This document shows, piece by piece, positions 1 through 64,000 of a DNA stretch of 64,000 nucleotides. How positions within the stretch are numbered: the first letter of the stretch is position 1; every line of letters begins with the position of its first letter. This DNA is from Ectothiorhodospiraceae bacterium. GTDB taxonomy: Bacteria; Pseudomonadota; Gammaproteobacteria; Nitrococcales; Aquisalimonadaceae. The notes under the pieces were generated by a model. It did not search any database, was not told the origin of the DNA, and worked only from the letters and a program-made list of their open reading frames with translations. The translations under genes were made by a program, and so were the position numbers. Where the stretch lies: positions 1-64,000 of the forward strand of contig JAFIFV010000046.1 of NCBI GenBank assembly GCA_020831845.1, in the 5' to 3' direction.

Positions 1-212
1 TCCACGACCGCATGCCGGTGGTTCTGGACCCCGCCTGCTGGCGGGACTGGATGGACCCGGCGCTGGCCACGCGGGATGACATCAAAGCGGCCGCCAAACG
101 CCTGGACCCGGACGCCCTGCGCTTCCACCAGGTGAGCACCCGCGTGAACAAGCCGCAGAACAATGACCCCTCGATCATCGAGCCGGTTGACCCCACCGCC
201 GAAACGTCATAA
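1..212 (+). CDS. SOS response-associated peptidase (YedK/HMCES family), C-terminal part
   Basis: Partial gene running in from the left edge; codons are in frame from position 3. The first visible residues are HDRMPVVL, the conserved motif that carries the catalytic histidine of the SRAP family. This family forms a thiazolidine cross-link with abasic sites in single-stranded DNA. The tail with VSTRVNKPQNNDP and IEPV is also typical of the family's C-terminus. The N-terminal Cys2 and the Asn/Glu catalytic residues are outside the window. Prophages often carry such genes, but whether this copy is phage or host cannot be decided here. Confidence 0.85.
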   Translation, partial: HDRMPVVLDPACWRDWMDPALATRDDIKAAAKRLDPDALRFHQVSTRVNKPQNNDPSIIEPVDPTAETS

Positions 213-309
213 TTTCGTGGCATGCCCACCGTCGCCAGGAAGGCGATGCACCTGGAACAGGGAAGTCAGCCGTTATGCGGCGCGTGGGCTCATGCATGGA
301 GGCTGTGAC

Positions 310-696
310 GTGGCAGAAGAACAACAATCCAACCCCATTCCCAAAAGCACCTGGCTCTGGGCCGCCGTGATCGGCGTAGGCATCGGCCTGTTCATTTTCT
401 GGCACGACCAGGCCAGCGCCCCGCCCACCACACTCACGGAAGGCGCCGTGCGTGTCGCCTGCCACGACGCCATGCGGGACCAGCTGCGAGCCCCCAGCAG
501 AGCATCGTTCCCCGGCGCCATGAGCGCCAACGGCAACCGAGTTGATTGGGTGCGAGAGGGGGAGCTGGCGCAGTACCGCAGCTGGGTGGACGCTGAAAAC
601 GCCCTGGGCGGCACCATTCGCGTGCAGTTCCAATGCGAGGTCACCAACCGTAGCGGCCGCGCGGAAGTAACGCACTTCACCGCGCAGGAGCGCTAG
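310..696 (+). CDS. Small membrane-anchored protein of unknown function
   Basis: 128 residues. I chose the GTG at 310 because GGAGG (298-302) lies 7 nt upstream; an in-frame ATG at 292 is the alternative. A single hydrophobic segment (about residues 12-30, WLWAAVIGVGIGLFIFW) suggests an N-in membrane anchor. The rest is soluble, with cysteines in VACHDAMRD and QFQCEVTN. The gene lies between the SRAP gene and the tail operon, and its stop codon overlaps the stop of the converging gene at 693. I do not recognise the family; a lysogenic-conversion gene is possible but unproven. Confidence 0.6.
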   Translation: MAEEQQSNPIPKSTWLWAAVIGVGIGLFIFWHDQASAPPTTLTEGAVRVACHDAMRDQLRAPSRASFPGAMSANGNRVDWVREGELAQYRSWVDAENALGGTIRVQFQCEVTNRSGRAEVTHFTAQER

Positions 697-2303
697 ACCC
701 AGCACACGAACTCATCCGCGAAAGCAGATTCCTCCCACCCATAGGCCACCTGCTCGGTCACCGGGCACCACGACGCATGATGCTGGACATTCAGCTCCGT
801 CTCCGTTGACCGGGACAGCAGTTCCTGATCATCCGAACCGGTGGGGTACACGCTGCCATACAGGGTCATCAGGGCATGACTATCATTGTTCCCCTGATAC
901 TGCCCAGCGAATCCAAACACGTTATTGGAGTGCCGGTACCATTGATAGCCTGCGTTCTGGAACGACGCCGGCGAAGTGTTGGAGATAATGTCCGACAGGT
1001 GGGCGTGCGGCCCCTCCTGGTCACGCTGCTGCGCGGAAGGCTGATTGACGGAATCCGGAGTCACATAGAGCGCCAGATTATACCCCGAGGATGTGGGCGG
1101 GATGTCGGTGTCCACTTCCATTCCCGAGGATACATAGTTGTAGTTCGTGGTGGTCTCCCACACCATCGTCCGATCATTCGAGTAGTCCCCATCCTCACCC
1201 GCCAGCACCGAATTCGCCGTATATTCTGTCGCTGAGGTCAGGCTGACACTTTGTAACCCGAAAGTGATGGTCGCGGTGGCCTCGGTGAACACCTCTGTGC
1301 TCTGGGATATATCCACATCATTGTCATCAATCGTGGTGTCCGGCACCGGGAAATCGAATTCTGATTCCAACTCCAGGCTGTACACGACATCCACCAGAAT
1401 GCCGCTCATGTACTTCATGCCGATGATCTTGTTGCCCATCTGGATCAACCGGGTACCGGTGCCGATTGACGCATTGGCCCGCGCAGCAATTCCTGACCAT
1501 GGCGGCAGAGGATCCTCAGGCCCCAGCCATCCGGAGCTTTCCTCGTCGGTCCAGTAGATCGAGTGCAGTTCGGGATCAGAGCCCGTGAGGCTCCACACGC
1601 CAAGCGTCTGCTCCCGCGACCGCACCACATCCAGCGTCACCGCCAAGGTCTCCCCGGACCCGGTCACCGACAGCGTGAAATATCCCAAGGCAGTGAGCAT
1701 GACACCGCCAGGATACGAAGATCGGTTCACGCTTTGCCGGATACGCCAGACGGTTTCATCCCCCGTGGGGGTGGCGTCTTCAAGGTCGGCAACACCGGTG
1801 TTGACCGTGCTGCCAACCAACACAGGGGGCGTGCTCTGCTCCCAGTCGCTCACCGTCGCAGTCCGCACGTACACTTCCGGCTCTCGGGCTATGAAAGCTC
1901 CGAATTCCGTGAATTCCACATCCACGCTGGTTCGGGTAGAGAAATTGATATTGCCATTGCCCGGGTCAGACAAACGGGCCAGCCACCGCCGGCCATCCGC
2001 CCCCTCGTAGATCCAGCTCCGCTGCCCCAGGGGCTGTCCGTGGAGCTGTCGTTGGGGTCCGGCAAGAATTGCCCTATCCCACCACTGCCAGCCCTTCTCA
2101 GTGTCTGCTGCCTGTTGCTCTGGGGTCCTGATCGCTCCCGGAGCACCGGCCAAGGCAACCAGGATCGTTTGCCCGCCACCGGGCTGCGGATAGGGAAAGG
2201 TGGTGCTGTTGGGGAGATGCACCTGATTCAATGCGACCTTGCCGTGGTAGGGGCACCCCAGTGCATGGAGCTCATCAAGCAGCCTGCCATTCCTGTTCTC
2301 CAT
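693..2303 (-). CDS. Phage virion protein, probably tail tip or fibre component
   Basis: 536 residues, ATG start. Last gene of the late tail operon, in the position where tail-tip and receptor-binding proteins lie. It is rich in Gly, Ser, Thr and aromatic residues with alternating beta-type patterns and has no obvious signal peptide or membrane segment. I cannot assign a family. The position after the hub-like protein (2662-4371) supports a distal tail role; this is inference from gene order. Confidence 0.65.
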   Translation of the reverse strand: MENRNGRLLDELHALGCPYHGKVALNQVHLPNSTTFPYPQPGGGQTILVALAGAPGAIRTPEQQAADTEKGWQWWDRAILAGPQRQLHGQPLGQRSWIYEGADGRRWLARLSDPGNGNINFSTRTSVDVEFTEFGAFIAREPEVYVRTATVSDWEQSTPPVLVGSTVNTGVADLEDATPTGDETVWRIRQSVNRSSYPGGVMLTALGYFTLSVTGSGETLAVTLDVVRSREQTLGVWSLTGSDPELHSIYWTDEESSGWLGPEDPLPPWSGIAARANASIGTGTRLIQMGNKIIGMKYMSGILVDVVYSLELESEFDFPVPDTTIDDNDVDISQSTEVFTEATATITFGLQSVSLTSATEYTANSVLAGEDGDYSNDRTMVWETTTNYNYVSSGMEVDTDIPPTSSGYNLALYVTPDSVNQPSAQQRDQEGPHAHLSDIISNTSPASFQNAGYQWYRHSNNVFGFAGQYQGNNDSHALMTLYGSVYPTGSDDQELLSRSTETELNVQHHASWCPVTEQVAYGWEESAFADEFVCWV

Positions 2304-2311
2304 GGAATCCC

Positions 2312-2665
2312 CTAACCCTCTTCCTCGCCTTCCGGATCGGCGAAATCAAACTCCACCTCGTTTGCATTGGCGTCCTCCATCACCAGCTTCCGGATCGGCG
2401 CGAGCTCCAGGACAAAGAGCCCATCGCTGCTGGTGATGAACTGCGTCTCGTAATATTCGCGGGCCTCGTAGTCGGGCTCTGTAAGCGGGCTGGCGATGCC
2501 TGCCCCGCCGCCCGGGCCGCCCTCCGGGCGGTCCTCGGGCACAGCCTCCACGCGGGATCGGGGAAATAGCCCGCGCCGCGGCGCGCGTGGCAGCCGCTGC
2601 CGCCGTTCCGTCTCGATCAGCGTGCGCAGGTCGCCCAGCAGTTTTCGATCGCTTGGCGTGCTCAT
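2312..2665 (-). CDS. Phage tail-operon protein of unknown function
   Basis: 117 residues. The start codon overlaps the stop of the upstream gene (ATGA), which indicates translational coupling. The N-terminal third is basic (TERRQRLPRAPRRG), followed by a Gly-rich linker. The C-terminus is acidic and ends in DPEGEEEG. No known motif was recognised. It is probably a small structural or assembly factor for the tail tip. Confidence 0.6.
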   Translation of the reverse strand: MSTPSDRKLLGDLRTLIETERRQRLPRAPRRGLFPRSRVEAVPEDRPEGGPGGGAGIASPLTEPDYEAREYYETQFITSSDGLFVLELAPIRKLVMEDANANEVEFDFADPEGEEEG

Positions 2666-4371
2666 AGGCTGAACTCCAGGGGGTCATTGGGCACGGCCAC
2701 GGCGTAAACCGCCACCGCTTCCGCCTCGATGGGGTCCCGCGCGGTATCCTCAATTTCCGGTGTCGATACCGCAAACCGGTGCGGGTAGGTCTCCTCGCCC
2801 GGTGTCTGCACCGTGTAGTTGCCGGAAAAGCCGTCCATATCCTCGTCGAAAGATGGCGTGTCGTCGCCCCCGCCCAGCTGTGTGGGCAGGATGGTGGTGT
2901 CCGCCGGCGGATCGCCCGGCGCGTCGCTATCCGGCGGTGCTGGCAGCACCAGGTCATCGGGCACCACGCCGCCTGCGCCGCTGCGTGAGACCGCCACGTC
3001 CAACACCGTGACGGCCCTGCCGGCAGACAGGTCCAGCTGGTGGTTCACGCGCCATATCTTGCCCCGCGCGGTCACGCCCGCTGCGTCCAGCCCCACCGTA
3101 TGCGGCAGGTCCAGGGCCGGCTGGCAGGGCAACTGGAAGCTCACCAGGTTGCGCCGGTGCGCCGCCAGCACGTCCGTGCGGGCGGCGTTCAGCAGCGCCG
3201 CAGCTGCCTCGGCCAACTGATCGCGGTCCGCCTGGTCCCACACGCTGTCGCCCAGCGGATCCTGCGCCGGCTCATCCATCTCTTCCAGGCGCTCAGTCCA
3301 GTCCTCGGCCTCGAACTCGGTCGTAACGCTCTGCCGCTGCCGTCGAATCACCTCGCCGCTCACGGCAACCGAGTCCGAAGCCTGCACGGTCAGCGTGTAG
3401 CGCTCTGTCACGGTCTGGGTGCCGTAGTAGCTCAGCAACCAGTCCGCCTCGAGCAGCACCGGGTCCCACGCCTCGGGGTTCACCCAGTTCGCGCCCGTGC
3501 CGCACGGGTCCGGCTGGGAAGGCGGCAGCGCGTTGTAGCTTATTGCGCCATCAAGCTCCCAGCTCCCGCCAGTCGCCGCGCGCTCCACCATGGGCAGATT
3601 CGGCAGCTGCGTCGTGTTGTCGAACCACACGCAGAACGTGCCCGGCCAGGCCCAGATGAACTGATGCTGCCGCCTGCGCAGGCGGGTGAAGCGGTAGTCC
3701 AACTCCAGCGCCACGGTGTTCACCCGCTCGCGCTTGCTCGCCAGGGTCACCGCCAGTGTGCCGTCCACCACAGCACTGAAGCTGGCATCCGGCACCGCTT
3801 TCGCGGCCCAGGGCTGCAGCAGCGGTTCGCCCGTGCCGGGGCGGATGTCCACGGAGCGGGGGATGGTGGAGAGCAGGTCTTGGGCGAAATCCCACCGGCT
3901 CTCGATCTCGCCGAACACATCCTCGGACCAATGCCCGCCGATCAGCGCCTCCAGGTCCTCCACGCTCATGGCCTCCAGCAGCTGCTGCAAGCCGTCGGTA
4001 CACTCCAGCGTGACCAGGCGGGTGACCGGATCATAAATCGGCTCATCGACCCGGCCGGCAAAGATGCGAACCGCCGCGAGCTCCGCGCCGGCGGCGTCCA
4101 GCTGCAGGTAGTCCACCGTCACCGGCAGGCCCACCCACGCGCTCAGGTCCACTGTGGCCCCGTCCGGCAGCAACTGCAGCTCAGCAATGCGGGCAGCGCT
4201 CTCCTCGGCCTCCACGCTCACCGTGCCGGTGACACGCGCGCTCACGTCCACATCATCCAGCACCACACGCACGCCCCAGCGGCCGCTGGGCAGCAGCACG
4301 GGCGGCGGGGTACCACCGCCAGGCCCGGCGCCGCCCATTGGCTGCGCGTTGAAGGGGCCTGAGTTCAGCAT
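2662..4371 (-). CDS. Phage tail hub / baseplate-like protein
   Basis: 569 residues, ATG start. A Gly/Pro-rich N-terminus is followed by beta-rich segments with patterns such as GVRVVLDDVDVSARVTG and RIFAGRVDEPIYDP, like hub proteins that thread the tail tube (gp27/VgrG-type fold). The C-terminal 70 residues are acidic and low in complexity. It sits between the tape-measure block and the last tail genes, where central tail proteins occur. The hub assignment rests on pattern and position, not on a diagnostic motif. Confidence 0.6.
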   Translation of the reverse strand: MLNSGPFNAQPMGGAGPGGGTPPPVLLPSGRWGVRVVLDDVDVSARVTGTVSVEAEESAARIAELQLLPDGATVDLSAWVGLPVTVDYLQLDAAGAELAAVRIFAGRVDEPIYDPVTRLVTLECTDGLQQLLEAMSVEDLEALIGGHWSEDVFGEIESRWDFAQDLLSTIPRSVDIRPGTGEPLLQPWAAKAVPDASFSAVVDGTLAVTLASKRERVNTVALELDYRFTRLRRRQHQFIWAWPGTFCVWFDNTTQLPNLPMVERAATGGSWELDGAISYNALPPSQPDPCGTGANWVNPEAWDPVLLEADWLLSYYGTQTVTERYTLTVQASDSVAVSGEVIRRQRQSVTTEFEAEDWTERLEEMDEPAQDPLGDSVWDQADRDQLAEAAAALLNAARTDVLAAHRRNLVSFQLPCQPALDLPHTVGLDAAGVTARGKIWRVNHQLDLSAGRAVTVLDVAVSRSGAGGVVPDDLVLPAPPDSDAPGDPPADTTILPTQLGGGDDTPSFDEDMDGFSGNYTVQTPGEETYPHRFAVSTPEIEDTARDPIEAEAVAVYAVAVPNDPLEFSL

Positions 4372-4373
4372 GG

Positions 4374-4907
4374 TCAGGATCCGATCTGAAGCGCTTCAGC
4401 AATAACCAGAGGGTTTCCCACACCGGTGCGACGGACGTACAGGCGCAGGACCATCGGGTAATCACTGGTCACCGTGGGCAGATTGTCCAGGTCCACGCTG
4501 CCGGTCAGCATCAGCTGGAAACTGCCGCCTGACTGCGGCTCCACCTCCGGCTGGAAGCCATCCCCATTGGTCATCAGGACGGCCTCATAGAACAGCCCCT
4601 CCGGGCCGGAGTCGACCCATGCGGCCGGCGTCTGGAGCGTCCACAGCCCGCTCGACGGGGAGTCCACCAACACCAGCTCACGCGGCTGCTGCGCCGTATA
4701 GGTCACCCCCACCTCGCCATCCTGAGGCGTCCACGCGCCACCGCCGCCGCCTCCACCGGCCGCCACGTCCTGCCAGTCCTGGTCGCTGCTGGTGCCGTTC
4801 GCGAGGTAGTGTGCCGGCGGGCTCGCGGCTTCGTCGATGTAGTGCTGTCCCGCATACTCCGGCGCGAAATCCGGGGCACCCTCTCCAATAATCACGTGAC
4901 GTGCCAT
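4374..4907 (-). CDS. Phage virion protein with poly-Gly linker
   Basis: 177 residues, ATG start. The N-terminus has the pattern PDFAPEYAGQHYID and YLANGTSS, often seen in phage fibre or tail-tip proteins that start with an attachment peptide. A run of eight glycines (about residues 50-57) separates this from a beta-rich C-terminal domain. It probably decorates the tail tip. No enzyme motif is present. Confidence 0.6.
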   Translation of the reverse strand: MARHVIIGEGAPDFAPEYAGQHYIDEAASPPAHYLANGTSSDQDWQDVAAGGGGGGGAWTPQDGEVGVTYTAQQPRELVLVDSPSSGLWTLQTPAAWVDSGPEGLFYEAVLMTNGDGFQPEVEPQSGGSFQLMLTGSVDLDNLPTVTSDYPMVLRLYVRRTGVGNPLVIAEALQIGS

Positions 4908-4912
4908 GCTGC

Positions 4913-5308
4913 TTACTCCTGTGTCAGTACGTGCCCCTCGGCGCCGATGAGCACGGAATGCCCGTCGGTCAGGATCACATCCGGATCAAACTGTGTGGCC
5001 TGCAGGCGGGCCAGCGTCTCCGCTGTGAGGCGGGCCTGGATGCGGGCGCCAGCAGGCCACTCCTGCGCGTCTGTGCCCTCCTCTCCACGCTCAATCGTGA
5101 GCGCATCGCCGTCCACGGCGGTGACACGCACCACCTCCCAGGCCACCTCCACGCCCTCGGCGTCCAATTCCGCCAGCGTGAGCAGGTAATAGTCCCCGCC
5201 GGCGAGCTCCAACCGTTCGGCCGCGGCAAGCGGCACCTCCAGCTGCTCGCCGGCGGCGCTCAATGGCGCGGAAAGCACGGTGTCCCAATTGTTCACCCAG
5301 CGCTGCAC
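4913..5308 (-). CDS. Phage tail-operon structural protein
   Basis: 131 residues from a GTG start at 5308, chosen because GAGGAG lies 8 nt upstream and only 2 nt separate it from the previous stop. A longer reading from 5344 would overlap the upstream gene by 34 nt and has no better ribosome site. The protein is rich in Glu, Ala and Leu with short beta segments. A role in tail-tip assembly is inferred from location only. Confidence 0.6.
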   Translation of the reverse strand: MQRWVNNWDTVLSAPLSAAGEQLEVPLAAAERLELAGGDYYLLTLAELDAEGVEVAWEVVRVTAVDGDALTIERGEEGTDAQEWPAGARIQARLTAETLARLQATQFDPDVILTDGHSVLIGAEGHVLTQE

Positions 5309-5310
5309 GG

Positions 5311-5829
5311 CTATATCTCCTCGGCGGTCAGTTGCCAGTCCCAATCCGCGCCGGCGGCATCCAGGGCATCCTCCGGGCGGTCCAGGTAGCAGGTCAGGCG
5401 TGGGTACCAGCGCAGCAGGTACTGCTGGGCGTCCGGTACCGGGGTGATCGTGGCGGTGCCGGCGTCCAGCACCGCTTCGGTCTGCACGTAGTCATCCGTG
5501 CCCAGCACCGCGTGCACCACCAGATCCGCATCCGGACGAACGGCGCCGGGAATGACCACGGCCGTGGCGGGCGTCCACACGCTGCGTGGGTTGATGCAGT
5601 CGATGATCACGGGGCTGTCGTAGTCCAGCAGGTCCAGCCCAGGGGGCACCCAGCCGGTGCCCTGGATCAGCGTGCGCAACCGCCGCCAGTGCGTCTGCTG
5701 TACCAGGGTGCCGTCACTCAGCCTGAAGCGCGCCACGCCGCCCAGCGGCTCGTAGCTCTGGCGCACCGTGGTGCGCGCCCGCACGGGGATGACCAGGTCA
5801 CCAATGATCAGGTCCGGCTGCTGGCTCAC
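5311..5829 (-). CDS. Phage tail-operon protein of unknown function
   Basis: 172 residues. Its GTG start overlaps the tape-measure stop codon (GTGA), so translation is probably coupled. The sequence is beta-rich (LIIGDLVIPVRARTTVRQS), with a conserved-looking central part around LLDYDSPVIIDCINPR. It is the first gene after the tape measure, a position occupied by distal tail proteins in many siphoviruses. The family is not recognised. Confidence 0.6.
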   Translation of the reverse strand: MSQQPDLIIGDLVIPVRARTTVRQSYEPLGGVARFRLSDGTLVQQTHWRRLRTLIQGTGWVPPGLDLLDYDSPVIIDCINPRSVWTPATAVVIPGAVRPDADLVVHAVLGTDDYVQTEAVLDAGTATITPVPDAQQYLLRWYPRLTCYLDRPEDALDAAGADWDWQLTAEEI

Positions 5830-7850
5830 CCTCGCGGCCCTCCACGCTTGAGCGCTTCGCGGCGGAAGCGGCGCTCCAGGTCATCGGCCACACCAGACGG
5901 CGCCGTCATGCCGTAGTCCCGGCCGTCCATGTGCAGATGCACGGCGCGGCCACCGCCTGCAGCGCCAGCAAGTGCCGCCGGCGCCTGCTGCTGGTTGAGA
6001 GCGCCAAGGCCTGAAGCGCCGCCAATGAAGTCCATTGCGGAGCGGTTTAGCACGCCCTCGCCGCCCAGCAGCCGCGCCAGCTGCTCGCCCTGCCCGGGCA
6101 CCGGGCCGCCGGAGTGGTACACCGGTGTTATGGCGCCAGGCGCACGCGGACGGCCGCCACCGTCTCCGGCTTCGGCAAGCACGGGGATGTTCAGCGGGTT
6201 GCGCTTGAAGAGCTTGTCCAGGAAGTCGCGGGCCTGGTCGGCGGCCTGCTGCAGCTGTTGTTCGTCGAACGTGACATCGATGTCGCCGACACCTTCCAGC
6301 TCCTCTTTCAACGCCGCCACCTGCTGTTCCAGGGTCAGCACCTCCTGCTCAGCCTGGGCCTCGCGGGCCTTGGCGGCCTCCAGGGCAATGCGCTCCACCT
6401 CGCGGATGGTTTGGATGCTGGCGTTTCGCAGGGTATCGTCTTCCTGCAGGTCGCCAATGATGCGGGCGGCGTCCCGCGCCTTCTCCAGAGCGGTATCGAA
6501 GTGGCCGGCGCGCAGCGCTGCATCGCTCTCAGCGCGCAGCCGCTGCACGTCCAGCACCGATTCCGGGGCTCCTTCGCGGGCAGCTTCGCCGCGCAGGCCT
6601 GCAAACAACTTCTCCAGTTCCTCACGCTCGCTGGTGAGACCCCGCAGGCGCCGGCGGGCGCCGTCCAGTTCACGGTTGCGATCGCGGATCTGCGCGTTGA
6701 TGCGTTGTTCTTTCTTTTCCTGCTCATCGGCATGGCGCGCGGACTCTTCCTGTGCCCCAGCCTCCAGTGCGCGCAGCCGCTGGCGGGCTCTGACTTCCTC
6801 GGTAATCTCCTCCTCGCTGTTGAACAGCGCGTCATAGAAGTCCGTCAGGCCTTGCACGCGGCCTTCCAGATTCTCCGGCAGGAGTTCGTTCAGGATCTGC
6901 CGCGCCCCACTGAAATTGCCACGCGCCAGTTCAGCCACTGATGCCGCCAGTGCACCAAGCACTTCACCACCAAGCTCGGCCAGAAAAATAACTGTACGCA
7001 GGCCCAGAACGAGAATCCGGAGCGCGTAACCCAGACCCTCTATCGCAGCCTGCATGCCGGTTGCGCCCTCGGCCGCGTTGTCGAATTCCTGGGTGATGGC
7101 GAGCAGCAGCGGCAGCACCTGGTCGGCAAGCGCCAGCCCAACACCCTGTGCGCGACTCCGGAGGATGTTCAGCTGGTCGTTGAAGTCCGCCGCGCGCTGA
7201 GCCAGCCGCCCGCTGATCTCGCGGCCGTAGCGCTCGGCATCCGCCTGCAGCTGCTGGATGCCTTCGCTGCCCTGCATCAGCAGCGGGATCAGCTCCTCAC
7301 CGCTGCGCCCGAACAGCTGCTGCGCCAGCGCGGCACGCTGAGCCGGGTTCTCCATCTGCTGGAACCGGTCGGCGATGTCGAAGAGTGTTTCACCCAGGCC
7401 GCGCAGGTTGCCATCGGCATCGGTGGCATCCACACCCACACGCCGGAACAGGTCCACCGCCGCACTGCCGTCGCGTGCTGCCTGGTCCATGTTCTGCGCG
7501 AGGTTGCGCAGCCCGGTGCTCAGGCCCTTCAGGCTGGAATCGTTCTGCTCGGCAGCGAACGCCAGTGTGCTCAGGAACTCCGCTGTTTCGCCGGTGCGCA
7601 GGCCCAGCTTCTGGATCTCTTCGGCGGTGTTGATGCTCTGGCGGATAAGCGCCTGCAGCCCGGCCGCTCCGGCCAGGCCTGCAATGATGCCGGTCAGCCG
7701 CAGCGCCGTGCGCTGCAGCTGCCGGAATTCGCGCTCCATGCCCTGCGCCTGGTTGCGTACCGTGCGCCCGGCATTGCCCATGCCGCGCTCAAGCTGCGCA
7801 GTATCGGCGGTGAGTACGAATCGGATGCGCTCAGCGATGCTGCTTGGCAT
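5826..7850 (-). CDS. Phage tail tape-measure protein
   Basis: 674 residues. The N-terminus has the usual pattern of small tape measures (RIRFVLTADTAQLERGMG), then long helical and coiled-coil stretches (about residues 20-110 and 350-540). Hydrophobic segments near LTGIIAGLAGAAGLQAL and LGYALRILVLGLRTVIFLA may insert into the host membrane. The tape length sets tail length; by the usual 0.15 nm per residue this predicts a tail near 100 nm (inference). It lies directly after the G/G-T frameshift pair, as in lambda, and overlaps the G-T reading frame by 20 nt. Confidence 0.93.
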   Translation of the reverse strand: MPSSIAERIRFVLTADTAQLERGMGNAGRTVRNQAQGMEREFRQLQRTALRLTGIIAGLAGAAGLQALIRQSINTAEEIQKLGLRTGETAEFLSTLAFAAEQNDSSLKGLSTGLRNLAQNMDQAARDGSAAVDLFRRVGVDATDADGNLRGLGETLFDIADRFQQMENPAQRAALAQQLFGRSGEELIPLLMQGSEGIQQLQADAERYGREISGRLAQRAADFNDQLNILRSRAQGVGLALADQVLPLLLAITQEFDNAAEGATGMQAAIEGLGYALRILVLGLRTVIFLAELGGEVLGALAASVAELARGNFSGARQILNELLPENLEGRVQGLTDFYDALFNSEEEITEEVRARQRLRALEAGAQEESARHADEQEKKEQRINAQIRDRNRELDGARRRLRGLTSEREELEKLFAGLRGEAAREGAPESVLDVQRLRAESDAALRAGHFDTALEKARDAARIIGDLQEDDTLRNASIQTIREVERIALEAAKAREAQAEQEVLTLEQQVAALKEELEGVGDIDVTFDEQQLQQAADQARDFLDKLFKRNPLNIPVLAEAGDGGGRPRAPGAITPVYHSGGPVPGQGEQLARLLGGEGVLNRSAMDFIGGASGLGALNQQQAPAALAGAAGGGRAVHLHMDGRDYGMTAPSGVADDLERRFRREALKRGGPRG

Positions 7851-8441
7851 GCTTGTCCTTGTTCAGCTCGCGGATCTCTTTTTCCACGTCGCCGCGGCTG
7901 CCGATGCCGGCGGCGCGCGTCATGCGGGCCTGCTCTGCGCGCTCGGCCCGGAACGCTTCACGCGCGTAGTCCACAAAACGGCTGGCGGGCACCGTGCGGG
8001 GGTCTATGCCCGCGCGGCTGATGGCGATGAATGCTGCTCCGACATCTGCCGCTGAAACGCCTTCGCCAGCCTCTGGCCAAAAAAACCCCGGTTCTCCGCG
8101 ATCATGGAGAGCACCAGCACCGCCTGTTCCGCCGCGGGCAGCGCCTCGATCGCACCAGGCGCACGGTCGGTTGCCACGGCTGTCAGCGCCACCAGGGGCA
8201 CGTCATGCCCTTCCAGGGCCTCGCACAGTGCATCCACGGCTTCACCGGCCAGCGGCGCGTCCGCGTCCCTGACCTGGTCCTGCAGTTGCAGGTATCGCTC
8301 CGCCTTGCCGGCCATGCTGTCGATCAGGGCGCAGACCTTGGGGTTGCGGGAGAAGCGCAGGGTTTCCTGCAGCGTGAACGCGCGCACCTGCCAGAGCCCC
8401 CCCTGGATCAGGTGCGCGTTGCCGTCGATCAGCTCATCCAT
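7831..8441 (-). CDS. Tail assembly chaperone G-T fusion made by -1 frameshift
   Basis: Predicted 203-residue product. Ribosomes read frame 0 from 8441 to the slippery run at 8079-8085, slip back one base, and continue with TGG (8079-8077) to a stop at 7831-7833. The added 82 residues have a helical, charged T-like sequence (DYAREAFRAERAEQAR, VEKEIRELNKDKH) with no stop codon in that frame. In lambda, gpG and gpGT load the tape measure and recruit the tube protein. The frame-0 product is listed separately. Confidence 0.85.
8004..8441 (-). CDS. Tail assembly chaperone, G-like protein
   Basis: 145 residues, ATG start, 3 nt after the tube-protein gene. It is mainly helical and has no catalytic motif. 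Position between the tube protein and the tape measure, size and the T TTT TTT heptamer at codons 119-121 match lambda gene G and its relatives. The last 24 residues after the slip site are unique to this frame and would be missing from the G-T form. Confidence 0.85.
   Translation of the reverse strand: MDELIDGNAHLIQGGLWQVRAFTLQETLRFSRNPKVCALIDSMAGKAERYLQLQDQVRDADAPLAGEAVDALCEALEGHDVPLVALTAVATDRAPGAIEALPAAEQAVLVLSMIAENRGFFGQRLAKAFQRQMSEQHSSPSAARA
8079..8085 (-). other. Programmed -1 frameshift site T TTT TTT
   Basis: Seven consecutive T on the minus strand, phased as GG[T TTT TTT] relative to the G-like gene. This is a perfect X XXY YYZ slippery heptamer at codons 119-121. The -1 frame is open for 82 further codons and ends inside the start of the tape-measure gene, as in other tail chaperone loci. 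Confidence 0.88.
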
Positions 8442-8444
8442 GGC

Positions 8445-9191
8445 TTACGCCGCCGCGCGCTGGCGGGTGCGCATGTAGCTGGACCGCTGCCCGGGGACGC
8501 CCTTACTCGGGTCGGCCAGCACACGCCCGGTGAGCTGCAAGGTGGCAAAGTCATCGGCGCTGATCAGGCCGAAGCTCTCCGTGGGACTGGGCCGGAAGCG
8601 GTACACGTCCAGCACCATCGGCGCCCCGCCGCGAGCTTCGTTGACGCCGGAGAAATGGACCTCGAACTCCAGGCCGGCCTCCACCAGGGCCTCCACCACA
8701 CGCTGGGCACCGTGCTCGTAGTCCACCTCGATCGGCATCGGGTCTTCCTCCGTCGCCGCGTCGAAGGCACCGCCCTCCAGGAGGTAGATGCCGCTGGCGT
8801 CCACGCGGTAATCGGTGCCCTCCTCATAGGTGGTGCTATCGCCGTCCGTGACTTCCACATCCTCGGGCTCGATGTTCTCCAGCGGGATCAGCCGGTCCGC
8901 TGCGGTGACGCTGTGCTCTTCCCCGGTCACCGTGCCGGCGGTGATGTTCCGCACCAGGCCACGCAGCGCGAGCGCGAGGTTTTCCGGGCGCAGATCCCGG
9001 AGGGCCAGTTCCATCTGCACGGAGGTGATCCGCGACACCGAATCGGCAATACCGCCGCCGGGGTTCCGGCTGTCCGGCAGCTCGATGGTGTTTTCCTCAA
9101 TGGTGATCGTGGCTTCACTGGTCTGGCCGACGTCCCGCCCGTTCAGGTAGAACACGCCCACGCCGATGTAATGCTCGACAGTCTGTGCCAT
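8445..9191 (-). CDS. Major tail tube protein (gpV-like)
   Basis: 248 residues, ATG start. The opening with YIGVGVFYLNGRDVGQTSEA resembles tail tube proteins, where a beta-sandwich monomer forms hexameric rings. Sequence is beta-rich and acidic throughout, without helices long enough for coiled coils. It is located immediately before the G-like chaperone, as lambda V is. The assignment rests on position and pattern and is fairly secure. Confidence 0.8.
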   Translation of the reverse strand: MAQTVEHYIGVGVFYLNGRDVGQTSEATITIEENTIELPDSRNPGGGIADSVSRITSVQMELALRDLRPENLALALRGLVRNITAGTVTGEEHSVTAADRLIPLENIEPEDVEVTDGDSTTYEEGTDYRVDASGIYLLEGGAFDAATEEDPMPIEVDYEHGAQRVVEALVEAGLEFEVHFSGVNEARGGAPMVLDVYRFRPSPTESFGLISADDFATLQLTGRVLADPSKGVPGQRSSYMRTRQRAAA

Positions 9192-9197
9192 GGCTGA

Positions 9198-9380
9198 TCA
9201 GCCCTCCTGCTCGGCGGGCGCCTGCGCGCCGGTGGATTTGATGACCTTGTGCTTTTCCATCCAGGCCTTCTGCCTGGGGGTCACCTTGATCTTCTCGCCC
9301 TTCTCGCAGGGCTTGCCGGCATGGGTGTGGCCTTCGCGGTCGATGACCACCTCCACCAGCTTGCGGTCCGTATTGCTCAT
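9198..9380 (-). CDS. Small phage structural-operon protein
   Basis: 60 residues, ATG start. It contains VVIDREGHTHAGKPCEKGEKIKV, then a basic helix (RQKAWMEKHKVI). Short proteins of this type with the pattern HxHxGxxxxxGxxI recur between tail tube and head-tail joining genes in many phages. Function is unknown. The stop overlaps the tube side by a short spacer, and its start overlaps the next gene (9377). Confidence 0.65.
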   Translation of the reverse strand: MSNTDRKLVEVVIDREGHTHAGKPCEKGEKIKVTPRQKAWMEKHKVIKSTGAQAPAEQEG

Positions 9381-9811
9381 TGGTTCGGGCCTCCGATATG
9401 TACGGGGTAAAGAAAGACGTGATGGAACGCGCCGCCCGCCACGCGGAATTCAGGTGCCGGGTCTTCCACCCAGCGCATCGGGCGATGCACCTCCGGCGGC
9501 TTCCAGCCATTCAGCGCCTTCATAACGGCCTTCTGATGCGGCCAGGCATTCGCCTCCACCGGCTGTTGGGCGTTTTCACGCACGACCACCAGCGTCACCC
9601 ACAGCTCCTGGTACGCCGTGGCAACCGCAGCATCCGGGATCGCATCCCGGTTGCGCTTCGCGCCCAGGTGCACGTAGCCGGCCGTACCTACCGCGAACAG
9701 GTCTTCCACCGTCATGGCGTTGCTCAGCCAGTCGAACTCCAGCACCAGGTGCTGCTGGCGCAGGCGGTCCAGCGTCGCCTCCACGGTGCTGATCGGGTCC
9801 GGCCGTGTCAT
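9377..9811 (-). CDS. Tail terminator-like protein (gpU/Gp37 position)
   Basis: 144 residues, ATG start. It contains an alpha/beta pattern with a central stretch ELWVTLVVVRENAQQ that resembles the core of tail terminator or minor tail proteins. It is placed between the gpZ-like and tube genes. The 4-nt overlap with both neighbours suggests tight coupling. The terminator role is a positional inference. Confidence 0.6.
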   Translation of the reverse strand: MTRPDPISTVEATLDRLRQQHLVLEFDWLSNAMTVEDLFAVGTAGYVHLGAKRNRDAIPDAAVATAYQELWVTLVVVRENAQQPVEANAWPHQKAVMKALNGWKPPEVHRPMRWVEDPAPEFRVAGGAFHHVFLYPVHIGGPNQ

Positions 9812-10101
9812 TGCTCGGGCTCCTGGTACCGAAACGGCGGAACGCGCATCTGTTCCAGCGCCTCAATGCGCCGTGAATGGGAATCCAGCCGGCGGTGCAC
9901 ATCGGTAAAATCGCGCTCCGCCTGCCGCTCGGTATAAATGCCGGTGGTCACCGAGCGCAGGTGCTGGATCTCCACCTGAACAGCACCCAGCTGCTGCATC
10001 ACAATCAGCAGGATGCTGATTGTGGAGGGGATACCGACCACCACCAGCCCTGCTGTCACGGTGAGAATGAACTTGCTGAACTTGTCCACCGTATTCGTCA
10101 T
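9808..10101 (-). CDS. Small membrane protein with C-terminal coiled coil; holin candidate
   Basis: 97 residues. One strong hydrophobic segment (about residues 10-35, FILTVTAGLVVVGIPS...) is followed by a charged helical region (about 45-85) with heptad character. An inner-membrane protein within the tail operon is unusual. No other holin is obvious in the window, so a lysis role is possible, as is a role in DNA entry or superinfection exclusion. Neither is shown by the sequence. Confidence 0.6.
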   Translation of the reverse strand: MTNTVDKFSKFILTVTAGLVVVGIPSTISILLIVMQQLGAVQVEIQHLRSVTTGIYTERQAERDFTDVHRRLDSHSRRIEALEQMRVPPFRYQEPEQ

Positions 10102-10136
10102 GCCTCGCCGGCCACCCTTCTGCGAAAAGCCTCTCG

Positions 10137-10718
10137 CTACCGCCGCTGCTGCAGGCGCACGCGCGCGAAGCGCAGCTCCTGCCTTGAGATCTCGCGATAG
10201 CGTTCGGGAACACGGGCAAGCAGGGCCTCGGCCTCTTCCTCGCCAATGGTGCTGAGCTCCAATGTCTCTTCATCTATGGGCAGCTCAGTGCTGCCCCATA
10301 CGTTGTTCGCTTCGCGCCGAACGGCGTTCGGCGAGCGCTGGAAAATCCCGGTGTGGCCGCTGCGCATGGTGGCCGCGAAACTGCCGGGAATAATGGGGCG
10401 GCTGCCAACCTTGGCGCCGCTGGCCATCTGCCGCACGGTGCCCAGATAACCGGCCTTCACGCGATACACACCCAGCCAGAGACTGCCGCGCAGATCCTGC
10501 GCATTGACGTCGCGGAAGATACGGCCTCGCCCACCGCTGCGGCCCCGCAGCACCTTGGCCGGCACGCCGGATGCCCTGGCCACGGCACGCACCAGCTGGC
10601 TTTCTGCCCAGCGCGTTGTTTTCCGGATTGTGCGCACCTGGGCGGCCTTCGCCTCACGCGCGTAGGCATCCAGCCCGCGTTGCGCTTCCTGTATGCCGCG
10701 AACCGTCAGCCCAATCAT
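10137..10718 (-). CDS. Minor tail protein Z-like
   Basis: 193 residues. The N-terminus (GLTVRGIQEAQRGLDAYAREAKAAQVRTI) and the internal SGVPAKVLRGRS pattern match lambda gpZ-type minor tail proteins, which act at the head-proximal tail end. It is strongly basic (many Arg), mostly helical, and overlaps the next upstream gene by 4 nt. Length equals lambda gpZ (192 residues). Confidence 0.8.
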   Translation of the reverse strand: MIGLTVRGIQEAQRGLDAYAREAKAAQVRTIRKTTRWAESQLVRAVARASGVPAKVLRGRSGGRGRIFRDVNAQDLRGSLWLGVYRVKAGYLGTVRQMASGAKVGSRPIIPGSFAATMRSGHTGIFQRSPNAVRREANNVWGSTELPIDEETLELSTIGEEEAEALLARVPERYREISRQELRFARVRLQQRR

Positions 10719-11056
10719 GCGAACGCCTCCGGCTGCCGCGCGCGATCCTCGCGCAGGGTGATGCCTACCATGCCGCCATCCGGAGGCAGCCGGCCCGCCA
10801 CGGCAAAGGCGCCCTCGTGCTCCACATCCACCGGCGTGCCGGTGGGCAGCTGCTCGGGCACGTCCTCAGCAAGCAGGTACACCACCGGGCCGCTGATGCG
10901 CACCTGGACGTTCTGCACCTGGTGCTGGCCCGGGTTGCGCTCGAACACACCCCGCGGCTCAGCGACCGGATGCACATGCAGGCGAACGCGAGCGCCGAAC
11001 CGGCGGAGTTCCGCCTGGTTCGCTCTTGCAGTGGCTGTGCGGTAGGTGCTGGCCAT
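10715..11056 (-). CDS. Head-tail joining protein, FII position
   Basis: 113 residues, ATG start. A helical N-terminus is followed by a beta-rich domain (VRISGPVVYLLAEDVPEQLPTG). Location between the FI-like gene and the Z-like gene and length close to lambda gpFII (117 residues) support a head-tail connector role. No diagnostic motif, so the assignment is by synteny. Confidence 0.6.
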   Translation of the reverse strand: MASTYRTATARANQAELRRFGARVRLHVHPVAEPRGVFERNPGQHQVQNVQVRISGPVVYLLAEDVPEQLPTGTPVDVEHEGAFAVAGRLPPDGGMVGITLREDRARQPEAFA

Positions 11057-11070
11057 GGGGTGTGCTGCCG

Positions 11071-11364
11071 TCAGGTGGTCGGCTGCTGATCGCCGGAACC
11101 ACCCGGCAAGCCAGTCGGGGTGCGCTCACCGGTGCCGGAACCCTCTCCAGAGTTTCCGTCCTCACCGCCGCCCTCACCCTGGCCGGTGTCGGCCTTCGCC
11201 TGCTTGGCAACGCGGCGCGCCTTCAGGATCTTGAGCTTGCCCAGGTCTGCCAGCACTTCCACCTGCTTGGGCTTCAGACCCAGCTCGCTGTGCTCGCCCT
11301 CGAACCCTGCTTCCACGCCCTCGCCTTTCCCGACGACGAGCCGTTCAAGTGTCTTGATTCGCAT
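11071..11364 (-). CDS. FI-position protein with Gly-rich tail
   Basis: 97 residues from the ATG at 11364, which has GGAGG 8 nt upstream; a longer reading is possible but lacks such a site. The first 60 residues are helical and basic (LADLGKLKILKARRVAKQAK). The last 35 are Gly, Ser, Glu and Thr-rich low complexity. The place right after the capsid gene is that of lambda FI, a DNA-packaging accessory. Function is inferred from position. Confidence 0.6.
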   Translation of the reverse strand: MRIKTLERLVVGKGEGVEAGFEGEHSELGLKPKQVEVLADLGKLKILKARRVAKQAKADTGQGEGGGEDGNSGEGSGTGERTPTGLPGGSGDQQPTT

Positions 11365-11425
11365 GCTGTGTTCCTCCAATCGGCCCGGCGGCACGCAGCC
11401 ACCGGGCTTGTTCCAGGCTCAGCCG

Positions 11426-12454
11426 CTAGGCGGAGCGCACCGTGGCGCTGAAGCTGTGGTTGATGCGGCGGGGCACAACCAGCGGGGCGCTCTGCGTCAT
11501 CACGTAGCGCACCGCCGGGTCCTGCTCCACCCAGCTCTTGGGGAACATCTCCACGGCCTGGAAGCCAGCCGCCTCGTCGCGGATGGCACCGTGCGCGCGA
11601 ACACCTTCCAGCAGCGGGCTGGTCATCACCACGGTGTGATCCGGGAAGATCGGCTTTTCCTGACCGTCCTCCGGATCGATGTACCAGTCTGCGTAGGTCC
11701 AGATATTGAACCCGTCGATCGAGCCCATGTAGGTGCCGCCGATGTCCATGGGACCGCCGGTGATGATGCTGTTGTTCTGCACACGCCGGGTGTCCAGCCG
11801 CTTCTCCACCTCCGGGTCCTCCTGGAAGATGCTCCAGGCCTCGGTGTCCATGGTCACGTCAATCGGCCTGGCACCCGAGCGCCGCAGCGTGCGCAGCGCC
11901 CAGGTGTTCAGGTTCGCCAACGGGCTCACGCCGTTCTCCCCCCACTGGTTCGCACCGGTAAGGGTCTCGGTCTGGTCCTGGTGGCGCCCGAAGTTCACCT
12001 CCACCGTGGGATAATCCTCACCGGTGACGATGATCGCCCCGGTGCGCAGCGCTTCGGAGGCCATCACCTCCATGCGCCGCAGGATCATTTCCATGTGGTC
12101 TTCCATGGTCATCACCACCAGCTGCTCCATGCGCTGGCTGGGCGAGAGCTGCCCACCGATCCTCTCGCCGGCGTTGCGCTTCAGCGGCCGGTTGGGGTCC
12201 CAGGGCGTCTTGGGCTTGACGTAGGCCGGCTTGAAGGTCTTGGTGGTGTGGCCGTGGCCTTCAACCACCCTGCCGGCGACCACCGGCGAGACAAACGGCG
12301 CCAGGCGCCGAGTCTTGTCGATGACGTCGAAATGGATTTCCTCGCTGGTCTCGGTCTGCACGTCGGCGAAGAACCGGGCCAGCAGGAAGGTGCTGGGCCG
12401 CTGCAGGCTTTCCAGTGCGGCCATCATGAAGTTGGTGCTGAAAACGTCAGCCAT
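11426..12454 (-). CDS. Major capsid protein (lambda gpE family)
   Basis: 342 residues, against 341 in lambda gpE. The N-terminus has the E-type pattern with FLLARFFADVQTETSEEIHFDV and FVSPVVAGRVV (E-loop region), and the C-terminus ends with a beta-rich A-domain containing AVRYVMTQSAPLVVPRRIN. It lies between a gpD-like decoration protein and FI/FII-position genes, exactly the lambda order. HK97-fold shell protein. Confidence 0.95.
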   Translation of the reverse strand: MADVFSTNFMMAALESLQRPSTFLLARFFADVQTETSEEIHFDVIDKTRRLAPFVSPVVAGRVVEGHGHTTKTFKPAYVKPKTPWDPNRPLKRNAGERIGGQLSPSQRMEQLVVMTMEDHMEMILRRMEVMASEALRTGAIIVTGEDYPTVEVNFGRHQDQTETLTGANQWGENGVSPLANLNTWALRTLRRSGARPIDVTMDTEAWSIFQEDPEVEKRLDTRRVQNNSIITGGPMDIGGTYMGSIDGFNIWTYADWYIDPEDGQEKPIFPDHTVVMTSPLLEGVRAHGAIRDEAAGFQAVEMFPKSWVEQDPAVRYVMTQSAPLVVPRRINHSFSATVRSA

Positions 12455-12484
12455 CGCTTGAATCTCCTTTGCTTGGCCGGCCGC

Positions 12485-12856
12485 TTACGCGGGCTGCGCC
12501 GGGATCAGGAAAACACCCTTCACGCGCAGGCCTTCGCGGATGGAGTCCGCCGTGTGGCCGGTGCCCAGGGTCAGGGCGTTTTCGTTGAAGTCGCCGCGCG
12601 CGTACGCGATGGCGGGCTTGTCTTCCTCGCTGGCGTCGCAGTCCTCGGCCAGGATCAGATCCGGCTCTTCGGACCCGTCCTCCGCCGCTGCGAGGCTCAG
12701 CACATACTCCTCTCCATCGGCGCTGCCCAGCACTGCGCCGCGCTGCAGGTTCTGGCCTTCCGCCAGGGTGATGCGACGCGCCACCAGCAGATGGGCGTTG
12801 TTGGCCACCAGCCGGTCAGGGTGGAAGGTGGCGCTCTCGAACATGGCCTTGCTCAT
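12485..12856 (-). CDS. Head decoration protein (gpD-like)
   Basis: 123 residues. Acidic, beta-rich protein with the pattern GQNLQRGAVLG and RVKGVFLIP typical of lambda gpD relatives, which trimerise on the expanded capsid and stabilise packaged DNA. It sits directly upstream of the capsid gene, as in lambda. Confidence 0.88.
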   Translation of the reverse strand: MSKAMFESATFHPDRLVANNAHLLVARRITLAEGQNLQRGAVLGSADGEEYVLSLAAAEDGSEEPDLILAEDCDASEEDKPAIAYARGDFNENALTLGTGHTADSIREGLRVKGVFLIPAQPA

Positions 12857-12888
12857 GGGGTGTGTCCTCCGTTAGCCCGCGTGGGCTG

Positions 12889-13278
12889 TCACTGAACGGC
12901 CGGGCGCCGGGTGTAACGCGCCACCGCAGCCTGAGCCGCAGCGCGGTCGTCATCGTCCTCGCCGGTGGCGCTACCGGGTCCCACGTTCGCCGCGGGCACG
13001 GTGGCAATGTCCGGCAGGTCCTGCGCCGCCGTTTTCGGCGAGGCGGCCAACAGATCGGCGGCCTGCTCCACAGTCAGCCCGGTGGAGACGGCCTTGTGCG
13101 CCAGGGCGGTGCGGCCTTCGGCTTCGGGGTGCTCCAGAATGCCGGAGACGCGCACGCGCTCCTGCTCTGCACCAGTCTTCAGGCCTTCCTGGTAGCCTTC
13201 GGCCCTCGCGGCCTGCAGGTCGGCTTCGGTGATCGCGGACTGCTCGGGCTTGTCCGCCGTTTCGGTCTTGGGGTCCAT
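12889..13278 (-). CDS. Internal scaffold protein (Nu3-like), nested in the protease gene
   Basis: 129 residues in the same frame as the protease, starting at ATG 13278. AGAGGA lies 8 nt upstream, a good ribosome site in the middle of a long gene. The product (MDPKTETADKPEQ...) is acidic and helical with a long Ala/Glu-rich stretch and an Arg-rich end (VARYTRRPAVQ), as expected for a capsid-binding scaffold. Same layout as lambda C/Nu3. Confidence 0.78.
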   Translation of the reverse strand: MDPKTETADKPEQSAITEADLQAARAEGYQEGLKTGAEQERVRVSGILEHPEAEGRTALAHKAVSTGLTVEQAADLLAASPKTAAQDLPDIATVPAANVGPGSATGEDDDDRAAAQAAVARYTRRPAVQ

Positions 13279-14184
13279 GGTGGTGGTCCTCTCGGTTGCT
13301 GCACGGGCGGACGCCCGCGAAGGGGTAATGATTCGGCTGGAGCGGTTCACGTCCGCTTCCAGCTCGGCGATGGCATCGCCCAGGGTGGATACGCCGTGCA
13401 CGAGCCCGATGCGCTGCGCTTCGTGCGTCATGAAGATGTCCGCTTCCGTGTCGCGCACCGCCTGCTCCGTAATGCCCAGGTGATGCGCCACCAGCCCGAC
13501 AAACTGCTGATAGCTGCTATCCACGATCGCCTGCAGGCGCTCCCGGGCGGCATCGCTCAACGGTGCGTGCGGACTCATGTCCGCCTTGCGGGCTCCAGCG
13601 AATACCGGCGTGTACCGCACGCCGTCGCGCTTGTTCTTCTCGCTGCGGTCCTGGTGCATGGCGATCACGCCAATGCTGCCGGCCAGGGCACTCTCCGGAG
13701 CAAGGACACGGCGGGCCGCACTGCCCAGCCCATACGCGGCACTGAACATGCTTTCGTTGCTCACCGCCCACACGGGTTTCTCGCCGTCCACCTGGCGAAT
13801 CAGCCGCGCGAGCTCGAACATGCCGGCCGCTTCGCCGCCTCCGCTGTCCAGATCCAGCACGATGCCACGCACGCCGTCGTCCCGGGCGGCCTCAGTGAAC
13901 TGGCGGGCCAGGCCCTGATAGCTGGTCATGCCGGAGTAGCTGCCAATCCAGGCGCCGCGGTGCACAAGGGTGCCAACGACAGGAACCACGGCCACGCCGC
14001 GGTCGGTGACGAAGTAGGTGCGCTGCTCGGCCGCTCGGGCGCCACCCAGGGCAGCCTCCGGCTTCGGTGTCTCACCGGCGGACCAACGCCACAGCACCTC
14101 TTCGATGATCACGGCCTTCTGCCAGTCAACCAGCAGCGGCGTGTTGTAGATGCGGGGTGCCAGTTGGGCCAGACGCTCAACCAT
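12889..14184 (-). CDS. Capsid maturation protease, S49 family (gpC-like), with scaffold domain
   Basis: 431 residues from ATG 14184, which has AGGAGG about 7 nt upstream and overlaps the portal stop. Residues about 60-290 form an S49/SppA-like serine protease. Ser148 (in ESMFSAAYG) and Lys200 (in AGARKADMSP) are 52 residues apart, the same spacing as the Ser166/Lys218 pair of lambda gpC, so they are the likely catalytic dyad. After a linker the C-terminal 129 residues form an acidic, helical scaffold, also made separately from an internal start. The enzyme is expected to cleave itself, scaffold and portal inside the prohead. Confidence 0.93.
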   Translation of the reverse strand: MVERLAQLAPRIYNTPLLVDWQKAVIIEEVLWRWSAGETPKPEAALGGARAAEQRTYFVTDRGVAVVPVVGTLVHRGAWIGSYSGMTSYQGLARQFTEAARDDGVRGIVLDLDSGGGEAAGMFELARLIRQVDGEKPVWAVSNESMFSAAYGLGSAARRVLAPESALAGSIGVIAMHQDRSEKNKRDGVRYTPVFAGARKADMSPHAPLSDAARERLQAIVDSSYQQFVGLVAHHLGITEQAVRDTEADIFMTHEAQRIGLVHGVSTLGDAIAELEADVNRSSRIITPSRASARAATERTTTMDPKTETADKPEQSAITEADLQAARAEGYQEGLKTGAEQERVRVSGILEHPEAEGRTALAHKAVSTGLTVEQAADLLAASPKTAAQDLPDIATVPAANVGPGSATGEDDDDRAAAQAAVARYTRRPAVQ

Positions 14185-15751
14185 TGGCGGCCTCCTGGTT
14201 TCGGGCTTCGTCACCACTGACGGGGATCACCGGCGTGTTGCTGTAGGCGTCCAGCAGGCCTTCCTCCTGCATGCGCCTGCGCTCCCGTGCACGCTGCTTC
14301 AGCTGCTCTTCCCAGTCCGTGCCCTGCTCGGCGCACTCGTCTTCCAGCGTGGAAATGCCCAGGTCCATGCGGATCCTTGCGGCCTGCGCTTCCTTGACCG
14401 GGTCCACCCAGCCGCGGCCAGCGAACACCCAGCGCGCACGGCTGTACGCGTAGCGGTCAGCCCGGTACTCCGGAGTGGTCACACGGCCAAGCCGGCGACG
14501 GGCGATTGCCTCGTCCATCCAGAGCTCGTACACCGGGCGCAGCCAGTGATCCTTCAGCCAGCGCTGCCGGCCCTTGAAGTACCGCCAGGCTTCCAGCAGG
14601 GCAGCACGGGCACTGCTGTAGTTCGTCTTGCTGAAGTCCTTCAGCAGCACTTCGTAGGGAATGTTCCAGCCCACCGCGATATGCCGCAGCGTGCTTTCCA
14701 TGAACGCGTCAAAGGCGTTGTTCGGGCGGTTGGGCGAGAACGCATGCACCCGCCCACCGGTCGGGATCGGGATGATGGCGGAGCCCTGAAGCTGGGCCTG
14801 GAAGCCGTTGAGCTGGGCGCGCCAGACGTCGTCCGGGTTCTTGTCACCAGGAGCGCCCGCACCAAACAGGGCGGACGCGGCCTCCGGAGAGAGATCACTC
14901 TCCAGGAATGCGGCGACCATGGCCGTGGCCAGCGCCGTCTCCAACTCCGCGTCGGAGTACTTGCCGGCCAGGCGGAATTCCTTCATGACGCTGCTGAGGA
15001 TCGGCTTGCCCCGGCTCAGCCCGGCGCGGTCCTTGTCGTACAGGTGGATGACGCGTGGCAGACCATGTGGCGTGAACGCGGGTATCTCACGCCACTGGAA
15101 GCGGTCCAGCGCACCCATCAGCCCATAACGGTCACCTGGGTGCTGGCGACGAATGCCGTAGGAGACAGCCGCGCCGAATTCGTCCACACGCACCCCTTCC
15201 CGCCAGTACGCGTTGTTCGCCTGGCCAGGCGGGTTGCAAAGGCGGTCAGCCTCCACGATCTGGAACCTGGTCGCCCAGCGGTGGCCCGGCAACGGCTGCC
15301 ATTCCGGAATGGCGATGGCGTCGCCGTTCATGAAGCTGCCGCGCAGCATCAACAGCGTGAGGCCCAGCAAGTTGTCTCGCCGGGCCGCGTCGCACTCGGT
15401 GGTGTTCGCGTAGCTATCGAACTGCGCTTCCGTGCCGTTCGCCCACTCCTCGGCGTCGTCTTCCTCCCAGCCGAGCAGGCGCGCGTGCGGCTTGGCGGAC
15501 AGGCGCAGCACGCTGCCCACGATGTTGTCGCCCAGCGTCTGCAGGCCGCCGGAGGCAATGCCGTTGTTCCGGAACATATCCCGCGAGCGCGGGCGGATCA
15601 GGCCGAGCTCCGGCAGCAGGTCGCCATCGGCGGAGCCGTTGGTGGGGTACCAGTTGCGCATGGTGCGCTCGGCGGGATCGCCGGCCGTGTAGGCCGCCGC
15701 CTGCAGCGGCAGGGTGTTGTTGGTCTTCAGGCGGATGTGCGGCTTGGCCAT
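14177..15751 (-). CDS. Portal protein (lambda gpB family)
   Basis: 524 residues from ATG 15751, which overlaps the gpW stop (TGATG). The sequence has hallmarks of lambda-type portals: NGIASGGLQTLGDNIVG near the N-terminus, a long helix region, KDFSKTNYSSARAALLEAW in the clip/crown part, and a charged C-terminus. Twelve copies form the DNA entry ring at one capsid vertex and dock the terminase. Its C-terminus overlaps the protease start by 8 nt. Confidence 0.95.
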   Translation of the reverse strand: MAKPHIRLKTNNTLPLQAAAYTAGDPAERTMRNWYPTNGSADGDLLPELGLIRPRSRDMFRNNGIASGGLQTLGDNIVGSVLRLSAKPHARLLGWEEDDAEEWANGTEAQFDSYANTTECDAARRDNLLGLTLLMLRGSFMNGDAIAIPEWQPLPGHRWATRFQIVEADRLCNPPGQANNAYWREGVRVDEFGAAVSYGIRRQHPGDRYGLMGALDRFQWREIPAFTPHGLPRVIHLYDKDRAGLSRGKPILSSVMKEFRLAGKYSDAELETALATAMVAAFLESDLSPEAASALFGAGAPGDKNPDDVWRAQLNGFQAQLQGSAIIPIPTGGRVHAFSPNRPNNAFDAFMESTLRHIAVGWNIPYEVLLKDFSKTNYSSARAALLEAWRYFKGRQRWLKDHWLRPVYELWMDEAIARRRLGRVTTPEYRADRYAYSRARWVFAGRGWVDPVKEAQAARIRMDLGISTLEDECAEQGTDWEEQLKQRARERRRMQEEGLLDAYSNTPVIPVSGDEARNQEAANG

Positions 15752-16002
15752 CAGCACACCCCCAGGTAGATCGGCCCACGGCGCACCCTGCCCTTTCGAG
15801 CGTCCAGGGCCTGCTGCAGGGCATTGATGTACTGCTGGAGCTTGCTGGCGTTCGCCTCGGTGTACTGCACCCGGCGGCCGTCCCGCGTGGTCACGCTCAC
15901 GTCCTGATCACCCAGCATCAGACGGTGCTGAGCGTCCAACGCCTCTTGCAAACGCTGTTTCAGCGTTTCGGCGGGCAGGCACTTCAGGCTGGAGTAGTCC
16001 AT
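15751..16002 (-). CDS. Head-tail joining protein gpW-like
   Basis: 83 residues. Mostly helical with a central DGRRVQYTEANASKLQQYI, close in size and pattern to gpW (68 residues) of lambda, which fills the gap between portal and tail. It precedes the portal gene as in lambda. No Shine-Dalgarno is visible before the ATG; instead an 8-bp hairpin (CACAGGCT/AGCCTGTG, 16007-16029) ends just upstream. Confidence 0.82.
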   Translation of the reverse strand: MDYSSLKCLPAETLKQRLQEALDAQHRLMLGDQDVSVTTRDGRRVQYTEANASKLQQYINALQQALDARKGRVRRGPIYLGVC

Positions 16003-16006
16003 GACG

Positions 16007-16029
16007 CACAGGCTGCCGGATAGCCTGTG
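16007..16029 (-). other. Hairpin just upstream of the gpW-like start
   Basis: CACAGGCT and AGCCTGTG form an 8-bp inverted repeat with a 7-nt loop, 5 nt before the gpW-like start codon. It could affect translation start, since no ribosome-binding site is seen, or be a protein-binding dyad. It partly overlaps the 41-bp repeat. Confidence 0.5.
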
Positions 16030-16065
16030 TCAAATCCGCGTGACAAAGTCACTTATTTTTGGCAC
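16025..16065 (-). promoter_or_regulatory. Late regulatory element, copy 1 (before gpW-like operon)
   Basis: 41 bp that match positions 21940-21980 at 38 of 41 bases. It contains a near-palindrome GTGACaaaGTCAC and, on the minus strand, TTGTCA and TTGACA separated by about 12 nt. Both copies stand directly upstream of a minus-strand late operon. Together with the Mor-type activator gene this suggests an activator-dependent late promoter, but no strong -10 box is evident. Confidence 0.6.
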
Positions 16066-16080
16066 AGCTTGCGCAAAGAA

Positions 16081-16110
16081 GTTTGCTTTTAGCAAACATT
16101 CTGCTAGCAT
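16081..16110 (+). promoter_or_regulatory. Promoter/operator of the RelE-type TA pair
   Basis: A perfect inverted repeat GTTTGCT-TTT-AGCAAAC (16081-16097) is followed by a -10-like TAGCAT (16105-16110). The predicted start of transcription falls at about the toxin ATG (16117), so the mRNA may be nearly leaderless. The inverted repeat is the likely autoregulatory site for the antitoxin. Confidence 0.55.
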
Positions 16111-16116
16111 ATATTC

Positions 16117-16374
16117 ATGCTCACGATCACCTACACCAAGGAAGCCCAAAAGACCCTGCGCAAGATGCCGCGGAACACTGCGCGGACCATCGTGCGCAAG
16201 CTGGAGCAGTACGCGGTGGCCCCGGCGAGCCAGGCCGCCAACGTGAAGCAACTGCAGGGCGAGGATGCTTACCGGCTGCAGGTCGGCGATTGGCGGGTGA
16301 TCTTTCACCAGGACGGCGACGCCATGACCATCCTGGTGCTGCGTGTGAAACCCCGAGGAGGTGCGTACAAATGA
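16117..16374 (+). CDS. RelE/ParE-family toxin
   Basis: 85 residues. The pattern ITYTKEAQKTLRKMP, KLEQYA, VKQLQGEDAYRLQVGDWRVIF and LRVKPRGGAYK is typical of the RelE superfamily of ribosome-dependent mRNA interferases. The YRLRVGDYRVIF-type core strand and the C-terminal R..K..G are present. The gene overlaps the antitoxin start (ATGA). It is on the strand opposite to the surrounding late genes, so it can be expressed in the lysogen. Confidence 0.88.
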   Translation: MLTITYTKEAQKTLRKMPRNTARTIVRKLEQYAVAPASQAANVKQLQGEDAYRLQVGDWRVIFHQDGDAMTILVLRVKPRGGAYK

Positions 16375-16739
16375 CCGTGCAGATTATCGAGAAGGATGGC
16401 CGCCCGGAGTGGGCGGTGATCCCATATGACCAGTACCTTGTGATGACGGAGGCGCTGGAAGACCGTGCCGACGCCGCCGATGCAGCCGAGGCGCTACGCG
16501 CCGTCCGGGCCGGCGAAGAGGAAGTGATCCCGGCTGCTGTGGTGCACCGGCTGCTGGACGAAAACCCCTATCGCCCGTGGCGGGAATACCGCAAGCGCAC
16601 GCTGCAGGATGTCGCCGACGAGGCAGGCATCAGCAAGCCGTATCTCTCGCAGATCGAGACCGGACAGCGGGAACCGTCACGGAGCATCCGGGATGCAATC
16701 GCCCGTGCGCTGAACGTGGAGCCGTCCGATCTGGAATAA
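16371..16739 (+). CDS. Antitoxin with PHD-like N-terminus and XRE helix-turn-helix
   Basis: 122 residues from ATG 16371, which overlaps the toxin stop. The first 40 residues (VQIIEKDGRPEWAVIPYDQY) resemble the fold of PHD/YefM-type antitoxins. Residues about 70-120 form an XRE HTH (TLQDVADEAGISKPYLSQIETG). The fused domains suggest that toxin binding and operator binding sit in different parts of the protein. The stop overlaps a terminator that serves the opposite strand. Confidence 0.85.
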   Translation: MTVQIIEKDGRPEWAVIPYDQYLVMTEALEDRADAADAAEALRAVRAGEEEVIPAAVVHRLLDENPYRPWREYRKRTLQDVADEAGISKPYLSQIETGQREPSRSIRDAIARALNVEPSDLE

Positions 16740-16761
16740 AAAAGACCCGCCGGGCGGCGGG
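16738..16761 (-). terminator. Intrinsic terminator of the fibre block
   Basis: On the minus strand CCCGCC-GCCC-GGCGGG is followed by TC and six T (complement of 16738-16743). This should stop transcripts coming from the 21872-16787 block. It explains why gpW and the head genes need their own promoter further down. Confidence 0.75.
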
Positions 16762-16786
16762 CAAGGAGGAGACTGCCTGTCGGCCG

Positions 16787-17125
16787 TCAGAGGTTCTGCA
16801 CCCAGACCTGCAGGCCTCGGTCCAGTTTGGTGCCGTCCGCGAACGTCACGCGGTTGGTGAGCAGGTGGCGGCCCGTGTCCGCATCCGTGTCCAGCAGTGC
16901 CTGGTTGCAATGGCTGTAGGTTTCGCCCTGGGCGTCCTCGGCAGTCACGTCCTGCCGGGTGTCCTCGACGCTCCAGCCATCCGGCAGGATCCACTCGCTG
17001 GACTGGATTGCGCCCCGCCGAGACACAACGTCACCCCAGAACACGGTCACCCACTCGCGGCCATCCGGGTCCCACCAGACCTGGTCCTCCGGCGCACCGC
17101 GCCCGGTGTGGATGAGCGGCCGCAT
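16787..17125 (-). CDS. Fibre-tail adaptor-like protein
   Basis: 112 residues. The pattern WGDVVSRRGAIQSSEWILPDGW, GRHLLTNRVTFADG and DRGLQVWV matches the small immunoglobulin-like adaptors that couple fibres to phage tails. It is the last gene before the terminator. Two other small virion-type genes precede it. Confidence 0.55.
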   Translation of the reverse strand: MRPLIHTGRGAPEDQVWWDPDGREWVTVFWGDVVSRRGAIQSSEWILPDGWSVEDTRQDVTAEDAQGETYSHCNQALLDTDADTGRHLLTNRVTFADGTKLDRGLQVWVQNL

Positions 17126-17127
17126 GG

Positions 17128-17493
17128 TTACGGTGCCGCCGGAGCCGCGACGCGCACGCCCCAGGTACCCACGGTGACGGTACCGCCCTGGGTGAGCATC
17201 TGCGGATCACACACGGTGACGTAGATGTGGTCGCCCTCATCCACCACCACGTGGTCCGCCTCGCCGGTGGCGTCGATCGGCAGGTCTGCCTGCTGGTCCA
17301 TGTCCACCCGACGGCCATCCGGGCTGGCGTTGCTCTTCGTCCAGTCCGAAGGCGTCAGGGTGGCCTCCGCCAGGGCCACGTTGCTGAGGTCGTTCAGGTC
17401 CGTGGGCTCGCCGGCGCAGACCGTCAGGCGAGTGGTTTCCGCCACCCGGTCCAGCGTGCCGTCGATGTAGTAGTCATCCGCTTTGCGTGGCAT
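17128..17493 (-). CDS. Small phage virion protein
   Basis: 121 residues. The opening YYIDGTLDRVAETTRLTVCAGEPTD followed by a beta-rich body with ATGEADHVVVDEGDHIYV is a recurrent pattern among phage structural proteins next to fibre genes. No enzymatic motif. Probably part of the fibre attachment structure. Confidence 0.6.
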   Translation of the reverse strand: MPRKADDYYIDGTLDRVAETTRLTVCAGEPTDLNDLSNVALAEATLTPSDWTKSNASPDGRRVDMDQQADLPIDATGEADHVVVDEGDHIYVTVCDPQMLTQGGTVTVGTWGVRVAAPAAP

Positions 17494-17729
17494 TAGCTCT
17501 TACCTCGCTTCACTGCGGCCGTCCCGGCCTCCACATCACGCGGCTGCACCTGCACAGCCCCCGGCTGGGCTTCCGGGCCGGGCTCCATGCCTTCGATGTC
17601 CACCCAGCCGGCTGCGCGCCAGTTGAGCACCTTGTCGTCGGGGATGCCCAGTTTGACCGAGTCGTGCTTGTTGTCCGCCTCGAACTGCCGGTGCATTGCC
17701 CGGTAATCGCATTTCACCGTGAATATCAC
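17493..17729 (-). CDS. Small phage protein of unknown function
   Basis: 78 residues from GTG 17729, supported by AGGAGG 5-6 nt upstream. It contains CDYRAMHRQFEADNKHDSVKLG and a Pro/Gly/Val-rich C-terminal half. The stop overlaps the next start. No family was recognised. Confidence 0.55.
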   Translation of the reverse strand: MIFTVKCDYRAMHRQFEADNKHDSVKLGIPDDKVLNWRAAGWVDIEGMEPGPEAQPGAVQVQPRDVEAGTAAVKRGKS

Positions 17730-17738
17730 GTCTGCCTC

Positions 17739-20387
17739 CTACTGCTTAACCATCAGGAATCGATCCGTGGGCGCGACGATCACCAGGCGCACATGGTCGT
17801 CTGCAACCAGCAGGCGTTCATGTGCCTGCACCAGCAGCAGCCGGCCTGCGCGAAACACCCCATCCGGCCACGGAACCTGACTGCTCAGGTGTGCGTGCAG
17901 CGCGTCGGACACCACAAGCAAGGCATCCTCCATCAGCTCTGCCGAGAGGCTGTCATGCGCATGCACGGCGTCCTGCACGGCGAGCATGTCGGCCGCGGTA
18001 AGCGGCGCGGGGGTGGACGCCTGGGAGTGATCGGTATCCAGTGGCTGCAGCACCAGAGCCAGAGTTGTGGTTGCGCTGTCGCTTTGGTGCTGGTGCTCGA
18101 CCCCATGCACCGCGATGACGTGCGCCTGCGTCAGTAGCGGTGCTCCAGCGCTGTGACCGTGGATGACGTCATGCGCGTTGATGAGGCCAGCCAAGCCCAA
18201 AGTGACCGCGGTCGCCCAATGCGCCTGGTCGCTTCCCTCTACGCCCAGCACTACCGACTCGGTGAGAGCAGCCTGCCCGCTGGTGTGCACCTGCAGGGCG
18301 TCCAGCACGGCGAGCTGTGCGGCTTGGCTGAGTATCGTGCCGCTGCTCGTCTGCGCCTGGTCGCTGGCCTCCACTCCCAGGGCTGAGGACTCCGCGAGCG
18401 AAGCCACGCCAGCCGCGTGGCTATGCACCGCGTCCGCCGCTGACAGAGAGGCGGCCTGGCTGATCGGTGGAGAGGCGGTGGCGTGTGCATGCTCGCTGCT
18501 CGCAACGGTCAGCACAGTCGCTTGGGAGAGGTCGGGCGCCGTCGCTGATTGCGCGTGAGCAGAAGATGCCGGCTGAACCTCCATTGCTGCGCTGAGACTG
18601 ACCGCCGCCGCAGACTGTTCGTGTGACGCGTCCGAGGCCTCCAGGATGAGCGCGCCCGCGAGCGACGGCGCATCGGAGACTACGCCGTGCGAACTGCCTG
18701 CAGGCTCGAGACTGGCGGCTTCCGCGAGTGCCGGGCTGTCCGATGCTTGGTGATGCGCGGCGTCATCCGGCAAGACCTGGTCACCGGGCGGATCAGGGTC
18801 CAGCGGGGCGTCCGGAGCTACCCAGCCGTTGCCTCCAACGGAAAACGAGTAAACCTTCAGCTCATTGACGATGAAGGCAATACCGGTTTCGCCGTCGGTG
18901 TAGACGTTGGAGTCGTTGTTACCAAGTTGCCAATTTGTGGGCTCCGGATCGCTCGCCTTCCAGTATCTGGCCTGCACACCGTTCCCATTCATGCGGAGAC
19001 GCACGAAACCTCGATCACCCCGATCCACACTACCTGTCGGGAAGTTGTTAGACCCGTTTGTGGTAGGAGATCCATTCAAGTACCGAACCGTCTGGTCTGC
19101 ATCCAGAACGCCGTCGAACCGCACATAGCGGGCGCTGTGGAATGTCTCGGAACCCTCGGTGGTCAGTCCAGATCCCCGTATGAACGCGGCAATCTGCCCT
19201 TCTGCCCCCTCGAACTCCATCAGGATCTCAGTGTCGGGACCAAGCGCGCCGGCAGGCAAAAAGCGAAGGATCGCCAACCCACCGCCGGAGCGTGTCACAT
19301 CGATATACTTTCGACCGTCTCCGTCTTCCTGGATCGTGAACCCGCTGACGCGGTTTCCGGCTGCCCACGCATCATCGGGCACATCGTTGACGTCGTAATC
19401 CTCGGCGGTCCAGTGGTACTGCTGCTGCGGACCGGTAGGCGCCGGGTCGCCATCTAGGCCGACACTGAACCAACGAAAGGTTGCTCCGGAGTCCGCCCAG
19501 TTCTGAATGCCGACATGGCCAGGTCCCGCGTACACGCTATTGGTGGTTGAGGCGGTCCAAGCAACGGTTTCCCGGCCGGCACCTACTCCCTCCTGCCACG
19601 TCTTGTGTTGGAGCGAATTCCCCGACAGTCGGAATCGGCGAGTGTGGTAGAGCGTATTGTCATGCCCAGAAAACGAGTTGTTGGTCAGTGTGCTGCGGGC
19701 GCCGCCTTCGAAAATGACCATGCGGGTATTGGATGTTACCGACGCAAAAGAGGCGTAGTTGTCTCCACTGTCATCCCCACGGGCGAATATGCCAGCGCGC
19801 TCATTGGACGCCGTGGTTTCGACACGCATCTCTGATGCAATCTCGACGTCAGACACCTGGCCGATTACATCCAAGGAAAACCAGCTATTGAATTCGTCGA
19901 TGCGGAGCGCGGGAGAGCCGTCATCAGAGATGATAGAAAGCGATCCACTTCCATAAAGCCGAGTAAACTCATCCAGGATGCCCGGATCACTGGCCTGAAA
20001 GAAAAACTGCGTAGGCATCAGCTCAGCCTCCTCGCTACCGCGCCAGCTCGCCACGACGCGGAACTGGCTGGCAGGAGCAAGCGCTGGGAGCTGAATGACG
20101 CCCCCGAGCTCCACAACGACGGGCTCAGAGTGCACCGACAGCCGTCCGTCGGTGTCCTCCGTTCGCGCTGTGCAGGTGTGCTCACCCTCGGGCAGGCCTG
20201 CAACCGTCCAACTGGTGCCAGTGACCAGGCCGCTGACTTCCTCCCCGCCGCAGTAGATGCGATAGCCAGCGATCTCGTCCGCGCTGAGCGGCGTGCCATC
20301 CATCCGTCCGTCCGGCGGCACCCACGTAAGCGTCCCGGCCGAGAGGATCCCGGCCAGCAACGCTGTGATGAGTGCCAGCACACGCAC
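17739..20387 (-). CDS. Large secreted fibre protein with 13 histidine-rich 22-residue repeats
   Basis: 882 residues from GTG 20387. Upstream alternatives are a TTG that would overlap the previous gene by 53 nt and lack a signal-like start. Residues 1-20 (VRVLALITALLAGILSAG) look like a signal peptide. An Fn3-like domain follows (IAGYRIYCGG, LPEGEHTCTART), then two concanavalin/LamG-like beta domains. Next come 13 exact 22-residue repeats (nt 17898-18755), each opening with H/Q-x-H/Q, and a degenerate end. The repeats likely form a fibrous, perhaps metal-binding, stalk. Exact function unknown. Confidence 0.75.
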   Translation of the reverse strand: MRVLALITALLAGILSAGTLTWVPPDGRMDGTPLSADEIAGYRIYCGGEEVSGLVTGTSWTVAGLPEGEHTCTARTEDTDGRLSVHSEPVVVELGGVIQLPALAPASQFRVVASWRGSEEAELMPTQFFFQASDPGILDEFTRLYGSGSLSIISDDGSPALRIDEFNSWFSLDVIGQVSDVEIASEMRVETTASNERAGIFARGDDSGDNYASFASVTSNTRMVIFEGGARSTLTNNSFSGHDNTLYHTRRFRLSGNSLQHKTWQEGVGAGRETVAWTASTTNSVYAGPGHVGIQNWADSGATFRWFSVGLDGDPAPTGPQQQYHWTAEDYDVNDVPDDAWAAGNRVSGFTIQEDGDGRKYIDVTRSGGGLAILRFLPAGALGPDTEILMEFEGAEGQIAAFIRGSGLTTEGSETFHSARYVRFDGVLDADQTVRYLNGSPTTNGSNNFPTGSVDRGDRGFVRLRMNGNGVQARYWKASDPEPTNWQLGNNDSNVYTDGETGIAFIVNELKVYSFSVGGNGWVAPDAPLDPDPPGDQVLPDDAAHHQASDSPALAEAASLEPAGSSHGVVSDAPSLAGALILEASDASHEQSAAAVSLSAAMEVQPASSAHAQSATAPDLSQATVLTVASSEHAHATASPPISQAASLSAADAVHSHAAGVASLAESSALGVEASDQAQTSSGTILSQAAQLAVLDALQVHTSGQAALTESVVLGVEGSDQAHWATAVTLGLAGLINAHDVIHGHSAGAPLLTQAHVIAVHGVEHQHQSDSATTTLALVLQPLDTDHSQASTPAPLTAADMLAVQDAVHAHDSLSAELMEDALLVVSDALHAHLSSQVPWPDGVFRAGRLLLVQAHERLLVADDHVRLVIVAPTDRFLMVKQ
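17898..18755 (-). repeat. 13 tandem 22-residue (66-bp) coding repeats with HxH motifs
   Basis: Each unit has exactly 22 codons with no insertion or deletion. Units open with HHQ, HGV, HEQ, HAQ, HAH, HSH, QAQ, QVH, QAH, HGH, HQH, HSQ and HAH, followed by a consensus of about s-a-x-x-x-L-x-x-A-x-x-L-x-V-x-x-[SA]-[DS]. A fourteenth, partly degenerate unit (HAHLSSQ) follows. DNA copies have diverged, while the protein period is kept, so selection acts on the protein. Confidence 0.92.
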
Positions 20388-20391
20388 ACCG

Positions 20392-20805
20392 TCAGCCGCC
20401 GAAGGTGATGGAGATGGTGGTGCGGAAGTTGGCGGGCGCCTCAAGCTCGGGATCCAGACTGAACTCCGCCGTAGCCGTGGTTGGGCGCCCTTGCTGGTTG
20501 AACACGGTCAGGCGGCATTCGTAGTTGCCGTCGCTGAGCTGCAGGGTGGTCTGGTATTCGGTCGCATCCGCGTCCAGCTCTGCGTCCACAACGGCGTCAC
20601 CGTCATGTAGGCATCGCAACCGATAGCCCGCAATGTCCTCCGGCGCGGCATCGCTACCATCAACAAATTGGGTCGGCGCATCCCACGTCGCCTGGAGATC
20701 CGCAGTGACGGACGCTCGCACCTCCATGGAGACCATGAGCACGAGGAGCAGAAGGGCGGCGACCATGGCGCCAATGCGGGAAAGTAACTGATTCAGGGGT
20801 TTCAT
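20392..20805 (-). CDS. Secreted Fn3-like small protein
   Basis: 137 residues. A hydrophobic N-terminus (MVAALLLLVLMVSMEVRAS) is a signal peptide or anchor. The rest is an Fn3/Ig-like beta sandwich with DIAGYRLRCLHDGD and LSDGNYECRLTVFN. The same pattern appears in the N-terminal domain of the neighbouring 882-residue protein, so the two are paralogous. Export of a virion-linked protein is unusual. Confidence 0.65.
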   Translation of the reverse strand: MKPLNQLLSRIGAMVAALLLLVLMVSMEVRASVTADLQATWDAPTQFVDGSDAAPEDIAGYRLRCLHDGDAVVDAELDADATEYQTTLQLSDGNYECRLTVFNQQGRPTTATAEFSLDPELEAPANFRTTISITFGG

Positions 20806-21404
20806 GCGGCAATCGCCTCCTCGGCGTTGATGAAGTCATGGATGCGGCCCGCCCAGTAGCGGGCCGCCGGGGCTTCGCCATCGCGGTCCGCGCTCAGGTA
20901 GCTATGGCCGGTGAAGCCCAGCGGCTCGGTGTCGATCTGGCGGACGTGGTAACCGGGATCGGTAAAGCCATGCGCCCCGGCGCTGCCCCAGTAGTGCGGG
21001 ACGAACCAGCTCACCGGATTGATGACGCGCCAGGCGCGGCCGAGCTTCACGGCGCAGTCGCGCCGGTTGTGGAGCACCAGCACGCGGCCTGCGTCGAACG
21101 GCCAGACGGCATCGCGCCGCATGGCGGGCTGGTAAGCGATAACTGCCCGCAGCCGCAGACCCTGGCGGATGGCTTCCGCCGTGACCGGGCAGCCATTGCT
21201 GTGGGCCAGCACAACCTCCGGCTGGGCGGCGATCAGCAGCTCCACGGCACGCCGCATGCGAAGCCGCACGCGGGCCAGATGCACGAAGCCGTAGTCAATG
21301 CGGGCAGTGGTGTGGCCGCGGCGGCGCAGCTGGGCCAGCGTGGGCTCCAGGCTGCGCAGCCCGCCGTCCCGCACGTTGAAGCCGTGGACGCCGACGATGT
21401 GCAT
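20802..21404 (-). CDS. Alpha/beta-fold serine hydrolase
   Basis: 200 residues, ATG start, overlapping the next gene. The start MHIVGVHGFNVRDGG holds the HG oxyanion motif, and VVLAHSNGC is the nucleophile elbow with the probable catalytic Ser. Later HNRRDC (Asp) and a His near GFTGHSYLS could complete the triad. Substrate unknown. Its place beside a lipoprotein in the late region suggests a role in lysis or in modifying envelope lipids, but this is a guess. Confidence 0.75.
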   Translation of the reverse strand: MHIVGVHGFNVRDGGLRSLEPTLAQLRRRGHTTARIDYGFVHLARVRLRMRRAVELLIAAQPEVVLAHSNGCPVTAEAIRQGLRLRAVIAYQPAMRRDAVWPFDAGRVLVLHNRRDCAVKLGRAWRVINPVSWFVPHYWGSAGAHGFTDPGYHVRQIDTEPLGFTGHSYLSADRDGEAPAARYWAGRIHDFINAEEAIAA

Positions 21405-21407
21405 CGG

Positions 21408-21872
21408 CTACCGCCGCCTGTAGGGTTGCAGGCCGCGCTCGAACGCGTCCAGCAGGCCGTGGATGCTTAGCTGGTCGCCCTCGCCAAGCTCGCCGCGCGC
21501 AACGAGCGACTGAATGTCGGACTTGAACACGGCGTAAAGGTCACGGATCAGCACTTCATCCGCCGGCGTCAGGCGATCCCAGGGGATGCGCTGGTCTGCG
21601 TACCGAATCAGCTCCGCTGCGGTGGCCTGGGCGTTGGCGTCCACGTACGCGCGCAAGTCATCGATCACGCGCTGCACTTCGTCCGCGCGCTCGCGCCATC
21701 GGTCCTCATCGGTCATCTGGACGAACCGGGCGGATGACTGCGACGCCAGAAGCTGCACGCGCACGTCCTGCCCCTGCAGGCGCTCGAACGTGCCGGCGCA
21801 GCCGACCAGCAGCGTGGCAACCACCAGGGCGAGCGCCCAGGCGGTGAAAAATCGGATTGCGGCGAGGGGCAT
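21408..21872 (-). CDS. Phage-encoded lipoprotein
   Basis: 154 residues with a type II signal peptide ending in the lipobox LVGC. The mature part is helical, acidic and contains charged repeats (ERADEVQRVIDDLRAYVDANAQ). GGAGG lies 9 nt before the ATG. First gene of the upper late block, directly behind one copy of the 41-bp element. It could be a spanin-like or exclusion lipoprotein; length exceeds classic Rz1. Confidence 0.75.
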   Translation of the reverse strand: MPLAAIRFFTAWALALVVATLLVGCAGTFERLQGQDVRVQLLASQSSARFVQMTDEDRWRERADEVQRVIDDLRAYVDANAQATAAELIRYADQRIPWDRLTPADEVLIRDLYAVFKSDIQSLVARGELGEGDQLSIHGLLDAFERGLQPYRRR

Positions 21873-21939
21873 GACGGCGGCCTCCGGCTGTTGTGCTGAT
21901 CAGGCAGGGATGCCTACAGCTCGGAGGCTATCGGTGTGG

Positions 21940-21980
21940 CTGTGTCAATTCCGCGTGACAATGTCACTCATTTTTGGCAC
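21940..21980 (-). promoter_or_regulatory. Late regulatory element, copy 2 (end of the activator gene)
   Basis: 41 bp, 38 identical to 16025-16065, with GTGACaatGTCAC in the middle. It overlaps the stop codon region of the Mor-type gene and stands about 70 bp before the lipoprotein start. This places it where a promoter for the upper late block would be expected. Confidence 0.6.
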
Positions 21981-22267
21981 TGGCCTTCAGCCAGCCAGCG
22001 ATACAGCGTCCGGCGCGAGATCCCGTGGCGACGGCAGACGGCATCGTGGTTGTCTCCGGAGAAGTCGCGCAGGGCTGCTTCCCTGCGCTCCTGCCGCCGT
22101 GTTTTTGAGACGTACTGCGGCGTGCCTCCGTAGCGGAGCATGACCCGCTCCGTGACCGCCCTGGCCGAGTCTTCCGCGACCTGGTTGCTCACACCACGCG
22201 TGCGCAGGCAGTCCTGCACTTCCACCCGGATGAATTCCAGCACATTGTCGATCTCCTGATTGGCCAT
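21968..22267 (-). CDS. Mor-type transcription activator
   Basis: 99 residues. It has the N-terminal helices and the C-terminal HTH typical of the Mor/C family of phage Mu (DFSGDNHDAVCRRHGISRRTLYRWLAEG). Mor and C dimers bind a dyad and recruit RNA polymerase to middle or late promoters that lack a good -35. Its ATG overlaps the terminase stop. The 41-bp elements at 16025 and 21940 are candidate targets. Confidence 0.85.
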   Translation of the reverse strand: MANQEIDNVLEFIRVEVQDCLRTRGVSNQVAEDSARAVTERVMLRYGGTPQYVSKTRRQERREAALRDFSGDNHDAVCRRHGISRRTLYRWLAEGQCQK

Positions 22268-24477
22268 CAGTAGTGCTCCGTTTTGATGGGGGTGAAGGGG
22301 TTTTTCTTGGGCGGTGTGCCAGCGGCGCCCTGGCTGCCGGCAGCGCCGACGGCAGTCTCCCGCCGTCTGCGCTCGTACTCTTCCACGCTCAGCGTGACGT
22401 ACCGGCCCGCCTTGGCCTCGGCGTCAAGGTCCACGCCGCTAAGGCGCATGGCGGCTATGGCCAGCACCAGGCAGTCCAGCGCCTCATTCCGTGCGCGGAT
22501 CTTCACCCACTCCTTCGCAGTCCGGCCGCCGCGGACGCGGTCCACCAGTTGCTCAGCGGCGAGCTGGGCAAAGTATTCATCGTCGAAGGCGGGATCCTCC
22601 AGGAAATGGATATACCCAGGCTTGGCCTCGCCGGGCGGCGGCGCGTCCTGTTTGAGCCTGGCGTAAATCACGCTCTTGGCGTTGTCCACCCCGATGGGCT
22701 CAACCGGCACGCCGCGTTTGCGGCGATACCGCAGCCGCTGCCGGCGGCGGCGCTCGTCCTCCACGATCGGCCGTTGCATCCCTGACAGGCCCTTGGTGGC
22801 ATGCGCCCAGCCGTGCTGAGCCACGAAGTGGTATACGGCATCGGCGTTGTAGCCCGAGTCGATGCAGGCACAGGTAACGTGCTGGTCCTGCAGCGCGGAT
22901 TCCAGCTCATCCCACACAGGGCCGTCTTTCTCGGAGGTTTCACCGGGGAGGATCAGATGGGTGATGACCCAGCCCTCTTCGCCCGCCCCGGCGGCATAGA
23001 TGGTGGCTTCCAGGCGGTCTTTCTGGACGTCCACGCCGGCCACGATAACCACGGCGGGAATGCCCTGAAACCTCAGTTTCTCCAGCCGAGTGATCAGCGC
23101 CAGGTCCTCGATGCTGTCGCCCTTCTCCCTGTAGGCCTCGCCCATATCGGTGTTAACGAAGGTGATCCAGGCGCTCGTGTCGTTCTCGCTGTCCGCACGG
23201 GTCTGGGCGAGGTCTTTCCAGCTCTTGCCGAGCCCCAGAGGGCTGTACAGCGCATTCAGCTGGTAGCCACGATGGTGCTTTATGTGCGGCCGGCGGGGGA
23301 CCCAGCGGGCCGCCGCAAACATCTCCGGCTTCTCACCCTCCTCGATCACGCCTCCGCACTCCGGACACACCATCCAGGCCGCCAACACCTCCCGGTGACT
23401 GCTGCCTGCCTCTGGCTCCGAGAGCTTGCACTGCAGATTCTTGAAGTCCAGGACGTGATAGTGCCCGCAGTGCGGACAGGGGACGTGGCGCTGCCGCTGG
23501 TCGCTGCGATCATAGCTGCGGCTGATGCGGCATTGGCCCTCGCGCGTGGGCGTAGAGATCTCGTAGGTTTTCGCGCGGCTGAAGGTGCGCTGGCGGTTGT
23601 CCAGCAACAAGCCAGGATCGCCCTCCCCGCCCAGCTCCCATGGGTATGCGCTCGCTTCGTCCTGGGCCACATAGGGCAGGTGCGCCATGCGCATGGAGTC
23701 CGGACTATTTGCGCCGGCCTTGATGATCCGGTTCTGGGCACCGTACTCGATCATGTCTTCCCGGTTGGTGGCGTCCCGGCTGGCTGAGCTGACAAGCTCG
23801 CCTAGCGCCGGCGTTTCCTTGAACAGCTTCCGGAGCTTGGGGTTCAGTTCGCGGTTACGGAGATCCAGCGTGGGCACCACCAGGAGCATGTCCTTGTTGC
23901 CCAAGTGGTCCATGATGTAGCCGATCCAGTTGAACAGCACTTCCGTGCCGCCGACGCCGCTGGCTTTCTTGAACGTCACTCGCCGCACGGGGCTGTGCTC
24001 GCTCAGGCTGTCCATGATCTCCCGCAGATGCGGATTGCGGTCAGTGCGCCAGGGGCCTGGCGCGTTGGTGCCGGTATCCAGATGGCGATACCGATCCGCC
24101 CATTCACTGACCGTCAGCAAATCCCGCGGCTGGATGGCGCGACGGATGGCCGCACCCAGTTCCGGCAGCGTGCCCGCCGTTGCCCGCTCCACGGCCTGGC
24201 CCGCCTCGCGCAGCACGTCATAGGCCGCATCGGACAGCAGGTAGTGCACGCGGGTCTCGTCGCTCTCGCCGTCAATCGCGACCAGCAGCCGATCCGCCAG
24301 GCTGCCCATCACACCCAACAGCGCTTCGTTGGCGTCCCTCGCCGCCAGGTGCAACTCCTCCGCCGTGCAGGTCTCCGCCAGTGCCTTCTCGTAGTCCTCG
24401 CGCGCCTGCTGGGCGCGCAGGCGCTCGCGGTCTGCCTGCAGGTCGGCCAGGGTCAGCTGCACTGCCGGTTCACCCAT
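22267..24477 (-). CDS. Terminase large subunit (GpA family)
   Basis: 736 residues. The N-terminal ATPase includes RRVTFKKASGVGGTE (Walker A region of GpA type), DMLLVVPTLDLRNRELNPKL, and YVAQDEASAYPWE (Walker B with DE). The nuclease part contains VIVAGVDVQKDR and TCACIDSGYNADAVY, giving the acidic residues of an RNase H-like core. Zinc-type cysteines occur in CPHCGHYH and CPECGG. It cuts concatemers and drives packaging. GpA-type enzymes usually act at cos sites. Confidence 0.94.
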   Translation of the reverse strand: MGEPAVQLTLADLQADRERLRAQQAREDYEKALAETCTAEELHLAARDANEALLGVMGSLADRLLVAIDGESDETRVHYLLSDAAYDVLREAGQAVERATAGTLPELGAAIRRAIQPRDLLTVSEWADRYRHLDTGTNAPGPWRTDRNPHLREIMDSLSEHSPVRRVTFKKASGVGGTEVLFNWIGYIMDHLGNKDMLLVVPTLDLRNRELNPKLRKLFKETPALGELVSSASRDATNREDMIEYGAQNRIIKAGANSPDSMRMAHLPYVAQDEASAYPWELGGEGDPGLLLDNRQRTFSRAKTYEISTPTREGQCRISRSYDRSDQRQRHVPCPHCGHYHVLDFKNLQCKLSEPEAGSSHREVLAAWMVCPECGGVIEEGEKPEMFAAARWVPRRPHIKHHRGYQLNALYSPLGLGKSWKDLAQTRADSENDTSAWITFVNTDMGEAYREKGDSIEDLALITRLEKLRFQGIPAVVIVAGVDVQKDRLEATIYAAGAGEEGWVITHLILPGETSEKDGPVWDELESALQDQHVTCACIDSGYNADAVYHFVAQHGWAHATKGLSGMQRPIVEDERRRRQRLRYRRKRGVPVEPIGVDNAKSVIYARLKQDAPPPGEAKPGYIHFLEDPAFDDEYFAQLAAEQLVDRVRGGRTAKEWVKIRARNEALDCLVLAIAAMRLSGVDLDAEAKAGRYVTLSVEEYERRRRETAVGAAGSQGAAGTPPKKNPFTPIKTEHY

Positions 24478-25049
24478 CAGCGCGCTCTCCCCTCACGCAG
24501 CCGCCGCAGAGCACGCAGGCGCTCCCGCTTGACCAGGCGGCGCACGCGCCTGACCTCGGCGAGGATCAGCGCACGACGACGCTCCGGGCGGGCCAGCAAC
24601 AGCTGCGGGGTCAGCTCGTCAATCAGCCGCTCCACGGCGGCCCGCGGCGTGTTGCCCAGTATCTCGCCCTGCTTCTGCACATCGGCGATCACGTAGCGCT
24701 CGTGACGGCGCAGCGCCTGTTCCAGCCGGATGGCGGCGTTCTCGTACTGCAGGCGGTCCCGCTGGTACCGTTTCTGCCCTTCCGGCTGCTCCGTCTCAGC
24801 GCTGGACGGCTGTTGCTTTGCTGTTGCGGGCTGTTGCGGCTCCGGCAACGCCGCCCCACGGGCCTCGGCATGCCGTTCCGCCATGTCGGTGCGCCCGCCG
24901 CTGGTCGCGTGGTACCGGGCCAGGCTCTCGTCCACCAGGACCAGCCCTTGGGCATCCAGGACCAGGCGGCCGGACTGTCGAGCTCGCGTGACGGTGGAGC
25001 GGTGCACTCCCAGGATGCGGGCAAATTCGGCCATGGAAACAGCGGTCAT
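24477..25049 (-). CDS. Terminase small subunit (Nu1-like)
   Basis: 190 residues. Residues 1-50 hold a winged HTH (SMAEFARILGVHRSTVTRARQSG) as in lambda Nu1, followed by a linker and a helical, Arg-rich C-terminal domain that would bind the large subunit. Its stop overlaps the large-subunit start. The 393-bp region upstream carries repeats that fit a packaging site recognised by this protein. Confidence 0.88.
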   Translation of the reverse strand: MTAVSMAEFARILGVHRSTVTRARQSGRLVLDAQGLVLVDESLARYHATSGGRTDMAERHAEARGAALPEPQQPATAKQQPSSAETEQPEGQKRYQRDRLQYENAAIRLEQALRRHERYVIADVQKQGEILGNTPRAAVERLIDELTPQLLLARPERRRALILAEVRRVRRLVKRERLRALRRLREGRAR

Positions 25050-25074
25050 GCCGCAACCCCCTGAAAAACCAGGA

Positions 25075-25344
25075 TGGAACGGGCATGGAACAGGCTATGG
25101 AACGGGCTTTTATCTCCTAACTCTCTGTTTTCTCTCAAATAGAACATATGGAACATATGGAACATATGGAACGGGCAAATACACACACGCACGAGAAACG
25201 CGCATGCGCGCAGAACTCCCAAAAAACACACGCACGTATACGCGCGCGACCCCCGTTCCATCCGTTCCATATGTTCCATCTCTGCAAAATCAGCAGCTTG
25301 TGGAAACTGAGCCTGTTCCATAGTCCGTTCCATCACCCGTTCCA
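25075..25344. repeat. Dyad array of 12 TGGAAC repeats; candidate cos site or replication origin
   Basis: No gene is seen in 25050-25442. TGGAAC occurs at 25075, 25086, 25098, then 25149, 25158, 25167. The reverse complement occurs at 25255, 25264, 25273, then 25315, 25327, 25339. Spacings are 11-12, 9, 9 and 12 bp, so the layout is symmetric around about 25210. A 12-bp palindrome CGCGCATGCGCG (25199-25210) lies near the centre. The site sits just upstream of the small terminase, as lambda cosB does, and just after the primase gene. Confidence 0.85.
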
Positions 25345-25442
25345 TAGCCTCCCATCGCCGGTTCGGCCGCGCGCCCCGCCTTGAGCGGCAAACACCAGAT
25401 GTTGTGGCGGTGCCCAGCTGGTCGAGCACAAGATGTTGTGCA

Positions 25443-27878
25443 TCACAGGTCCTCCAGGCTTTGCTGGAACTTGATCCAGCCATCGGTTAGCCATTCCTGC
25501 ATCGTCTCGTTCTCCCCTTGGGCGGCATCGAATGCCGACAGCACCTCCGGCGGTGGAATGACCACGCGCATCTTCTTTGGCGGCCCCTCGGCCTGGTAGA
25601 CGGTGTGCAGGTAGCGCCCGCCGGTGACCCAACCCTCCAGCCGATTCACCCGCCCCAGGAACTGGTTGCTCTGCCGCGGGAAGCGTTCCCCGTTGGCACG
25701 ACACCATCGGAGGTACGCGGTGTAGAGCTGTTTGCTGCCACAAGGCACCACAGGGTGGTCAGTCTCCCCGCCAGTCCACTCCTCAATGAACCGATCCTGG
25801 CTGGGCTTGCTGAGGTAGATCAGGGCATCTTTGGACCGGGTCCCCGGCGGCTTCTTCTTCGGGTGCCAGCCATCCAGGTTGACGTTCAGCAGGTGGTGGT
25901 AGAACGCAGCCACGCCGCCGTTCTCGATCTCGTACCACAGCTGGTCGTACCACTGCTCTGTCATCTGCGGCGGCGTCCAGATCACCAGGTGGCGACGGTC
26001 ATCGTTCTCAAGCGGTAGCGGCTGATCTTCGTTCGAGAGAAAGACCAGGTTGATCTGATTGCGCTGCTTGTACGCCGCAACGTTCTTGGGGTTCACCCGC
26101 ACGCTGGTGCCGGTGACGAGCTCTTTCAGCTCGTTCTTGATGTGGTACATCTCCTGCCGCGTGACCACTTCTTCGGCGAGCAGGAACAGCTTGCTGTCCA
26201 CCCAGTCGCTGTTGAACCGGTCTTCCAGCCCCCGCTGGTTGAGCACCGTGGAATACTCGCCATAGATCCTGGCCAGCGTCTGGAACACAGCTGATTTCCC
26301 GGTGCCCTGCGGCCCGTGCATGATCACGGCACTGGACATCTTGGCACCCGGGTTCTGCAGCGGATACGCCATCCAGCAAAGCAACCAGTCGAACACCTCC
26401 TGGCTGTTCTCCTCACCACTGCACAGATACTCGAGCGTGGTCAGGATCATGTCGCAGTCGCCTGGCTCCGGCTTCATTGGCCACCCGCTCCAGGTATTGA
26501 GCTGCACCGCTGGGTCCCGCTCCGATGGATCGAACCCCACCTGGTCCAGGTAGTACGCGCCACGGTGTATCCAGGTGGGATGCCGCTTCACATCCGCCAG
26601 CTTCGCGTCCGCCGGCAGCAGGGCCAGCATCTGGTCCTTGTGCACGATCTTCCGTGTCCACGTGTCGAACACGTACTTGCCCGTGCCGTCATCGATCGGC
26701 AGGAACCGCTCCACGATCTCGTCGATGTTGAGGATGGAGGCCGCCGCACGTCGCTCCCCCGCTCCCCCTGGGGCGTGTCCCCGCGCGGAAACCGCCGCCT
26801 GTGTTGCGGTCTGCCACCCTGCCTGGGCAATCGCATCCTCCACCTGGACCCGGACGAGGGCCAAGCCTCCCGCTGGAATTAGGTAGAGGTCATTGAAGTC
26901 GGTGAGCTTCTTCCCCTCGCGGTCGCTCGGGAACGTCGGCGCAACAAACGCCCCGCCCACGGCCACCGCCGCGGCCCGGGCATACCTGACTCCAGGGTTC
27001 TCCTGGCCATGCTCCTCGCCGCAGTGCTGACAGTGTTCCTCAGCCACAGCGGTGACCTTCTTGCACGCGCGGCACTTCTGCAGGTAGTCATCGTCAGCGC
27101 AGACCAGCACCCGCAGCCGGCGGTAGGCTTTGCACAGCGCCTCGGATACCGGCTGCAGGTTGTTCGCGGCGAAGGCCACGGCAACCGGGAGGCCCGTCGC
27201 TTCGTGCAGCGTGGCCCCGGTGGCGAACCCCTCGCAAACCAGGACGACGCCGCCGGCCATCGGCGATCCGATCTGGAAATAGTGCCCGCCGATCGCCATG
27301 CCCTTCGGCCAGTATTCCTTCTCCAGGCGCTTGGCTCGATCCTTCCCGCGGATGATCTGCAGGCCGTGGACCCGGCCCTGGGAATCCATCACTGGCACCG
27401 CCACAGTGCCGGATCCGTTCGGCGCGAATCGGACGCCGTGCGCCTGGACGCGCTTGCGCTCCAGGTACTCGCTGCTGCCCTCCGGCAGGTAGGCGTTCCA
27501 GGCCTTCGATGCACGGTGCGCGGCCTTGGCTGCCTCCGCGTCCCGCTGCGCCTGCGCCCGCCGGGCGTTCTCCCGGTGGCGAGCCGCAATCGCCTTCTTC
27601 TCTGAACTGGAGAGCGCCGCCGTGCTGCCGGTCAGCTTGACCCTAAACTTTTCCTTGTCGGCACCCTGCCACCAGCCATAGGAACCGACGATGAACAGGC
27701 CTTCACCGCCCACCTTCCGACTCATCCGGAAGTCGGTGAGCCAGTACCACCCCCGCTTCTCCCGGCCGCCGCCTTCGATGTAGCACCGCACCGGCTTGGC
27801 CGTGCCAACCTCCAGGTGCTCGATCCGCAGACCAGCGCCCTGGAGCTGGGCCAGCACGTCGGCGTAGTTCTCCCACAT
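25443..27878 (-). CDS. Primase-helicase (Toprim plus DUF5906-type SF3 helicase)
   Basis: 811 residues from ATG 27878, which has GGAGGG about 9 nt upstream and overlaps the previous stop. The N-terminal half holds a Toprim-like core (VVLVCEGFATGATL, LVCADDD) and zinc-type cysteines (CRACKK, CQHCGEEH). The C-terminal half is a helicase with Walker A GPQGTGKS and Walker B SKLFLLAEEV. It should prime and unwind phage DNA. An origin with repeats next to such genes is common. Confidence 0.9.
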   Translation of the reverse strand: MWENYADVLAQLQGAGLRIEHLEVGTAKPVRCYIEGGGREKRGWYWLTDFRMSRKVGGEGLFIVGSYGWWQGADKEKFRVKLTGSTAALSSSEKKAIAARHRENARRAQAQRDAEAAKAAHRASKAWNAYLPEGSSEYLERKRVQAHGVRFAPNGSGTVAVPVMDSQGRVHGLQIIRGKDRAKRLEKEYWPKGMAIGGHYFQIGSPMAGGVVLVCEGFATGATLHEATGLPVAVAFAANNLQPVSEALCKAYRRLRVLVCADDDYLQKCRACKKVTAVAEEHCQHCGEEHGQENPGVRYARAAAVAVGGAFVAPTFPSDREGKKLTDFNDLYLIPAGGLALVRVQVEDAIAQAGWQTATQAAVSARGHAPGGAGERRAAASILNIDEIVERFLPIDDGTGKYVFDTWTRKIVHKDQMLALLPADAKLADVKRHPTWIHRGAYYLDQVGFDPSERDPAVQLNTWSGWPMKPEPGDCDMILTTLEYLCSGEENSQEVFDWLLCWMAYPLQNPGAKMSSAVIMHGPQGTGKSAVFQTLARIYGEYSTVLNQRGLEDRFNSDWVDSKLFLLAEEVVTRQEMYHIKNELKELVTGTSVRVNPKNVAAYKQRNQINLVFLSNEDQPLPLENDDRRHLVIWTPPQMTEQWYDQLWYEIENGGVAAFYHHLLNVNLDGWHPKKKPPGTRSKDALIYLSKPSQDRFIEEWTGGETDHPVVPCGSKQLYTAYLRWCRANGERFPRQSNQFLGRVNRLEGWVTGGRYLHTVYQAEGPPKKMRVVIPPPEVLSAFDAAQGENETMQEWLTDGWIKFQQSLEDL

Positions 27879-28120
27879 CAGCCGCAGCCCTCCACCAGGC
27901 CAACGGCCAGGCCGGTGTTGCCTATCTGACAACCCCATCGCCTAGCGGAATTTCGCGAGCTTCTCACCCGCATGGTCGCAACCTCCAGGAAGGACCCGCG
28001 ACCGGATAGGTGCCGTCTATTAATCGCCATGCGCAACGGTGTCGTCCCCGCAACATGCAACGCCACGGCGCCGCTGATCTTACTGGGGGTGCGGGGCTTC
28101 AACGTACGTGCGGACCGCAT
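27878..28120 (-). CDS. Small basic protein, function unknown
   Basis: 80 residues, Arg-rich. Both ends show TGATG overlaps: its ATG overlaps the zinc-finger stop and its stop overlaps the primase ATG. This tight coupling argues that it is translated, even though no family was recognised and its composition is unusual. Confidence 0.5.
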   Translation of the reverse strand: MRSARTLKPRTPSKISGAVALHVAGTTPLRMAINRRHLSGRGSFLEVATMRVRSSRNSARRWGCQIGNTGLAVGLVEGCG

Positions 28121-28356
28121 CAACCGTAGGCCCTGCGAGAGAGATGGCTATTGCGTTGCTCGTGGTCGGACTGGCAGGGGGCGCACATGGTGCAGCCCTG
28201 GGCGGCCGCCCGCCGCTTCTCCGGTATCGGGTCGCCGCATTCCTCGCAGTGCGTCGCGGAGGCGCGGGCGGGTTGCCTGGCGTTCATGCGCCGGGCGTTA
28301 CGGTCGGTTTCCAGTTGCTCCAGGTATTCCCCGGCGCGGTCAGCGAGGTCTGCCAT
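28120..28356 (-). CDS. TraR/DksA-type C4 zinc-finger protein
   Basis: 78 residues. A helical N-terminus is followed by CEECGDPIPEKRR and CTMCAPCQSDHEQRN, the four-cysteine finger of TraR-like proteins. Such proteins bind RNA polymerase through the secondary channel and shift transcription toward the phage or plasmid. It lies in the early replication operon. Confidence 0.82.
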   Translation of the reverse strand: MADLADRAGEYLEQLETDRNARRMNARQPARASATHCEECGDPIPEKRRAAAQGCTMCAPCQSDHEQRNSHLSRRAYG

Positions 28357-28387
28357 GATGTCCCCCTGGGAGAGATTGTTGTGGTGG

Positions 28388-28528
28388 TTACTGCCTGTCC
28401 GCTGCGATGGCGGCCAGAGTTAGTTCTTTCCAGCGGCGCTCGCTTGGGCGCTTTCGCTTGGATCGGCCGATCCGGTAGGACTGGCGGACGGCCTTGCGCC
28501 ATTCGGGTGTCTGCACGTAGCGAGGCAT
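28388..28528 (-). CDS. Very small basic protein
   Basis: 46 residues (MPRYVQTPEWRK...), basic and helical. The ATG overlaps the stop of the preceding gene (TGATG). Location and coupling support translation. Function unknown. Confidence 0.5.
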   Translation of the reverse strand: MPRYVQTPEWRKAVRQSYRIGRSKRKRPSERRWKELTLAAIAADRQ

Positions 28529-28917
28529 CACAGGTTCCCCCCGTTGATCCGCTCCATCTTCTTGACCAACTGAGCCATCTGCTGGGTGGCCTCGATGTAC
28601 TGTCGCTGGAGCTTCTGGTTCTCGGTCTCGACGTTGATCGGGCGCGGTGTCTCGTATCCAGCAGCCGCTGTCAGGTAGTGCATCGCTGTGTGGCATTCCC
28701 GCTCACGACCGGTGACAAGCAGGAACACGACTTGCGATAGCTCCAGCTTCTCGGGGCGCTCGGGATCCAGGCAGTGGTTCAGGAGCCGCGCGGCGGCGCT
28801 CAGATCCTTATCGGGCCAGATCATTGACCCCACGCGCTTGGGTCCGCCCAGCGCTACGACCAGATCGCGCAGCGCGTCCTCCAGAGTGTCGTGCCAGAGA
28901 GCCTGCTGTTCCGTCAT
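28528..28917 (-). CDS. Phage regulatory protein at the CII position
   Basis: 129 residues. The N-terminal half (LRDLVVALGGPKRVGSMIWPDKDLSAAARLLNHCLDP) looks like an HTH-type DNA-binding domain. The C-terminus is a probable coiled coil (ENQKLQRQYIEATQQMAQLVKKM). It follows the cro-like gene, the place of cII in lambdoid phages. The exact role is inferred. Confidence 0.65.
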   Translation of the reverse strand: MTEQQALWHDTLEDALRDLVVALGGPKRVGSMIWPDKDLSAAARLLNHCLDPERPEKLELSQVVFLLVTGRERECHTAMHYLTAAAGYETPRPINVETENQKLQRQYIEATQQMAQLVKKMERINGGNL

Positions 28918-28987
28918 GTGCTACTTCCCTCCCCCGTTACCAACAGTCACCACGTTGTGGTAAGGCGTGGTAATCCCTCGGCCAGGC

Positions 28988-29037
28988 AAAAAAAATAGGC
29001 TGGATGGCAAATGGACAAGACACCAAACAGCCAGCCT
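28988..29037 (-). terminator. Terminator-like hairpin after the cro-like gene
   Basis: On the minus strand AGGCTGG (29031-29037) pairs with CCAGCCT (28997-29003) across a long loop and is followed by a run of eight T (28988-28995). Similar terminators stand after cro in lambdoid phages. Nearby at 28949-28961 is a second hairpin, ACCAC-GTT-GTGGT. The long loop lowers confidence. Confidence 0.5.
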
Positions 29038-29056
29038 GCCAACACACCCTCGAGCC

Positions 29057-29296
29057 TCACGCCGCATGATGCTTTTGCGCCTGCAGATCGGGAGGCAACC
29101 AGTCCGGATCCGGATACATCTCCGGGCTCAGTTCGAACGGGGTCACTTCGCCACTTGTGGCCCGGACGACATCCAGCACCCGCCTGGGCGGACAACCGGT
29201 GCGCTCGAACTTCCTGACGGCCTGATAGGAAACCCCCAGCACCTTAGCCAGCTCGAGGAGGCCAACTTGATCGATAGCTCGTGTCATCGCGTTCAT
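29057..29296 (-). CDS. Cro-like HTH repressor
   Basis: 79 residues. The HTH (LLELAKVLGVSYQAVRKFERTG) resembles Cro/YdaS proteins. The promoter (-35 at 29326-29331, -10 at 29303-29308) predicts a transcript start at or within a few bases of the ATG at 29296, so the message may be leaderless; an ATG at 29287 is the alternative. It diverges from the repressor gene, the classic lytic/lysogenic switch layout. Confidence 0.82.
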   Translation of the reverse strand: MNAMTRAIDQVGLLELAKVLGVSYQAVRKFERTGCPPRRVLDVVRATSGEVTPFELSPEMYPDPDWLPPDLQAQKHHAA

Positions 29297-29302
29297 GCTC
29301 GC

Positions 29303-29331
29303 AATCTAGTACCGAAAGTTACCTTCGTCAA
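29303..29331 (-). promoter_or_regulatory. Promoter of the cro-like gene with repressor operator
   Basis: On the minus strand TTGACG (29326-29331), a 17-bp spacer, and TAGATT (29303-29308). The spacer holds GGTAACTTTCGGT, which recurs in the promoter at 32250. A repressor bound there would block RNA polymerase. Reading the other way is the repressor gene, for which only a weak GATAAT -10 is seen. Confidence 0.75.
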
Positions 29332-29371
29332 GACGCAGAAAGGTATATCGGATAATGTGACTATTGGTTCT

Positions 29372-29863
29372 ATGTCAGATGAAAACAGAACCGAATTTGC
29401 CCAACGGCTCAACGAAGCCCTTGATGACGCTGGGTTTCCGAGCAAAGGCGCTGGACGGCAGGTGTCCGTTGGAAAGCGATTTGGTGTCAGCCAGAAGGCG
29501 GCTCGGAAATGGCTTGAAGGTGAAGGCATACCTAAGACATCTCGCCTGATGGAGATCGCGACCGAACTACGTATCCATTTCGAATGGCTGCTGAGCGGCC
29601 GAGGTCCGAAACGCACCGAACCCGAGGACGACAAGCACCACAGCAGCGACGCAGCTACAGATTCCCGTCTCGAATATCTTCTTCTCTATGCCTCCCCGCG
29701 CTCGCGGGAGGCTCTAAAACGCATTGCCCAAGCCGCCCATGAGGGGCGCCTAACCGACGATGACATTGCACTGCTGGAGCAGACAGCAATGCGCATAGCC
29801 AAGCAGACCAGGGTGGGACCAGGTGACTACAGCAACCTCATGCAGGAGCCAACCGACGACTAA
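29372..29863 (+). CDS. Short CI-like repressor without a protease domain
   Basis: 163 residues from ATG 29372. The N-terminal HTH includes GRQVSVGKRFGVSQKAARKWLEGEGIP. The C-terminal 80 residues are helical and no S24/LexA-like Ser-Lys peptidase is present, so RecA-driven self-cleavage is unlikely. It is followed within 8 nt by a HipA-like kinase, so it could serve both as immunity repressor and as a HipB-like partner. Confidence 0.8.
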   Translation: MSDENRTEFAQRLNEALDDAGFPSKGAGRQVSVGKRFGVSQKAARKWLEGEGIPKTSRLMEIATELRIHFEWLLSGRGPKRTEPEDDKHHSSDAATDSRLEYLLLYASPRSREALKRIAQAAHEGRLTDDDIALLEQTAMRIAKQTRVGPGDYSNLMQEPTDD

Positions 29864-29870
29864 CCGCATA

Positions 29871-30695
29871 TTGCCGCTGGTCGGCGCGACCGCCATGCGG
29901 CAATTCCTGGGCTGGATGCCTGCAGATGATCATCACCGCAATGGGGTGTTCGTTGCGCAGTTTCTGGTACCGGACCAGGGATCTGTGCAGGCGTGCGTCA
30001 AGATGTACCCGCACGAACAGGGCCGAAACCGAGGCCTTGTCAACGAGATTACCGGGTACCTGTTCGGACACGCGCTGGGCATTCCTCAGCCCGATCTCGC
30101 CTTCGTCGCTCATGTCCCGATCAAGCACATCAACGGTGCCAAGGGCTTGGTGCGAGAACTGAAGCGGGCGAAAGTGGACACCTACCCGGCTTTTTGCACG
30201 CGCAGGATCGACGGGCACAGCGCCGCGGTTCGGGTACCAGATAGCCAGCTGCCGGCGGTCGTGGAAGACATTCGCAAATGGCGGGCTCTACCGCACGCCG
30301 TCGCCCTGGACGAAAACATTGCGAACAGCGACCGGCATCTGAATAATCTGTTGCGACTGGGCACCGGGGACTATGCCGTGATTGACAACGGGCTGTTGGC
30401 CTGCCCGTATCCAGGCGGCAACTGGAGCGCAGAAGATCTTGATGCGCAAGGAAATTACGTCAACGTGCTGTCCGAGAACATGTGGCAGAACAACCCGCCG
30501 GGGAGAATGGTCAGCAAGATGCTCGACCTTTCCCGCCACCACCTTTCGGCAGTCGCTGGCATTGCGAATGAGCTAGAATTCTGGTGGTCGAAACTGCTTA
30601 GCGAAGACGACCATCAGGCATTCAAGGCTTTTCTTGATGCGCGAACGGCGAATGTGCACTCACTATTGGCGAACCGTTATGGCCGGCTACTGTAA
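29871..30695 (+). CDS. HipA-like kinase
   Basis: About 274 residues from a TTG at 29871; ATG 29895 is an alternative and no strong ribosome site is seen. Kinase motifs: a Lys in QACVKMYP, the catalytic loop NSDRHLNNLL (Asp and Asn), and the metal-binding VIDNG. LVNEITGYLFGHALGIPQP resembles the HipA_2 group. Members are Ser/Thr kinases, and classic HipA phosphorylates GltX and stops growth. Here it lies between a repressor and a DUF3037-like gene. Substrate unknown. Confidence 0.82.
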   Translation: MPLVGATAMRQFLGWMPADDHHRNGVFVAQFLVPDQGSVQACVKMYPHEQGRNRGLVNEITGYLFGHALGIPQPDLAFVAHVPIKHINGAKGLVRELKRAKVDTYPAFCTRRIDGHSAAVRVPDSQLPAVVEDIRKWRALPHAVALDENIANSDRHLNNLLRLGTGDYAVIDNGLLACPYPGGNWSAEDLDAQGNYVNVLSENMWQNNPPGRMVSKMLDLSRHHLSAVAGIANELEFWWSKLLSEDDHQAFKAFLDARTANVHSLLANRYGRLL

Positions 30696-30698
30696 ATC

Positions 30699-31598
30699 AT
30701 GAACGCGAACCTGCTAGTAGAAGCGAATAGCGAAGAGCCCGCAGCAGTCAGCGGCAAGTGGTGCACGGTCAGCGTGATGCCGGACCCGCTGACTGGGGAA
30801 CGATTCAACGTGGGCGTGGTGTTCCAGGACTCCAAGCGTAAGCTTCACTGGAAGCTGCTGGATAGCACGGCCGCCTTCCGGTGCTTGTACGGCGAGGACG
30901 GCGAATCCAACCTGCGATATCTCGTCTCCGCGATTCAGGAGCATCTGCAACACCACGGTAGTTTCCGCAGCCCTTCCTCGCAAATCCTGTTCGGCCAGCG
31001 CGCTTATGCAGCAGGAGACGACGCGGAAAGCATTCTGGATGAGCTGTATCAGACCATGGTCAGTATCCGCGACCATGGCGACCCATCGGATGCCGAGCCG
31101 CTGCGTGCGCCGACGCTCAGCACTATGGACCTCCGGAAGAAGGTGACCAGGCTGGCGCGCGATCGCGACCCAAACATGGTGGATAGGGTCTTCCGGCGTG
31201 ACCCGGTTGCACTACACGATGCCAAAGAAGCGCCCCATTTGCTGGACCTGCAGATATTCGCCGAACCGGATCTCACGCACCGGAGCACGCGCTTCGGCAG
31301 CATTGTCTCCGTGTATTCCACGGCGCAGATCACCCGCGGCTACTACCTCAACGCCGGGGCACTCTCCCTGATCAACGCCCAAGATATACTCGGCAACGGC
31401 GGGCACGGCGCATTTTTCATCTTGCGACCGCCCGAGGGCACCACGGGTTACACGTCCAGTATCGTGAACGAAATTGACGAACAGATAGACCGTGCCGTGT
31501 TCCCCTTTCAGCGGGAAGCCAGGCGGCGTGTCAGGATTATCAGCACCGACTCCCCCGAAGAGCTGACCGAGGAAGCAATCGATTTCGCATTGCGCTAA
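30699..31598 (+). CDS. DUF3037-like protein paired with the HipA-like kinase
   Basis: 299 residues, 3 nt after the kinase stop. The N-terminus (KWCTVSVMPDPLTGERFNVGVVF) matches the DUF3037 pattern, whose genes often accompany HipA_2-type kinases. The remaining 170 residues extend beyond the usual DUF3037 length and are not recognised. It may be the kinase partner or regulator. Confidence 0.68.
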   Translation: MNANLLVEANSEEPAAVSGKWCTVSVMPDPLTGERFNVGVVFQDSKRKLHWKLLDSTAAFRCLYGEDGESNLRYLVSAIQEHLQHHGSFRSPSSQILFGQRAYAAGDDAESILDELYQTMVSIRDHGDPSDAEPLRAPTLSTMDLRKKVTRLARDRDPNMVDRVFRRDPVALHDAKEAPHLLDLQIFAEPDLTHRSTRFGSIVSVYSTAQITRGYYLNAGALSLINAQDILGNGGHGAFFILRPPEGTTGYTSSIVNEIDEQIDRAVFPFQREARRRVRIISTDSPEELTEEAIDFALR

Positions 31599-31603
31599 TC
31601 GCG

Positions 31604-31906
31604 CTAGGCGGCGTGATTGTCCCAAGGCTGAATCCTGGCCAGTTCGCCTTCCATCTGGTCACGCCTGGTGGCCAAATCATAATCGGCCTGCAGGCCAAGC
31701 CAGAAGCCATCGCTGACACCGAAGAAGCGGGATAGCCGCAACGCGGTATCCGCACTGATCGAACGGCGCCCGGCAATGATCTCCCCAATACGCGGCTGCG
31801 GCACACCGATCTCCTTCGCCAACCGGTAGGCCGTCACACCCATTGGGCCAAGGAACTCTTCCTGCAAAATCTCCCCAGGATGGGGATACGCAATCTGCCG
31901 TGTCAT
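31604..31906 (-). CDS. HigA-type antitoxin
   Basis: 100 residues with HPGEILQEEFLGPMGVTAYRLAKEIGVPQPRIGEIIAGRR, the VapI/HigA XRE domain, and a C-terminal SDGFWLGLQADYDL. It follows its toxin gene by 9 nt. The toxin-first order is typical for HigBA. Protein would repress the pair through the 32202-32222 palindrome. Confidence 0.93.
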   Translation of the reverse strand: MTRQIAYPHPGEILQEEFLGPMGVTAYRLAKEIGVPQPRIGEIIAGRRSISADTALRLSRFFGVSDGFWLGLQADYDLATRRDQMEGELARIQPWDNHAA

Positions 31907-31915
31907 GGCAACCTC

Positions 31916-32194
31916 CTAGTGGTAATCAACGATTTCCACGTCATGCGCATCGCCCGCCTCGAAACGAAAGCAGACGCGCCATTGATCATTGATGCGGATG
32001 CTGTACTGCCCCGCCCTGTTCCCGCTTAGCTTTTCCAGCCTGTTGGCCGGTGGCACGCGCAGATCATTGAGCGCAGCCGCTCGGTTCAGCATCGCCAGCT
32101 TTCGCAGCGCCACCTTCTCGATATTCACGAAAGCCGGAACCCGGATTCCAGCAAAGAGGCTTTCCGTGGCTCGGCAGCGAAAGCTTTTGATCAT
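31916..32194 (-). CDS. HigB-type toxin (RelE superfamily)
   Basis: 92 residues from ATG 32194 (a TTG at 32200 is the alternative). It has FVNIEKVALRKLAMLNRA, LRVPPANRLEKLSGNRAGQYSIRINDQWRVCFRF and VEIVDYH, the HigB/RelE core with basic catalytic surface and C-terminal His. Such toxins cut mRNA on the ribosome. Confidence 0.93.
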   Translation of the reverse strand: MIKSFRCRATESLFAGIRVPAFVNIEKVALRKLAMLNRAAALNDLRVPPANRLEKLSGNRAGQYSIRINDQWRVCFRFEAGDAHDVEIVDYH

Positions 32195-32201
32195 GACCAA
32201 A

Positions 32202-32222
32202 TACTAACACGTCGCGTTAGTA
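32202..32222 (-). promoter_or_regulatory. HigBA promoter/operator palindrome
   Basis: TACTAAC-7 nt-GTTAGTA, a perfect 7-bp inverted repeat 8 nt before the toxin ATG. On the minus strand TAGTAT forms the -10 and TTGCGT, 16 nt further up, a -35. HigA binding would cover the -10. Confidence 0.7.
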
Positions 32223-32249
32223 ACGCAACACAAGACCAACAAAAGGGCA

Positions 32250-32298
32250 TTGACGTTGGTAACTTTTGGTCCTAGCATTTGAGGTAACTTTTGGTCTT
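32250..32298 (+). promoter_or_regulatory. Promoter with two repressor operators for the accessory operon
   Basis: TTGACG (32250-32255), 17 bp, TAGCAT (32273-32278). GGTAACTTTTGGTC occurs in the spacer at 32258-32271 and again at 32284-32297. These match the operator of the cro-like promoter (29309-29325). The operon starts at 32314 with GGAG 7 nt before its ATG. Confidence 0.75.
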
Positions 32299-32313
32299 AA
32301 TGCGGAGTGACCA

Positions 32314-32631
32314 ATGGCGCGACTGAATTACAACACCCCCAAAGCATCCCTCCGCGAAGGGTGCAACAATCGGGCTCCCGAAGGCGTCACCGAAAACGGC
32401 GAACGCACCGCGCGGACACTCTCCTGCTCTCTAAGGGCCTGGGCGGACCTTTCGGATTGGCAATTGGAGCGGATGGCGGATTGCCTGCATGGCGCCGGAA
32501 TTTACGCGACGAATTACCTGCACCCTGAGCAGGCGGACGACGCGGCCTGGTTCCGTTACCTCTCCGAGTCCGCCGACCACTTCCGCTACAACCGCAAGGC
32601 CACCCCTGCCGGCCCGGCCTCCCGGAACTGA
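32314..32631 (+). CDS. Accessory early protein, function unknown
   Basis: 105 residues. First gene of the repressed plus-strand operon. Helical and acidic in the middle (LSDWQLERMADCLHGAGIYATNYLHPEQADDAAWFRYLSE is spread over residues 46-86). No motif recognised. Leader genes of such operons often encode anti-host or anti-defence proteins, but there is no direct evidence here. Confidence 0.6.
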   Translation: MARLNYNTPKASLREGCNNRAPEGVTENGERTARTLSCSLRAWADLSDWQLERMADCLHGAGIYATNYLHPEQADDAAWFRYLSESADHFRYNRKATPAGPASRN

Positions 32632-32638
32632 GGCGCTT

Positions 32639-32842
32639 ATGGCACAGCATCCAGCTCCCAGCCACATCCCCATGCCCGCACTGGATCGCATGATCGATCA
32701 GCTGGTGGAGCAAGGCATTGCCGTGAACGAACGCGGCCAGCTGGTCGCGAGGCAGAGCCTCCGGCGCGGGCAGGAGCACACCCAGAATCATCACCGCCGC
32801 GGCTTTCTTCGCCGCTGGCGGCAACAGCCCACTGACGCCTAG
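32639..32842 (+). CDS. Small phage protein, function unknown
   Basis: 67 residues with a His/Arg-rich C-terminus (RRGQEHTQNHHRRGFLRRW) that may bind nucleic acid. Lies 7 nt after the first gene of the operon. Confidence 0.5.
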   Translation: MAQHPAPSHIPMPALDRMIDQLVEQGIAVNERGQLVARQSLRRGQEHTQNHHRRGFLRRWRQQPTDA

Positions 32843-32851
32843 GAGGCAATC

Positions 32852-33076
32852 ATGGCAATACGCGTTGAACTGCCAGAGACCGCCAGCGCAGCCGCCCTGC
32901 GCGAGTTCGCCGACCGCTGCGGATGCACCATCCGCCTGATTGACGGGCGCACCGACCACTACCGGCTGGAGCCGCGGGAGCTGCCTGTGGCCACCAACAG
33001 CAACGTGGTGCGCATGCAGCGCCACAAGCGGCAGTACGTGGGCACGCGGCCGGGCGACATGCCCGAGCCTGCGTGA
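32852..33076 (+). CDS. Small phage protein, function unknown
   Basis: 74 residues; AGGAGG stands 5 nt before the ATG. Contains AALREFADRCGCTIRLID and a basic tail. No family recognised. Its stop overlaps the next GTG. Confidence 0.55.
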   Translation: MAIRVELPETASAAALREFADRCGCTIRLIDGRTDHYRLEPRELPVATNSNVVRMQRHKRQYVGTRPGDMPEPA

Positions 33077-33333
33077 GCTACGGGCACTGGCGCGGGGTAT
33101 TCGACGTGCTGCAGATCGACACCACACCCGGCGGCCAGGGGCCGTTCGCCCCGCCCGCCGGGTGGCTGGGCGATGACGAGGTCTATCGGGCGCTGCTCAG
33201 AGATCGCTATCGCGACGACCGCGCCGCAAAACAACAGATGGCGCTCACCGCCAGCCTACTGGGGCAGGTGTACACAGGCCCCTACGCCCAGGTGGCGCGG
33301 GAGGTCATCGACAGCCTGAGGAAACAACGATGA
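33073..33333 (+). CDS. Small phage protein, function unknown
   Basis: 86 residues from a GTG that overlaps the previous stop (GTGA). The C-terminal half is helical and basic (RDRYRDDRAAKQQMALTASLLGQV). Its stop overlaps the next start. Unknown function. Confidence 0.5.
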   Translation: MSYGHWRGVFDVLQIDTTPGGQGPFAPPAGWLGDDEVYRALLRDRYRDDRAAKQQMALTASLLGQVYTGPYAQVAREVIDSLRKQR

Positions 33334-33755
33334 GCAAGAAGACTTTCACGAAAGGCGCACGCGGCGCACTTATCACTGGGCAGAACCGCTCCACGCAGAT
33401 GGCGCACGCAGAGGAACTGGCAGCACAGATGGGCCTTTATGCCGTCGTTGAATACAGCGAGATCTCCAATGATGGTTCGCCGCTCGGCCGCACACTCATG
33501 AAAAACCCCAAGACGGTCATCGCGGAGAACACTCCTCTAAACCCAGACGCAGCGACACGCATCAAGGAACTCATTACCGCGAAATACCTGAGCAATGGCG
33601 ACGACCGTCTTTTCCCCGCCCCGAGGTTCATTTTCTGTACCGGGACAGGTGAACCGCTGCCGCTTCGCTATTTCGGTGGAAGCGGGATTCGTAGGCGAAC
33701 ACCACGCCGCCTCATGGTTATCGACCTTAGTGCTGAAAGCGAGGCTGCCAAATGA
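33330..33755 (+). CDS. Phage protein of unknown function
   Basis: 141 residues, ATG overlapping the previous stop. Basic N-terminus (MSKKTFTKGARGALITGQNRS) and an alpha/beta pattern after it. Base composition is slightly less GC-rich than its neighbours. No domain recognised. Confidence 0.55.
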   Translation: MSKKTFTKGARGALITGQNRSTQMAHAEELAAQMGLYAVVEYSEISNDGSPLGRTLMKNPKTVIAENTPLNPDAATRIKELITAKYLSNGDDRLFPAPRFIFCTGTGEPLPLRYFGGSGIRRRTPRRLMVIDLSAESEAAK

Positions 33756-34147
33756 TCCAGCACAACGGACGCACCCTGTTCACGAAGGACGAGCTCCGCT
33801 GCAAGGGCAGCGGCATGCTTCGCCTGGCCCCTGGCTTCGCCGACGAACTGAAGGCGCTGCGGGTCACGCTGAACGAACCGATGGTCATCAACAGCGCCTG
33901 CCGTTCCGACGCGCACAACCGCGCCGTGGGCGGACACCCCCGCAGCCTGCACGTCTGCGACGCGACGTACTGGCCAACTGGCGGCTGCTGCGCGATCGAC
34001 GTGCGCACCACCGATGCCGCCTACCGCGCCCGGATCATCCGCTTGGCGCTGAACATGGGCTGGTCCGTAGGCCTTCACGCTGCCTTCGTGCACCTGGACC
34101 GCCGCAGCGACTACACGTCGCTGGAGCAGTCGGTGTTCCCGTACTGA
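33752..34147 (+). CDS. M15-type zinc peptidase
   Basis: 131 residues. Zinc-ligand pattern of the M15 family: His in PRSLHVCD, Asp in CCAIDV, and His in AAFVHLDRRS, the last being the family's FxHxD motif. Relatives cleave D-Ala-containing peptide bonds in peptidoglycan and often act as endolysins. It stands in the early operon and lacks a signal peptide. No other endolysin is seen, so it is the best lysis candidate. Confidence 0.78.
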   Translation: MIQHNGRTLFTKDELRCKGSGMLRLAPGFADELKALRVTLNEPMVINSACRSDAHNRAVGGHPRSLHVCDATYWPTGGCCAIDVRTTDAAYRARIIRLALNMGWSVGLHAAFVHLDRRSDYTSLEQSVFPY

Positions 34148-34992
34148 TGGGCCACCCGGACCACAGCGCCCGGCCGGCGCGCTACCAGGGCTGGAAAGGC
34201 GAATACAAGCCTGGCTCCGGCCCCTATCTCCGGCCGGGCGCAGACCACAGCCACATGCCGCACAGCCATGACGACCAGGAGGCCGCCGTGACGCAGCCCG
34301 AGAAGACTTCCGGAGCGACCCCGTTCCACGAGATCCCACCAGCTGACCGCCGGCTGCTGGTCATCGCCTACCTGGTCGCCAGCGGCCCGCGCACGATCAG
34401 ACAGCTTGCGGACTACCTCCAGCCGGAGAAGCGCGCACACCTGGACCCGTTCATCAGCGACATGAAGAAGCGCGGGCTGCTGCAGCGGACGTTCCGCAAC
34501 GGGGTCTGGCATTGGGAAGCCACGACCAAAGGCGCCGGGCTGATGGCATCGAATACCACGAAAGGGGCTGCGCCGGATCGGAAGCCGGCCAGCCCCGCTA
34601 CGCGACCGCCCAAGCCGGCCGGCGACACGGACGAAACAGCGTCACCGGCGGCTGAGGGCGAGAGCCTGGAGAAAGGCCAGAAGACCTGCCCGGATTGCAA
34701 CGGGGACGGGGAAGGCGCCGCGTCCATGGCTGGCGCGGCCCTGCCCTGCCCGACGTGTGACGCCACCGGTACGGTCGAGCTATCCAGCGAGCGAAAGCCG
34801 CTCGCGACCATGCTCCCGGAGATCGTCCCGGGGCGGATTGAGCACACCGCCGAGCCAACCCTGGAACGCTGGGCCGTAACCAACGATGGGGCGCTGATTC
34901 TCTGGATCAACGGCGAGCTTGTCGAGCTGGACCCCGACACCACCCGGCAGCTGCGCCGATCGCTCGCGCGCAATGCCATCGACCAACCGTAA
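34147..34992 (+). CDS. Winged-helix protein with two zinc-knuckle motifs
   Basis: 281 residues from ATG 34147 (overlapping the previous stop). A GTG at 34288 with AGGAGG 5 nt upstream could start a 234-residue form. The central part is a winged helix (ADRRLLVIAYLVASGPRT, ISDMKKRGLLQRT). After a low-complexity linker come CPDCNGDGEG and CPTCDATG, DnaJ-like CxxCxxxG motifs. It likely binds DNA or RNA. Function unknown. Confidence 0.62.
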   Translation: MGHPDHSARPARYQGWKGEYKPGSGPYLRPGADHSHMPHSHDDQEAAVTQPEKTSGATPFHEIPPADRRLLVIAYLVASGPRTIRQLADYLQPEKRAHLDPFISDMKKRGLLQRTFRNGVWHWEATTKGAGLMASNTTKGAAPDRKPASPATRPPKPAGDTDETASPAAEGESLEKGQKTCPDCNGDGEGAASMAGAALPCPTCDATGTVELSSERKPLATMLPEIVPGRIEHTAEPTLERWAVTNDGALILWINGELVELDPDTTRQLRRSLARNAIDQP

Positions 34993-35002
34993 GGAGACAC
35001 CC

Positions 35003-35500
35003 ATGAGCGGATGGAGCAGACGCTTTCCCACGGACGCCAAGCTGGACGGCATGCGCCGCCTGCTTGCGGACCTGGGCGAACCCAACGTGGACGCCGCAGC
35101 ACTGATCAACGCGTTGCAGCAGGCCGGCTGGACACCGCCCGGCGCGGTGGCGGCTGCTGAACCGCCCCGCCAGGCCCGCGGCATGACCGCCATCGACTTC
35201 CTGCAGTGCGCGGCCAATGAAATGCACGCACGAGCGGCGCTACGAGACAGCCCCCAGGGGGAACGCAGCGTGGCTGCAGCAGTGCAGGCCTTCAACGTTC
35301 TGTTCGGCCACCAAGTTGCCGCGAGGATCCGGGAAGGCAAGCCACCCCTGTCCGAGACACACGGCTGGGAGCTGCAGAGCCTGCTGAAGAAGAGCCGGAG
35401 CGCGAACGGTGCGTACCACGAGGACGACTACGTGGACGGCGTCGCCTACGCCTCGCTGACAGCCGAGAGCGCTGCGCGTGAGCTCGGAGGGACGGAGTAA
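35003..35500 (+). CDS. DUF6378-type phage protein
   Basis: 165 residues; AAGGAG stands before the ATG. The C-terminal half (AAAVQAFNVLFGHQV, ETHGWELQSLLKK, DDYVDGVAYASL) fits the DUF6378 pattern common in phage early regions. That group resembles helical nucleotide-binding folds, but no function is known. Confidence 0.68.
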   Translation: MSGWSRRFPTDAKLDGMRRLLADLGEPNVDAAALINALQQAGWTPPGAVAAAEPPRQARGMTAIDFLQCAANEMHARAALRDSPQGERSVAAAVQAFNVLFGHQVAARIREGKPPLSETHGWELQSLLKKSRSANGAYHEDDYVDGVAYASLTAESAARELGGTE

Positions 35501-35766
35501 TGCGCCCCCTGCAGCTGGCACGGCAGCGGTGGATGATCGCCCGGCGGATGGTTTCCATCGCCAACGGGTGGAAGCTTCCCATGGCCACGCGCGTCGCCTT
35601 GCGAGAAATGTCCAGAGCCCGGACGGCGTACCACGAGCTGCAGCAGCAGGCCGAGGCATGGCTGCATCGCCGGCAGCTGCGCGTGGTCATTCTTTCGTTC
35701 AACCACCTCGGCGGCCCGGTGAGTTCCGTTGCCGACCTTTACCGCCTCCACAGGAGCATGCCATGA
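35500..35766 (+). CDS. Small basic phage protein
   Basis: 88 residues, ATG overlapping the previous stop (TAATG). Rich in Arg and helical (ALREMSRARTAYHELQQQ). Function unknown; possible nucleic acid binding. Confidence 0.5.
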   Translation: MRPLQLARQRWMIARRMVSIANGWKLPMATRVALREMSRARTAYHELQQQAEAWLHRRQLRVVILSFNHLGGPVSSVADLYRLHRSMP

Positions 35767-36026
35767 GCGATCCCACGCACGTAGGCAGCAGCAGCGACGA
35801 CCGCACCGTGAACAACATCATGCGGCACCAGTATCGGGTGCTTGATGGCACGGAAAAGCTGCACATGCAGGAGGTCAAGGACGCCGGATTGCGGTTTGTT
35901 CGCCTGCTGCACCAGGTCGGCGGCACTGACTTCGCAGGCGACCGCCAGGGCTCGCGCGAGCTCTCGCGTGCGCAAACCAAGATGGAAGAAGCGGTGATGT
36001 GGGCTGTGAAGCACATCACCAGGTAA
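35763..36026 (+). CDS. Acb2/Tad1-like protein (candidate cyclic-nucleotide sponge)
   Basis: 87 residues in two helical segments: NNIMRHQYRVLDGTEKLHM and SRELSRAQTKMEEAVMWA. This pattern, with RxYRxL..E and the closing KxxEEAVMWAVKHIT, is that of small phage proteins now linked to Acb2/Tad1, which sequester CBASS or Thoeris signalling nucleotides. The family call is from memory of the pattern and needs a profile search. Confidence 0.58.
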   Translation: MSDPTHVGSSSDDRTVNNIMRHQYRVLDGTEKLHMQEVKDAGLRFVRLLHQVGGTDFAGDRQGSRELSRAQTKMEEAVMWAVKHITR

Positions 36027-36148
36027 CCGCATCACGCCGCGAGAGGCTTTGATCCCGACTGTACCGCTGTGTGGTTGGGGGAGTCAGAAGGCAGCGGCGG
36101 CTGGCCCGGCCGAGAGCAGATGCAGGGCACCCACAACAGGGGAATGAA

Positions 36149-36523
36149 ATGCGTGCATTAAGCATCAGGCAGCCATGGGCTTGGCACATCCTGCACAGCG
36201 GGAAGGACATCGAGAACCGGGATTGGGCGACCAAGTATCGGGGCCGGGTCCTGATCCACGCGAGCAAGGCCATGACGCGCGCCGAATACGAAGACGCCAG
36301 CCTGATGGCCCCGCTGCCACGTATGGAGGATCTGGAGCGCGGAGGAATCGTCGGCTCTGTCGAGATCGTGGATTGCGGCACGGCGTCCAGCTCCCGCTGG
36401 TTCACGGGTCGATGCGGGTTCGTGTTGCGCGACCCGCAGCCAGTGCCGTTCATTCCGTGGAAGGGTCAGCTCGGTTTTTTCGAGGTGCCAGATTCCGTTC
36501 TGGATGGCCGAGCCGAAGCATAG
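36149..36523 (+). CDS. ASCH-domain protein
   Basis: 124 residues. The start MRALSIRQPWAWHILHSGKDIENRDW is the ASCH hallmark (RQPWAxxI..G.K..E.R.W), followed by YRGRVLIHASK. The PUA-like fold is linked to RNA binding or nucleoside hydrolysis. A start at 36149 is preferred because homology begins at that Met. A 122-bp spacer before it shows no gene. Confidence 0.85.
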   Translation: MRALSIRQPWAWHILHSGKDIENRDWATKYRGRVLIHASKAMTRAEYEDASLMAPLPRMEDLERGGIVGSVEIVDCGTASSSRWFTGRCGFVLRDPQPVPFIPWKGQLGFFEVPDSVLDGRAEA

Positions 36524-36535
36524 AGACACCGCAGC

Positions 36536-36723
36536 GAGTGGCGGCTGGTATCCGCCGACCAACTGCCCGACTAGCCGCCGTAAGCGGCTGCCATCAGGTG
36601 AAGGCGCGGAGCCAGTGGAGCTAAGTGCTCCGGCACGGACTGAGAAGCTGGCGCCAGTCCGGGATTGAAACAGGCCCGGCCCGTGCCGGAGCCATCGCCC
36701 ACAACAGAAACGGGAGCGGAGAG
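36536..36723 (+). other. Structured non-coding block, candidate phage RNA
   Basis: No gene is evident in 36524-36723. Hairpins in series: GGCGG/CCGCC, AGCCGC-CGTAA-GCGGCT (36573-36589), GGAGC-TAAGT-GCTCC, CGGACTG/CAGTCCG (36636-36661), and a perfect 12-bp pair GCTCCGGCACGG (36627-36638) with CCGTGCCGGAGC (36681-36692). Some are mutually exclusive, so the RNA might switch. It may be an untranslated leader of the gene at 36724. Confidence 0.5.
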
Positions 36724-36996
36724 ATGTTCAAGCATCAACTGGGCTGCGAAGCACGCGACATTGTTACTGGGCTAGAGGGGGTAATTACTTCCCGGACGGA
36801 ATACCTGAATGGTTGTGTCCGCTACTGCATCCAGCCGCGCGCCGTCGACAACAAGCCCGCACACGAAGTGGAGTGGGTGGACGAGCAGCAGATAGAAGTC
36901 ATTGGCGACGGCGTCAGAACCAGATTGCTGCCAGCCCAGGTTGCTGGTCCTGTCGCCGCTGTTGGGGGCCCGCGCAGGAATCCGCCCCGGCAATAA
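36724..36996 (+). CDS. Small phage protein, function unknown
   Basis: 90 residues, with GGAG before the ATG. The pattern ARDIVTGLEGVITSRTEYLNGCVRYCIQP, then EVEWVDEQQIEV, looks like a small beta-barrel seen in many phage proteins. Function unknown. Confidence 0.62.
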   Translation: MFKHQLGCEARDIVTGLEGVITSRTEYLNGCVRYCIQPRAVDNKPAHEVEWVDEQQIEVIGDGVRTRLLPAQVAGPVAAVGGPRRNPPRQ

Positions 36997-37008
36997 CGGG
37001 AGACCGAC

Positions 37009-37212
37009 ATGACCAACGACGAAGCAATTGACCAGGTCGGGCGGGCAGCAGACGCGCTGGACAACTTGGCAACGGGGCTGGTTTGCATGCCTGGCCTGGA
37101 CCCCTCGATTCACATCGCCGCCCTGAAAGAAAGCCTGCCGCAGCTCCGCGATGAACTGCGCGAAGCCTACATCCAACTGACTGGAGAGAACCCCTGGGAG
37201 ACCCACCCATGA
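37009..37212 (+). CDS. Small phage protein, function unknown
   Basis: 67 residues, helical and acidic. Its stop overlaps the next start. No motif recognised. Confidence 0.55.
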   Translation: MTNDEAIDQVGRAADALDNLATGLVCMPGLDPSIHIAALKESLPQLRDELREAYIQLTGENPWETHP

Positions 37213-37583
37213 GCGAAGCAAACCAGAAGCTGCTGGCCGACATCCTCGGCGCTGAGGAAGCCGCACGTTTCCAGCAGCAGGAAGCCGACAAGCCGGCCGA
37301 GATGGACCGCCAGCAGAAGATTCACGCCCTGCGGCAGGTTGCGCGGGACTACCTGAACCCGGAGAACTTCAACCCCGGGGAAATCCTCACGTGGCGCCCA
37401 CATGCACAGTATCTGCGGCAACCGGGACCATTCGTTTTCCTCACCCTGATCGAGCCTCACCAGCAGGCCACGGATGTAAGCGCCTCGGTGTACTTCCCGG
37501 ACTGCCTAGTGACCGCGCTGGATCGCGACGGCGAAGCCTCCCTGCTGCGCATCGAACGCTGGCGCCTTCAGAGGGAGCAGTAG
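37209..37583 (+). CDS. Phage protein of unknown function
   Basis: 124 residues. A helical N-terminus (DILGAEEAARFQQQEADK) is followed by a beta-rich domain (RQPGPFVFLTLIEPH). No family recognised. Confidence 0.55.
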   Translation: MSEANQKLLADILGAEEAARFQQQEADKPAEMDRQQKIHALRQVARDYLNPENFNPGEILTWRPHAQYLRQPGPFVFLTLIEPHQQATDVSASVYFPDCLVTALDRDGEASLLRIERWRLQREQ

Positions 37584-37585
37584 CG

Positions 37586-37885
37586 ATGAGTGTCACACGC
37601 CGAATCTACCTCTGCCTCAATGTCCGAGGGTTCCTGCGTCAAAGCAAATTCCCCAAGGGCTACGAAAGCGTGTTCAGCCGAGACGACGGCACGGAGCTCT
37701 CGCCGGAACAAGCCCGTGATTTTCTCCTGGACGAGCTGAGCAAGGGCCGGGAGGTAATTCCGTGCAGCGGAAAGTGCGGAAACCCATGTCAGCACGCGAA
37801 CAAAGGCTGTACCGGATTCGACTACCAAGGCGGAGGCTGCCCTGGACACCAGTGTGACGACCCCAAGACGGAGGCAGTGCAATGA
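37586..37885 (+). CDS. Cysteine-rich phage protein
   Basis: 99 residues. Six Cys and a His cluster in CSGKCGNPCQHANKGCTGF and GGGCPGHQCDD suggest a zinc-binding or disulphide knot. Stop overlaps the next start. Function unknown. Confidence 0.58.
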   Translation: MSVTRRIYLCLNVRGFLRQSKFPKGYESVFSRDDGTELSPEQARDFLLDELSKGREVIPCSGKCGNPCQHANKGCTGFDYQGGGCPGHQCDDPKTEAVQ

Positions 37886-38229
37886 ACCGACCCAAGCTCG
37901 ACTTCCCCGCCCTCCTCGGTGACCTGGACGCCGGCGTGTTCCTCGACAAGGTCACCCGGGCCATCCAGGAGGCCGCCATCGCCACCGGCGTGCACGGGGA
38001 CAAGGGCAAGCAGGGCAGCGTGACGCTGAAGTTTGACTTCGCGCGGCACGGCGACTCGCAGAGCCACATGACCTGCGTGCACAAGATCACCACCACCAAG
38101 CCGGAGCCCAAGGGCAAGACCACCACGGAGAACACCACGGAGACGCCGCTTTACCTGAACCGGCACGGCATTCCCTCCGTGCTGCCCGAAAGCGAACAGG
38201 AAGACTGGCTCAACAGCAACCAGGAGTAA
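37882..38229 (+). CDS. Phage protein of unknown function
   Basis: 115 residues, ATG overlapping the previous stop. Helical N-terminus, beta-type middle (GSVTLKFDFARHG), and a C-terminus rich in Thr, Glu and Lys. It is adjacent to the YfdQ-like gene, as in several phages where the pair co-occurs. Confidence 0.6.
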   Translation: MNRPKLDFPALLGDLDAGVFLDKVTRAIQEAAIATGVHGDKGKQGSVTLKFDFARHGDSQSHMTCVHKITTTKPEPKGKTTTENTTETPLYLNRHGIPSVLPESEQEDWLNSNQE

Positions 38230-38235
38230 GCACCC

Positions 38236-39036
38236 ATGACCATGGACCGCAGCGCCATCGAGCGCATCGAAGAACTGAGCAACGGCGGCACGCTGGGCAC
38301 CCACATCCCCAGCATCAGCCTGCCGGGCGGCAACAAGGTGGAGAGCCTGGAGCAGTTCCAGGAGCGTCCCGCACGCAACCGCACGCGGTTCACCACCGAG
38401 CGTCTGCCGGACTGGCTTGCCTACGTTACCGACCACGCGCCGAAACCAGGCGCCGCGGCGTTCGTGCGCCCGGACGGGAGTGGGGCCACAGGCATCATGG
38501 ACTTCGGCACCCATGAGACCCCGCAGTGGTGCGACCACCGCGCGGTGCTGACGATGAAGCACACGCCGGAATTCGCCGCACTGCTGGAGGCCTGTAGCAG
38601 TGCCCTGAGCCAGCGGGACCTCACCGACTGGCTGGAGGACTGGCGGGACATCATCACCCCGTTCGAGGACGAAGAGGAGGTGTCCGTGGCGCAGGCCGTC
38701 GCGGCCATCCGCAAGGTGGACATCAAGCAGGCCCAATCGTCCACCCACGAGCAGGCGGATTATCGCGCCAGCGTCTCGTCCATCGCGGAGATCGACGCCA
38801 GGAGCGCCAGCGGCTCTCTGCCCACGCTGTTCACGATCTGGGCCCGGGTGTACCCCTCCACCACCCCGTGCAGCATCCAGGTTCGCCCCTCGCTGCTCAC
38901 TGGCGACAGCACGCCCCGCTTCCGGCTGCGCATCATGGCCGAGGCCCGGCTGATGGAAGACGTGGCGAACGAAGTACAGCAGGACATCCGCGACCAGCTG
39001 GCCGAGAGCGTGCCGGTTTATCTGGGGAGCGTGTAG
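38236..39036 (+). CDS. YfdQ-like protein (DUF2303)
   Basis: 266 residues. N-terminal SAIERIEELSNGG, a conserved WLAYVTDHAPK region, HRAVLTMKHTPEF and a long C-terminal domain match the YfdQ/DUF2303 family found in prophage early regions. Its role is unknown. Confidence 0.85.
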   Translation: MTMDRSAIERIEELSNGGTLGTHIPSISLPGGNKVESLEQFQERPARNRTRFTTERLPDWLAYVTDHAPKPGAAAFVRPDGSGATGIMDFGTHETPQWCDHRAVLTMKHTPEFAALLEACSSALSQRDLTDWLEDWRDIITPFEDEEEVSVAQAVAAIRKVDIKQAQSSTHEQADYRASVSSIAEIDARSASGSLPTLFTIWARVYPSTTPCSIQVRPSLLTGDSTPRFRLRIMAEARLMEDVANEVQQDIRDQLAESVPVYLGSV

Positions 39037-39065
39037 CGCTCGCCTTACGCAGCCCCGGAGGGCAC

Positions 39066-39683
39066 ATGGGACACCTGGAAGAAGAGATGAACCGATTCGC
39101 AGAGGATCAACGCCGCCTGGAAAGGAAAATTCAGGCGGCCGACATCGCCTGGCCACATGTGCGTGCGGTTTTTCACGGCTGGGCGGAGGAAGACGACACA
39201 GAACTGCACTCAATAGAAGAAGGCCACGCAGCGCTTCGCGAGAACGTCAACTATCTGGGCTTGGCTGTCCAGGCCGGAGACGACGAGTTCGCTACCCAAG
39301 AAGTGGTGCGCCTTACAGCCATGGGCGTCCGCTTCCTGGTTGAACTTGGCCTGCCGGAGGTGCGGGAAGAAATGGAACCGGTGCAGCAGGGGTGCTGCTT
39401 GCAGCGCAATGTGATGCAGGAAATCTACAGCGAACGGGTTCGCCAGATCCTGGACGAGGGCTTTCACCAAGCCCACGACGACGCTCACGGAACCGGTTCC
39501 CTTGCCAAGGCCGCAGCGTGCTATGCGATGCCAATCAGGTTGAGCGAGGCAATGCCGCCCATAGGCTGGCCGTTTCGGCCCAGCTGGTGGAAGCCGAAGG
39601 ATCGGCGACGCGACCTGATCCGCGCCGCCGCCCTGCTGATGGCCGAAATCGAGCGGATGGACCGGATGGAGCACAAGTCATGA
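39066..39683 (+). CDS. Conserved phage protein of unknown function
   Basis: 205 residues. The N-terminal half is a helical, acidic region. The C-terminal 90 residues hold ERVRQILDEGF, DDAHGTGSLAKAAACYA, WPFRPSWWKPKD and RDLIRAAALLMAEIERMDR, a pattern widespread in phages with unknown function. The N-terminal part may be a separate domain. Confidence 0.68.
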   Translation: MGHLEEEMNRFAEDQRRLERKIQAADIAWPHVRAVFHGWAEEDDTELHSIEEGHAALRENVNYLGLAVQAGDDEFATQEVVRLTAMGVRFLVELGLPEVREEMEPVQQGCCLQRNVMQEIYSERVRQILDEGFHQAHDDAHGTGSLAKAAACYAMPIRLSEAMPPIGWPFRPSWWKPKDRRRDLIRAAALLMAEIERMDRMEHKS

Positions 39684-39886
39684 GCGAAAAGAACCCATTC
39701 TTCGCCGGCGAATATAGCGGCATGCAGACGTACCATGTGGACGCAGCCAGCAGGCTAGATGCAGCGAAGCGATTCAACCTGGAGGAGTGCCGCGCTGCGC
39801 TGCAGGTGAAGGGGCTGCAGAAAACAGTGGCCACTGCGCTGGAGCGCCGAATCAGGAAGCTGGAGCGGGAACCGAATCATGGGTGA
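39680..39886 (+). CDS. Small phage protein, function unknown
   Basis: 68 residues, overlapping both neighbours. Helical C-terminus (VATALERRIRKLERE). No family recognised. Confidence 0.55.
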   Translation: MSEKNPFFAGEYSGMQTYHVDAASRLDAAKRFNLEECRAALQVKGLQKTVATALERRIRKLEREPNHG

Positions 39887-40436
39887 GCCTGTAGCCGAAA
39901 CCGTGCACCTGGTTTTTGAGAACGGCCAGTTCCTAGGCTGCTTCGCCTCGCCAGAAGCAGCCAGCCGCTTGGCCGATGCTCGCCAGGCATACGCGGAGAA
40001 GAACGGGCACAAGCGCACCTTGGAGGTGCGGGAATACGTCCCGACGGCGGCTGTGCCAGCGGTCAGCACTGCGGGCTTCAATTTCTATGAACACCTGCAG
40101 CGCCAGCGCGATTGGTCCAGGCGTACCTTCGGGCCTGGACCACGGCTACTGGGCATCATCGACCACATCAAAAAGGAACTGGTGGAGATAGCGGCTGATC
40201 CGTTAGACGTCGAGGAGTGGATAGATGTGGTGATTCTTGCGCTTGATGGTGCGTGGCGAACAGGCGCAGCGCCCCATGAGATCATCGCGCATTTGACCGG
40301 CAAACAGGCCAAGAATGAGCAGCGCGAATGGCCAGACTGGCGCAGCATGCCAACGGACAGGGCAATCGAGCACAACCGCACCAGTGAGACGCCCGACTCC
40401 TTGGAGATCCCGCGAGAACTGAGGAGGCACGATTGA
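39879..40436 (+). CDS. DUF550-type dATP/dGTP pyrophosphohydrolase with N-terminal extension
   Basis: 185 residues. Residues about 68-165 (FYEHLQRQRDWSRRTFGPG, IKKELVEIAADPLDVEEW, DVVILALDGAWR) match DUF550, the MazG-like MazZ group that hydrolyses purine dNTPs. Metal-binding Glu/Asp residues (KELxEI, EEWxD) are present. The first 65 residues form a separate short domain seen in other phage early proteins. No purZ-like gene is visible nearby. Confidence 0.8.
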   Translation: MGEPVAETVHLVFENGQFLGCFASPEAASRLADARQAYAEKNGHKRTLEVREYVPTAAVPAVSTAGFNFYEHLQRQRDWSRRTFGPGPRLLGIIDHIKKELVEIAADPLDVEEWIDVVILALDGAWRTGAAPHEIIAHLTGKQAKNEQREWPDWRSMPTDRAIEHNRTSETPDSLEIPRELRRHD

Positions 40437-40579
40437 TGGCCTCGCCACTGCACACCATCATTCAGCTCGCCGCGCGCCAGGCCGTGCGGTTGCATCTTGC
40501 ACAGCAAGCCCAGCAACGGCGCGACGACCAGGCGGGCCGACAACAGCGGGTGCTACCGAAGCGCGCCGTGAACGAGTAG
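40436..40579 (+). CDS. Very small basic protein before the integrase
   Basis: 47 residues (MASPLHTIIQLAARQ...), Gln/Arg-rich. GGAGG is 9 nt before the ATG, which overlaps the previous stop (TGATG). An excisionase-like or directionality role is imaginable from position only. Confidence 0.5.
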   Translation: MASPLHTIIQLAARQAVRLHLAQQAQQRRDDQAGRQQRVLPKRAVNE

Positions 40580-40589
40580 CTTTCATCAA

Positions 40590-42206
<1,617 letters not shown>

Positions 42207-42219
42207 ATCGACGCTGCGC

Positions 42220-42248
42220 ATGGTAACGACACGGCGCCTGGAATGCAA
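42220..42248 (-). promoter_or_regulatory. Promoter of tRNA-fMet
   Basis: On the minus strand TTGCAT (42243-42248), 17 bp, TACCAT (42220-42225). Expected transcript start is about 7 nt before the tRNA 5' end. Confidence 0.55.
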
Positions 42249-42294
42249 GAGGATTTGGGAAAGACAGGCAGCAGGATGTGTGGAAAAGCGCATT

Positions 42295-42615
42295 CTACCG
42301 ACGCTTGTTGAGCAACCGCCTCAGATCGTGGTGGTAGATAAAACCGGGAAGCGCAAACACCAGGAACAGGCAGATGGTGACCACGTAGAATTCCCAGCCC
42401 TGCGGATAGATGTCGCCAGTAAGGCGGTATTCGATGCCCGCCGCGATCGCGCCCACCACCCCGTAAAGAATCAACCATTCCAGCAGACGCACCCACTCGC
42501 GCTTGCCCTGCTCCGGTGGGCGCAGCACGAATAGCACCCGATCCGTCAGCCAGGGCAGGTTGGCGGCGGTGAGAGCGATGACCAGCAGCAGAACGAATGC
42601 CAGGGTATCAGTCAT
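42295..42615 (-). CDS. DUF2818 membrane protein
   Basis: 106 residues with three hydrophobic segments (LAFVLLLVIALTAANLP, LILYGVVGAIAAG, FYVVTICLFLVFALP). Proteins of this family usually follow nuoN in beta- and some gammaproteobacteria. Close spacing to nuoN (23 nt) suggests it ends the nuo operon. Function in complex I assembly is possible but not shown. Confidence 0.85.
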   Translation of the reverse strand: MTDTLAFVLLLVIALTAANLPWLTDRVLFVLRPPEQGKREWVRLLEWLILYGVVGAIAAGIEYRLTGDIYPQGWEFYVVTICLFLVFALPGFIYHHDLRRLLNKRR

Positions 42616-42638
42616 TGGCCACTCTTAATCACAGCGGG

Positions 42639-44087
42639 CTAACCGAACGCGGCCATGCAGACGGCAACCAGGGCGCCGGGGAAGATCCCCAGACCAAGAA
42701 TCAGCAGCCCGTTGACGGCAAGCACGGCGCGGAAGCCGCCGGAGCCGCTCGGCTGGGGCCCCTCGCCTTCCGGTTTGTCGAAGTAGCAGTAGCGCACCAG
42801 ACGCAGGTAGTAGAACGCGCCAACCACGGCCCCGATGACCGCGAGTACGGCCAGCCAGACGAAGCCGGCTTCGACGACGGACTTCAGTACCATCCACTTG
42901 GCATAGAAACCCACTGTCCCGGGAATGCCGGTCAGCGACACCATCAGTATCAGCATGACGAAGGCGAACAGCGGGCTGCGCTCGTTCAGCCCCTTGAGAT
43001 CTTCGATATGGTCGGCCTCGAAGCCCTTCCTGGCCAGCAACATGATCACACCGAAGGCCGCCGCGACAGTGAACGCATACGTCACCGCATAGAACACCGC
43101 CGCGCCGTATCCCTCACCGGTACCGGCGACGAAGCCCATGAAGATGAAGCCGATGTGGTTGAACGTGGAGTACGCCAGCATGCGCTTGATGTTGGTCTGG
43201 ACCAGCGCGATGGTGTTGCCCACCAGCAGAGACAGGACGGCAAGCAGCACCACCATGTGCTGCCAGCTTTCCAGCAGCGGCAGCAGGCCCTCGCCTATCA
43301 GGCGGAAGAACAGGCCCACCGCCGCCACCTTCGATGCGGTGGCGATAACCAGCGTCACCGGTGTCGGTGCCCCCTGGTAGACATCGGGTACCCACATGTG
43401 GAACGGCACGGCACCGAACTTGAACGCCACGCCCACCATCATGAAAACCAGGCCGAACAGGAACAGGAAGCGACGGTCATCCAGTTCCGCCGCGGCGGCG
43501 GTGATCTGGCCGAGGTCCAGGGATCCGGTCACACCATAGAGCATCGACATGCCATAGAGCAGCATGCCGGAGGCCAGCGCGCCCAGCACGAAGTACTTCA
43601 TGGCCGCCTCGGAGCCACGGACGGAGTCGCGATCGAACGCCACCAGCGCATACAGCGACAGTGACATCAGCTCCACCCCCAGATAGAGGCTAAGCAGGTT
43701 GCCGGCGGACACCGTCACCATCATGCCGAGCACCGCGAACAGGCCGAGCATGTAGAACTCGCCCTTGAGCAGGCCGCGATCACGCAGATAGTCGCGGGAA
43801 TACGCAAAGCCCAGGAACGCCAGCACCAGGATGGCAGTCTTCAGGATCACGCCCAGACTGTCGGCCACGTAGGTGCCGCTGAACGTGGTCGCGTCCACGC
43901 CCCACTGGGTGGTAATGGTGATGACCACGCCAACCACCAGCGTCACCTGGGTCAACCAATAAGCCGGGCCATGCTCGCGGTCGTTACTGAACAGATCCAC
44001 CACCAGCACCACGCAGGCCATGGTCAGCATCCAGATTTCCGGCAGCGCGAGCAGCAGATCCGGCGTCTCGAACGCGTCGTTGGTCAT
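42639..44087 (-). CDS. nuoN: NADH-quinone oxidoreductase subunit N
   Basis: 482 residues with about 14 membrane helices. Antiporter-like proton channel subunit of complex I at the junction of the membrane arm. Glu139 in LYLGVELMSLSLY is the conserved TM5 proton-path residue, and NIKRMLAYSTFNHIG holds the TM8 Lys region. Length matches E. coli NuoN (485). Confidence 0.97.
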   Translation of the reverse strand: MTNDAFETPDLLLALPEIWMLTMACVVLVVDLFSNDREHGPAYWLTQVTLVVGVVITITTQWGVDATTFSGTYVADSLGVILKTAILVLAFLGFAYSRDYLRDRGLLKGEFYMLGLFAVLGMMVTVSAGNLLSLYLGVELMSLSLYALVAFDRDSVRGSEAAMKYFVLGALASGMLLYGMSMLYGVTGSLDLGQITAAAAELDDRRFLFLFGLVFMMVGVAFKFGAVPFHMWVPDVYQGAPTPVTLVIATASKVAAVGLFFRLIGEGLLPLLESWQHMVVLLAVLSLLVGNTIALVQTNIKRMLAYSTFNHIGFIFMGFVAGTGEGYGAAVFYAVTYAFTVAAAFGVIMLLARKGFEADHIEDLKGLNERSPLFAFVMLILMVSLTGIPGTVGFYAKWMVLKSVVEAGFVWLAVLAVIGAVVGAFYYLRLVRYCYFDKPEGEGPQPSGSGGFRAVLAVNGLLILGLGIFPGALVAVCMAAFG

Positions 44088-44149
44088 ACCTTGTCCTCTG
44101 AGCTTAACGAGCGGCCGCAGCCGGCCCCGTCAACGATTCGTTATCCCGT

Positions 44150-45661
44150 TCAGGCTTGCGCCATCACCAACTGCAGCAACTGCTCCAGCGACGGCTCCAT
44201 GATCTCAATCAGCGGTGCCGGCCACAGCCCGAGCCAGAGCACGGCAATGGCCAGCAGAGCGAGCACCAGCTTTTCTCGGCCGTCGACATCGGTCAGCGCA
44301 CCCACCTTCTCGTTGGCTACCGGCCCGTACATCACCCGCTTCACCATCCAGAGCGTGTAGGCAGCCCCGAGGATCAGCGTGAGGCCGGCAAAGAACGCGT
44401 ACCAGAAGCTGGCCTGGAAGGCCGCCAGGATGACCATGAACTCGCCGACGAAACCGGACGTGCCGGGAAGGCCGGCGTTGGCCATGGCGAACAGCACGAA
44501 CAGGCCGGCGAACACGGGCATGCGATGCGCCACGCCCCCGTATTCGCTGATCATGCGGGTGTGCATGCGGTCATAAAGCACGCCCACACAAAGGAACATC
44601 GCTGCGGAAATGAAACCGTGGGAAATCATCTGCACCATGCCGCCACCCAAGGCCAGCAATGCCCCGGATTCACCGGCATTGACCACCACCTGGAACACGA
44701 TGAAGAAACCGAGGGTGACAAAGCCCATGTGCGCGATGGAGGAATAGGCAATCAGCTTCTTCATGTCCTCCTGCATCATCGCGACCAGGCCGATGTAGAC
44801 CACGGCCACCAGTGACAGCAGGATCATCAGCCAATCCAGTTCCAGGCTGGCGCCGGGCACCACCGGCAGACTGAAGCGGACGAAACCGTAGCCGCCGATC
44901 TTCAGCATGATCGCAGCCAGGATAACCGAACCGCCGGTGGGCGCCTGCACGTGAGCATCCGGCAACCAGGTATGTACCGGCCACATGGGCACCTTGATGG
45001 CGAAGGCCAGCAGGAACGCGATGAAGATCCAGATCTGTGCGGACATCGGCAGGTCAAGCCCGTACATGTCCAGGATGGCGAAGCTGCCGGCCTGGAACTG
45101 CAGGTAGATCAACGCCACCAGCATCAGCACGGAACCGACGAAGGTGTACAGGAAGAACTTGATCGTGGCGTAGATACGGTTCTGCCCACCCCAGATGCCG
45201 ATGATCAGGAACATCGGCACCAGCACAGCTTCCCAGAACACGTAGAACAGAATGGCGTCCAGCGCGCTGAAGACGCCGACAACAATACCTCCCATGATCA
45301 GGAAGCAGCCAAGATACAGATTCGGCTTGTAGGCGATCCGCCCCCAGGCAGCGATCAGCACCAGTACGGTGGAAAACGTGGTGAGCACGATCAGCGGCAT
45401 GGAAATGCCGTCCACCCCCAGGTGGTAGTTCACACCCAGCGCTTCCACCCAAGGCCGCAGTTCCACGAACTGCATGTCCGCCGTGCCAGGCTGGAAGCCG
45501 GTAATCAGCAGCAGGCTGAAGAGAAAGGTCGCCAGGCCGATGACCATGGCCAGCACGCGGCCCTGTGATTCACGCTCATCACCCAGCAACAGGACCAGGG
45601 CGCCGCCCAGGATCGGCATCCATATCAGCAGGCTCAACAACGGCCAGGAGGACTCCAACAT
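44150..45661 (-). CDS. nuoM: NADH-quinone oxidoreductase subunit M
   Basis: 503 residues, about 14 membrane helices. Antiporter-like subunit with Glu144 in FYVFWEAVLVPM, the same number as E. coli NuoM. MQEDMKKLIAYSSIAHMGF is the discontinuous-helix region. Lies between nuoL and nuoN. Confidence 0.97.
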   Translation of the reverse strand: MLESSWPLLSLLIWMPILGGALVLLLGDERESQGRVLAMVIGLATFLFSLLLITGFQPGTADMQFVELRPWVEALGVNYHLGVDGISMPLIVLTTFSTVLVLIAAWGRIAYKPNLYLGCFLIMGGIVVGVFSALDAILFYVFWEAVLVPMFLIIGIWGGQNRIYATIKFFLYTFVGSVLMLVALIYLQFQAGSFAILDMYGLDLPMSAQIWIFIAFLLAFAIKVPMWPVHTWLPDAHVQAPTGGSVILAAIMLKIGGYGFVRFSLPVVPGASLELDWLMILLSLVAVVYIGLVAMMQEDMKKLIAYSSIAHMGFVTLGFFIVFQVVVNAGESGALLALGGGMVQMISHGFISAAMFLCVGVLYDRMHTRMISEYGGVAHRMPVFAGLFVLFAMANAGLPGTSGFVGEFMVILAAFQASFWYAFFAGLTLILGAAYTLWMVKRVMYGPVANEKVGALTDVDGREKLVLALLAIAVLWLGLWPAPLIEIMEPSLEQLLQLVMAQA

Positions 45662-45745
45662 CCGCTACTTCCTTACCAGCAATTCAAGTTCTGCCCCCGC
45701 GGCCAAGCTGCCCGCGGGACGAGTAATCCAGCCAATCGGCGCGCC

Positions 45746-47740
45746 CTAGCGGGCCCCGAACACGAACCAGGTGAGCATCACCAGCAGGCCGATGATCATC
45801 ACGAAGGCGTAGTGATACAGGAAACCGGTCTGGCTGCGCCGCAGCGCGGCGGCCACCCGGCCTATGGTGCGCGCGGTGCCGTTGACCAGCACGCCGTCGA
45901 TCAGACCCGCATCGGTCACTTTCCAGAAGAACCGCCCCATCCCCCTGCCCGCACCGGCGAACACGTTCAGGTGCAGTTCGTCGAACCAGTACTTCTTCTC
46001 CAGCACCCGGTGCACCAGCGAGAAACGCTGTTGCAAGCGGCCCGGCAGGTCCGGCCGCTTGATGTACAGGTACCAGGCGGTGGCGAAACCGGCCGCGGCC
46101 AGGTACAGGGGTGCTGCCACGAAGCCATGCAGCACCAGCGCCCAGGCACTGTCATAGCTGGCCGCCACCGAAGCCAGCACGTCATTTGCGGGCAACACGC
46201 GAATGGCATCGCCGAACCAGTCGCCGAGCATCATCGGCATCACGGTGATCAGGCCGATCAGCACGGACGGAATGGCCAGCAGTACCAGGGGCACGGTGAC
46301 AACCAGCGGGCTTTCATGCAGATGTTCCCGGGTATGGTGGTCCATGCGCTCCTTGCCGTGGAAGACCAGGAACAGCAGGCGGAAACTGTAAAGTGCCGTG
46401 ACGAATACCCCGGCCAGCACGCAGACATAGGCAAAAGTCGCACCAACTCGCTGGGATTCCGCCACCGCCAGGATGATGCCGTCCTTCGAGAAGTAGCCGG
46501 AGAACGCCGGGAAACCGATCAGCGCCAGCGTGCCCAGCAACATGGTCCAGTAGGTCACCGGCATGTATTTCTTCAGGCCGCCCATCTCGCGCATGTCCTG
46601 CTTGTGGTGCATGGCGATGATCACGGAGCCCGCGCCCAGGAACAGTAGCGCCTTGAAGAAGGCGTGGGTCATCAGATGGTAGACGCCGGCGGCATAGGCG
46701 GAAGCGCCCAGCGCCACCACCATGTAACCAAGCTGGGACAGCGTGGAATAGGCAACCACACGCTTGATGTCGTTCTGCACCAGACCGATCAGCCCCATGA
46801 ACAAGGCGGTGAAGGCGCCGATGACCAACACGAAGGACAGCGCCACATCGGACAACTCATAGATGGGCGACATGCGGGCAACCAGGAAGATGCCTGCGGT
46901 TACCATGGTGGCCGCGTGGATCAGTGCGGAAATCGGCGTCGGACCTTCCATTGAATCGGGCAGCCAGACGTGCAAAGGCGCCTGCGCGGATTTGCCCATC
47001 GCCCCGATGAACAGCAGGATGGCCGCCACCGTGGCCACTTGCCACTCCGCAGCCCCGAAGATGTTCATGGTCAGGTTCGGGTTGGCCGCCGCCGCCGTAA
47101 ACACCTCGCCATAGTTCAGGCTGCCGTAGTACATCAGCACCGCGGCGATGCCCAGCAGGAAGCCGAAGTCACCCACGCGATTGACCAGGAACGCCTTCAG
47201 GTTGGCGAACACCGCCGTGGGGCGGTTCATCCAGAAGCCGATCAACAGATAGGACACCAGGCCCACCGCTTCCCATGCGAAGAACAGTTGCAGGAAGTTG
47301 TTGGCCATCACCAGCATCAGCATCGCGAAGGTGAACAGCGCGATGTAGCTGAAGAACCGCTGGTAGGCGTTGACCCCGGCCAGGCTTTCCTTCGGCCAGT
47401 TGTGCTCCTCGTCGGCCATGTAGCCGATGGTGTAGATGTGCACCATCAGCGAGACGAAGGTGACCACCACCATCATCATCGCGGTCAGGCGATCCACCAG
47501 GAAACCGACCTCGAATTGCAGGCCGCCGGCCACCATCCAGTTGTACACCGTACCCTCGAAGGGCTGGCGATCGCCGCTGATCAGGCCGATCAGCACGTGG
47601 AAGGACAGCAGGAAGGAGATCCCGACGCCAACGCTGGTCACCCAGTGCGCCCCGGCACGGCCGATCGTCGAGCCGAAGAAGCCGGCAATAATGGCGCCAA
47701 TCAGCGGGGCAAGGACAATGATGAGATAGATGTTCTCCAT
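45746..47740 (-). CDS. nuoL: NADH-quinone oxidoreductase subunit L
   Basis: 664 residues. Antiporter-like distal membrane subunit with Glu157 in LFFAWEAVGLVSY and VQNDIKRVVAYSTLSQLGYM. The last 120 residues form the long lateral helix and anchor (KYWFDELHLN). Completes the proton-pumping trio with M and N. Confidence 0.97.
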   Translation of the reverse strand: MENIYLIIVLAPLIGAIIAGFFGSTIGRAGAHWVTSVGVGISFLLSFHVLIGLISGDRQPFEGTVYNWMVAGGLQFEVGFLVDRLTAMMMVVVTFVSLMVHIYTIGYMADEEHNWPKESLAGVNAYQRFFSYIALFTFAMLMLVMANNFLQLFFAWEAVGLVSYLLIGFWMNRPTAVFANLKAFLVNRVGDFGFLLGIAAVLMYYGSLNYGEVFTAAAANPNLTMNIFGAAEWQVATVAAILLFIGAMGKSAQAPLHVWLPDSMEGPTPISALIHAATMVTAGIFLVARMSPIYELSDVALSFVLVIGAFTALFMGLIGLVQNDIKRVVAYSTLSQLGYMVVALGASAYAAGVYHLMTHAFFKALLFLGAGSVIIAMHHKQDMREMGGLKKYMPVTYWTMLLGTLALIGFPAFSGYFSKDGIILAVAESQRVGATFAYVCVLAGVFVTALYSFRLLFLVFHGKERMDHHTREHLHESPLVVTVPLVLLAIPSVLIGLITVMPMMLGDWFGDAIRVLPANDVLASVAASYDSAWALVLHGFVAAPLYLAAAGFATAWYLYIKRPDLPGRLQQRFSLVHRVLEKKYWFDELHLNVFAGAGRGMGRFFWKVTDAGLIDGVLVNGTARTIGRVAAALRRSQTGFLYHYAFVMIIGLLVMLTWFVFGAR

Positions 47741-47745
47741 GAATA

Positions 47746-48051
47746 TCAGCCCTTCATGCTGTCCAGATCAGCCACGTTGATGGATTGCTTGTTACGGAAC
47801 AGCACCACCAGGATGGCAAGCCCGATGGCGGATTCCGCCGCGGCCACGGTGAGAATGAAGAACACGAAGACCTGGCCCGCCAGGTCGCCCATGAACGTGG
47901 AAAACGCGATGAAATTGAAATTGACCGCCAGCAGGATCAGCTCGATGGACATGAGCAGCACGATGGCATTCTTCCTGTTCAGGAAGATACCGGCCATGCC
48001 CAGGGCAAACAGTATGGCGCCCAGTACCAGATAGTCTGAAAGCTCGATCAT
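47746..48051 (-). CDS. nuoK: NADH-quinone oxidoreductase subunit K
   Basis: 101 residues, three membrane helices. Conserved acidic residues are present in [29 protein letters not shown], including the TM2 Glu of the proton path. ATG overlaps the nuoJ stop by one base. Confidence 0.97.
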
Positions 48052-48674
48052 CAGTCTTGTTCCTGTTCCGACGCACGGCGGGAGGACGGCAGGTTCACCA
48101 GGCGCAGCCGGTCGGCCTTGCGCACCTTCACCTGTTCACCGGGGTTCTGGTGCTTGGTACCTTCGCGGCGGCGCAGCGTCAGCATGATGGCGGCGATAAT
48201 CGCCACCAGCAGAATCACCGCCGCGAGCTCGAACGGGTAGACGTAGACGGTGTAGAGCACACCCCCGAGCATGGACGTGTTACCGGTGCCCTCCGGAATA
48301 GGCATGGCCGCTTGCGGCAACGTTTCCGGCGCGAACAGGCCGGACCCCACCACCAGCAGCATCTGCACGGCCATGACCACGGCAATGGGCACGCCGATGT
48401 AGAAATGTTTCATGAACCCTTCCCGCAACGACCCCAGGTTCAGGTCCAGCATCATCACCACGAACAGGAACAGCACCATGACCGCGCCGACGTAGACCAG
48501 CACCAGCACGATGCCGAGGAATTCCGCACCCGCCATGATCCAGAGCGCCGCGCTGTTGAAGAACGCCAGCACCAGGAACAATGCCGCATGCACCGGGTTG
48601 CGGACGGTGATCACCATGGTGGCTGAAAACAGCAGCACCAGAGCGAACACATAGAAGATCAGCTGTTCAATCAC
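48051..48674 (-). CDS. nuoJ: NADH-quinone oxidoreductase subunit J
   Basis: 207 residues from a GTG start, five membrane helices ([38 protein letters not shown]). TM3 carries the pi-bulge region that links quinone chemistry to pumping. The C-terminal 35 residues are hydrophilic and basic. Confidence 0.96.
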
Positions 48675-48700
48675 TGCATCACCCTGTATCGGTTGCCGCC

Positions 48701-49189
48701 TTAGCGGTAAGGAGCGTCCATGGCGCGGTCGGCGGCCAGCTGCTTTTCGTAGTCATCGCCGAAGGCCAGCAACTGCTGTTTGTTCACGATGTTCTCGCCG
48801 CGTTCTTCCATGTGGTATTCGAACACCCGCGTCTCGACGATGGAGTCCACCGGGCAGGATTCCTCGCAGAACCCGCAGTAGATGCACTTGAACAGGTCGA
48901 TGTCGTAGCGCGTGGTGCGTCGGGTGCCGTCTTCCCGCTGCTCGGATTCGATGGTGATCGCCAGCGCCGGGCAGACCGCCTCGCAAAGCTTGCAGGCGAT
49001 GCAGCGCTCCTCGCCGTTGGGGTAACGGCGCAGCGCATGGCGGCCCCGGAAACGCGGAGACTGCGGCGCCTTCTCCTCCGGGTACTGGATCGTGACCTTG
49101 CGCTTGAACAGGTTGCGCCCGGTCAGCTTCAACCCACGGAGCAACTCCGTGAGGAAGAACGTGCGGACGAAATCGCTAGCAGCACTCAT
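48701..49189 (-). CDS. nuoI: NADH-quinone oxidoreductase subunit I
   Basis: 162 residues from ATG 49189 (upstream in-frame codons lack conservation). Two ferredoxin motifs, [12 protein letters not shown] and [12 protein letters not shown], bind [4Fe-4S] clusters N6a and N6b. The N-terminal helix ([13 protein letters not shown]) packs against the membrane arm. Confidence 0.97.
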
Positions 49190-49202
49190 TGGGCAATACC
49201 TA

Positions 49203-50225
49203 TCAGTTGAACCAGGGCCCGAGGCCGGCAATGATCATCAGCGCCAGCACCACCAGCCAGACCACCGTCACCGGGATCAGCACCTTCCAGCCCAGCCGCA
49301 TGATCTGGTCGTAGCGGTAACGCGGGAACGTCGCACGGAACGCCAGGTACAGATACAGGAACAAGGTCATCTTCAGGACGAACCAGACGATACCCGGCAC
49401 CCAGTCGAACAGCGGCCCCAGCACCGGCAGACCGTGGAACGGCGAATACCAGCCCCCCATGAACATGACGACCGCCAGCCCGGAGATCAGGATCATGTTG
49501 GCGTACTCGGCCAGGAAGAAGACGGCGAAGGCCACGCCGGAGTACTCCACGTGGAAGCCGGCGACGATTTCCGATTCACCCTCGGCCACGTCGAACGGCG
49601 CGCGGTTGGTCTCGGCCACGCCGGAAATCCAGTAGACGACAAACAGCGGCAGCAGCGGCAGCCAGAACCAGTTCCAGATCGGCCCCGCCTGGGCCTGGAC
49701 GATGCCGCTCATGTTCAGGCTGCCAGCAGCCATGAGCACGCCGACCAGCGCGAAGCCCATGGCGATCTCGTAGGAGACGATCTGCGCCGCCGACCGCATG
49801 GCACCCAGCATGGCGTACTTGGAGTTGGAGGCCCAGCCGGCAATGATCACCCCGTACACGCCCAGCGACGTCATGGCCAGAATGTACAGCAGGCCGGCAT
49901 TGATATCGGACAGGACCAGTCCTTCACTGAACGGCATCACGGCCCAGGCCGCCAGCGCCGGCATCAACGAAAGCAATGGTGCGATCAGGAACAGGAAGCG
50001 GTTGGCATTGGCTGGCAGTACCACTTCCTTGAACAGCAGCTTGAAGACATCCGCAAACGGCTGGAACAGGCCCATGGGACCCACGCGGTTCGGCCCGTTG
50101 CGCGCCTGAATGGCCCCGATCACGCGGCGTTCTGCATAAGTCAGGTAAGCAACAGCCAGGATCAGCGGACCTACGATCGCAACGATCTTGGTCATGATCC
50201 AGACAAGTTCCGTGAGTTCCGCCAT
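49203..50225 (-). CDS. nuoH: NADH-quinone oxidoreductase subunit H
   Basis: 340 residues from ATG 50225; the upstream TTG is less likely. Eight membrane helices. The conserved loop [26 protein letters not shown] is spread over residues about 210-235 and lines the quinone site. Anchors the peripheral arm. Confidence 0.97.
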
Positions 50226-50258
50226 GGGTCTCGTCAATCCCGTTTATAGTGTGACTCC

Positions 50259-50276
50259 GGCAACCTTACGGTTGCC
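50259..50276 (-). other. Hairpin in the nuoG-nuoH spacer
   Basis: GGCAACC-TTAC-GGTTGCC, a perfect 7-bp stem in the only long spacer (118 nt) of the nuo operon. No T-run follows, so it is more likely an mRNA processing or stability element than a terminator. Confidence 0.5.
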
Positions 50277-50343
50277 CGGGAGCCGGCCACAGGCCTGATT
50301 TTCCGGTAATCCTGCAGGCGCCCGCCCGGGCGCTGCCGCGCGT

Positions 50344-52749
50344 TCAGACGCGTTTCAGCGTCACCGTGCCGAACTGTGCCCCGAGCCCGGCTGTCCCTTC
50401 CACGCCCACCGGCACCCAGACCACATGATCGGGGAGGCTCTCATCAAGGCCCACGGGCATGCGTGCCGTCTGTTCGTTCTGCGTCACTTCCACCCAGTCC
50501 AGCTCGGCCAGGTCGTGCTGCTCCGCCACGGCCGGGGAGACCAGCACTTTCACTTCCGTGGCCTGTCGGGTTGCCTGCAGCGCCGTGGCGCGGCGAACCA
50601 GCCCGTCGGTGGCATACAACGGCACCGAGCCAACACGAATCAGCCCTTTATCGGCAACGCTGACGTCGACAGGCGCTGTCCAGGTCGGTAGCGTCGAGTC
50701 AGCCGCCGGTTCACCCGCCGCATCACGAACCTCGGCCAGCACATCTTCCGAGGACTGGTATTCGAATCCCTGCAACTGCAACACATTGCCCAGCACTCGC
50801 AGCACCTTCCAAGCCGGCCGCGCTTCGCCCTGCGGCCTGGTCACGCCGGGGAAGGACTGCCAGCGGCCTTCTGCGTTGACATAGGTGCCGGAGGTCTCGC
50901 CAAAGGAGCCCGCAGGAAGCAGCACATCCGCATAGCTCTCCATGGCGGCGGTCACGAACGGCGTCACAGCGACCACCACATCGGCCTGCTCCATCGCCGC
51001 CTGGGCAGAGGCTCCGTCCCAGCAATCCAGTTCCGGTTCCACACCGAGCAGCAGGTAACCGCGGAGAGGCTCCGCCAGCATGCCGCGGGCGTCAAGCCCA
51101 GGCGCCGGCTCGGCCTGTCCGCCCGACTGACGGTGAGGCACCGCTCCGGCAAGCCAGGCACCAGCCATGTTCGGCCCCTCACTCAGCGTGCCGAAGCGCA
51201 CATCCGCCAGTTCCGCGACCAGTCCGGCCAGCGCCCGCAGTACTGCGCCCTGCGGATGTGCCTCCACATAGGGCCCCAGCAGCAACGCGCCGCTACCGCT
51301 GTCGGCCAGACGGTGGGCCAGTTCCGTGGCCTGCTGGCCAGGCTGCCCGTCGCCAAGCAGCCCCTGGAACCCCTCGGGAGCGGTGCGCCCTGCCCTCTCC
51401 AGCAGAAGACCGGCCACCGCCGCCAGTTCGCGCACCATGCCTTGCGGGTCGGCAACCAGCTGTTCGGCTACCGGGTAATTGAACTCATGACGCCGCGGAT
51501 TCAGGAAACTGATGCTGGCCCCGCGCAGGGCGGCCTTGCGCAGCCGGTGGTTGATGATGGGCTGCTCGGCTCGCGGGTTGCTGCCCACGAGCAGCACCGC
51601 GTCCAGCGACTCGAGTTCGGAAATGCCGACTCCCAGAGCGGGATACAGCGGCCGGGTCTGCTGGTCGGAGAAGTCTCCGGTGCGCAGGCGGGCGTCGATG
51701 TTACGGCTGTCCAGTGCCCGCATCAGTTTGCCGGCCAGGTACTGTTCTTCCAGCGTTGCCGCCGGCGAGACCAGCGCACCCAGCTGGCTGCCGCCGTGTG
51801 CTTCCACCACTTGCATCATCCGGCGCCCCGCTTCCTCCAGCGCCTCCTCCCAGGAGCATTCCTGCCAGCGCCCCTCACGCTTCACACGCGGCCGCTGCAG
51901 GCGGTCCTCACTATAGATACCCTGGTAGGCGAAGCGGTCGCGGTCGGAAATCCAGCACTCGTTGATGTCTTCGTTGTCCCTGGGCACCACGCGCTTGATC
52001 TTGCCGTTGACGTGGTGGACCTGGACATTGGAGCCGGCACAGTCGTGCGGCGCCACCCCGGGATGGCTGAGCATTTCCCATGCGCGCGCGGTAAAGCGGT
52101 AGGGCCTGGACGTCAGCGCGCCCACCGGGCAGAGGTCGATGACGTTACCGGACATCTCGGAGTGCACGCCAAGCCCCACATAGGTGGAGATCTCGGTATG
52201 CTCGCCGCGCCCCATTCCGCCCAGCTCACGCTGGCCGGCCACCTCATCGAGGAAGCGGACACAGCGTGTGCAGTGAATGCAGCGGGTCATCTCGGTGGCG
52301 CTCAGCGGGCCGAGGTTTTCATCCTTGACCACACGCTTGCGTTCGGAGAAGCGGGACACACCGCGGCCATAGCCCAGCGCCAGGTCCTGCAGCTCGCACT
52401 CACCGCCCTGGTCGCAGATCGGGCAATCCAGCGGATGATTGATCAGCAGGAATTCCATCACGCCCTTCTGCGCCTTGACTGCGCGCTCGGAGCGGGTGCT
52501 GATCTTCATGCCGTCGGCCACAGGGGTCGCACAGGCCGGCAGTGGCTTTGGCGCCTTCTCGACATCCACCAGGCACATGCGGCAGTTGGCCGCGATGGAC
52601 AGCTTGCGGTGATAGCAGAAACGCGGCACGTGCACGTTCTGCCTGTCGGTGGCCTCGATGATCATGGACCCTTTCGGGGCCTGCATCTCGACGCCATCAA
52701 CCTCGATGGTGACCAGATCCGGGTTGCTTGCTTCAGCCTTGTCTGTCAT
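50344..52749 (-). CDS. nuoG: NADH-quinone oxidoreductase subunit G
   Basis: 801 residues. N-terminal [2Fe-2S] ferredoxin (N1b: [15 protein letters not shown]), then cluster N5 (H plus [10 protein letters not shown]) and N4 ([16 protein letters not shown]). The following molybdopterin-like domain keeps only two of the four N7 cysteines (HDCAGSN, NECWI), so the remote N7 cluster seems absent. Start overlaps the nuoF stop. Confidence 0.96.
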
Positions 52750-54038
52750 GCGGCGGCCCCCGAGGCGTCCTCCACGATCGAGCGCTTATGCTCGATGTAG
52801 TATTCGAATTCGTGCCGGAAATGCTTCATGAAGCTCTGCACCGGCCAGGCCGCGGCCTCGCCGAAGGCGCAGATGGTATGCCCGGCGATCTGCCCGGCGG
52901 CGGCCTCCAGCAGTTCCAGGTCTTCCCAGCGACCCTGGCCGGCCACGATGCGCTTGAGCACGCGGTGCATCCAGCCGGTGCCCTCTCGGCACGGCGTGCA
53001 CTGGCCGCAGGACTCGGCGTAATAGAACTGGCTGATGCGGCAGATGGCAGCCACCATGTCAGTGGTCTCGTCCATCACGATCAGGCCGCCGGACCCAAGC
53101 CCGGAGCCGGCCTTGGCCAGGCTGTCGTAGTCCATGTCCAGCTCCAGCATGGCGTCGCCCGGAATCACCGGCATGGACGAGCCGCCCGGAATCACGGCCT
53201 TGAGCTTGCGGCCCTTGCGAACACCGCCAGCCAGCGCCAGCAGATCCTTGAACGGGGTGCCCAGCGGAAGCTCGAAATTGCCCGGCTTCTCCACGTGCCC
53301 CGAGACGCAGAAGATCTTGGTACCACCGTTGTTGGGCTTGCCCTTTTCCAGGAACCACTCCGGCCCTTCGCGAAGAATGGTGGGCACGGAGGCAAGGGTC
53401 TCGGTGTTATTGATCGTGGTCGGCCGACCGTACAGGCCGAACTGGGCCGGGAACGGCGGCTTGTACCGGGGCTGGCCCTTCTTGCCCTCCAGCGACTCCA
53501 TCAGCGCTGATTCCTCGCCGCAGATGTAGGCGCCGGCCCCGTAATGGTTGTACAGGTCGACGTCGATTCCCGTTCCCTGGATGTTCTTGCCCAGCAACCC
53601 GAGGTCATAGGCTTCCTTCAGCGCCTGCTCCATGCGGTGAAACGGCTCGTGATGGAACTCGCCGCGCAGGTAGTTGTAGCCCACCGTGGCTCCCATGGCG
53701 TAACAGGCAATGGCCATGCCCTCCACCAACGCGTGCGGGTTGAAGCGCAGGATGTCACGGTCCTTGCAGGTGCCTGGCTCGGACTCATCCGAGTTGCACA
53801 GCAGGTACTTCTGTCCCGGCGCATTCCGCGCCATGAAGCTCCACTTCACGCCAGCCGGGAAGCCGGCACCGCCACGACCACGCAGATTGGCCTTCTTGAC
53901 CGTCTCGATGATCTCTTCCTGCGGTGTCTTTTCCGCCAGGACCTTGCGCCAGGCCTGGTAGCCGCCGATCTTCTCGTAATTCTCCAGCGTCCACGGCTCG
54001 TCGAACTCCAGTGTGCGGTAGCAGACTTCGTTTGCCAT
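52746..54038 (-). CDS. nuoF: NADH-quinone oxidoreductase subunit F
   Basis: 430 residues. NADH and FMN binding: [28 protein letters not shown] and [12 protein letters not shown]. Cluster N3 is bound by [11 protein letters not shown] and a later Cys in GHTICAFG. Entry point of electrons into complex I. Confidence 0.97.
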
Positions 54039-54040
54039 GG

Positions 54041-54544
54041 TTACTCCAGATTATCCAGGATCTCGTCCACCTTCTCCGGGGTCAGGTGGGTGTGGTAGTG
54101 GCCATCCACCACCATCATCGGGCCGCCGGAACAGGCCGCCAGGCATTCCTCTTCCACTTTCAGCGTGATGCGGTTGTCTGCGGTTGTCTCACCCAGCTTG
54201 ATGCCCAGCTTCTTCTCGCAATGGGACACAATGGAATCCGCCCCCATCAGCCAGCAGGAGATATTCGTGCAGACGTTGACCTTGTGACGACCCACCGGAC
54301 GGGTGTCAAACATCGTATAGAACGTGGCCACCTCGTAGACGGCCACCTTCGGCTGATCCAGGTATTCGGCCACCGCGTCCATCAGCGCCTCGGTCAGGTA
54401 GCCCTGATTGGCATCCTGAACCACATGCAGCGCCGGTATCAGCGCGGAGCGCTTCCGGTCCTCCGGGAACTTGCCCACCCAGTGGTCGATTTCCTTCCGC
54501 ACTTCCGGCGAAAGCAGCTTTTCCGACAGGCGCTCCGAACTCAA
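54041..54544 (-). CDS. nuoE: NADH-quinone oxidoreductase subunit E
   Basis: 167 residues from TTG 54544, which overlaps the nuoD stop and has GGGGAG 8 nt upstream. A longer open frame exists but lies fully within nuoD. Thioredoxin-like [2Fe-2S] protein: CTNISC and CLAAC bind N1a. Length is as expected for NuoE. Confidence 0.94.
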
Positions 54545-55794
54545 CGGTCGATCTCCCCGAATACGATGTCCTGTGTGCCGATCAGGGCCACGACGTCCGC
54601 CAGCATATGGCCGCGGGCCATCTCGTCCATGGCTGCCAGATGAGCGAAACCGGGGGCGCGCACCTTCACACGGTAGGGCTTGTTGGCCCCATCGGAGATC
54701 AGGTACACGCCGAACTCTCCCTTCGGCGCTTCGATGGCGGCATAGGCTTCGCCGGCGGGCACGCAATAGCCCTCGGTGAAAAGCTTGAAGTGATGAATCA
54801 GCGACTCCATGTCGTCCTTCATCTCCTCCCGGGTGGGCGGCGCGATCTTGTGGTCGTCCACCATCACCGGACCGGGGTTCTTGCGCAGCCAGTCGATACA
54901 CTGCTTGATGATGCGGTTGGACTGCCGCATTTCCTCGACCCGCACCAGGTAGCGATCGTAGCAGTCGCCGTTGGTACCGACGGGAATCTCGAAATCCAGC
55001 TCGTCGTATACCTCGTAGGGCTGAGTCCGGCGCAGATCCCACTCCACGCCGGAACCACGCAGCATCGGACCGGTGAAGCCCAGCTCCAGGGCCCGCTCCG
55101 GGGACACCACGCCGATGCCCACCAGGCGCTGCTTCCAGATGCGGTTTTCGGTGAGCAGCGTCTCGTATTCGTCCACGCAGCCGGGGAAGCGGGCGCAGAA
55201 GTCCTCCAGGAAATCCAGCAACGACCCCTGGCGGGCCTCGTTCAGCACCTTCATGTCCTTCTCGCTGCGGAAGCGGGATTCCTCGTACTGCGGCATGCGG
55301 TCAGGCAGGTCCCGGTACACGCCGCCGGGCCGGTAGTAGGTCGCGTGCATGCGCGCGCCGGACACCGCCTCGTAGCAGTCCATCAGGTCCTCGCGCTCGC
55401 GGAAGCAGTAAAGGAAGGCGGTCATCGCGCCCACGTCCAGTCCATGCGCCCCCAGCCACATCAGGTGATTCAGGATCCGGGTGACCTCGTCAAACATGGT
55501 ACGGATGTATTGCGCGCGCTTCGGCGGGGCGATGCCCAGCAGCTTCTCGATGGCCAACACATAGCCGTGCTCGTTACACATCATGGACACATAGTCGAGG
55601 CGGTCCATGTAACCGATGCTCTGGTTGAAAGGCTTGCTCTCGGCCAGCTTTTCAGTGGCGCGGTGCAGCAGGCCGACGTGCGGATCGGCGCGACGGATGG
55701 TCTCGCCTTCCATCTCCAGCACCAGTCGCAGCACCCCGTGGGCAGCCGGATGCTGCGGGCCGAAATTCATCGTGTAGGAGCGGATATCACCCAT
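54541..55794 (-). CDS. nuoD: NADH-quinone oxidoreductase subunit D
   Basis: 417 residues from ATG 55794. The 49-kDa subunit with [18 protein letters not shown] (quinone site His), [12 protein letters not shown] and [11 protein letters not shown]. It is separate from nuoC here, unlike the fused nuoCD of enterics. Overlaps nuoC by 8 nt. Confidence 0.97.
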
Positions 55795-56521
55795 TGCCGC
55801 TTTCCTCCTTGGCCTGCCGGTCGGCATAACGGTTGTCGTCGCGCACCACACGCGGCACCAGCACTCGCGGCTCGATGGATACCGGCTGATAGACCACGCG
55901 GCGCTTCTCCTCGTCGTAGCGCACCTCGACGTTGCCGATCAGCGGGAAATCCTTGCGGAAAGGGTGGCCCACGAAGCCGTAGTCGGTGAGGATGCGGCGC
56001 AGATCCGGATGGCCGTCGAACACGATGCCATAAAGGTCGAAGGCTTCGCGCTCGAACCAGTTGGCGCCAGCCCAGATCGGTACCACCGACTGAAGCATGG
56101 GAAAATTGTCGTCGGCGCAAAAGCACTTCACACGCAGCCGGCGGTTGTGGGTGACACTCAGCAAATGATAGACCGCGGCAAATCGGCGACCGGTATTGCT
56201 GGTGATCTCGTCAACGCCATAGACGCCGGTCAGGCCTCGGCGGGCGAAACTGTTGCCCTGGACGCCGCGAGAGAAACCGGAACTGCTGGCCTGTTCCGTG
56301 ATCCACTCACCCTGGCCATACGCCGCGTAGTCCACGCCACAGACGTCAGTGAGCTGGGTATAGGCGAATTGCGGCAGCTCCTTCAGGGACTGCATGACGG
56401 CGAACAGCTCATCGGGGGACACCTCGATGGTGACCTCATCCCGCACAAGCTCGGGATCACCGACGCGATCCCCGAACTCCTGTCGCAGTTGTTCTGCCAG
56501 TTTGCGCTGCGCTTCAGGCAT
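55787..56521 (-). CDS. nuoC: NADH-quinone oxidoreductase subunit C
   Basis: 244 residues. The 30-kDa subunit signature [20 protein letters not shown] is present (residues about 159-178), followed by [14 protein letters not shown]. Forms the structural link between NuoD and the peripheral arm. ATG overlaps nothing; 23 nt follow nuoB. Confidence 0.97.
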
Positions 56522-56544
56522 GGACGATCAGTCTCCGTCTTGAT

Positions 56545-57021
56545 TCAACGGGCGATGGTGTTGGTCCGGCGGATCTTGTTCTGGAGCTGAACGATGCCGT
56601 AAAGCAGCGCTTCCGCCGTTGGCGGACAGCCCGGCACGTAGATATCCACGGGCACGACACGATCACACCCCCTGACCACCGAATAGGAATAGTGATAATA
56701 GCCACCGCCGTTCGCGCAGGAACCCATGGAAATGACCCACTTGGGATCCGACATCTGGTCATAGACCTTGCGGAGTGCCGGCGCCATCTTGTTGCACAGC
56801 GTGCCGGCAACAATCATCACATCGGACTGGCGTGGACTTGGCCGGAAGATGATACCGAACCGGTCCATGTCGTAGCGCGCGGCGCCGGCATGCATCATCT
56901 CGACTGCGCAGCAGGCCAGACCGAAGGTCATCGGCCACAACGACCCGGTGCGTGCCCAGTTGAACAGCTTGTCGGCCGACGTGGTGACAAAACCCTTTTC
57001 AAGAACGCCTTCTACTCCCAT
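56545..57021 (-). CDS. nuoB: NADH-quinone oxidoreductase subunit B
   Basis: 158 residues from ATG 57021, overlapping nuoA by 10 nt. Cluster N2 ligands are Cys37-Cys38 (LACCAVEMM), Cys102 (MGSCANGG) and Cys132 (VPGCPPTAE). N2 passes electrons to quinone. Confidence 0.97.
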
Positions 57022-57368
57022 TCCAGCGCTCCTTTCTTCCACTCGTACAGGAAGCCGATCAGCAGAATCGCCAGGAACACACCCATGGACGCGAAACCGA
57101 ACAGACCGATTTCATCCAGCACAATGGCCCAGGGGAACAGGAAAGCGATTTCCAGATCGAAGATAATGAAGAGGATGGCGACCAAGTAATAGCGCACGTC
57201 GAATTTCATGCGCGAGTCCTCGAACGCCTCGAAGCCGCATTCGTACGGCGAGAGCTTTTCCTCGTTCGGACGATGCGGCCCCAGAATGAAGCCAGCCGCC
57301 AGCAGCACGGCGCCAAGGCCGAGGCCAACAATGATGAACAGCAGTATCGGTAGGTAATTCTCGAGCAT
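57012..57368 (-). CDS. nuoA: NADH-quinone oxidoreductase subunit A
   Basis: 118 residues, three membrane helices. [12 protein letters not shown] is the conserved Cys-bearing loop, and [11 protein letters not shown] holds the TM2 acidic residues near the quinone channel. First gene of the operon, about 60 nt after the predicted transcript start. Confidence 0.97.
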
Positions 57369-57435
57369 GCGCCTGTTCCCCGACCCGCGTAGCCTGTAGC
57401 GACCACCGGGCAGCCTGGACTCAACACCGCGGCGC

Positions 57436-57465
57436 AGTCTAGTGCAGCCACGCCTGCCATGTCAA
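57436..57465 (-). promoter_or_regulatory. Promoter of the nuo operon
   Basis: On the minus strand TTGACA (57460-57465), 18 bp, TAGACT (57436-57441). The only strong sigma-70-like pair in the 174-bp gap between tRNA-Leu and nuoA. Confidence 0.65.
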
Positions 57466-57512
57466 GCGCGAAAACGAAGAAAAGCTATATAAAACAGATA
57501 CTTACGAAGCCG

Positions 57513-57533
57513 AAAAGAACCCGGGCCTCGGGT
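57513..57533 (-). terminator. Terminator-like hairpin after tRNA-Leu
   Basis: On the minus strand ACCCG-AGGCC-CGGGT is followed by TCTTTTC. The stem is short, so termination may be partial. Confidence 0.5.
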
Positions 57534-57542
57534 GGAAATCTA

Positions 57543-57627
57543 TGGTGCGGATGGCCGGACTCGAACCGGCACGGCTTGCGCCACTGCCCCCTCAAGACAG
57601 CGTGTCTACCAGTTCCACCACATCCGC
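57543..57627 (-). tRNA. tRNA-Leu (GAG)
   Basis: 85 nt with encoded CCA and a long variable arm. The acceptor stem GCGGATG/CATCCGC pairs fully. Anticodon loop TTGAGGG gives GAG. The 198 bp upstream (57628-57825) hold no gene. Confidence 0.97.
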
Positions 57628-57825
57628 ACGTGGGAGGGTTGGCGAACCCTTCAGGAAACACCGTCAATACCCTGGGCGGACTCGCCACGGGCTTCCGGAC
57701 GATGTGGCCTCGTGGAGGCCACAGGAGACCGATCAGTGTTTCCCGCACTACCGGGCGGGGATTCTATCAACCCGGACGGTCGGCGGCAAACAAAGATGGA
57801 GCAGCCGTCACATGCGCAGCAGGCA

Positions 57826-57867
57826 GACACGGAAAAGCCGTCGACGCAGCGACGGCTTTTCCGTGTC
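57826..57867 (-). terminator. Strong hairpin terminator after secG
   Basis: A perfect 18-bp inverted repeat (57826-57843 with 57850-57867) and a 6-nt loop. The inner part AAAAGCCGTCG...CGACGGCTTTT has the layout of a bidirectional intrinsic terminator. It closes the tpiA-secG transcript 24 nt after the secG stop. Confidence 0.85.
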
Positions 57868-57890
57868 CGGCTCTCCGCTACTATCGGGAG

Positions 57891-58238
57891 TCAGTCTTCC
57901 GGCGGCGGCGGCGCATCGTCCTCCGGCTGCTCCTCCGGGGCCATGGGGGCTTCTTCCAGTTCCACCGGATCATCCACCAGATCGACCACGCTGGCCGGGG
58001 GACCGGCCTGGCGGCTGGCAATCACCGCCAATGTCAGGCTGGTCAGGAAGAAACCGGCCGCCAACAGGGCCGTCACCTTGACCAGAAACGATGCCGAGCC
58101 CTGGGAACCGAAAACGGTCGCGGAGGCGCCGCTACCGAATGCGGCGCCGGCATCGGCCCCCTTGCCGTGCTGAAGCAGCACCAGCACGACAATCGCCACG
58201 GCGATGACCACGTGGATCACCAGGATAATCTGTCCCAT
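57891..58238 (-). CDS. secG: Protein translocase subunit SecG
   Basis: 115 residues. Two membrane helices (IILVIHVVIAVAIVVLVLL and TALLAAGFFLTSLTLAVI) flank the conserved QHGKGADAGAAFGSGAS loop. Stimulates the SecYEG channel. The C-terminal 40 residues are very acidic and Pro-rich. Order tpiA-secG is common. Confidence 0.96.
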   Translation of the reverse strand: MGQIILVIHVVIAVAIVVLVLLQHGKGADAGAAFGSGASATVFGSQGSASFLVKVTALLAAGFFLTSLTLAVIASRQAGPPASVVDLVDDPVELEEAPMAPEEQPEDDAPPPPED

Positions 58239-58262
58239 TCAACCCTCTCTCGTTACCGGCCT

Positions 58263-59015
58263 CTACCGCGCCGCGCGGCAGATGGCCAGGAAATCAGCTG
58301 ATTTCAATGATGCGCCGCCAATCAGGCCGCCATCGATATCCGGCATGGCAAACAGCGCGCCCGCGTTGTCGGGCTTCACACTGCCGCCGTAAAGCATCCT
58401 GAGCGTCTCCGCCACGCCCGCATCCAGCCGCCGCACATGCTCCCGCAGCAAGCCGTGGACGTCCTGCGCCTGCTCGGGGCTGGCGCTACGCCCGGTACCG
58501 ATGGCCCAGACAGGCTCATAGGCCAGAACGCAGCGTGCCAGGCCGACCATACCCAGTTCGGCAACCACGGCATCCAGCTGCGACAGCACCACTTCCGCAG
58601 TGAGGTCGCGCTCTCGCTGCTCCAGCGTCTCGCCCAGGCAGACGATCGGACTCAGCCCGCCGCGCAGGGCGGCAGCGGCCCGGCGCGCCACCAGCGCATC
58701 GTCCTCACCGTACAGCGCCCGCCGCTCGGAATGACCAACCAGCGCGTAACGGCAGCCTGTTTCCCGCAGCATGGCCGCAGACACTTCACCGGTGTACGCG
58801 CCCTCGTCCGCATCGCAGACGTTCTGGGCACCCAGGCCCACACGGCTGCCTTCCAGCACCCCGGCAGCAACCGGCAGTAACACGAAGGGCGGCAATACCA
58901 CTACTTCCGCGGCACAATCGGCCGGCAGGCCATCCACCGTCTCGGTGATCAGCCGCCGGGCCTGCTCCCGGGAGCCGTGCATTTTCCAGTTGCCGGCGAC
59001 CAGCGCTCTACGCAT
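58263..59015 (-). CDS. tpiA: Triosephosphate isomerase
   Basis: 250 residues from ATG 59015, matching the E. coli start (a GTG at 59021 is in frame). Catalytic residues: Lys in AGNWKMHGS, His in VGHSERR and Glu in AYEPVWAIGTG. GGSV and GLIGGASL bind phosphate. Interconverts DHAP and G3P in glycolysis. Confidence 0.97.
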   Translation of the reverse strand: MRRALVAGNWKMHGSREQARRLITETVDGLPADCAAEVVVLPPFVLLPVAAGVLEGSRVGLGAQNVCDADEGAYTGEVSAAMLRETGCRYALVGHSERRALYGEDDALVARRAAAALRGGLSPIVCLGETLEQRERDLTAEVVLSQLDAVVAELGMVGLARCVLAYEPVWAIGTGRSASPEQAQDVHGLLREHVRRLDAGVAETLRMLYGGSVKPDNAGALFAMPDIDGGLIGGASLKSADFLAICRAAR

Positions 59016-59116
59016 GCTCACTGTGATCTCGTCCTAGGTTGTCGTCACCAGGGTGCTATAACAGACAGCGGCTGGGAATGGTACCCGCAGTACTCCGGCA
59101 GATCAACGCGTTGGAA

Positions 59117-60454
59117 TCATTGCAGGGCGCTTCTGACCACTTCGGCCAGATGGGCCGCGGAGTGTCGGACCTGTGCCTCGTCACGACCTTCCACCATGAC
59201 CCGGATGACCGGCTCGGTACCGGAGGGTCGCAGCAGGATACGGCCTGCATCGCGCAGCTCCCCTTCCAGCTCGCGCACCGCCTGCTGGATCAACGGGGAA
59301 TCATCCAGCCCGTTGCGGGACGCCACCGGCACGTTGATCATGCATTGGGGGTACTTCTCCATGCCGGCAGCCAGCTCCGCCAGCGGCTGGCCGGTATGCA
59401 CCATGGCCTCAAGCACTTGCAGCGCGGAAATGATGCCGTCACCGGTAGTGGTTCTGTCCAGACACAGCAGGTGCCCGGACGATTCTCCACCCAGGAGCCC
59501 GCCGCGCTGCTTCAGCAGCTCGAGCACGTAGCGGTCGCCGACCTTGGCGCGCAGAAACTCCAGGCCCTGCTCCTTCAGCGCATTCTCGAGCCCCAGATTG
59601 CTCATCAGCGTGCCCACCACCGGTCCCCGCAACTGGCCGGCCTGCTGGCGGTCCCGGGCAATGATGTAGAGCAGTTCGTCCCCGTCCACCACCCGGCCGA
59701 GGGCGTCAACCATGATCACGCGATCACCATCGCCGTCGAAGGCGATACCCGCGTCGGCCCCATTCTCGACTACACACCGCTGCAGGGCAGCGGGATTGGT
59801 GGAGCCGCAATCGACGTTGATGTTCAGCCCGTCGGGACGATTTCCGATCGAGATCACCTCCGCGCCCAATTCCCGGAACACTTCAGGGCCTACGTGATAG
59901 GTGGCACCGTTGGCGCAGTCCACGACCAGCTTCAGGCCACTGAGGCGCACGTCCCGGTCCACCGCACTCTTGCAGAATTCGATGTAGCGACCCGGAGCAT
60001 CGTTCAGCCTGGACACCTTGCCGAGTTTCGCCGAGGGAACCGTGGTCAACGACTCTTCCAGCATGGCCTCGATGGCCTGCTCGGTGGCATCGTCCAGCTT
60101 TTCCCCGTCCCTGGAAAAGAACTTGATGCCGTTGTCCTCGTGGGGATTGTGGGAGGCACTGATCACGATGCCGGCACCCGCGCGCAGCGTGCTGGTGAGG
60201 TAGGCAATGGCCGGGGTGGGCATGGGGCCGAGCAAGCGTATATCCACACCCGCCGCCGACAGGCCTGCCTCCAGGGCGGATTCGAACATGTAGCCGGACA
60301 GCCGCGTATCCTTTCCGATCAGCACCAACCGACGGTCCTGGCTGGCCAGCACCCGGCCAATGGACCAGCCAAGCTTCAGAATGAAGTCCGGAGTGATCGG
60401 ATGCTCCCCCACCCGGCCACGGATGCCATCCGTGCCGAAATAGCGATTTGCCAT
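59117..60454 (-). CDS. glmM: Phosphoglucosamine mutase
   Basis: 445 residues. [10 protein letters not shown] start, active-site Ser in [11 protein letters not shown], Mg-binding DGDGDR and phosphate loop [12 protein letters not shown]. Makes GlcN-1-P for UDP-GlcNAc. Usual neighbour of folP and ftsH. Confidence 0.97.
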
Positions 60455-60474
60455 TGTTGCTCCGTTTCTTGTCG

Positions 60475-61365
60475 TCAGTCCGGCCGGACTGGAATATCTT
60501 CCTTCGCCAACGCGTGGACTATGGCAAGCGCCTCCACCGTGGGACCGACATCATGCGCACGAATCAACAGCGCCCCCTCCCGGGCGGCCAGCACCGCGGC
60601 GGCCACACTGCCGTGCAACCGCCGATCCACCGGGGCGTCCAACACCTTGCCGATCATCGTTTTGCGCGACATCCCCACCAGCACGGGCACACCCATCGCA
60701 ATGATGCGCCCAAGGCCAGAGAGCAGTTGATAGTTGTGTCGCAGGGTCTTGCCGAATCCAAAGCCGGGATCGAGCACTATACGGTCCCGGCTGATCCCGG
60801 CAGCTGTGCATGCAGCCACCCGCTCGCCCAGAAAGGCCATGACCTCGGACACCACTTCCCGGTACTCCGGTGCCTGCTGCATGGTGCGCGGTTCACCCTG
60901 CATGTGCATGAGGCAGATCGGCAGACCAGTGGCGGCGGCGGCCTGCAACGCCCCGTCTCGCCGCAGCGCCATGACGTCGTTGATCATGCCCGCCCCGGCC
61001 CTGGCGGCCTCGGTCATCACCTCGGGCTTGCTGGTATCCACCGACACGGGCACCGGCAGTTCCGAGCACAACAGCTCGAGCACCGGCAGAACACGATCAA
61101 GCTCCGCCTGGACGGACACTTCCCCGGCGCCGGGCCGCGTGGACTCGCCGCCGACGTCGATCAACGCCGCGCCTTCGTCCACCATCCGGCGTGCCTGCTC
61201 CAGTGCCTGTTCGGGATGCAGGAAGCGGCCACCGTCGGAGAAGGAATCAGGGGTGATGTTCAGCACCCCCATCACCTGCGGCCCATCCAGCCGTATAGGC
61301 TTTCCGCCACAATCAATGACAGCCGGCCCATGGGACACGAGCCGGCTTCTGGTTGCTGTTACCAT
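60475..61365 (-). CDS. folP: Dihydropteroate synthase
   Basis: 296 residues. [16 protein letters not shown] and [14 protein letters not shown] are the two DHPS signatures; LDPGFGFGK and GMSRKTMIG complete the TIM-barrel site. Joins pABA to the pterin. Target of sulfonamides. Lies 6 nt after ftsH. Confidence 0.97.
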
Positions 61366-61371
61366 CGAGCT

Positions 61372-63309
61372 TTAGTGCTCCCCCGCAGGATCTCCGAGCT
61401 TGCCGCCGGAGGCGCTGTCGCCCCGTTCGTCGGCACCGGCCTTGTTTGCATCGCCACCAGCGGAACCACCTTCCTGGCCGCGATCGGAATTCCAGCCACG
61501 GGGCGGGCCCACCGGACGACCGGCCATGATGTCATCGATCTGGCTCTTGTCGATGGTTTCGTACTTCATCAGCGCTTCGGCCATCACATGGAGCTTGTCC
61601 ATGTTATCCAGCAGGATCTGTTTCGCGCGCTCGTAGTTGGTATCGATGATGGAACGGATCTCCTCATCAATAGCATGTGTAGTCTCATCCGAAACGCTCT
61701 TCTGCTTGGTCACCTGGTGACCAAGGAAGACCTCACCCTCGTCCTCGTTGTAGGACAACGGCCCCATGCGGTCGGAAAGCCCCCACATGGTGACCATGTT
61801 GCGGGAGATTTCGGTGGCACGCTGAATGTCGTTGGAGGCACCCGTGGTGACACGATCGGCACCGTAGATCAGCTCCTCGGCCAGGCGGCCGCCGAACAGG
61901 GAGGCGATCATGCTGTTAAGCCGCTGCTTGGAGTAGCTGACCCGATCCTCTTCCGGCAGAAACATTGTCACACCCAGCGCACGTCCGCGCGGGATGATGG
62001 TCACCTTGTGAACCGGGTCGTGGTCCGGCGTGGTAAGACCGACAATGGCGTGGCCGGATTCGTGATACGCAGTCAGGCGCTTGTCGTCCTCGTTCATGAC
62101 CATGGACCGCCGTTCGGCGCCCATCATGATCTTGTCCTTGGCACGCTCGAAGTCCTCCATATCCACGTCCCGCTTGTTGGAGCGGGCAGCGAACAGGGCA
62201 GCCTCGTTGACAAGGTTGGCCAGGTCGGCACCGGAGAAGCCGGGTGTACCACGAGCGAGAATGAACGGGTCCACGTCCCGGGTAAGCGGCAGCTTGGCCA
62301 TGTGCACTTTCAGGATCTGCTCACGGCCCCGCACGTCCGGCAGTGGCACCACCACCTGGCGATCGAAGCGACCGGGGCGCAACAGCGCCGGGTCCAACAC
62401 GTCCGGACGGTTGGTGGCGGCGATGACGATCACGCCCTCGTTACCCTCGAAGCCGTCCATTTCCACCAGCAACTGGTTCAGCGTCTGCTCACGCTCGTCA
62501 TGCCCGCCGCCTAGGCCGGCGCCACGCTGGCGACCGACGGCATCGATTTCATCGATGAAGATAATGCACGGGGCATGTTTCTTGGCCTGCGCAAACATGT
62601 CACGAACGCGCGAGGCGCCGACACCCACAAACATCTCCACGAAATCGGAACCGGAGATGGAGAAGAAGGGCACCTTGGCCTCGCCGGCAATGGCCTTTGC
62701 CAGCAACGTCTTGCCGGTACCCGGAGATCCCACCATCAGTACTCCGCGGGGAATCTTGCCACCCAGCCGCTGGAACTTGCTGGGGTCACGCAGGAAGTCG
62801 ACCAGCTCGGCGACATCCTCCTTGGCCTCCTCGACGCCGGCCACATCGGCGAAGGTGACCTTGACCTGCTCCTCGGTCATCATCTTGGCGCGGCTCTTGC
62901 CGAACGACATGGCGCCCCGGCCACCGCCACCGCCCTGCATCTGGCGCATGAAGTAGATCCAGACCGCGATCAGCAGCAGGAACGGCGTCCAGGAGATCAG
63001 GATCTGCAGCAGCATGCTGCGGCCTTCCTGCTCCTTGGCGTCGATTGTGACGTTGTTATCCAGCAACGTACCAATCAATGCGCGGTTGTCAGATTCCGGG
63101 CTCAGGGTGGTAAACGAGCTTCCACCGGTGGTGGTGCCGGTGATTTCCTGCCCCTGGATGGTGACATCACGGATGTTGCCTCGCTCCACGTCGGTGAGGA
63201 ACTCGGAATACGTGATCCTGTTCGGCGTTGCTGCCCGCTCCTGGAAGTTGGAGAAGACGGACATCAGCACGACGGCGATAATCACCCAGAGGATGAGATT
63301 CTTGGCCAT
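61372..63309 (-). CDS. ftsH: ATP-dependent zinc metalloprotease FtsH
   Basis: 645 residues from ATG 63309, matching the usual MAKNLILW start. Two N-terminal membrane helices flank a periplasmic domain. AAA motifs: Walker A GSPGTGKT (Ser instead of the common Pro), Walker B IIFIDEID, and SRH RPGRFDR. Zinc site HESGH. Degrades membrane and regulatory proteins such as LpxC and phage CII. Confidence 0.97.
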
Positions 63310-63396
63310 GTCGTTCAAGGCGTGGCACCTCGATCGGTTTGCTTCCGGCGACCACCGGAAGACTGGTAAAGACACCAGATGTGTCGACTAACCCTA

Positions 63397-64000
63397 CTAC
63401 AGCTTTTTTTGCCGGGCCAACAGATAGGTCTCCCGACTTCGATCCCGTGAAGCGCGCGGCTTGCGCGTTATAACACGGTTGAACAGTTGCCTGAGTTCCT
63501 GAAGGAACGGGTCGAAACCCTCTCCATGGAAAGTCTTGACCAGAAAATCGCCGCCCGGTTTCAATTCCTGGCGGCAAAAATCGAGAGCCAGCTCGGCCAG
63601 GTACATGGCGCGCGGCTGGTCCACCGCTTTCAATCCTGAAATATTGGGGGCCATATCCGAAAGTACAAGGTCGACCGGCTCCCCCTGCAATGCCTCGTGA
63701 AGCTGCTCCAGTGCCCCCTGCTCGGTGAAGTCCGCCTGCAGCACGGTGACATCCGGCAGCGGATCCATGGGCAGCACATCCAGCGCCACCACACGGCCGT
63801 GAACGCCGGTAATGCCGGCGGCGTATTGCGCCCAGCCCCCGGGCGCGGCGCCCAGGTCGACCACGCGCATGCCGGGCTTCAGGACACGATCCTTCTCCTG
63901 GATCTCCCGCAGCTTGAACACTGCTCGGGAACGGTACCCCAGGCGCTGCGCGTCCTTCACGTAAGGATCGCTGAAATGCTCCTTCAGCCAGCGCCCGCTG
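63397..64000 (-). CDS. rlmE: 23S rRNA (uridine-2'-O) methyltransferase RlmE, partial
   Basis: C-terminal 200 residues; the gene runs off the right edge. [27 protein letters not shown]-type sequence, SAM motif [13 protein letters not shown], and catalytic residues Asp in LSDMAPN and Lys in [12 protein letters not shown]. Methylates U2552 of 23S rRNA. Pairs with ftsH in most proteobacteria. Confidence 0.97.

Follow-up and report, generated by a model that had tools for sequence, protein, structure and literature searches.

A 22-residue His/Gln repeat array in a prophage protein as the putative shaft of a phage fibre

The window, by which we mean the whole 64,000-nucleotide stretch of DNA analysed here, contains a prophage with genes for terminase, head-tail adaptor, portal, protease, decoration, capsid, tail tube and tape measure proteins (Table 1). 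A gene whose product carries a long array of 22-residue repeats lies between the terminase large subunit and the head-tail adaptor and portal, and is followed, in order, by genes for proteins of 78, 121 and 112 amino acids. Between this group and the head-tail adaptor is a pair of genes for a ParE-type toxin and an HTH antitoxin, transcribed against the surrounding structural operon. At the probable attachment end of the prophage, the gene for a large serine recombinase (XisF/Ccr-like) overlaps a tRNA-Met gene, and this site adjoins the nuo operon, glmM and ftsH.

Table 1. Features of the repeat-protein locus and of the probable prophage end, in window coordinates
Feature	Position	Strand	Remarks
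Portal	14177-15757	-	downstream of putative fibre module
Head-tail adaptor	15751-16002	-	downstream of putative fibre module
ParE-type toxin and HTH antitoxin genes	16117-16739	+	within minus-strand structural operon
112-aa protein	16787..17125	-	homologues follow array genes at 24 loci (phrog_4137-like in relatives)
121-aa linked protein	17128..17493	-	family adjoins array genes
78-aa protein	17493..17729	-	directly downstream of repeat ORF; homologues in same place in L003, L004, L067, L031
Repeat-protein ORF, 901 aa from TTG	17739..20444	-	open frame without interruption; single copy in own genome
C-terminal tail, 34 aa	17742..17843	-	repeated R-x-L-x-V/I strands; tails of relatives compared
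14 tandem 22-residue units	about 17844..18776	-	aa 557-867, in perfect register over aa 560-867 (17844-18767); from rows of 22 and profile of relatives
Two weakly similar domains of ~200 aa	18777..20039	-	self-comparison E 0.002, 25% identity
Signal-like hydrophobic segment (VRVLALITALLAGILSAG), then fibronectin-III-like stretch (DGTPLSADEIAGYRIYCG)	20100..20387	-	signal peptide from hydrophobicity alone
Small secreted Fn3-like protein	20392-20805		upstream of repeat ORF
200-aa protein	20802-21404		alpha/beta hydrolase-like by eye (AHSNG motif)
Terminase large subunit	22267..24477	-	upstream of putative fibre module
Large serine recombinase (XisF/Ccr-like)	40590-42173		with tRNA-Met, probable attachment end (40590-42206)
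tRNA-Met	42130-42206		overlaps recombinase gene

The open frame of the repeat protein begins at a TTG codon, a GTG at residue 20 (about 20387) being the likelier start. The signal-like segment and fibronectin-III-like (Fn3-like) stretch that follow have similar segments in related genomes. Beyond them are two domains that are lectin-like (LamG/concanavalin-like) as judged by eye and that returned no database match, then the repeat array, and finally a short tail similar to those in which many relatives end. Against Pfam, the PHROGs and PDB sequences, nothing matched the protein. The small secreted Fn3-like protein encoded upstream resembles the N-terminus of the relative L076 and, by eye, that of the repeat protein itself, and Fn3-like matches are recurrent in related genomes. 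The neighbouring 200-residue protein is without a match in Pfam and PHROGs.

The 22-residue period is strict across the C-terminal third of the frame, with no gaps, and the units follow the pattern L-x-V-x-D-A-x-[H/Q]-x-[H/Q]-...-L-T-Q..., unit 14 being intact in its first half alone. Self-identity in this frame peaks at lags of 22 (0.26), 44 (0.27) and 66 (0.22), with most other lags at about 0.1. Summed over these three lags, 205 identities are observed in 286 residues, versus 82 +/- 8 in shuffled sequences, and none of 20,000 shuffles equalled that value. The initial annotation, which had reported a gap-free period over 286 residues, is borne out on this point; its thirteen exact repeats are exact in period, but number 14 and differ considerably in sequence, residues spaced 22 apart being about 26% identical. 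No 66-base repeat is detected in the array DNA by Tandem Repeats Finder, and the repeat is therefore old. The sites at which His or Gln had been said to alternate hold His in 11 units and Gln in three at the first position, and His in eight and Gln in five at the second, where a single unit (HGV) departs from the rule with Val.

With the whole protein as query, viral and genome collections returned no match because the window units are too diverged; relatives were found by a DNA-pattern scan of viral contigs and cellular genomes for the consensus D-A-x-H-x-H...L-T-Q...L. Arrays of 22-residue units are present at 79 of the 84 pattern loci in viral contigs and at only two of the 30 in cellular genomes (L108 and L114). 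A plasmid search for the repeat found none, and it occurs in one of 50,697 phage records, Microcystis phage Mae-JY22 being the sole match among annotated phages. Terminase, portal, capsid, adaptor and tape-measure genes flank the relatives, and the array genes are placed mostly among those for head and packaging proteins. The consensus of 597 distinct units is L-A-V-A-D-A-x-H-A-H-T-A-D-N-P-A-L-T-Q-A-H-V, and unit spacing is exactly 22 in 563 of 596 cases. When every unit in register is counted, position 8 is His in 923 of 963 units and position 10 in 795, with Gln the main substitute at both (21 and 112 units, respectively); Val, Leu, Asn and Thr are also seen at these sites. The T4 gp37-type arrangement, with His-x-His in each repeat unit, is not what the arrays display: both positions are His in 772 of 963 units family-wide, in six of 14 in the window and in none of 12 in the homologue L004.

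L004 comes from a genome of the same order and encodes a protein with 37% identity to that of the window. It keeps the 22-residue period while every HxH is gone (L004:1516-3348), mostly replaced by Leu-x-Val/Asn/Pro, and its position 8 is mostly Leu. The sequence pattern suggests that position 8 faces inward and that His is dispensable for the architecture; as the period persists without any HxH, metal would be dispensable for it as well. Array length and arrangement vary among the other relatives. At L069:2734-5274 a single protein has 32 units, more than any other array seen. Two loci (L046:5982-11356 and L048:2531-8252) have two neighbouring array genes each, the first of the pair encoding five units and a long C-terminal part, and the C-terminal tail at L034:3564-4889 contains a further short repeat, LGHGDVDTxLGHGDVDT. 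Matches of the arrays to PHROGs (HNH endonuclease and others), and most of those to Pfam (apolipoprotein, NosD, UPF0688), are scattered over few members and were set aside as compositional chance.

The 121-residue protein belongs to a family that lies beside array genes at 61 loci, counting the window, where it follows the array gene at about 230 bases or immediately precedes it. It is present at 55 of the 79 viral array loci versus none of 120 control viral loci, which were picked by the pattern of the Pfam PTR repeat considered below and amount to 1.09 Mb, all array loci together amounting to 0.70 Mb. The AF2 model of the protein (pLDDT 92) resembles the Sf14 neck chain 9c39_K (108 aa; Z 9.9, rmsd 2.7 over 104 residues), the Bas63 connector chain 9mt4_L (Z 9.8) and the phage 7-7-1 fibre chain 9rkv_A (Z 8.1); unrelated methyltransferases appear from Z 7.0, among weaker matches to GP4 fibre/adaptor, A511 gp105 and phi812 arm chains. 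The small chains of the Sf14 neck (9C39) and Bas63 connector (9MT4) are similar to the 121-residue protein in fold but only about 10% identical to it, and they provide a counterpart for this protein, whereas none is shown for the repeat array. Two whisker proteins, gp30 and gp31, are located in the Sf14 neck (PMC11821841). Six of 40 members of the 121-residue family match phrog_3758, a virion structural protein. The family occurs in only three of the 50,697 phage records, and in two cultured phages, Octadecabacter DB virus 2 and Roseobacter phage CRP-6, genes annotated as tailspike or tail fibre come directly after that for the homologue. For this reason, the reading that genes near the portal and terminase must encode head fibres was dropped. 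The 121-residue protein probably helps to attach fibres, be it at the neck, the head or the tail, and its linkage to the arrays, together with its neck- and fibre-like model, indicates that the array gene is probably part of a fibre module. These observations, along with the prophage context, give good support to the designation of the window product as a putative phage fibre protein.

Metal-holding HxH motifs have precedents among phage fibres. In crystal structures of R-pyocin fibres and of T4 gp37, three chains contribute the HxH motifs that hold iron (PMC6116203), just as the initial annotation had stated for gp37, and the three-chain His pairs arranged round the axis at these sites (PDB 2XGF, 6CL5, 6CL6) have the geometry proposed here. 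Those sites are crystallographic, however, whereas the window array is without sequence similarity to any PDB chain, whether the protein, its profile or its consensus is compared. Another likeness is provided by gp12 of Alteromonas phage R22Y, in which HxH motifs lie 22 residues apart (135/137, 157, 179/181 and 201/203) and which its authors model as an iron-holding trimer (PMC11705849); the idea of a trimer with iron has therefore been published before, for a similar repeat. Compared by its published description, gp12 differs in that it is modelled and docked only and has six motifs as against up to 32 units.

It is likely that the array forms the shaft of a fibre, and trimeric organization of this shaft, with the three chains running parallel, seems moderately probable. 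Each 22-residue unit would add one rung, with the H-x-H side chains directed inward. A rung in which all six residues are His could hold a metal ion, which is iron in the solved HxH fibres, and a rung with Gln in place of His may rely on hydrogen bonds and packing. The window protein would have six all-His rungs at most, since six-His sites are possible in only six of its 14 units. Given this, and the 22-residue architecture retained by the HxH-less relative, the long line of metal ions first envisaged is not supported for the window copy; that it binds metal at all, at up to six sites, is possible, with the chances leaning against it. Metal, if present, would conceivably serve to stiffen the shaft or to aid folding rather than to carry out chemistry. 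The 121-residue protein would probably help to anchor the fibre at the neck or tail. Sugars of the host or the environment may be the targets of the Fn3-like and lectin-like domains in the N-terminal part of the repeat protein. Taken as a whole, the array as the C-terminal shaft of a phage fibre protein is the best explanation, and we give it even chances of being correct.

The array could instead fold as a single-chain beta-solenoid, with each unit forming a three-strand coil and with internal ladders of His, Gln and Leu, but with neither a trimer axis nor metal. The AF2 model of the window array as a single chain, computed with 36 relatives, does contain three strands to each unit, which keep in register in its middle part, and the conserved positions (1 and 3; 8, 10 and 12; 15, 17, 19 and 21) alternate in a manner that fits three strands; the weak Foldseek matches are right-handed beta-helices (P22 tailspike, pectate lyase). 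Mean pLDDT is 62, however, and pTM 0.51, Foldseek returned nothing below E 1 for the PDB or 0.09 for viral models, and it would be unusual for a coil to bury several polar residues. Given that single chains were modelled and that AF2 is prone to unrealistic beta-solenoids for repeat sequences (PMC11795689), the model argues neither for nor against a trimer, and we regard a solenoid as rather unlikely. A trimeric shaft whose His and Gln residues form hydrogen-bonded or pH-sensitive ladders, the native particle being free of metal, is somewhat unlikely. The substitution of Gln and of other residues at the His sites, the mixture of His and Gln in the window array and the absence of HxH from L004 would all be accommodated by such a structure. 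Yet the predominance of both-His units across very diverse phages seems to exceed the needs of packing alone, and the solved phage trimers bind iron through their HxH motifs.

Two further alternatives concern the identity and the location of the protein. The repeat might be a divergent branch of Pfam PTR (PF12789, "Phage tail repeat like"), and hence belong to a known repeat family. PTR proteins, such as gp369 of Bacillus phage G, also carry tandem units with one HxH each, a spacing of 22 being by far the commonest (248 cases in 143 proteins), and the PTR consensus H-x-H-x-I-x-D-V-x-G-L-Q-x-A-L-D-x-K has HxH and one Gln in common with that of the array, H-x-H-T-A-D-N-P-A-L-T-Q-A-H-V-L-A-V-A-D-A-x. 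The relative L064 scores 55.4 bits against PTR in five stretches (cut-off 27), and four of 38 relatives match it at E up to 0.1. The window protein, however, has no match up to E 1 and its repeat region none up to E 0.1, agreement between columns beyond HxH and the one Gln does not exceed that after permutation (p 0.10 ungapped, 0.06 gapped), and neither the repeat nor the 121-residue partner occurs at any of the 120 PTR control loci; descent within PTR is judged rather unlikely. The earlier remark that the unit has no named family holds for the window protein itself, but PTR is a named close analogue, the nearest kind of repeat known, which has been proposed elsewhere to form an iron-holding trimer and which some relatives match. 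A proposed equivalence of an NPHGVT repeat with PTR was rejected by Pfam scans of seven NPHGVT-repeat proteins. PDB matches of the PTR consensus to designed Pizza proteins and internalin are compositional; there is also a weak local match to the tail collar fibre gp4 (9d93). As to location, the protein might go to the cell envelope, exported in the course of lysogeny or lysis, and not belong to the particle. In a virion protein a signal-like N-terminus would be unexpected, which counts against the fibre explanation; such a hydrophobic segment is found in the window protein and in L076, and the genes upstream include one for an Fn3 protein with a signal and one that is lipoprotein-like. Against export, L076 is the only relative with a long N-terminal part to have a clear signal-like segment, many other relatives have short, non-hydrophobic starts, and the linked genes are of virion type; we consider it highly improbable.

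As far as the libraries and papers searched are concerned, the repeat family and its 121-residue partner gene are undescribed; literature searches with the letter strings of the repeat gave only unrelated words among the matches listed. Based on its occurrence at 79 of 84 viral-contig pattern loci, the repeat marks a type of fibre that is common in environmental virus sequence, and its near absence from cultured phages therefore points to a gap in fibre annotation. A broader picture, in which a two-gene fibre module widespread in uncultured phages combines up to 32 HxH repeats, a metal ion in each all-His rung and a neck adaptor of whisker fold, is quite improbable in its entirety. If relatives composed wholly of HxH units do bind iron in the manner of T4 gp37, no phage fibre known to us would be denser in metal than their arrays of 8-32 units, and this would bear on the suggested role of phages as carriers of iron in natural waters. 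The 121-residue partner supplies a simple gene-neighbour rule by which fibres of this kind may be found, and Microcystis phage Mae-JY22 offers a cultured system in which they could be tested.

Follow-up and report, generated by a model that had tools for sequence, protein, structure and literature searches.

A mirrored iteron array behind the primase-helicase gene of a gammaproteobacterial prophage as its predicted replication origin

A dense array of TGGAAC repeats is located between terminase and primase genes of a prophage in the analysed window, a stretch of 64,000 nucleotides from an Ectothiorhodospiraceae bacterium (contig JAFIFV010000046.1), which raises the question of whether it functions as a packaging (cos) site, as a replication origin or as both, as had been considered in the initial annotation, and of which protein reads it. 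According to the present analysis, the array is very probably the replication origin of the prophage with the prophage's own primase-helicase as the initiator; it is best read as an origin of the PICI/SaPI/P4 type, while the cos reading is disfavoured.

Composition and genetic surroundings of the array

A recount confirmed the twelve TGGAAC copies, six per strand, and reproduced their arrangement as three direct, three direct, three inverted and three inverted copies with spacings of 11–12, 9, 9 and 12 bp (Table 1). All twelve sites extend to ATGGAAC, a motif present 17 times in the window against 5.2 copies expected for its whole length, 12 of them being inside 270 bp. The extent originally assigned to the element (25050-25442) does include the array, but its bounds were too wide: the array proper, consisting of two mirrored halves of 3+3 perfect ATGGAAC sites, covers 25074-25345. 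A degenerate iteron, TAGAAC, had been overlooked: positioned 42 bp past the outer left triplet and 9 bp ahead of the inner one, it keeps the 9-bp phase and restores on the left side a 42-bp spacer equal to that on the right. The palindrome CGCGCATGCGCG is present at 25199-25210 as described, with the correction that it forms a portion of a long alternating purine-pyrimidine tract.

Table 1. Array elements and neighbouring genes of the prophage, with positions in the window
Feature	Position	Strand	Basis or remark
Mor-like/late activator, phrog_532	21968-22267	-	directly after TerL
Large terminase subunit (TerL), GpA type, 736 aa	22267-24477	-	own packaging motor
TerS small terminase subunit, phrog_57, HTH, 190 aa	24477-25049	-	neighbour, unsupported as array reader
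TGGAAC sites, plus strand	25075, 25086, 25098, 25149, 25158, 25167	+	recounted in window
TGGAAC sites, minus strand	25255, 25264, 25273, 25315, 25327, 25339	-	recounted in window
Outer left iteron triplet, ATGGAAC x3	25074-25103	+	spacing 11 and 12 bp
Degenerate iteron TAGAAC	25140-25145	+	sequence, compared with grid of relatives
Inner left iteron triplet, ATGGAAC x3	25148-25172	+	spacing 9 bp
Core, 82 bp, alternating purine-pyrimidine, putative melting region	25173-25254		sequence and run-length count
Inner right iteron triplet, ATGGAAC x3	25255-25279	-	spacing 9 bp
Outer right iteron triplet, ATGGAAC x3	25315-25345	-	spacing 12 bp, 42 bp from inner triplet
Primase-helicase, 831 aa, putative origin-binding initiator	25443-27938	-	Toprim_3, DUF5906, VapE-like; phrog_2249
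Predicted C-terminal winged-helix segment of primase, ~residues 694-799, putative iteron reader	25542-25859	-	AlphaFold model and iteron covariation
DksA/TraR-type zinc finger protein	28120-28356	-	upstream of primase

The placement between terminase and primase genes was confirmed, with TerS on one side and a Toprim/DUF5906 primase-helicase (Toprim_3 at residues 232-305, DUF5906/VapE-type helicase at ~511-670) on the other. The order on the minus strand is DksA/TraR zinc finger, primase-helicase, array, TerS, GpA-type TerL and Mor-like activator, and the DksA/TraR-type gene upstream of the primase is an arrangement common to the phages PG1, pAN and H4907. Since a GpA-type TerL is present, the element is a prophage carrying its own packaging motor and no satellite. 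The prophage also contains, at 16117-16739 (+), a gene for a RelE-like toxin (phrog_1213) and, behind it, a helix-turn-helix ORF, probably a toxin-antitoxin pair, and two adjoining ORFs at 29823-31598 (+), phrog_11186 and phrog_27972, which lie beside the repressor on the strand opposite to the replication genes and are candidates for cargo.

The array is separated from the primase stop by ~98 bp in the window and by 0-20 bp in most relatives, a departure that counts against the origin reading. This segment includes two 14-bp direct repeats, CACCAGATGTTGTG and CACAAGATGTTGTG, at 25393-25440, and it looks like an insertion because the relative G016 has just 12 bp there. Two ORFs run through the array, one of 145 aa at 25046-25483 (-) and one of 197 aa at 24730-25323 (+), both of them likely spurious gene calls. 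Rfam gave no match across 24-29.5 kb of the window, and a search for DnaA boxes near the array found none. The GC skew does not turn clearly at the array, a point against the origin reading.

The core between the two halves has a GC content of 0.60 compared to 0.64 in the whole window and is thus not AT-rich as in PICI/SaPI-type origins; in the relatives, too, the GC content of the core is about equal to that of the locus. What distinguishes it is an alternation of purines and pyrimidines, which extends over a run of 23 nt. The longest such run had at least 12 nt in 60 of the 61 cores of relatives (median 17) compared to 12 of 511 control windows (median 6).

Conservation of the layout in related elements

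In G016 (L144), whose primase is 71% and TerS 55% identical to those of the window, the 3+3 / 3+3 layout is found at the equivalent place; this conservation of the full layout, together with the density of the sites, excludes chance and upholds the initial claim to that effect. The gaps in the grid of the relatives are about 9-12, 9-12, 42-43, 9, 9 and 84-88 bp, and are then mirrored. A comparison of repeat spacing among related prophages had been proposed in the initial annotation, with poor conservation in close relatives counting against its view of the array; such a comparison demonstrated a highly conserved layout, the repeat sequence being variable.

An initial scan with TGGAAC was replaced by patterns of opposed pairs because coding repeats with multiples of 9 bp dominated its output. 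Convergent pairs were detected in 66 viral stretches and divergent ones in 37, with a further 24 genome contigs carrying opposed pairs, while the reversed hexamer, used as a control, gave 4 viral stretches. About half of the TGGAAC array loci included an SF3-type helicase gene, whose 3' end was nearly always ~60 bp or less from the array, and the array-adjacent proteins (n = 48) had several different primase architectures (DUF5906 in 29, VapE-like in 15, D5_N in 10 and DUF927 in 7). The gene on the far side of the array varies: TerS in the family of the window, a ParB-like/methyltransferase protein in the locus L193 and Psu in a P4-like element of Pantoea. The polarity of the TGGAAC sites, facing inward or outward, resembled a single switch on the primase tree, but it was discounted as a functional class since the iterons change freely between relatives.

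Some TGGAAC arrays had no detectable SF3 helicase nearby, which is a point against the origin reading. In 20 such records, without an SF3 match in the locus, a DUF5906 search was negative, while a custom helicase profile identified one helicase adjacent to the array (the L192 record) and one at a distance of 3.5 kb (the L024 record). A group of polA-encoding viruses (L276:5048-5144, the record of L168; L155-L179, L198, L217), in which no SF3 helicase was found, has opposed TGGAAC copies directly ahead of a Terminase_2 TerS gene. Two further opposed arrays, L017:5500-5753 and L024:10799-10914, adjoin genes for a serine recombinase and a tyrosine integrase and could, among other possibilities, be attachment sites.

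Single-protein searches with the whole primase in viral and genome contigs found nothing. Alignment of the primase only, irrespective of any repeat, brought up 80 viral loci, 78 of them with enough flank. At least seven two-way copies of one hexamer were present just 3' of the primase stop in 68 of these 78 loci, compared to 2 of 468 control windows drawn from the same primase-selected loci; with a threshold of at least six copies the number increased to 75 of 78. The arrays comprise ~25 clearly different iteron sequences on a similar grid, in which the inner sites are 9 bp apart, the outer ones 10-12 bp apart, the recurrent spacers 31 or 42-44 bp and the core 80-92 bp long; sites cluster at ~44, 53 and 62 bp and at ~104-126 bp from the array centre. 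In the 53 arrays with at least ten copies, the median distance from the primase stop to the first site was 4 bp. Dozens of related viruses thus share the layout behind this gene although their repeat sequences are of many kinds, indicating that the position is conserved and the sequence is free to change. The spacers of 42-43 bp (four helical turns) and the steps of 9 and 12 bp (just under and just over one turn) suggest a fixed arrangement of the sites on the helix.

Two full-length relatives from whole genomes of the class, G311 and G313, have the same grid, the iterons being TGTGAC and ACTACA. The G313 array lies on the 5' side of the primase, ahead of a small gene, which speaks against the origin reading. 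Among published temperate phages, Stenotrophomonas phage S1 (NC_011589, L129; primase 41% identical) has twelve copies of CCGCAC, unannotated as an array, 18 bp past the primase stop. The gene gp2 of this phage (L129:2454-2804), annotated as a hypothetical protein, overlies the CCGCAC array and is probably no real gene. Arrays of other sequence follow the primase in the temperate phages pAN, PG1, Turba, LPPA56, Mcat9 and H4907, the copy counts in PG1 and Mcat9 being near the shuffled maximum. No array was found 3' of the primase in ZP6, K289, VP5, FP1 and ZCEC13; for ZP6, K289, VP5 and FP1, a gene for a phage DNA polymerase is also present on the stretch retrieved.

The iteron reader and the alternative functions

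The AlphaFold model of the primase has a low-confidence middle part (mean pLDDT 71) and a winged-helix-like C-terminal end of high confidence. Foldseek searches with this model ranked the NrS-1 helicase first, followed by D5/SaPI-type helicases, including SaPI PriRep1 with dsDNA, SaPI5 and D5. Pfam, Foldseek and the model thus agree on the combination typical of the initiator in PICI/SaPI-type origins, a SaPI-Rep/D5-like helicase with a C-terminal DNA-binding domain. Across 68 loci, the iteron similarity correlated with the winged-helix identity after the helicase was accounted for (partial r 0.34, permutation p 0.0005), the helicase itself contributing nothing beyond the winged helix (0.05); with both helicase and TerS accounted for, the winged helix retained its correlation in 62 loci (partial r 0.32, p 0.001), and TerS, given helicase and winged helix, had next to none (0.03, p 0.13). 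The permutation takes the loci as exchangeable and corrects for relatedness only in part, with both proteins contrasted on the same loci. The C-terminal winged helix of the primase is therefore best read as the probable iteron reader, as judged from sequence covariation and the structural model.

A cos function would imply that the TGGAAC repeats are recognised by TerS in the way that R sites are by lambda gpNu1 and that the large subunit cuts the palindromic centre. An HTH TerS and a GpA-type TerL do adjoin the array, TerS is within 900 bp of it in 54 of the 68 close relatives, and the polA-encoding group has its TGGAAC pairs next to a terminase gene and no detected SF3 helicase. Because TerS usually adjoins the array, synteny alone cannot part an origin from a cos site within the close family. 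The decision comes from elsewhere: in unrelated elements, too, the array is found behind the primase-helicase, it changes in sequence together with the winged helix, it remains at the primase stop where TerS is 1-2 kb off (L344, L345, L355, L363, L364, PG1 and Turba), it is present beside alpha in P4-type elements that lack a terminase, and overall TerS identity shows no covariation with the iterons once the primase is accounted for. The initial annotation had also remarked on the difference from lambda cosB, and this was upheld: both lie beside a Nu1-like terS gene, but twelve mirrored sites are unlike the few R sites on one side of cosB. Taken together, the origin part of the initial proposal stood, while a cos function of the array is extremely improbable.

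A combined site, in which the primase would read the iterons and TerS would use part of the 270 bp or the flanking 100 bp, is also very unlikely. It is favoured by the conserved order primase-array-TerS-TerL in the family of the window, by the usual position of lambda-type cos sites adjoining terS, and by a weak residual correlation of the iterons with the TerS N-terminus alone (0.08, p 0.007). Against it, the array contains no TerS-linked signal and is intact in relatives with a distant TerS. Moreover, since TerS is usually adjacent in the close family, a separate cos may well sit in the same intergenic region, where the 25-200 bp between array and TerS could hold it with the iterons uninvolved.

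Repeat arrays of this kind can also bind regulators or ParB, and a ParB-like gene follows the array of L193, but a function as partition site or as operator of a transcription regulator has almost negligible probability here: the helicase is constant whatever gene lies on the far side (TerS, ParB/methyltransferase or Psu), the array is 3' of the helicase gene and remote from its promoter, the covariation of the iterons is with the winged helix of the primase, and P4 replication requires the counterpart crr in cis.

With the array as the origin, initiation may be envisaged as follows. The C-terminal winged-helix domains of the primase-helicase would bind the ATGGAAC iterons, one hexamer per half-array of six (3+3) sites, by analogy with SaPI Rep and Cch2 (PMC7581432) and P4 alpha. 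The two hexamers would face each other across the ~82 bp core, melt it and load on the single strands, after which the Toprim domain would lay primers and the forks would leave in both directions.

Relation to known replication origins

Relative to the open-licence literature, the new elements are the presence of such predicted origins in tailed phages that encode a terminase themselves, a grid conserved despite a free iteron sequence, the alternating core and the covariation evidence on the reader. We consider it a real possibility, though somewhat short of probable, that these arrays represent a broad class of temperate-phage origins fixed in geometry and not in sequence, with 3+3 helically phased sites per half seating one hexameric primase-helicase, a Z-DNA-prone alternating core replacing the AT-rich melting element, and an iteron/winged-helix pair that is exchanged or diversifies fast, so that phages and their satellites would fall into numerous replication-specificity groups that exclude one another. 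In practical terms, a positional rule for locating origins follows for phages with DUF5906-type primases, namely a mirrored iteron grid of any sequence at a distance of 0-100 bp past the primase; gene calls within such arrays, as in the case of S1 gp2, are flagged as probably spurious. The loci also offer naturally matched winged helices and iterons, with which the seating of hexameric SF3-like helicases and changes in origin specificity can be studied, and they raise the testable idea of a Z-DNA-prone tract as a melting element.

The PICI origin is located directly 3' of rep and has two iteron sets and an AT-rich core (PMC6092414), and the C-terminal domain of SaPI Rep and of Cch2 binds iterons located behind the respective gene, where the proteins are thought to sit as two hexamers (PMC7581432). 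The array of the window resembles these origins in its position just 3' of the primase/rep gene, in the D5/SaPI-Rep-like helicase as putative initiator (PMC6092414, PMC7581432) and in the two iteron sets around a centre, here 6+6 mirrored sites and an 82-bp core. It differs in belonging to a phage that encodes both terminase subunits itself and in its alternating purine-pyrimidine core instead of an AT-rich one; compared to PICI, the site grid was measured here and is conserved over ~25 iteron sequences. The layout was described as occurring in no other known bacterial replicon (PMC6092414), but it is evidently shared by temperate phages too. An origin type that its describers regarded as peculiar to satellite islands is thereby extended to tailed phages with terminases of their own, including the published S1, pAN, Turba and Mcat9.

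Similarly to the array of the window, P4 crr is found directly 3' of the alpha primase-helicase gene and contains iterons in both orientations, with spacings of 9 and 43 bp. Unlike the single symmetric element with twelve sites here, P4 possesses ori and crr as separate elements, each irregular and with fewer sites, and its type I iteron GGTGAACA is absent from the array, all sites of which are ATGGAAC. In P4-like loci of Enterobacteria (L264:5046-5221 from Pantoea, L266 from Citrobacter, L208, L175 and L211), the iteron behind the alpha-like gene is GGTGGAACA, one base longer than the P4 type I repeat. Finally, the origins of pRN1 and Bordetella phage BIP-1 are likewise 3' of a gene for a primase/SF3-helicase/winged-helix protein, but they have been described as large stem-loops without iterons (PMC4234260), while the sites in the window are iterons.

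Follow-up and report, generated by a model that had tools for sequence, protein, structure and literature searches.

An operon of three closely spaced genes in the immunity region of a prophage encodes a CI-type repressor, a HipA-like kinase, and a DUF3037-like protein. To judge from their sequence profiles, the kinase and its partner are a distant branch of the HipAD/DS-6/PDC-M66 anti-phage pair. Thus, the pair itself, which has already been described, is not new, while its setting within a phage immunity operon is. By analogy with studied systems, we consider it most likely, with a probability of roughly 55%, that the two genes act as a lysogen-expressed, HipAD-like toxin-antitoxin defence pair in the position that rexAB holds in phage lambda. 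With this operon, the range of a recently described anti-phage kinase pair extends into the immunity operons of temperate phages from several hosts, which is where phage-phage competition is decided. In part of these phages, the SOS-sensing domain of the repressor has been exchanged for a kinase-linked tail, which provides a simple sequence marker for such prophages.

The operon and its immunity region

The window, i.e., the whole stretch of 64,000 nucleotides that was analysed (positions 1 to 64,000 of contig JAFIFV010000046.1 from an Ectothiorhodospiraceae bacterium), contains the following features around the operon:

29057..29296, minus strand: divergent Cro-like gene, 79 aa (Pfam YdaS_toxin 1e-10, P22_Cro 3e-4)
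29303..29331, minus strand: promoter-like site facing the Cro-like gene, TTGACG-17-TAGATT (consensus match only)
29311..29323, minus strand: candidate operator GGTAACTTTCGGT within the cro promoter-like site (motif recurrence)
29372-31598, plus strand: operon of repressor, kinase, and DUF3037-like gene (three closely spaced genes)
29372..29863, plus strand: CI-type repressor, 163 aa, ATG at 29372 (Pfam HTH_3 3.8e-5)
29660..29860, plus strand: conserved C-terminal tail of the repressor, residues 97-163 (HMM score 88 bits)
29871..30695, plus strand: HipA-like kinase, 274 aa, TTG start (PHROG 11186, 5.5e-37)
30699..31598, plus strand: DUF3037-like protein, 299 aa, two domains (PHROG 27972, 2.3e-30)
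32258..32270, plus strand: candidate operator GGTAACTTTTGGT upstream of the rightward operon, overlapping a promoter-like site at 32250-32278
32283..32295, plus strand: second candidate operator GGTAACTTTTGGT, spaced 25 nt from the first at 32258

The tight spacing noted in the original prediction was confirmed: the kinase begins with a TTG 7 nt past the repressor stop, with no gene in between, and the DUF3037-like gene begins 3 nt past the kinase stop. TTG 29871 is the likeliest kinase start; an alternative GTG at 29823 would overlap the repressor by 41 nt, and no in-frame ATG is found before 29895. Repressor start codons as well as some kinase starts (in the window and in loci L090 and L021) were picked by eye. 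The HTH-bearing N-terminal part of the repressor comprises approximately residues 1-96, and its residues 4-76 share 49% identity with the 251-aa repressor of Acinetobacter phage Ab105-1phi. It had been proposed that the repressor is devoid of a self-cleaving domain, and indeed the 163-aa protein has no Pfam match to Peptidase_S24 and carries the conserved tail at its C-terminus instead. A match to HipB was likewise not obtained in NCBIfam.

Genes for the large and small terminase subunits and a primase are present around the operon, and since primase and terminase genes lie to the left of the Cro-like gene, which itself matches a transcriptional repressor family (PHROG 35, 7.6e-12), we regard the region as the immunity region of a prophage. 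The motif GGTAACTTTYGGT occurs exactly 3 times in the window (29311-29323; 32258; 32283), and allowing for up to 2 mismatches, 4 matches were observed vs 0.61 expected. As the motif is found both at the cro promoter-like site and at the rightward promoter-like site, the latter being located with its two candidate operators beyond a HigBA pair, operators probably bound the immunity region at either end in a lambda-like manner. The HigBA genes, a second toxin-antitoxin pair within the immunity region, follow the operon immediately but on the other strand. HigA (31604-31906, minus strand; TIGR02607, 3.6e-31) adjoins the HigB-like toxin (31916-32200, minus strand; PF05015, 3.6e-18), and the sequence upstream of higB contains a near-perfect palindrome, TACTAACACG/CGCGTTAGTA (32202-32222).

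Relationship of the kinase and its partner to known systems

The kinase retains K44, E59, D154-R155-H156-x-x-N159, and I171-D172-N-G174, in agreement with the earlier statement that its Lys, DRHxxN, and IDNG motifs are kept. The residues K44, E59, D147, D154, R155, N159, and D172 are invariant in 21/21 kinase homologues, and dN is mostly well below dS among close homologues. The active site is intact, and the kinase looks active. The window kinase has no match in Pfam, NCBIfam, or PADLOC (none to PDC-M66A), and a PDB sequence search with the kinase and DUF profiles returned nothing useful; kinship was derived from profile and fold comparison. The best structural matches of the AlphaFold model of the kinase (pLDDT 89.6) are CtkA (Z 16.1), HipT (Z about 11), and HipA. 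Furthermore, when 22 phage kinases were compared profile against profile with HipA_2 kinases from chromosomes, the match reached 97% (6e-11), with unrelated control pairs below 1%, and two phage kinases match PF20613 just under the cut-off. The N-terminal subdomain of HipA is absent from the 274-aa kinase, residue 5 of which aligns with approximately position 125 of HipA in several alignment rows.

For the partner, the Pfam match to DUF3037 is sub-threshold in the window (18.8 bits vs a cut-off of 22.6), and the label is supported by the profile-profile comparison of phage partners with DUF3037 proteins (96.5%, 8e-10), both of which have a TGE-x-x-NVGV motif in common. The PADLOC model PDC-M66B matches the window protein at 7.5e-4, while in Pseudomonas phage D14P PDC-M66A and PDC-M66B match at 0.0025 and 0.0058, respectively. 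DUF1829, which is part of DS-6B, has no Pfam match at E<=1 in the window protein, and the same is true of a PF11236-positive chromosomal protein (L061). The model of the DUF3037-like protein (pLDDT 88.0, pTM 0.57) has no significant match in the PDB (best 2.2e-3, Hachiman; next Can2 and XPF-type nucleases). The weak, non-significant resemblance to nuclease-type proteins (Hachiman, Can2, XPF/ERCC1) concerns the C-terminal domain (residues about 140-298), for which a nuclease-like fold is possible.

The closest known arrangement is HipAD/DS-6/PDC-M66 (PF20613 + PF11236), in which a small HipA-like kinase is also followed directly by a DUF3037 protein and both proteins are homologous to those described here at the profile level. 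However, the sequences are remote, with the window kinase lacking a Pfam match and its partner scoring below the cut-off, and the phage branch sits in a CI operon, where it is joined to a tailed repressor in the tail class. In view of this remote similarity, the operon appears to be related to HipAD as a variant and is not a proven member. HipBST likewise consists of three genes, which encode an HTH DNA-binding protein, a HipT-like kinase, and a separate antitoxin, and HipT is among the fold matches of our kinase. In contrast to HipBST, the antitoxin candidate is DUF3037-like and not HipS (a homologue of N-subdomain 1 of HipA), the gene order is HTH-kinase-partner, and the HTH protein is the immunity repressor of a phage and ends in a different C-terminal tail. 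With E. coli HipBA, the operon has in common the kinase core, the catalytic motifs, and an HTH gene directly upstream, whereas it differs in the 274-aa kinase without the N-subdomain and in a repressor without an NCBIfam HipB match. Finally, in lambda cI-rexA-rexB and BTP1 cI-bstA, too, defence genes closely follow the prophage repressor or are transcribed together with it, but only the position is common. The proteins are unrelated, both genes downstream of the window repressor belong to families other than RexA and RexB, and the extra genes of rexAB and bstA phages have not been described together with a changed repressor C-terminus. The earlier remark that no described module with this exact set was known held for the three genes together, of which we found no description in the mostly open-access literature searched, but not for the HipA/DUF3037 pair.

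Distribution of the pair and two kinds of upstream repressor

Tail- and pair-seeded scans detected the kinase in 39 viral contigs, and the DUF gene follows directly behind it in all of them but one, which is cut by the contig end. Because scans of such collections need short conserved peptides, all counts given here are lower bounds. In viral contigs and named phages, the pair is nearly always located just downstream of the immunity repressor; in lineage L048, it adjoins Rz instead. The trio is thus one conserved unit in many phages, as had been anticipated, and the contrary outcome of three genes unlinked elsewhere did not occur. Named phages with the pair are Moraxella phages Mcat18 and Mcat22 and Pseudomonas phage D14P, in all of which kinase and partner are annotated as hypothetical. 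In Mcat22 (L002) and Mcat18 (L003), the entire trio is present under such annotations; attempts to induce M. catarrhalis phages were unsuccessful according to their authors (PMC4619438).

A single-sequence scan of bacterial genome contigs yielded no relative, and the kinase family is rare in bacterial genomes (3/321, 8/388, and 6/360). At each of the 10 genome loci examined, an ORF of 274-315 aa lies behind the kinase, 7 of these 10 ORFs match the DUF profile, and no match to a tail or S24-repressor profile was found next to the kinase. One of these standalone pairs adjoins Septu PtuAB (2e-133, 6e-78), another an E1-E2-like defence gene. Three further contigs (L050, L051, and L053; about 5938-6378) contain only the first half of the DUF3037-like gene (144-146 aa), possibly a decayed copy, and no kinase. 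In L011 (5940-6100), the kinase frame seems shifted near its start, so that a 253-aa ORF begins late, and the DUF3037-like gene is intact.

In the 27 repressor-linked lineages, the upstream repressor is protease-less in 17 and carries S24 in 10; the pair is therefore not tied to protease-less repressors, and on this point the original prediction was not supported as it stood. Both kinds are mutually exclusive in 27/27 lineages, and they differ in gene spacing: in the S24 class, the pair is located 65-963 nt downstream of the repressor, whereas in the protease-less class, the kinase gene begins within or right at the 3' end of the repressor gene. Several unrelated HTH domains occur among the protease-less repressors, and 13 of these repressors have in common a C-terminal tail of approximately 70 aa with the pattern [LF]A[ST]PR[ST]R-x-x-L-x-R-I-x-x-A-A-x-x-GRLT[DE]-x-D-x-x-LL. 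The pattern scan used an alignment split in two, the undivided alignment being too diverse. L006 and L007 are probable members of the tail family, while membership of L002 and L011, whose tails could not be shown to share ancestry with the main tail, is unproven. HTHs that resemble those of S24 repressors occur joined to the tail (L004/L017 55%, L013/PAE2 53%, window/Ab105-1phi 49%, L114/L020 47%). Furthermore, the kinase tree requires at least 4 switches between the repressor kinds on well supported branches, and a single clade for the tail class was rejected (p-AU 1e-10). Tail and overlap coincide without exception in 4 independent pairs, a number too small for significance (sign test, p 0.125).

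Among the 13 tail repressors, tail similarity correlates with kinase similarity (rho 0.73, p 0.0005) and with DUF similarity (rho 0.58), and the corresponding value for HTH vs kinase is rho 0.00 (p 0.49). Viral scans seeded solely with the tail returned 22 loci with 21 true tails, and the pair is present at 21/21 of these; the remaining locus, L120, contains no tail by HMM and was taken as a chance match. Three of the 21 (L109, L111, and L114) lie on contigs that had been missed by the kinase scan. A tblastn search with one tail against 50,697 phage records found D14P only, which carries the kinase, and both strong tail matches in 369 genomes are accompanied by the kinase. A weaker match, the chromosomal HTH protein L091, whose end resembles the tail in part, lacks it. 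Given the co-variation of tail and kinase and the presence of the pair at every true tail locus in the viral scans, tail, kinase, and DUF3037-like protein travel as a cassette, with the HTH being swapped independently of them, as immunity specificity would lead one to expect. A separate tail-like small ORF was not detected by HMM in the gaps of the S24 class. Small, helical-looking ORFs (DLKAAA..L..MAHDLFREA) lie between S24 repressor and kinase in L017 (3550-4067, two tandem copies) and L035 (5474-5764).

Proposed defence function and alternative readings

As a phage-borne HipAD branch in the immunity operon, at the position of lambda rexAB, kinase and DUF3037-like protein would be made in the lysogen from the repressor promoter, and the DUF3037-like protein would keep the kinase inactive. 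Infection by another phage would lift this restraint, and the freed kinase would phosphorylate an essential host target, so that growth stops and the infection aborts. In the tail class, where the S24 domain is swapped for the approximately 70-aa tail inherited with kinase and partner, the tail would most likely bind one of the two, so that the repressor would serve as the DNA-binding subunit in a Hip-type complex of three parts. The defence reading is the most likely one in light of published relatives and of the established pattern of defence genes downstream of cI, as with RexAB and BstA (PMC12894663, PMC8585504). In HipAD/DS-6 and the Retron-Sda1 pair, the closest relatives to have been studied, the HipA-like kinase is required for anti-phage defence, deletion of DUF3037 is toxic, and a catalytic mutant of DS-6A loses defence (PMC12548924, PMC13092281); an anti-phage or growth-arrest role, as originally suggested, fits these relatives. 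Also in favor of it, the partner accompanies the kinase wherever the latter occurs in a complete viral locus, the pair is related at the profile level to chromosomal HipA_2/DUF3037 pairs, and standalone pairs in genomes have Septu PtuAB or an E1-E2-like defence gene as neighbors. The invariant catalytic residues, the mostly low dN relative to dS, and the linkage of tail and pair speak for it as well; the remote similarity to HipAD speaks against it.

The tail suggests, by analogy with HipB in HipBST (PMC10627512), a physical coupling of repressor and kinase, in which case the kinase could influence induction. If so, the operon would amount to a kinase-based lysogeny switch, a mechanism of which we found no description, and induction of protease-less prophages would become a directly testable question. 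Tentatively, and against unfavorable odds, the repressor tail may be the third component of a Hip-type complex, with S24 repeatedly exchanged for the tail/kinase/DUF3037-like cassette and lysogeny placed under a HipA-like kinase that senses a non-SOS signal, e.g., a competing phage, and ties induction or host arrest to it. It is slightly more doubtful still that tail, kinase, and DUF3037-like protein replace the S24/RecA sensor as such, so that a non-SOS signal induces the prophage; the proposed route, in which the activated kinase phosphorylates the repressor or pulls its tail, is equally doubtful. The strict exclusivity of tail-type and S24 repressors (27/27) with at least 4 switches on the kinase tree, the joining of the tail to HTHs close to those of S24 repressors (47-55%), and the contact of kinase start and repressor 3' end all favor such a replacement. 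However, the same pair is found beside intact S24 repressors and standalone in chromosomes, from which it follows that its basic job needs no repressor, and the phylogenetically independent contrast comprises only the 4 pairs (p 0.125). Moreover, antirepressors can induce protease-less repressors, as is known from other phages. The earlier idea of a role for the kinase in induction is accordingly weakened by the 10 S24 lineages and strengthened by the swap of tail for S24; as a general rule, compensation by the kinase for a missing protease was rejected on account of these 10 lineages.

S24 domains also dimerise CI. The tail might be only a dimerisation hairpin that replaces this role of S24 and is passed on with the pair as a mere neighbor, the pair being plain cargo that does not interact with the repressor, which we consider possible, if on the unlikely side. 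Its sequence resembles a short helical hairpin, its last residues owe part of their conservation to the overlapping kinase start, no kinase accompanies the partial tail of L091, and co-variation of tail and kinase could reflect physical linkage only. On the other hand, a general dimerisation tail would be expected to be common, yet tblastn over all 50,697 phage records led only to D14P, and tail-seeded viral scans revealed no tail without the pair. Least probable by some distance appears an addiction function, in which the kinase would arrest cured cells once an unstable DUF3037-like antitoxin is no longer replenished after loss of the prophage. It would agree with the toxin-antitoxin logic of the relatives (PMC12548924), the expected expression from a lysogenic operon, and the adjoining HigBA pair, and while three contigs keep part of the DUF gene without a kinase, no complete locus has the kinase without DUF. 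However, these three contigs look alike and carry half the gene, and an integrated prophage is rarely lost, which implies weak selection for addiction.

Apart from the immunity region, the window encodes an integrase (40590-42173, plus strand; PHROG 95, 6.7e-90; also DNA-invertase PHROG 125) close to calls for tRNA-Ala (40626-40718) and tRNA-Met (42130-42206), which possibly marks an end of the prophage.
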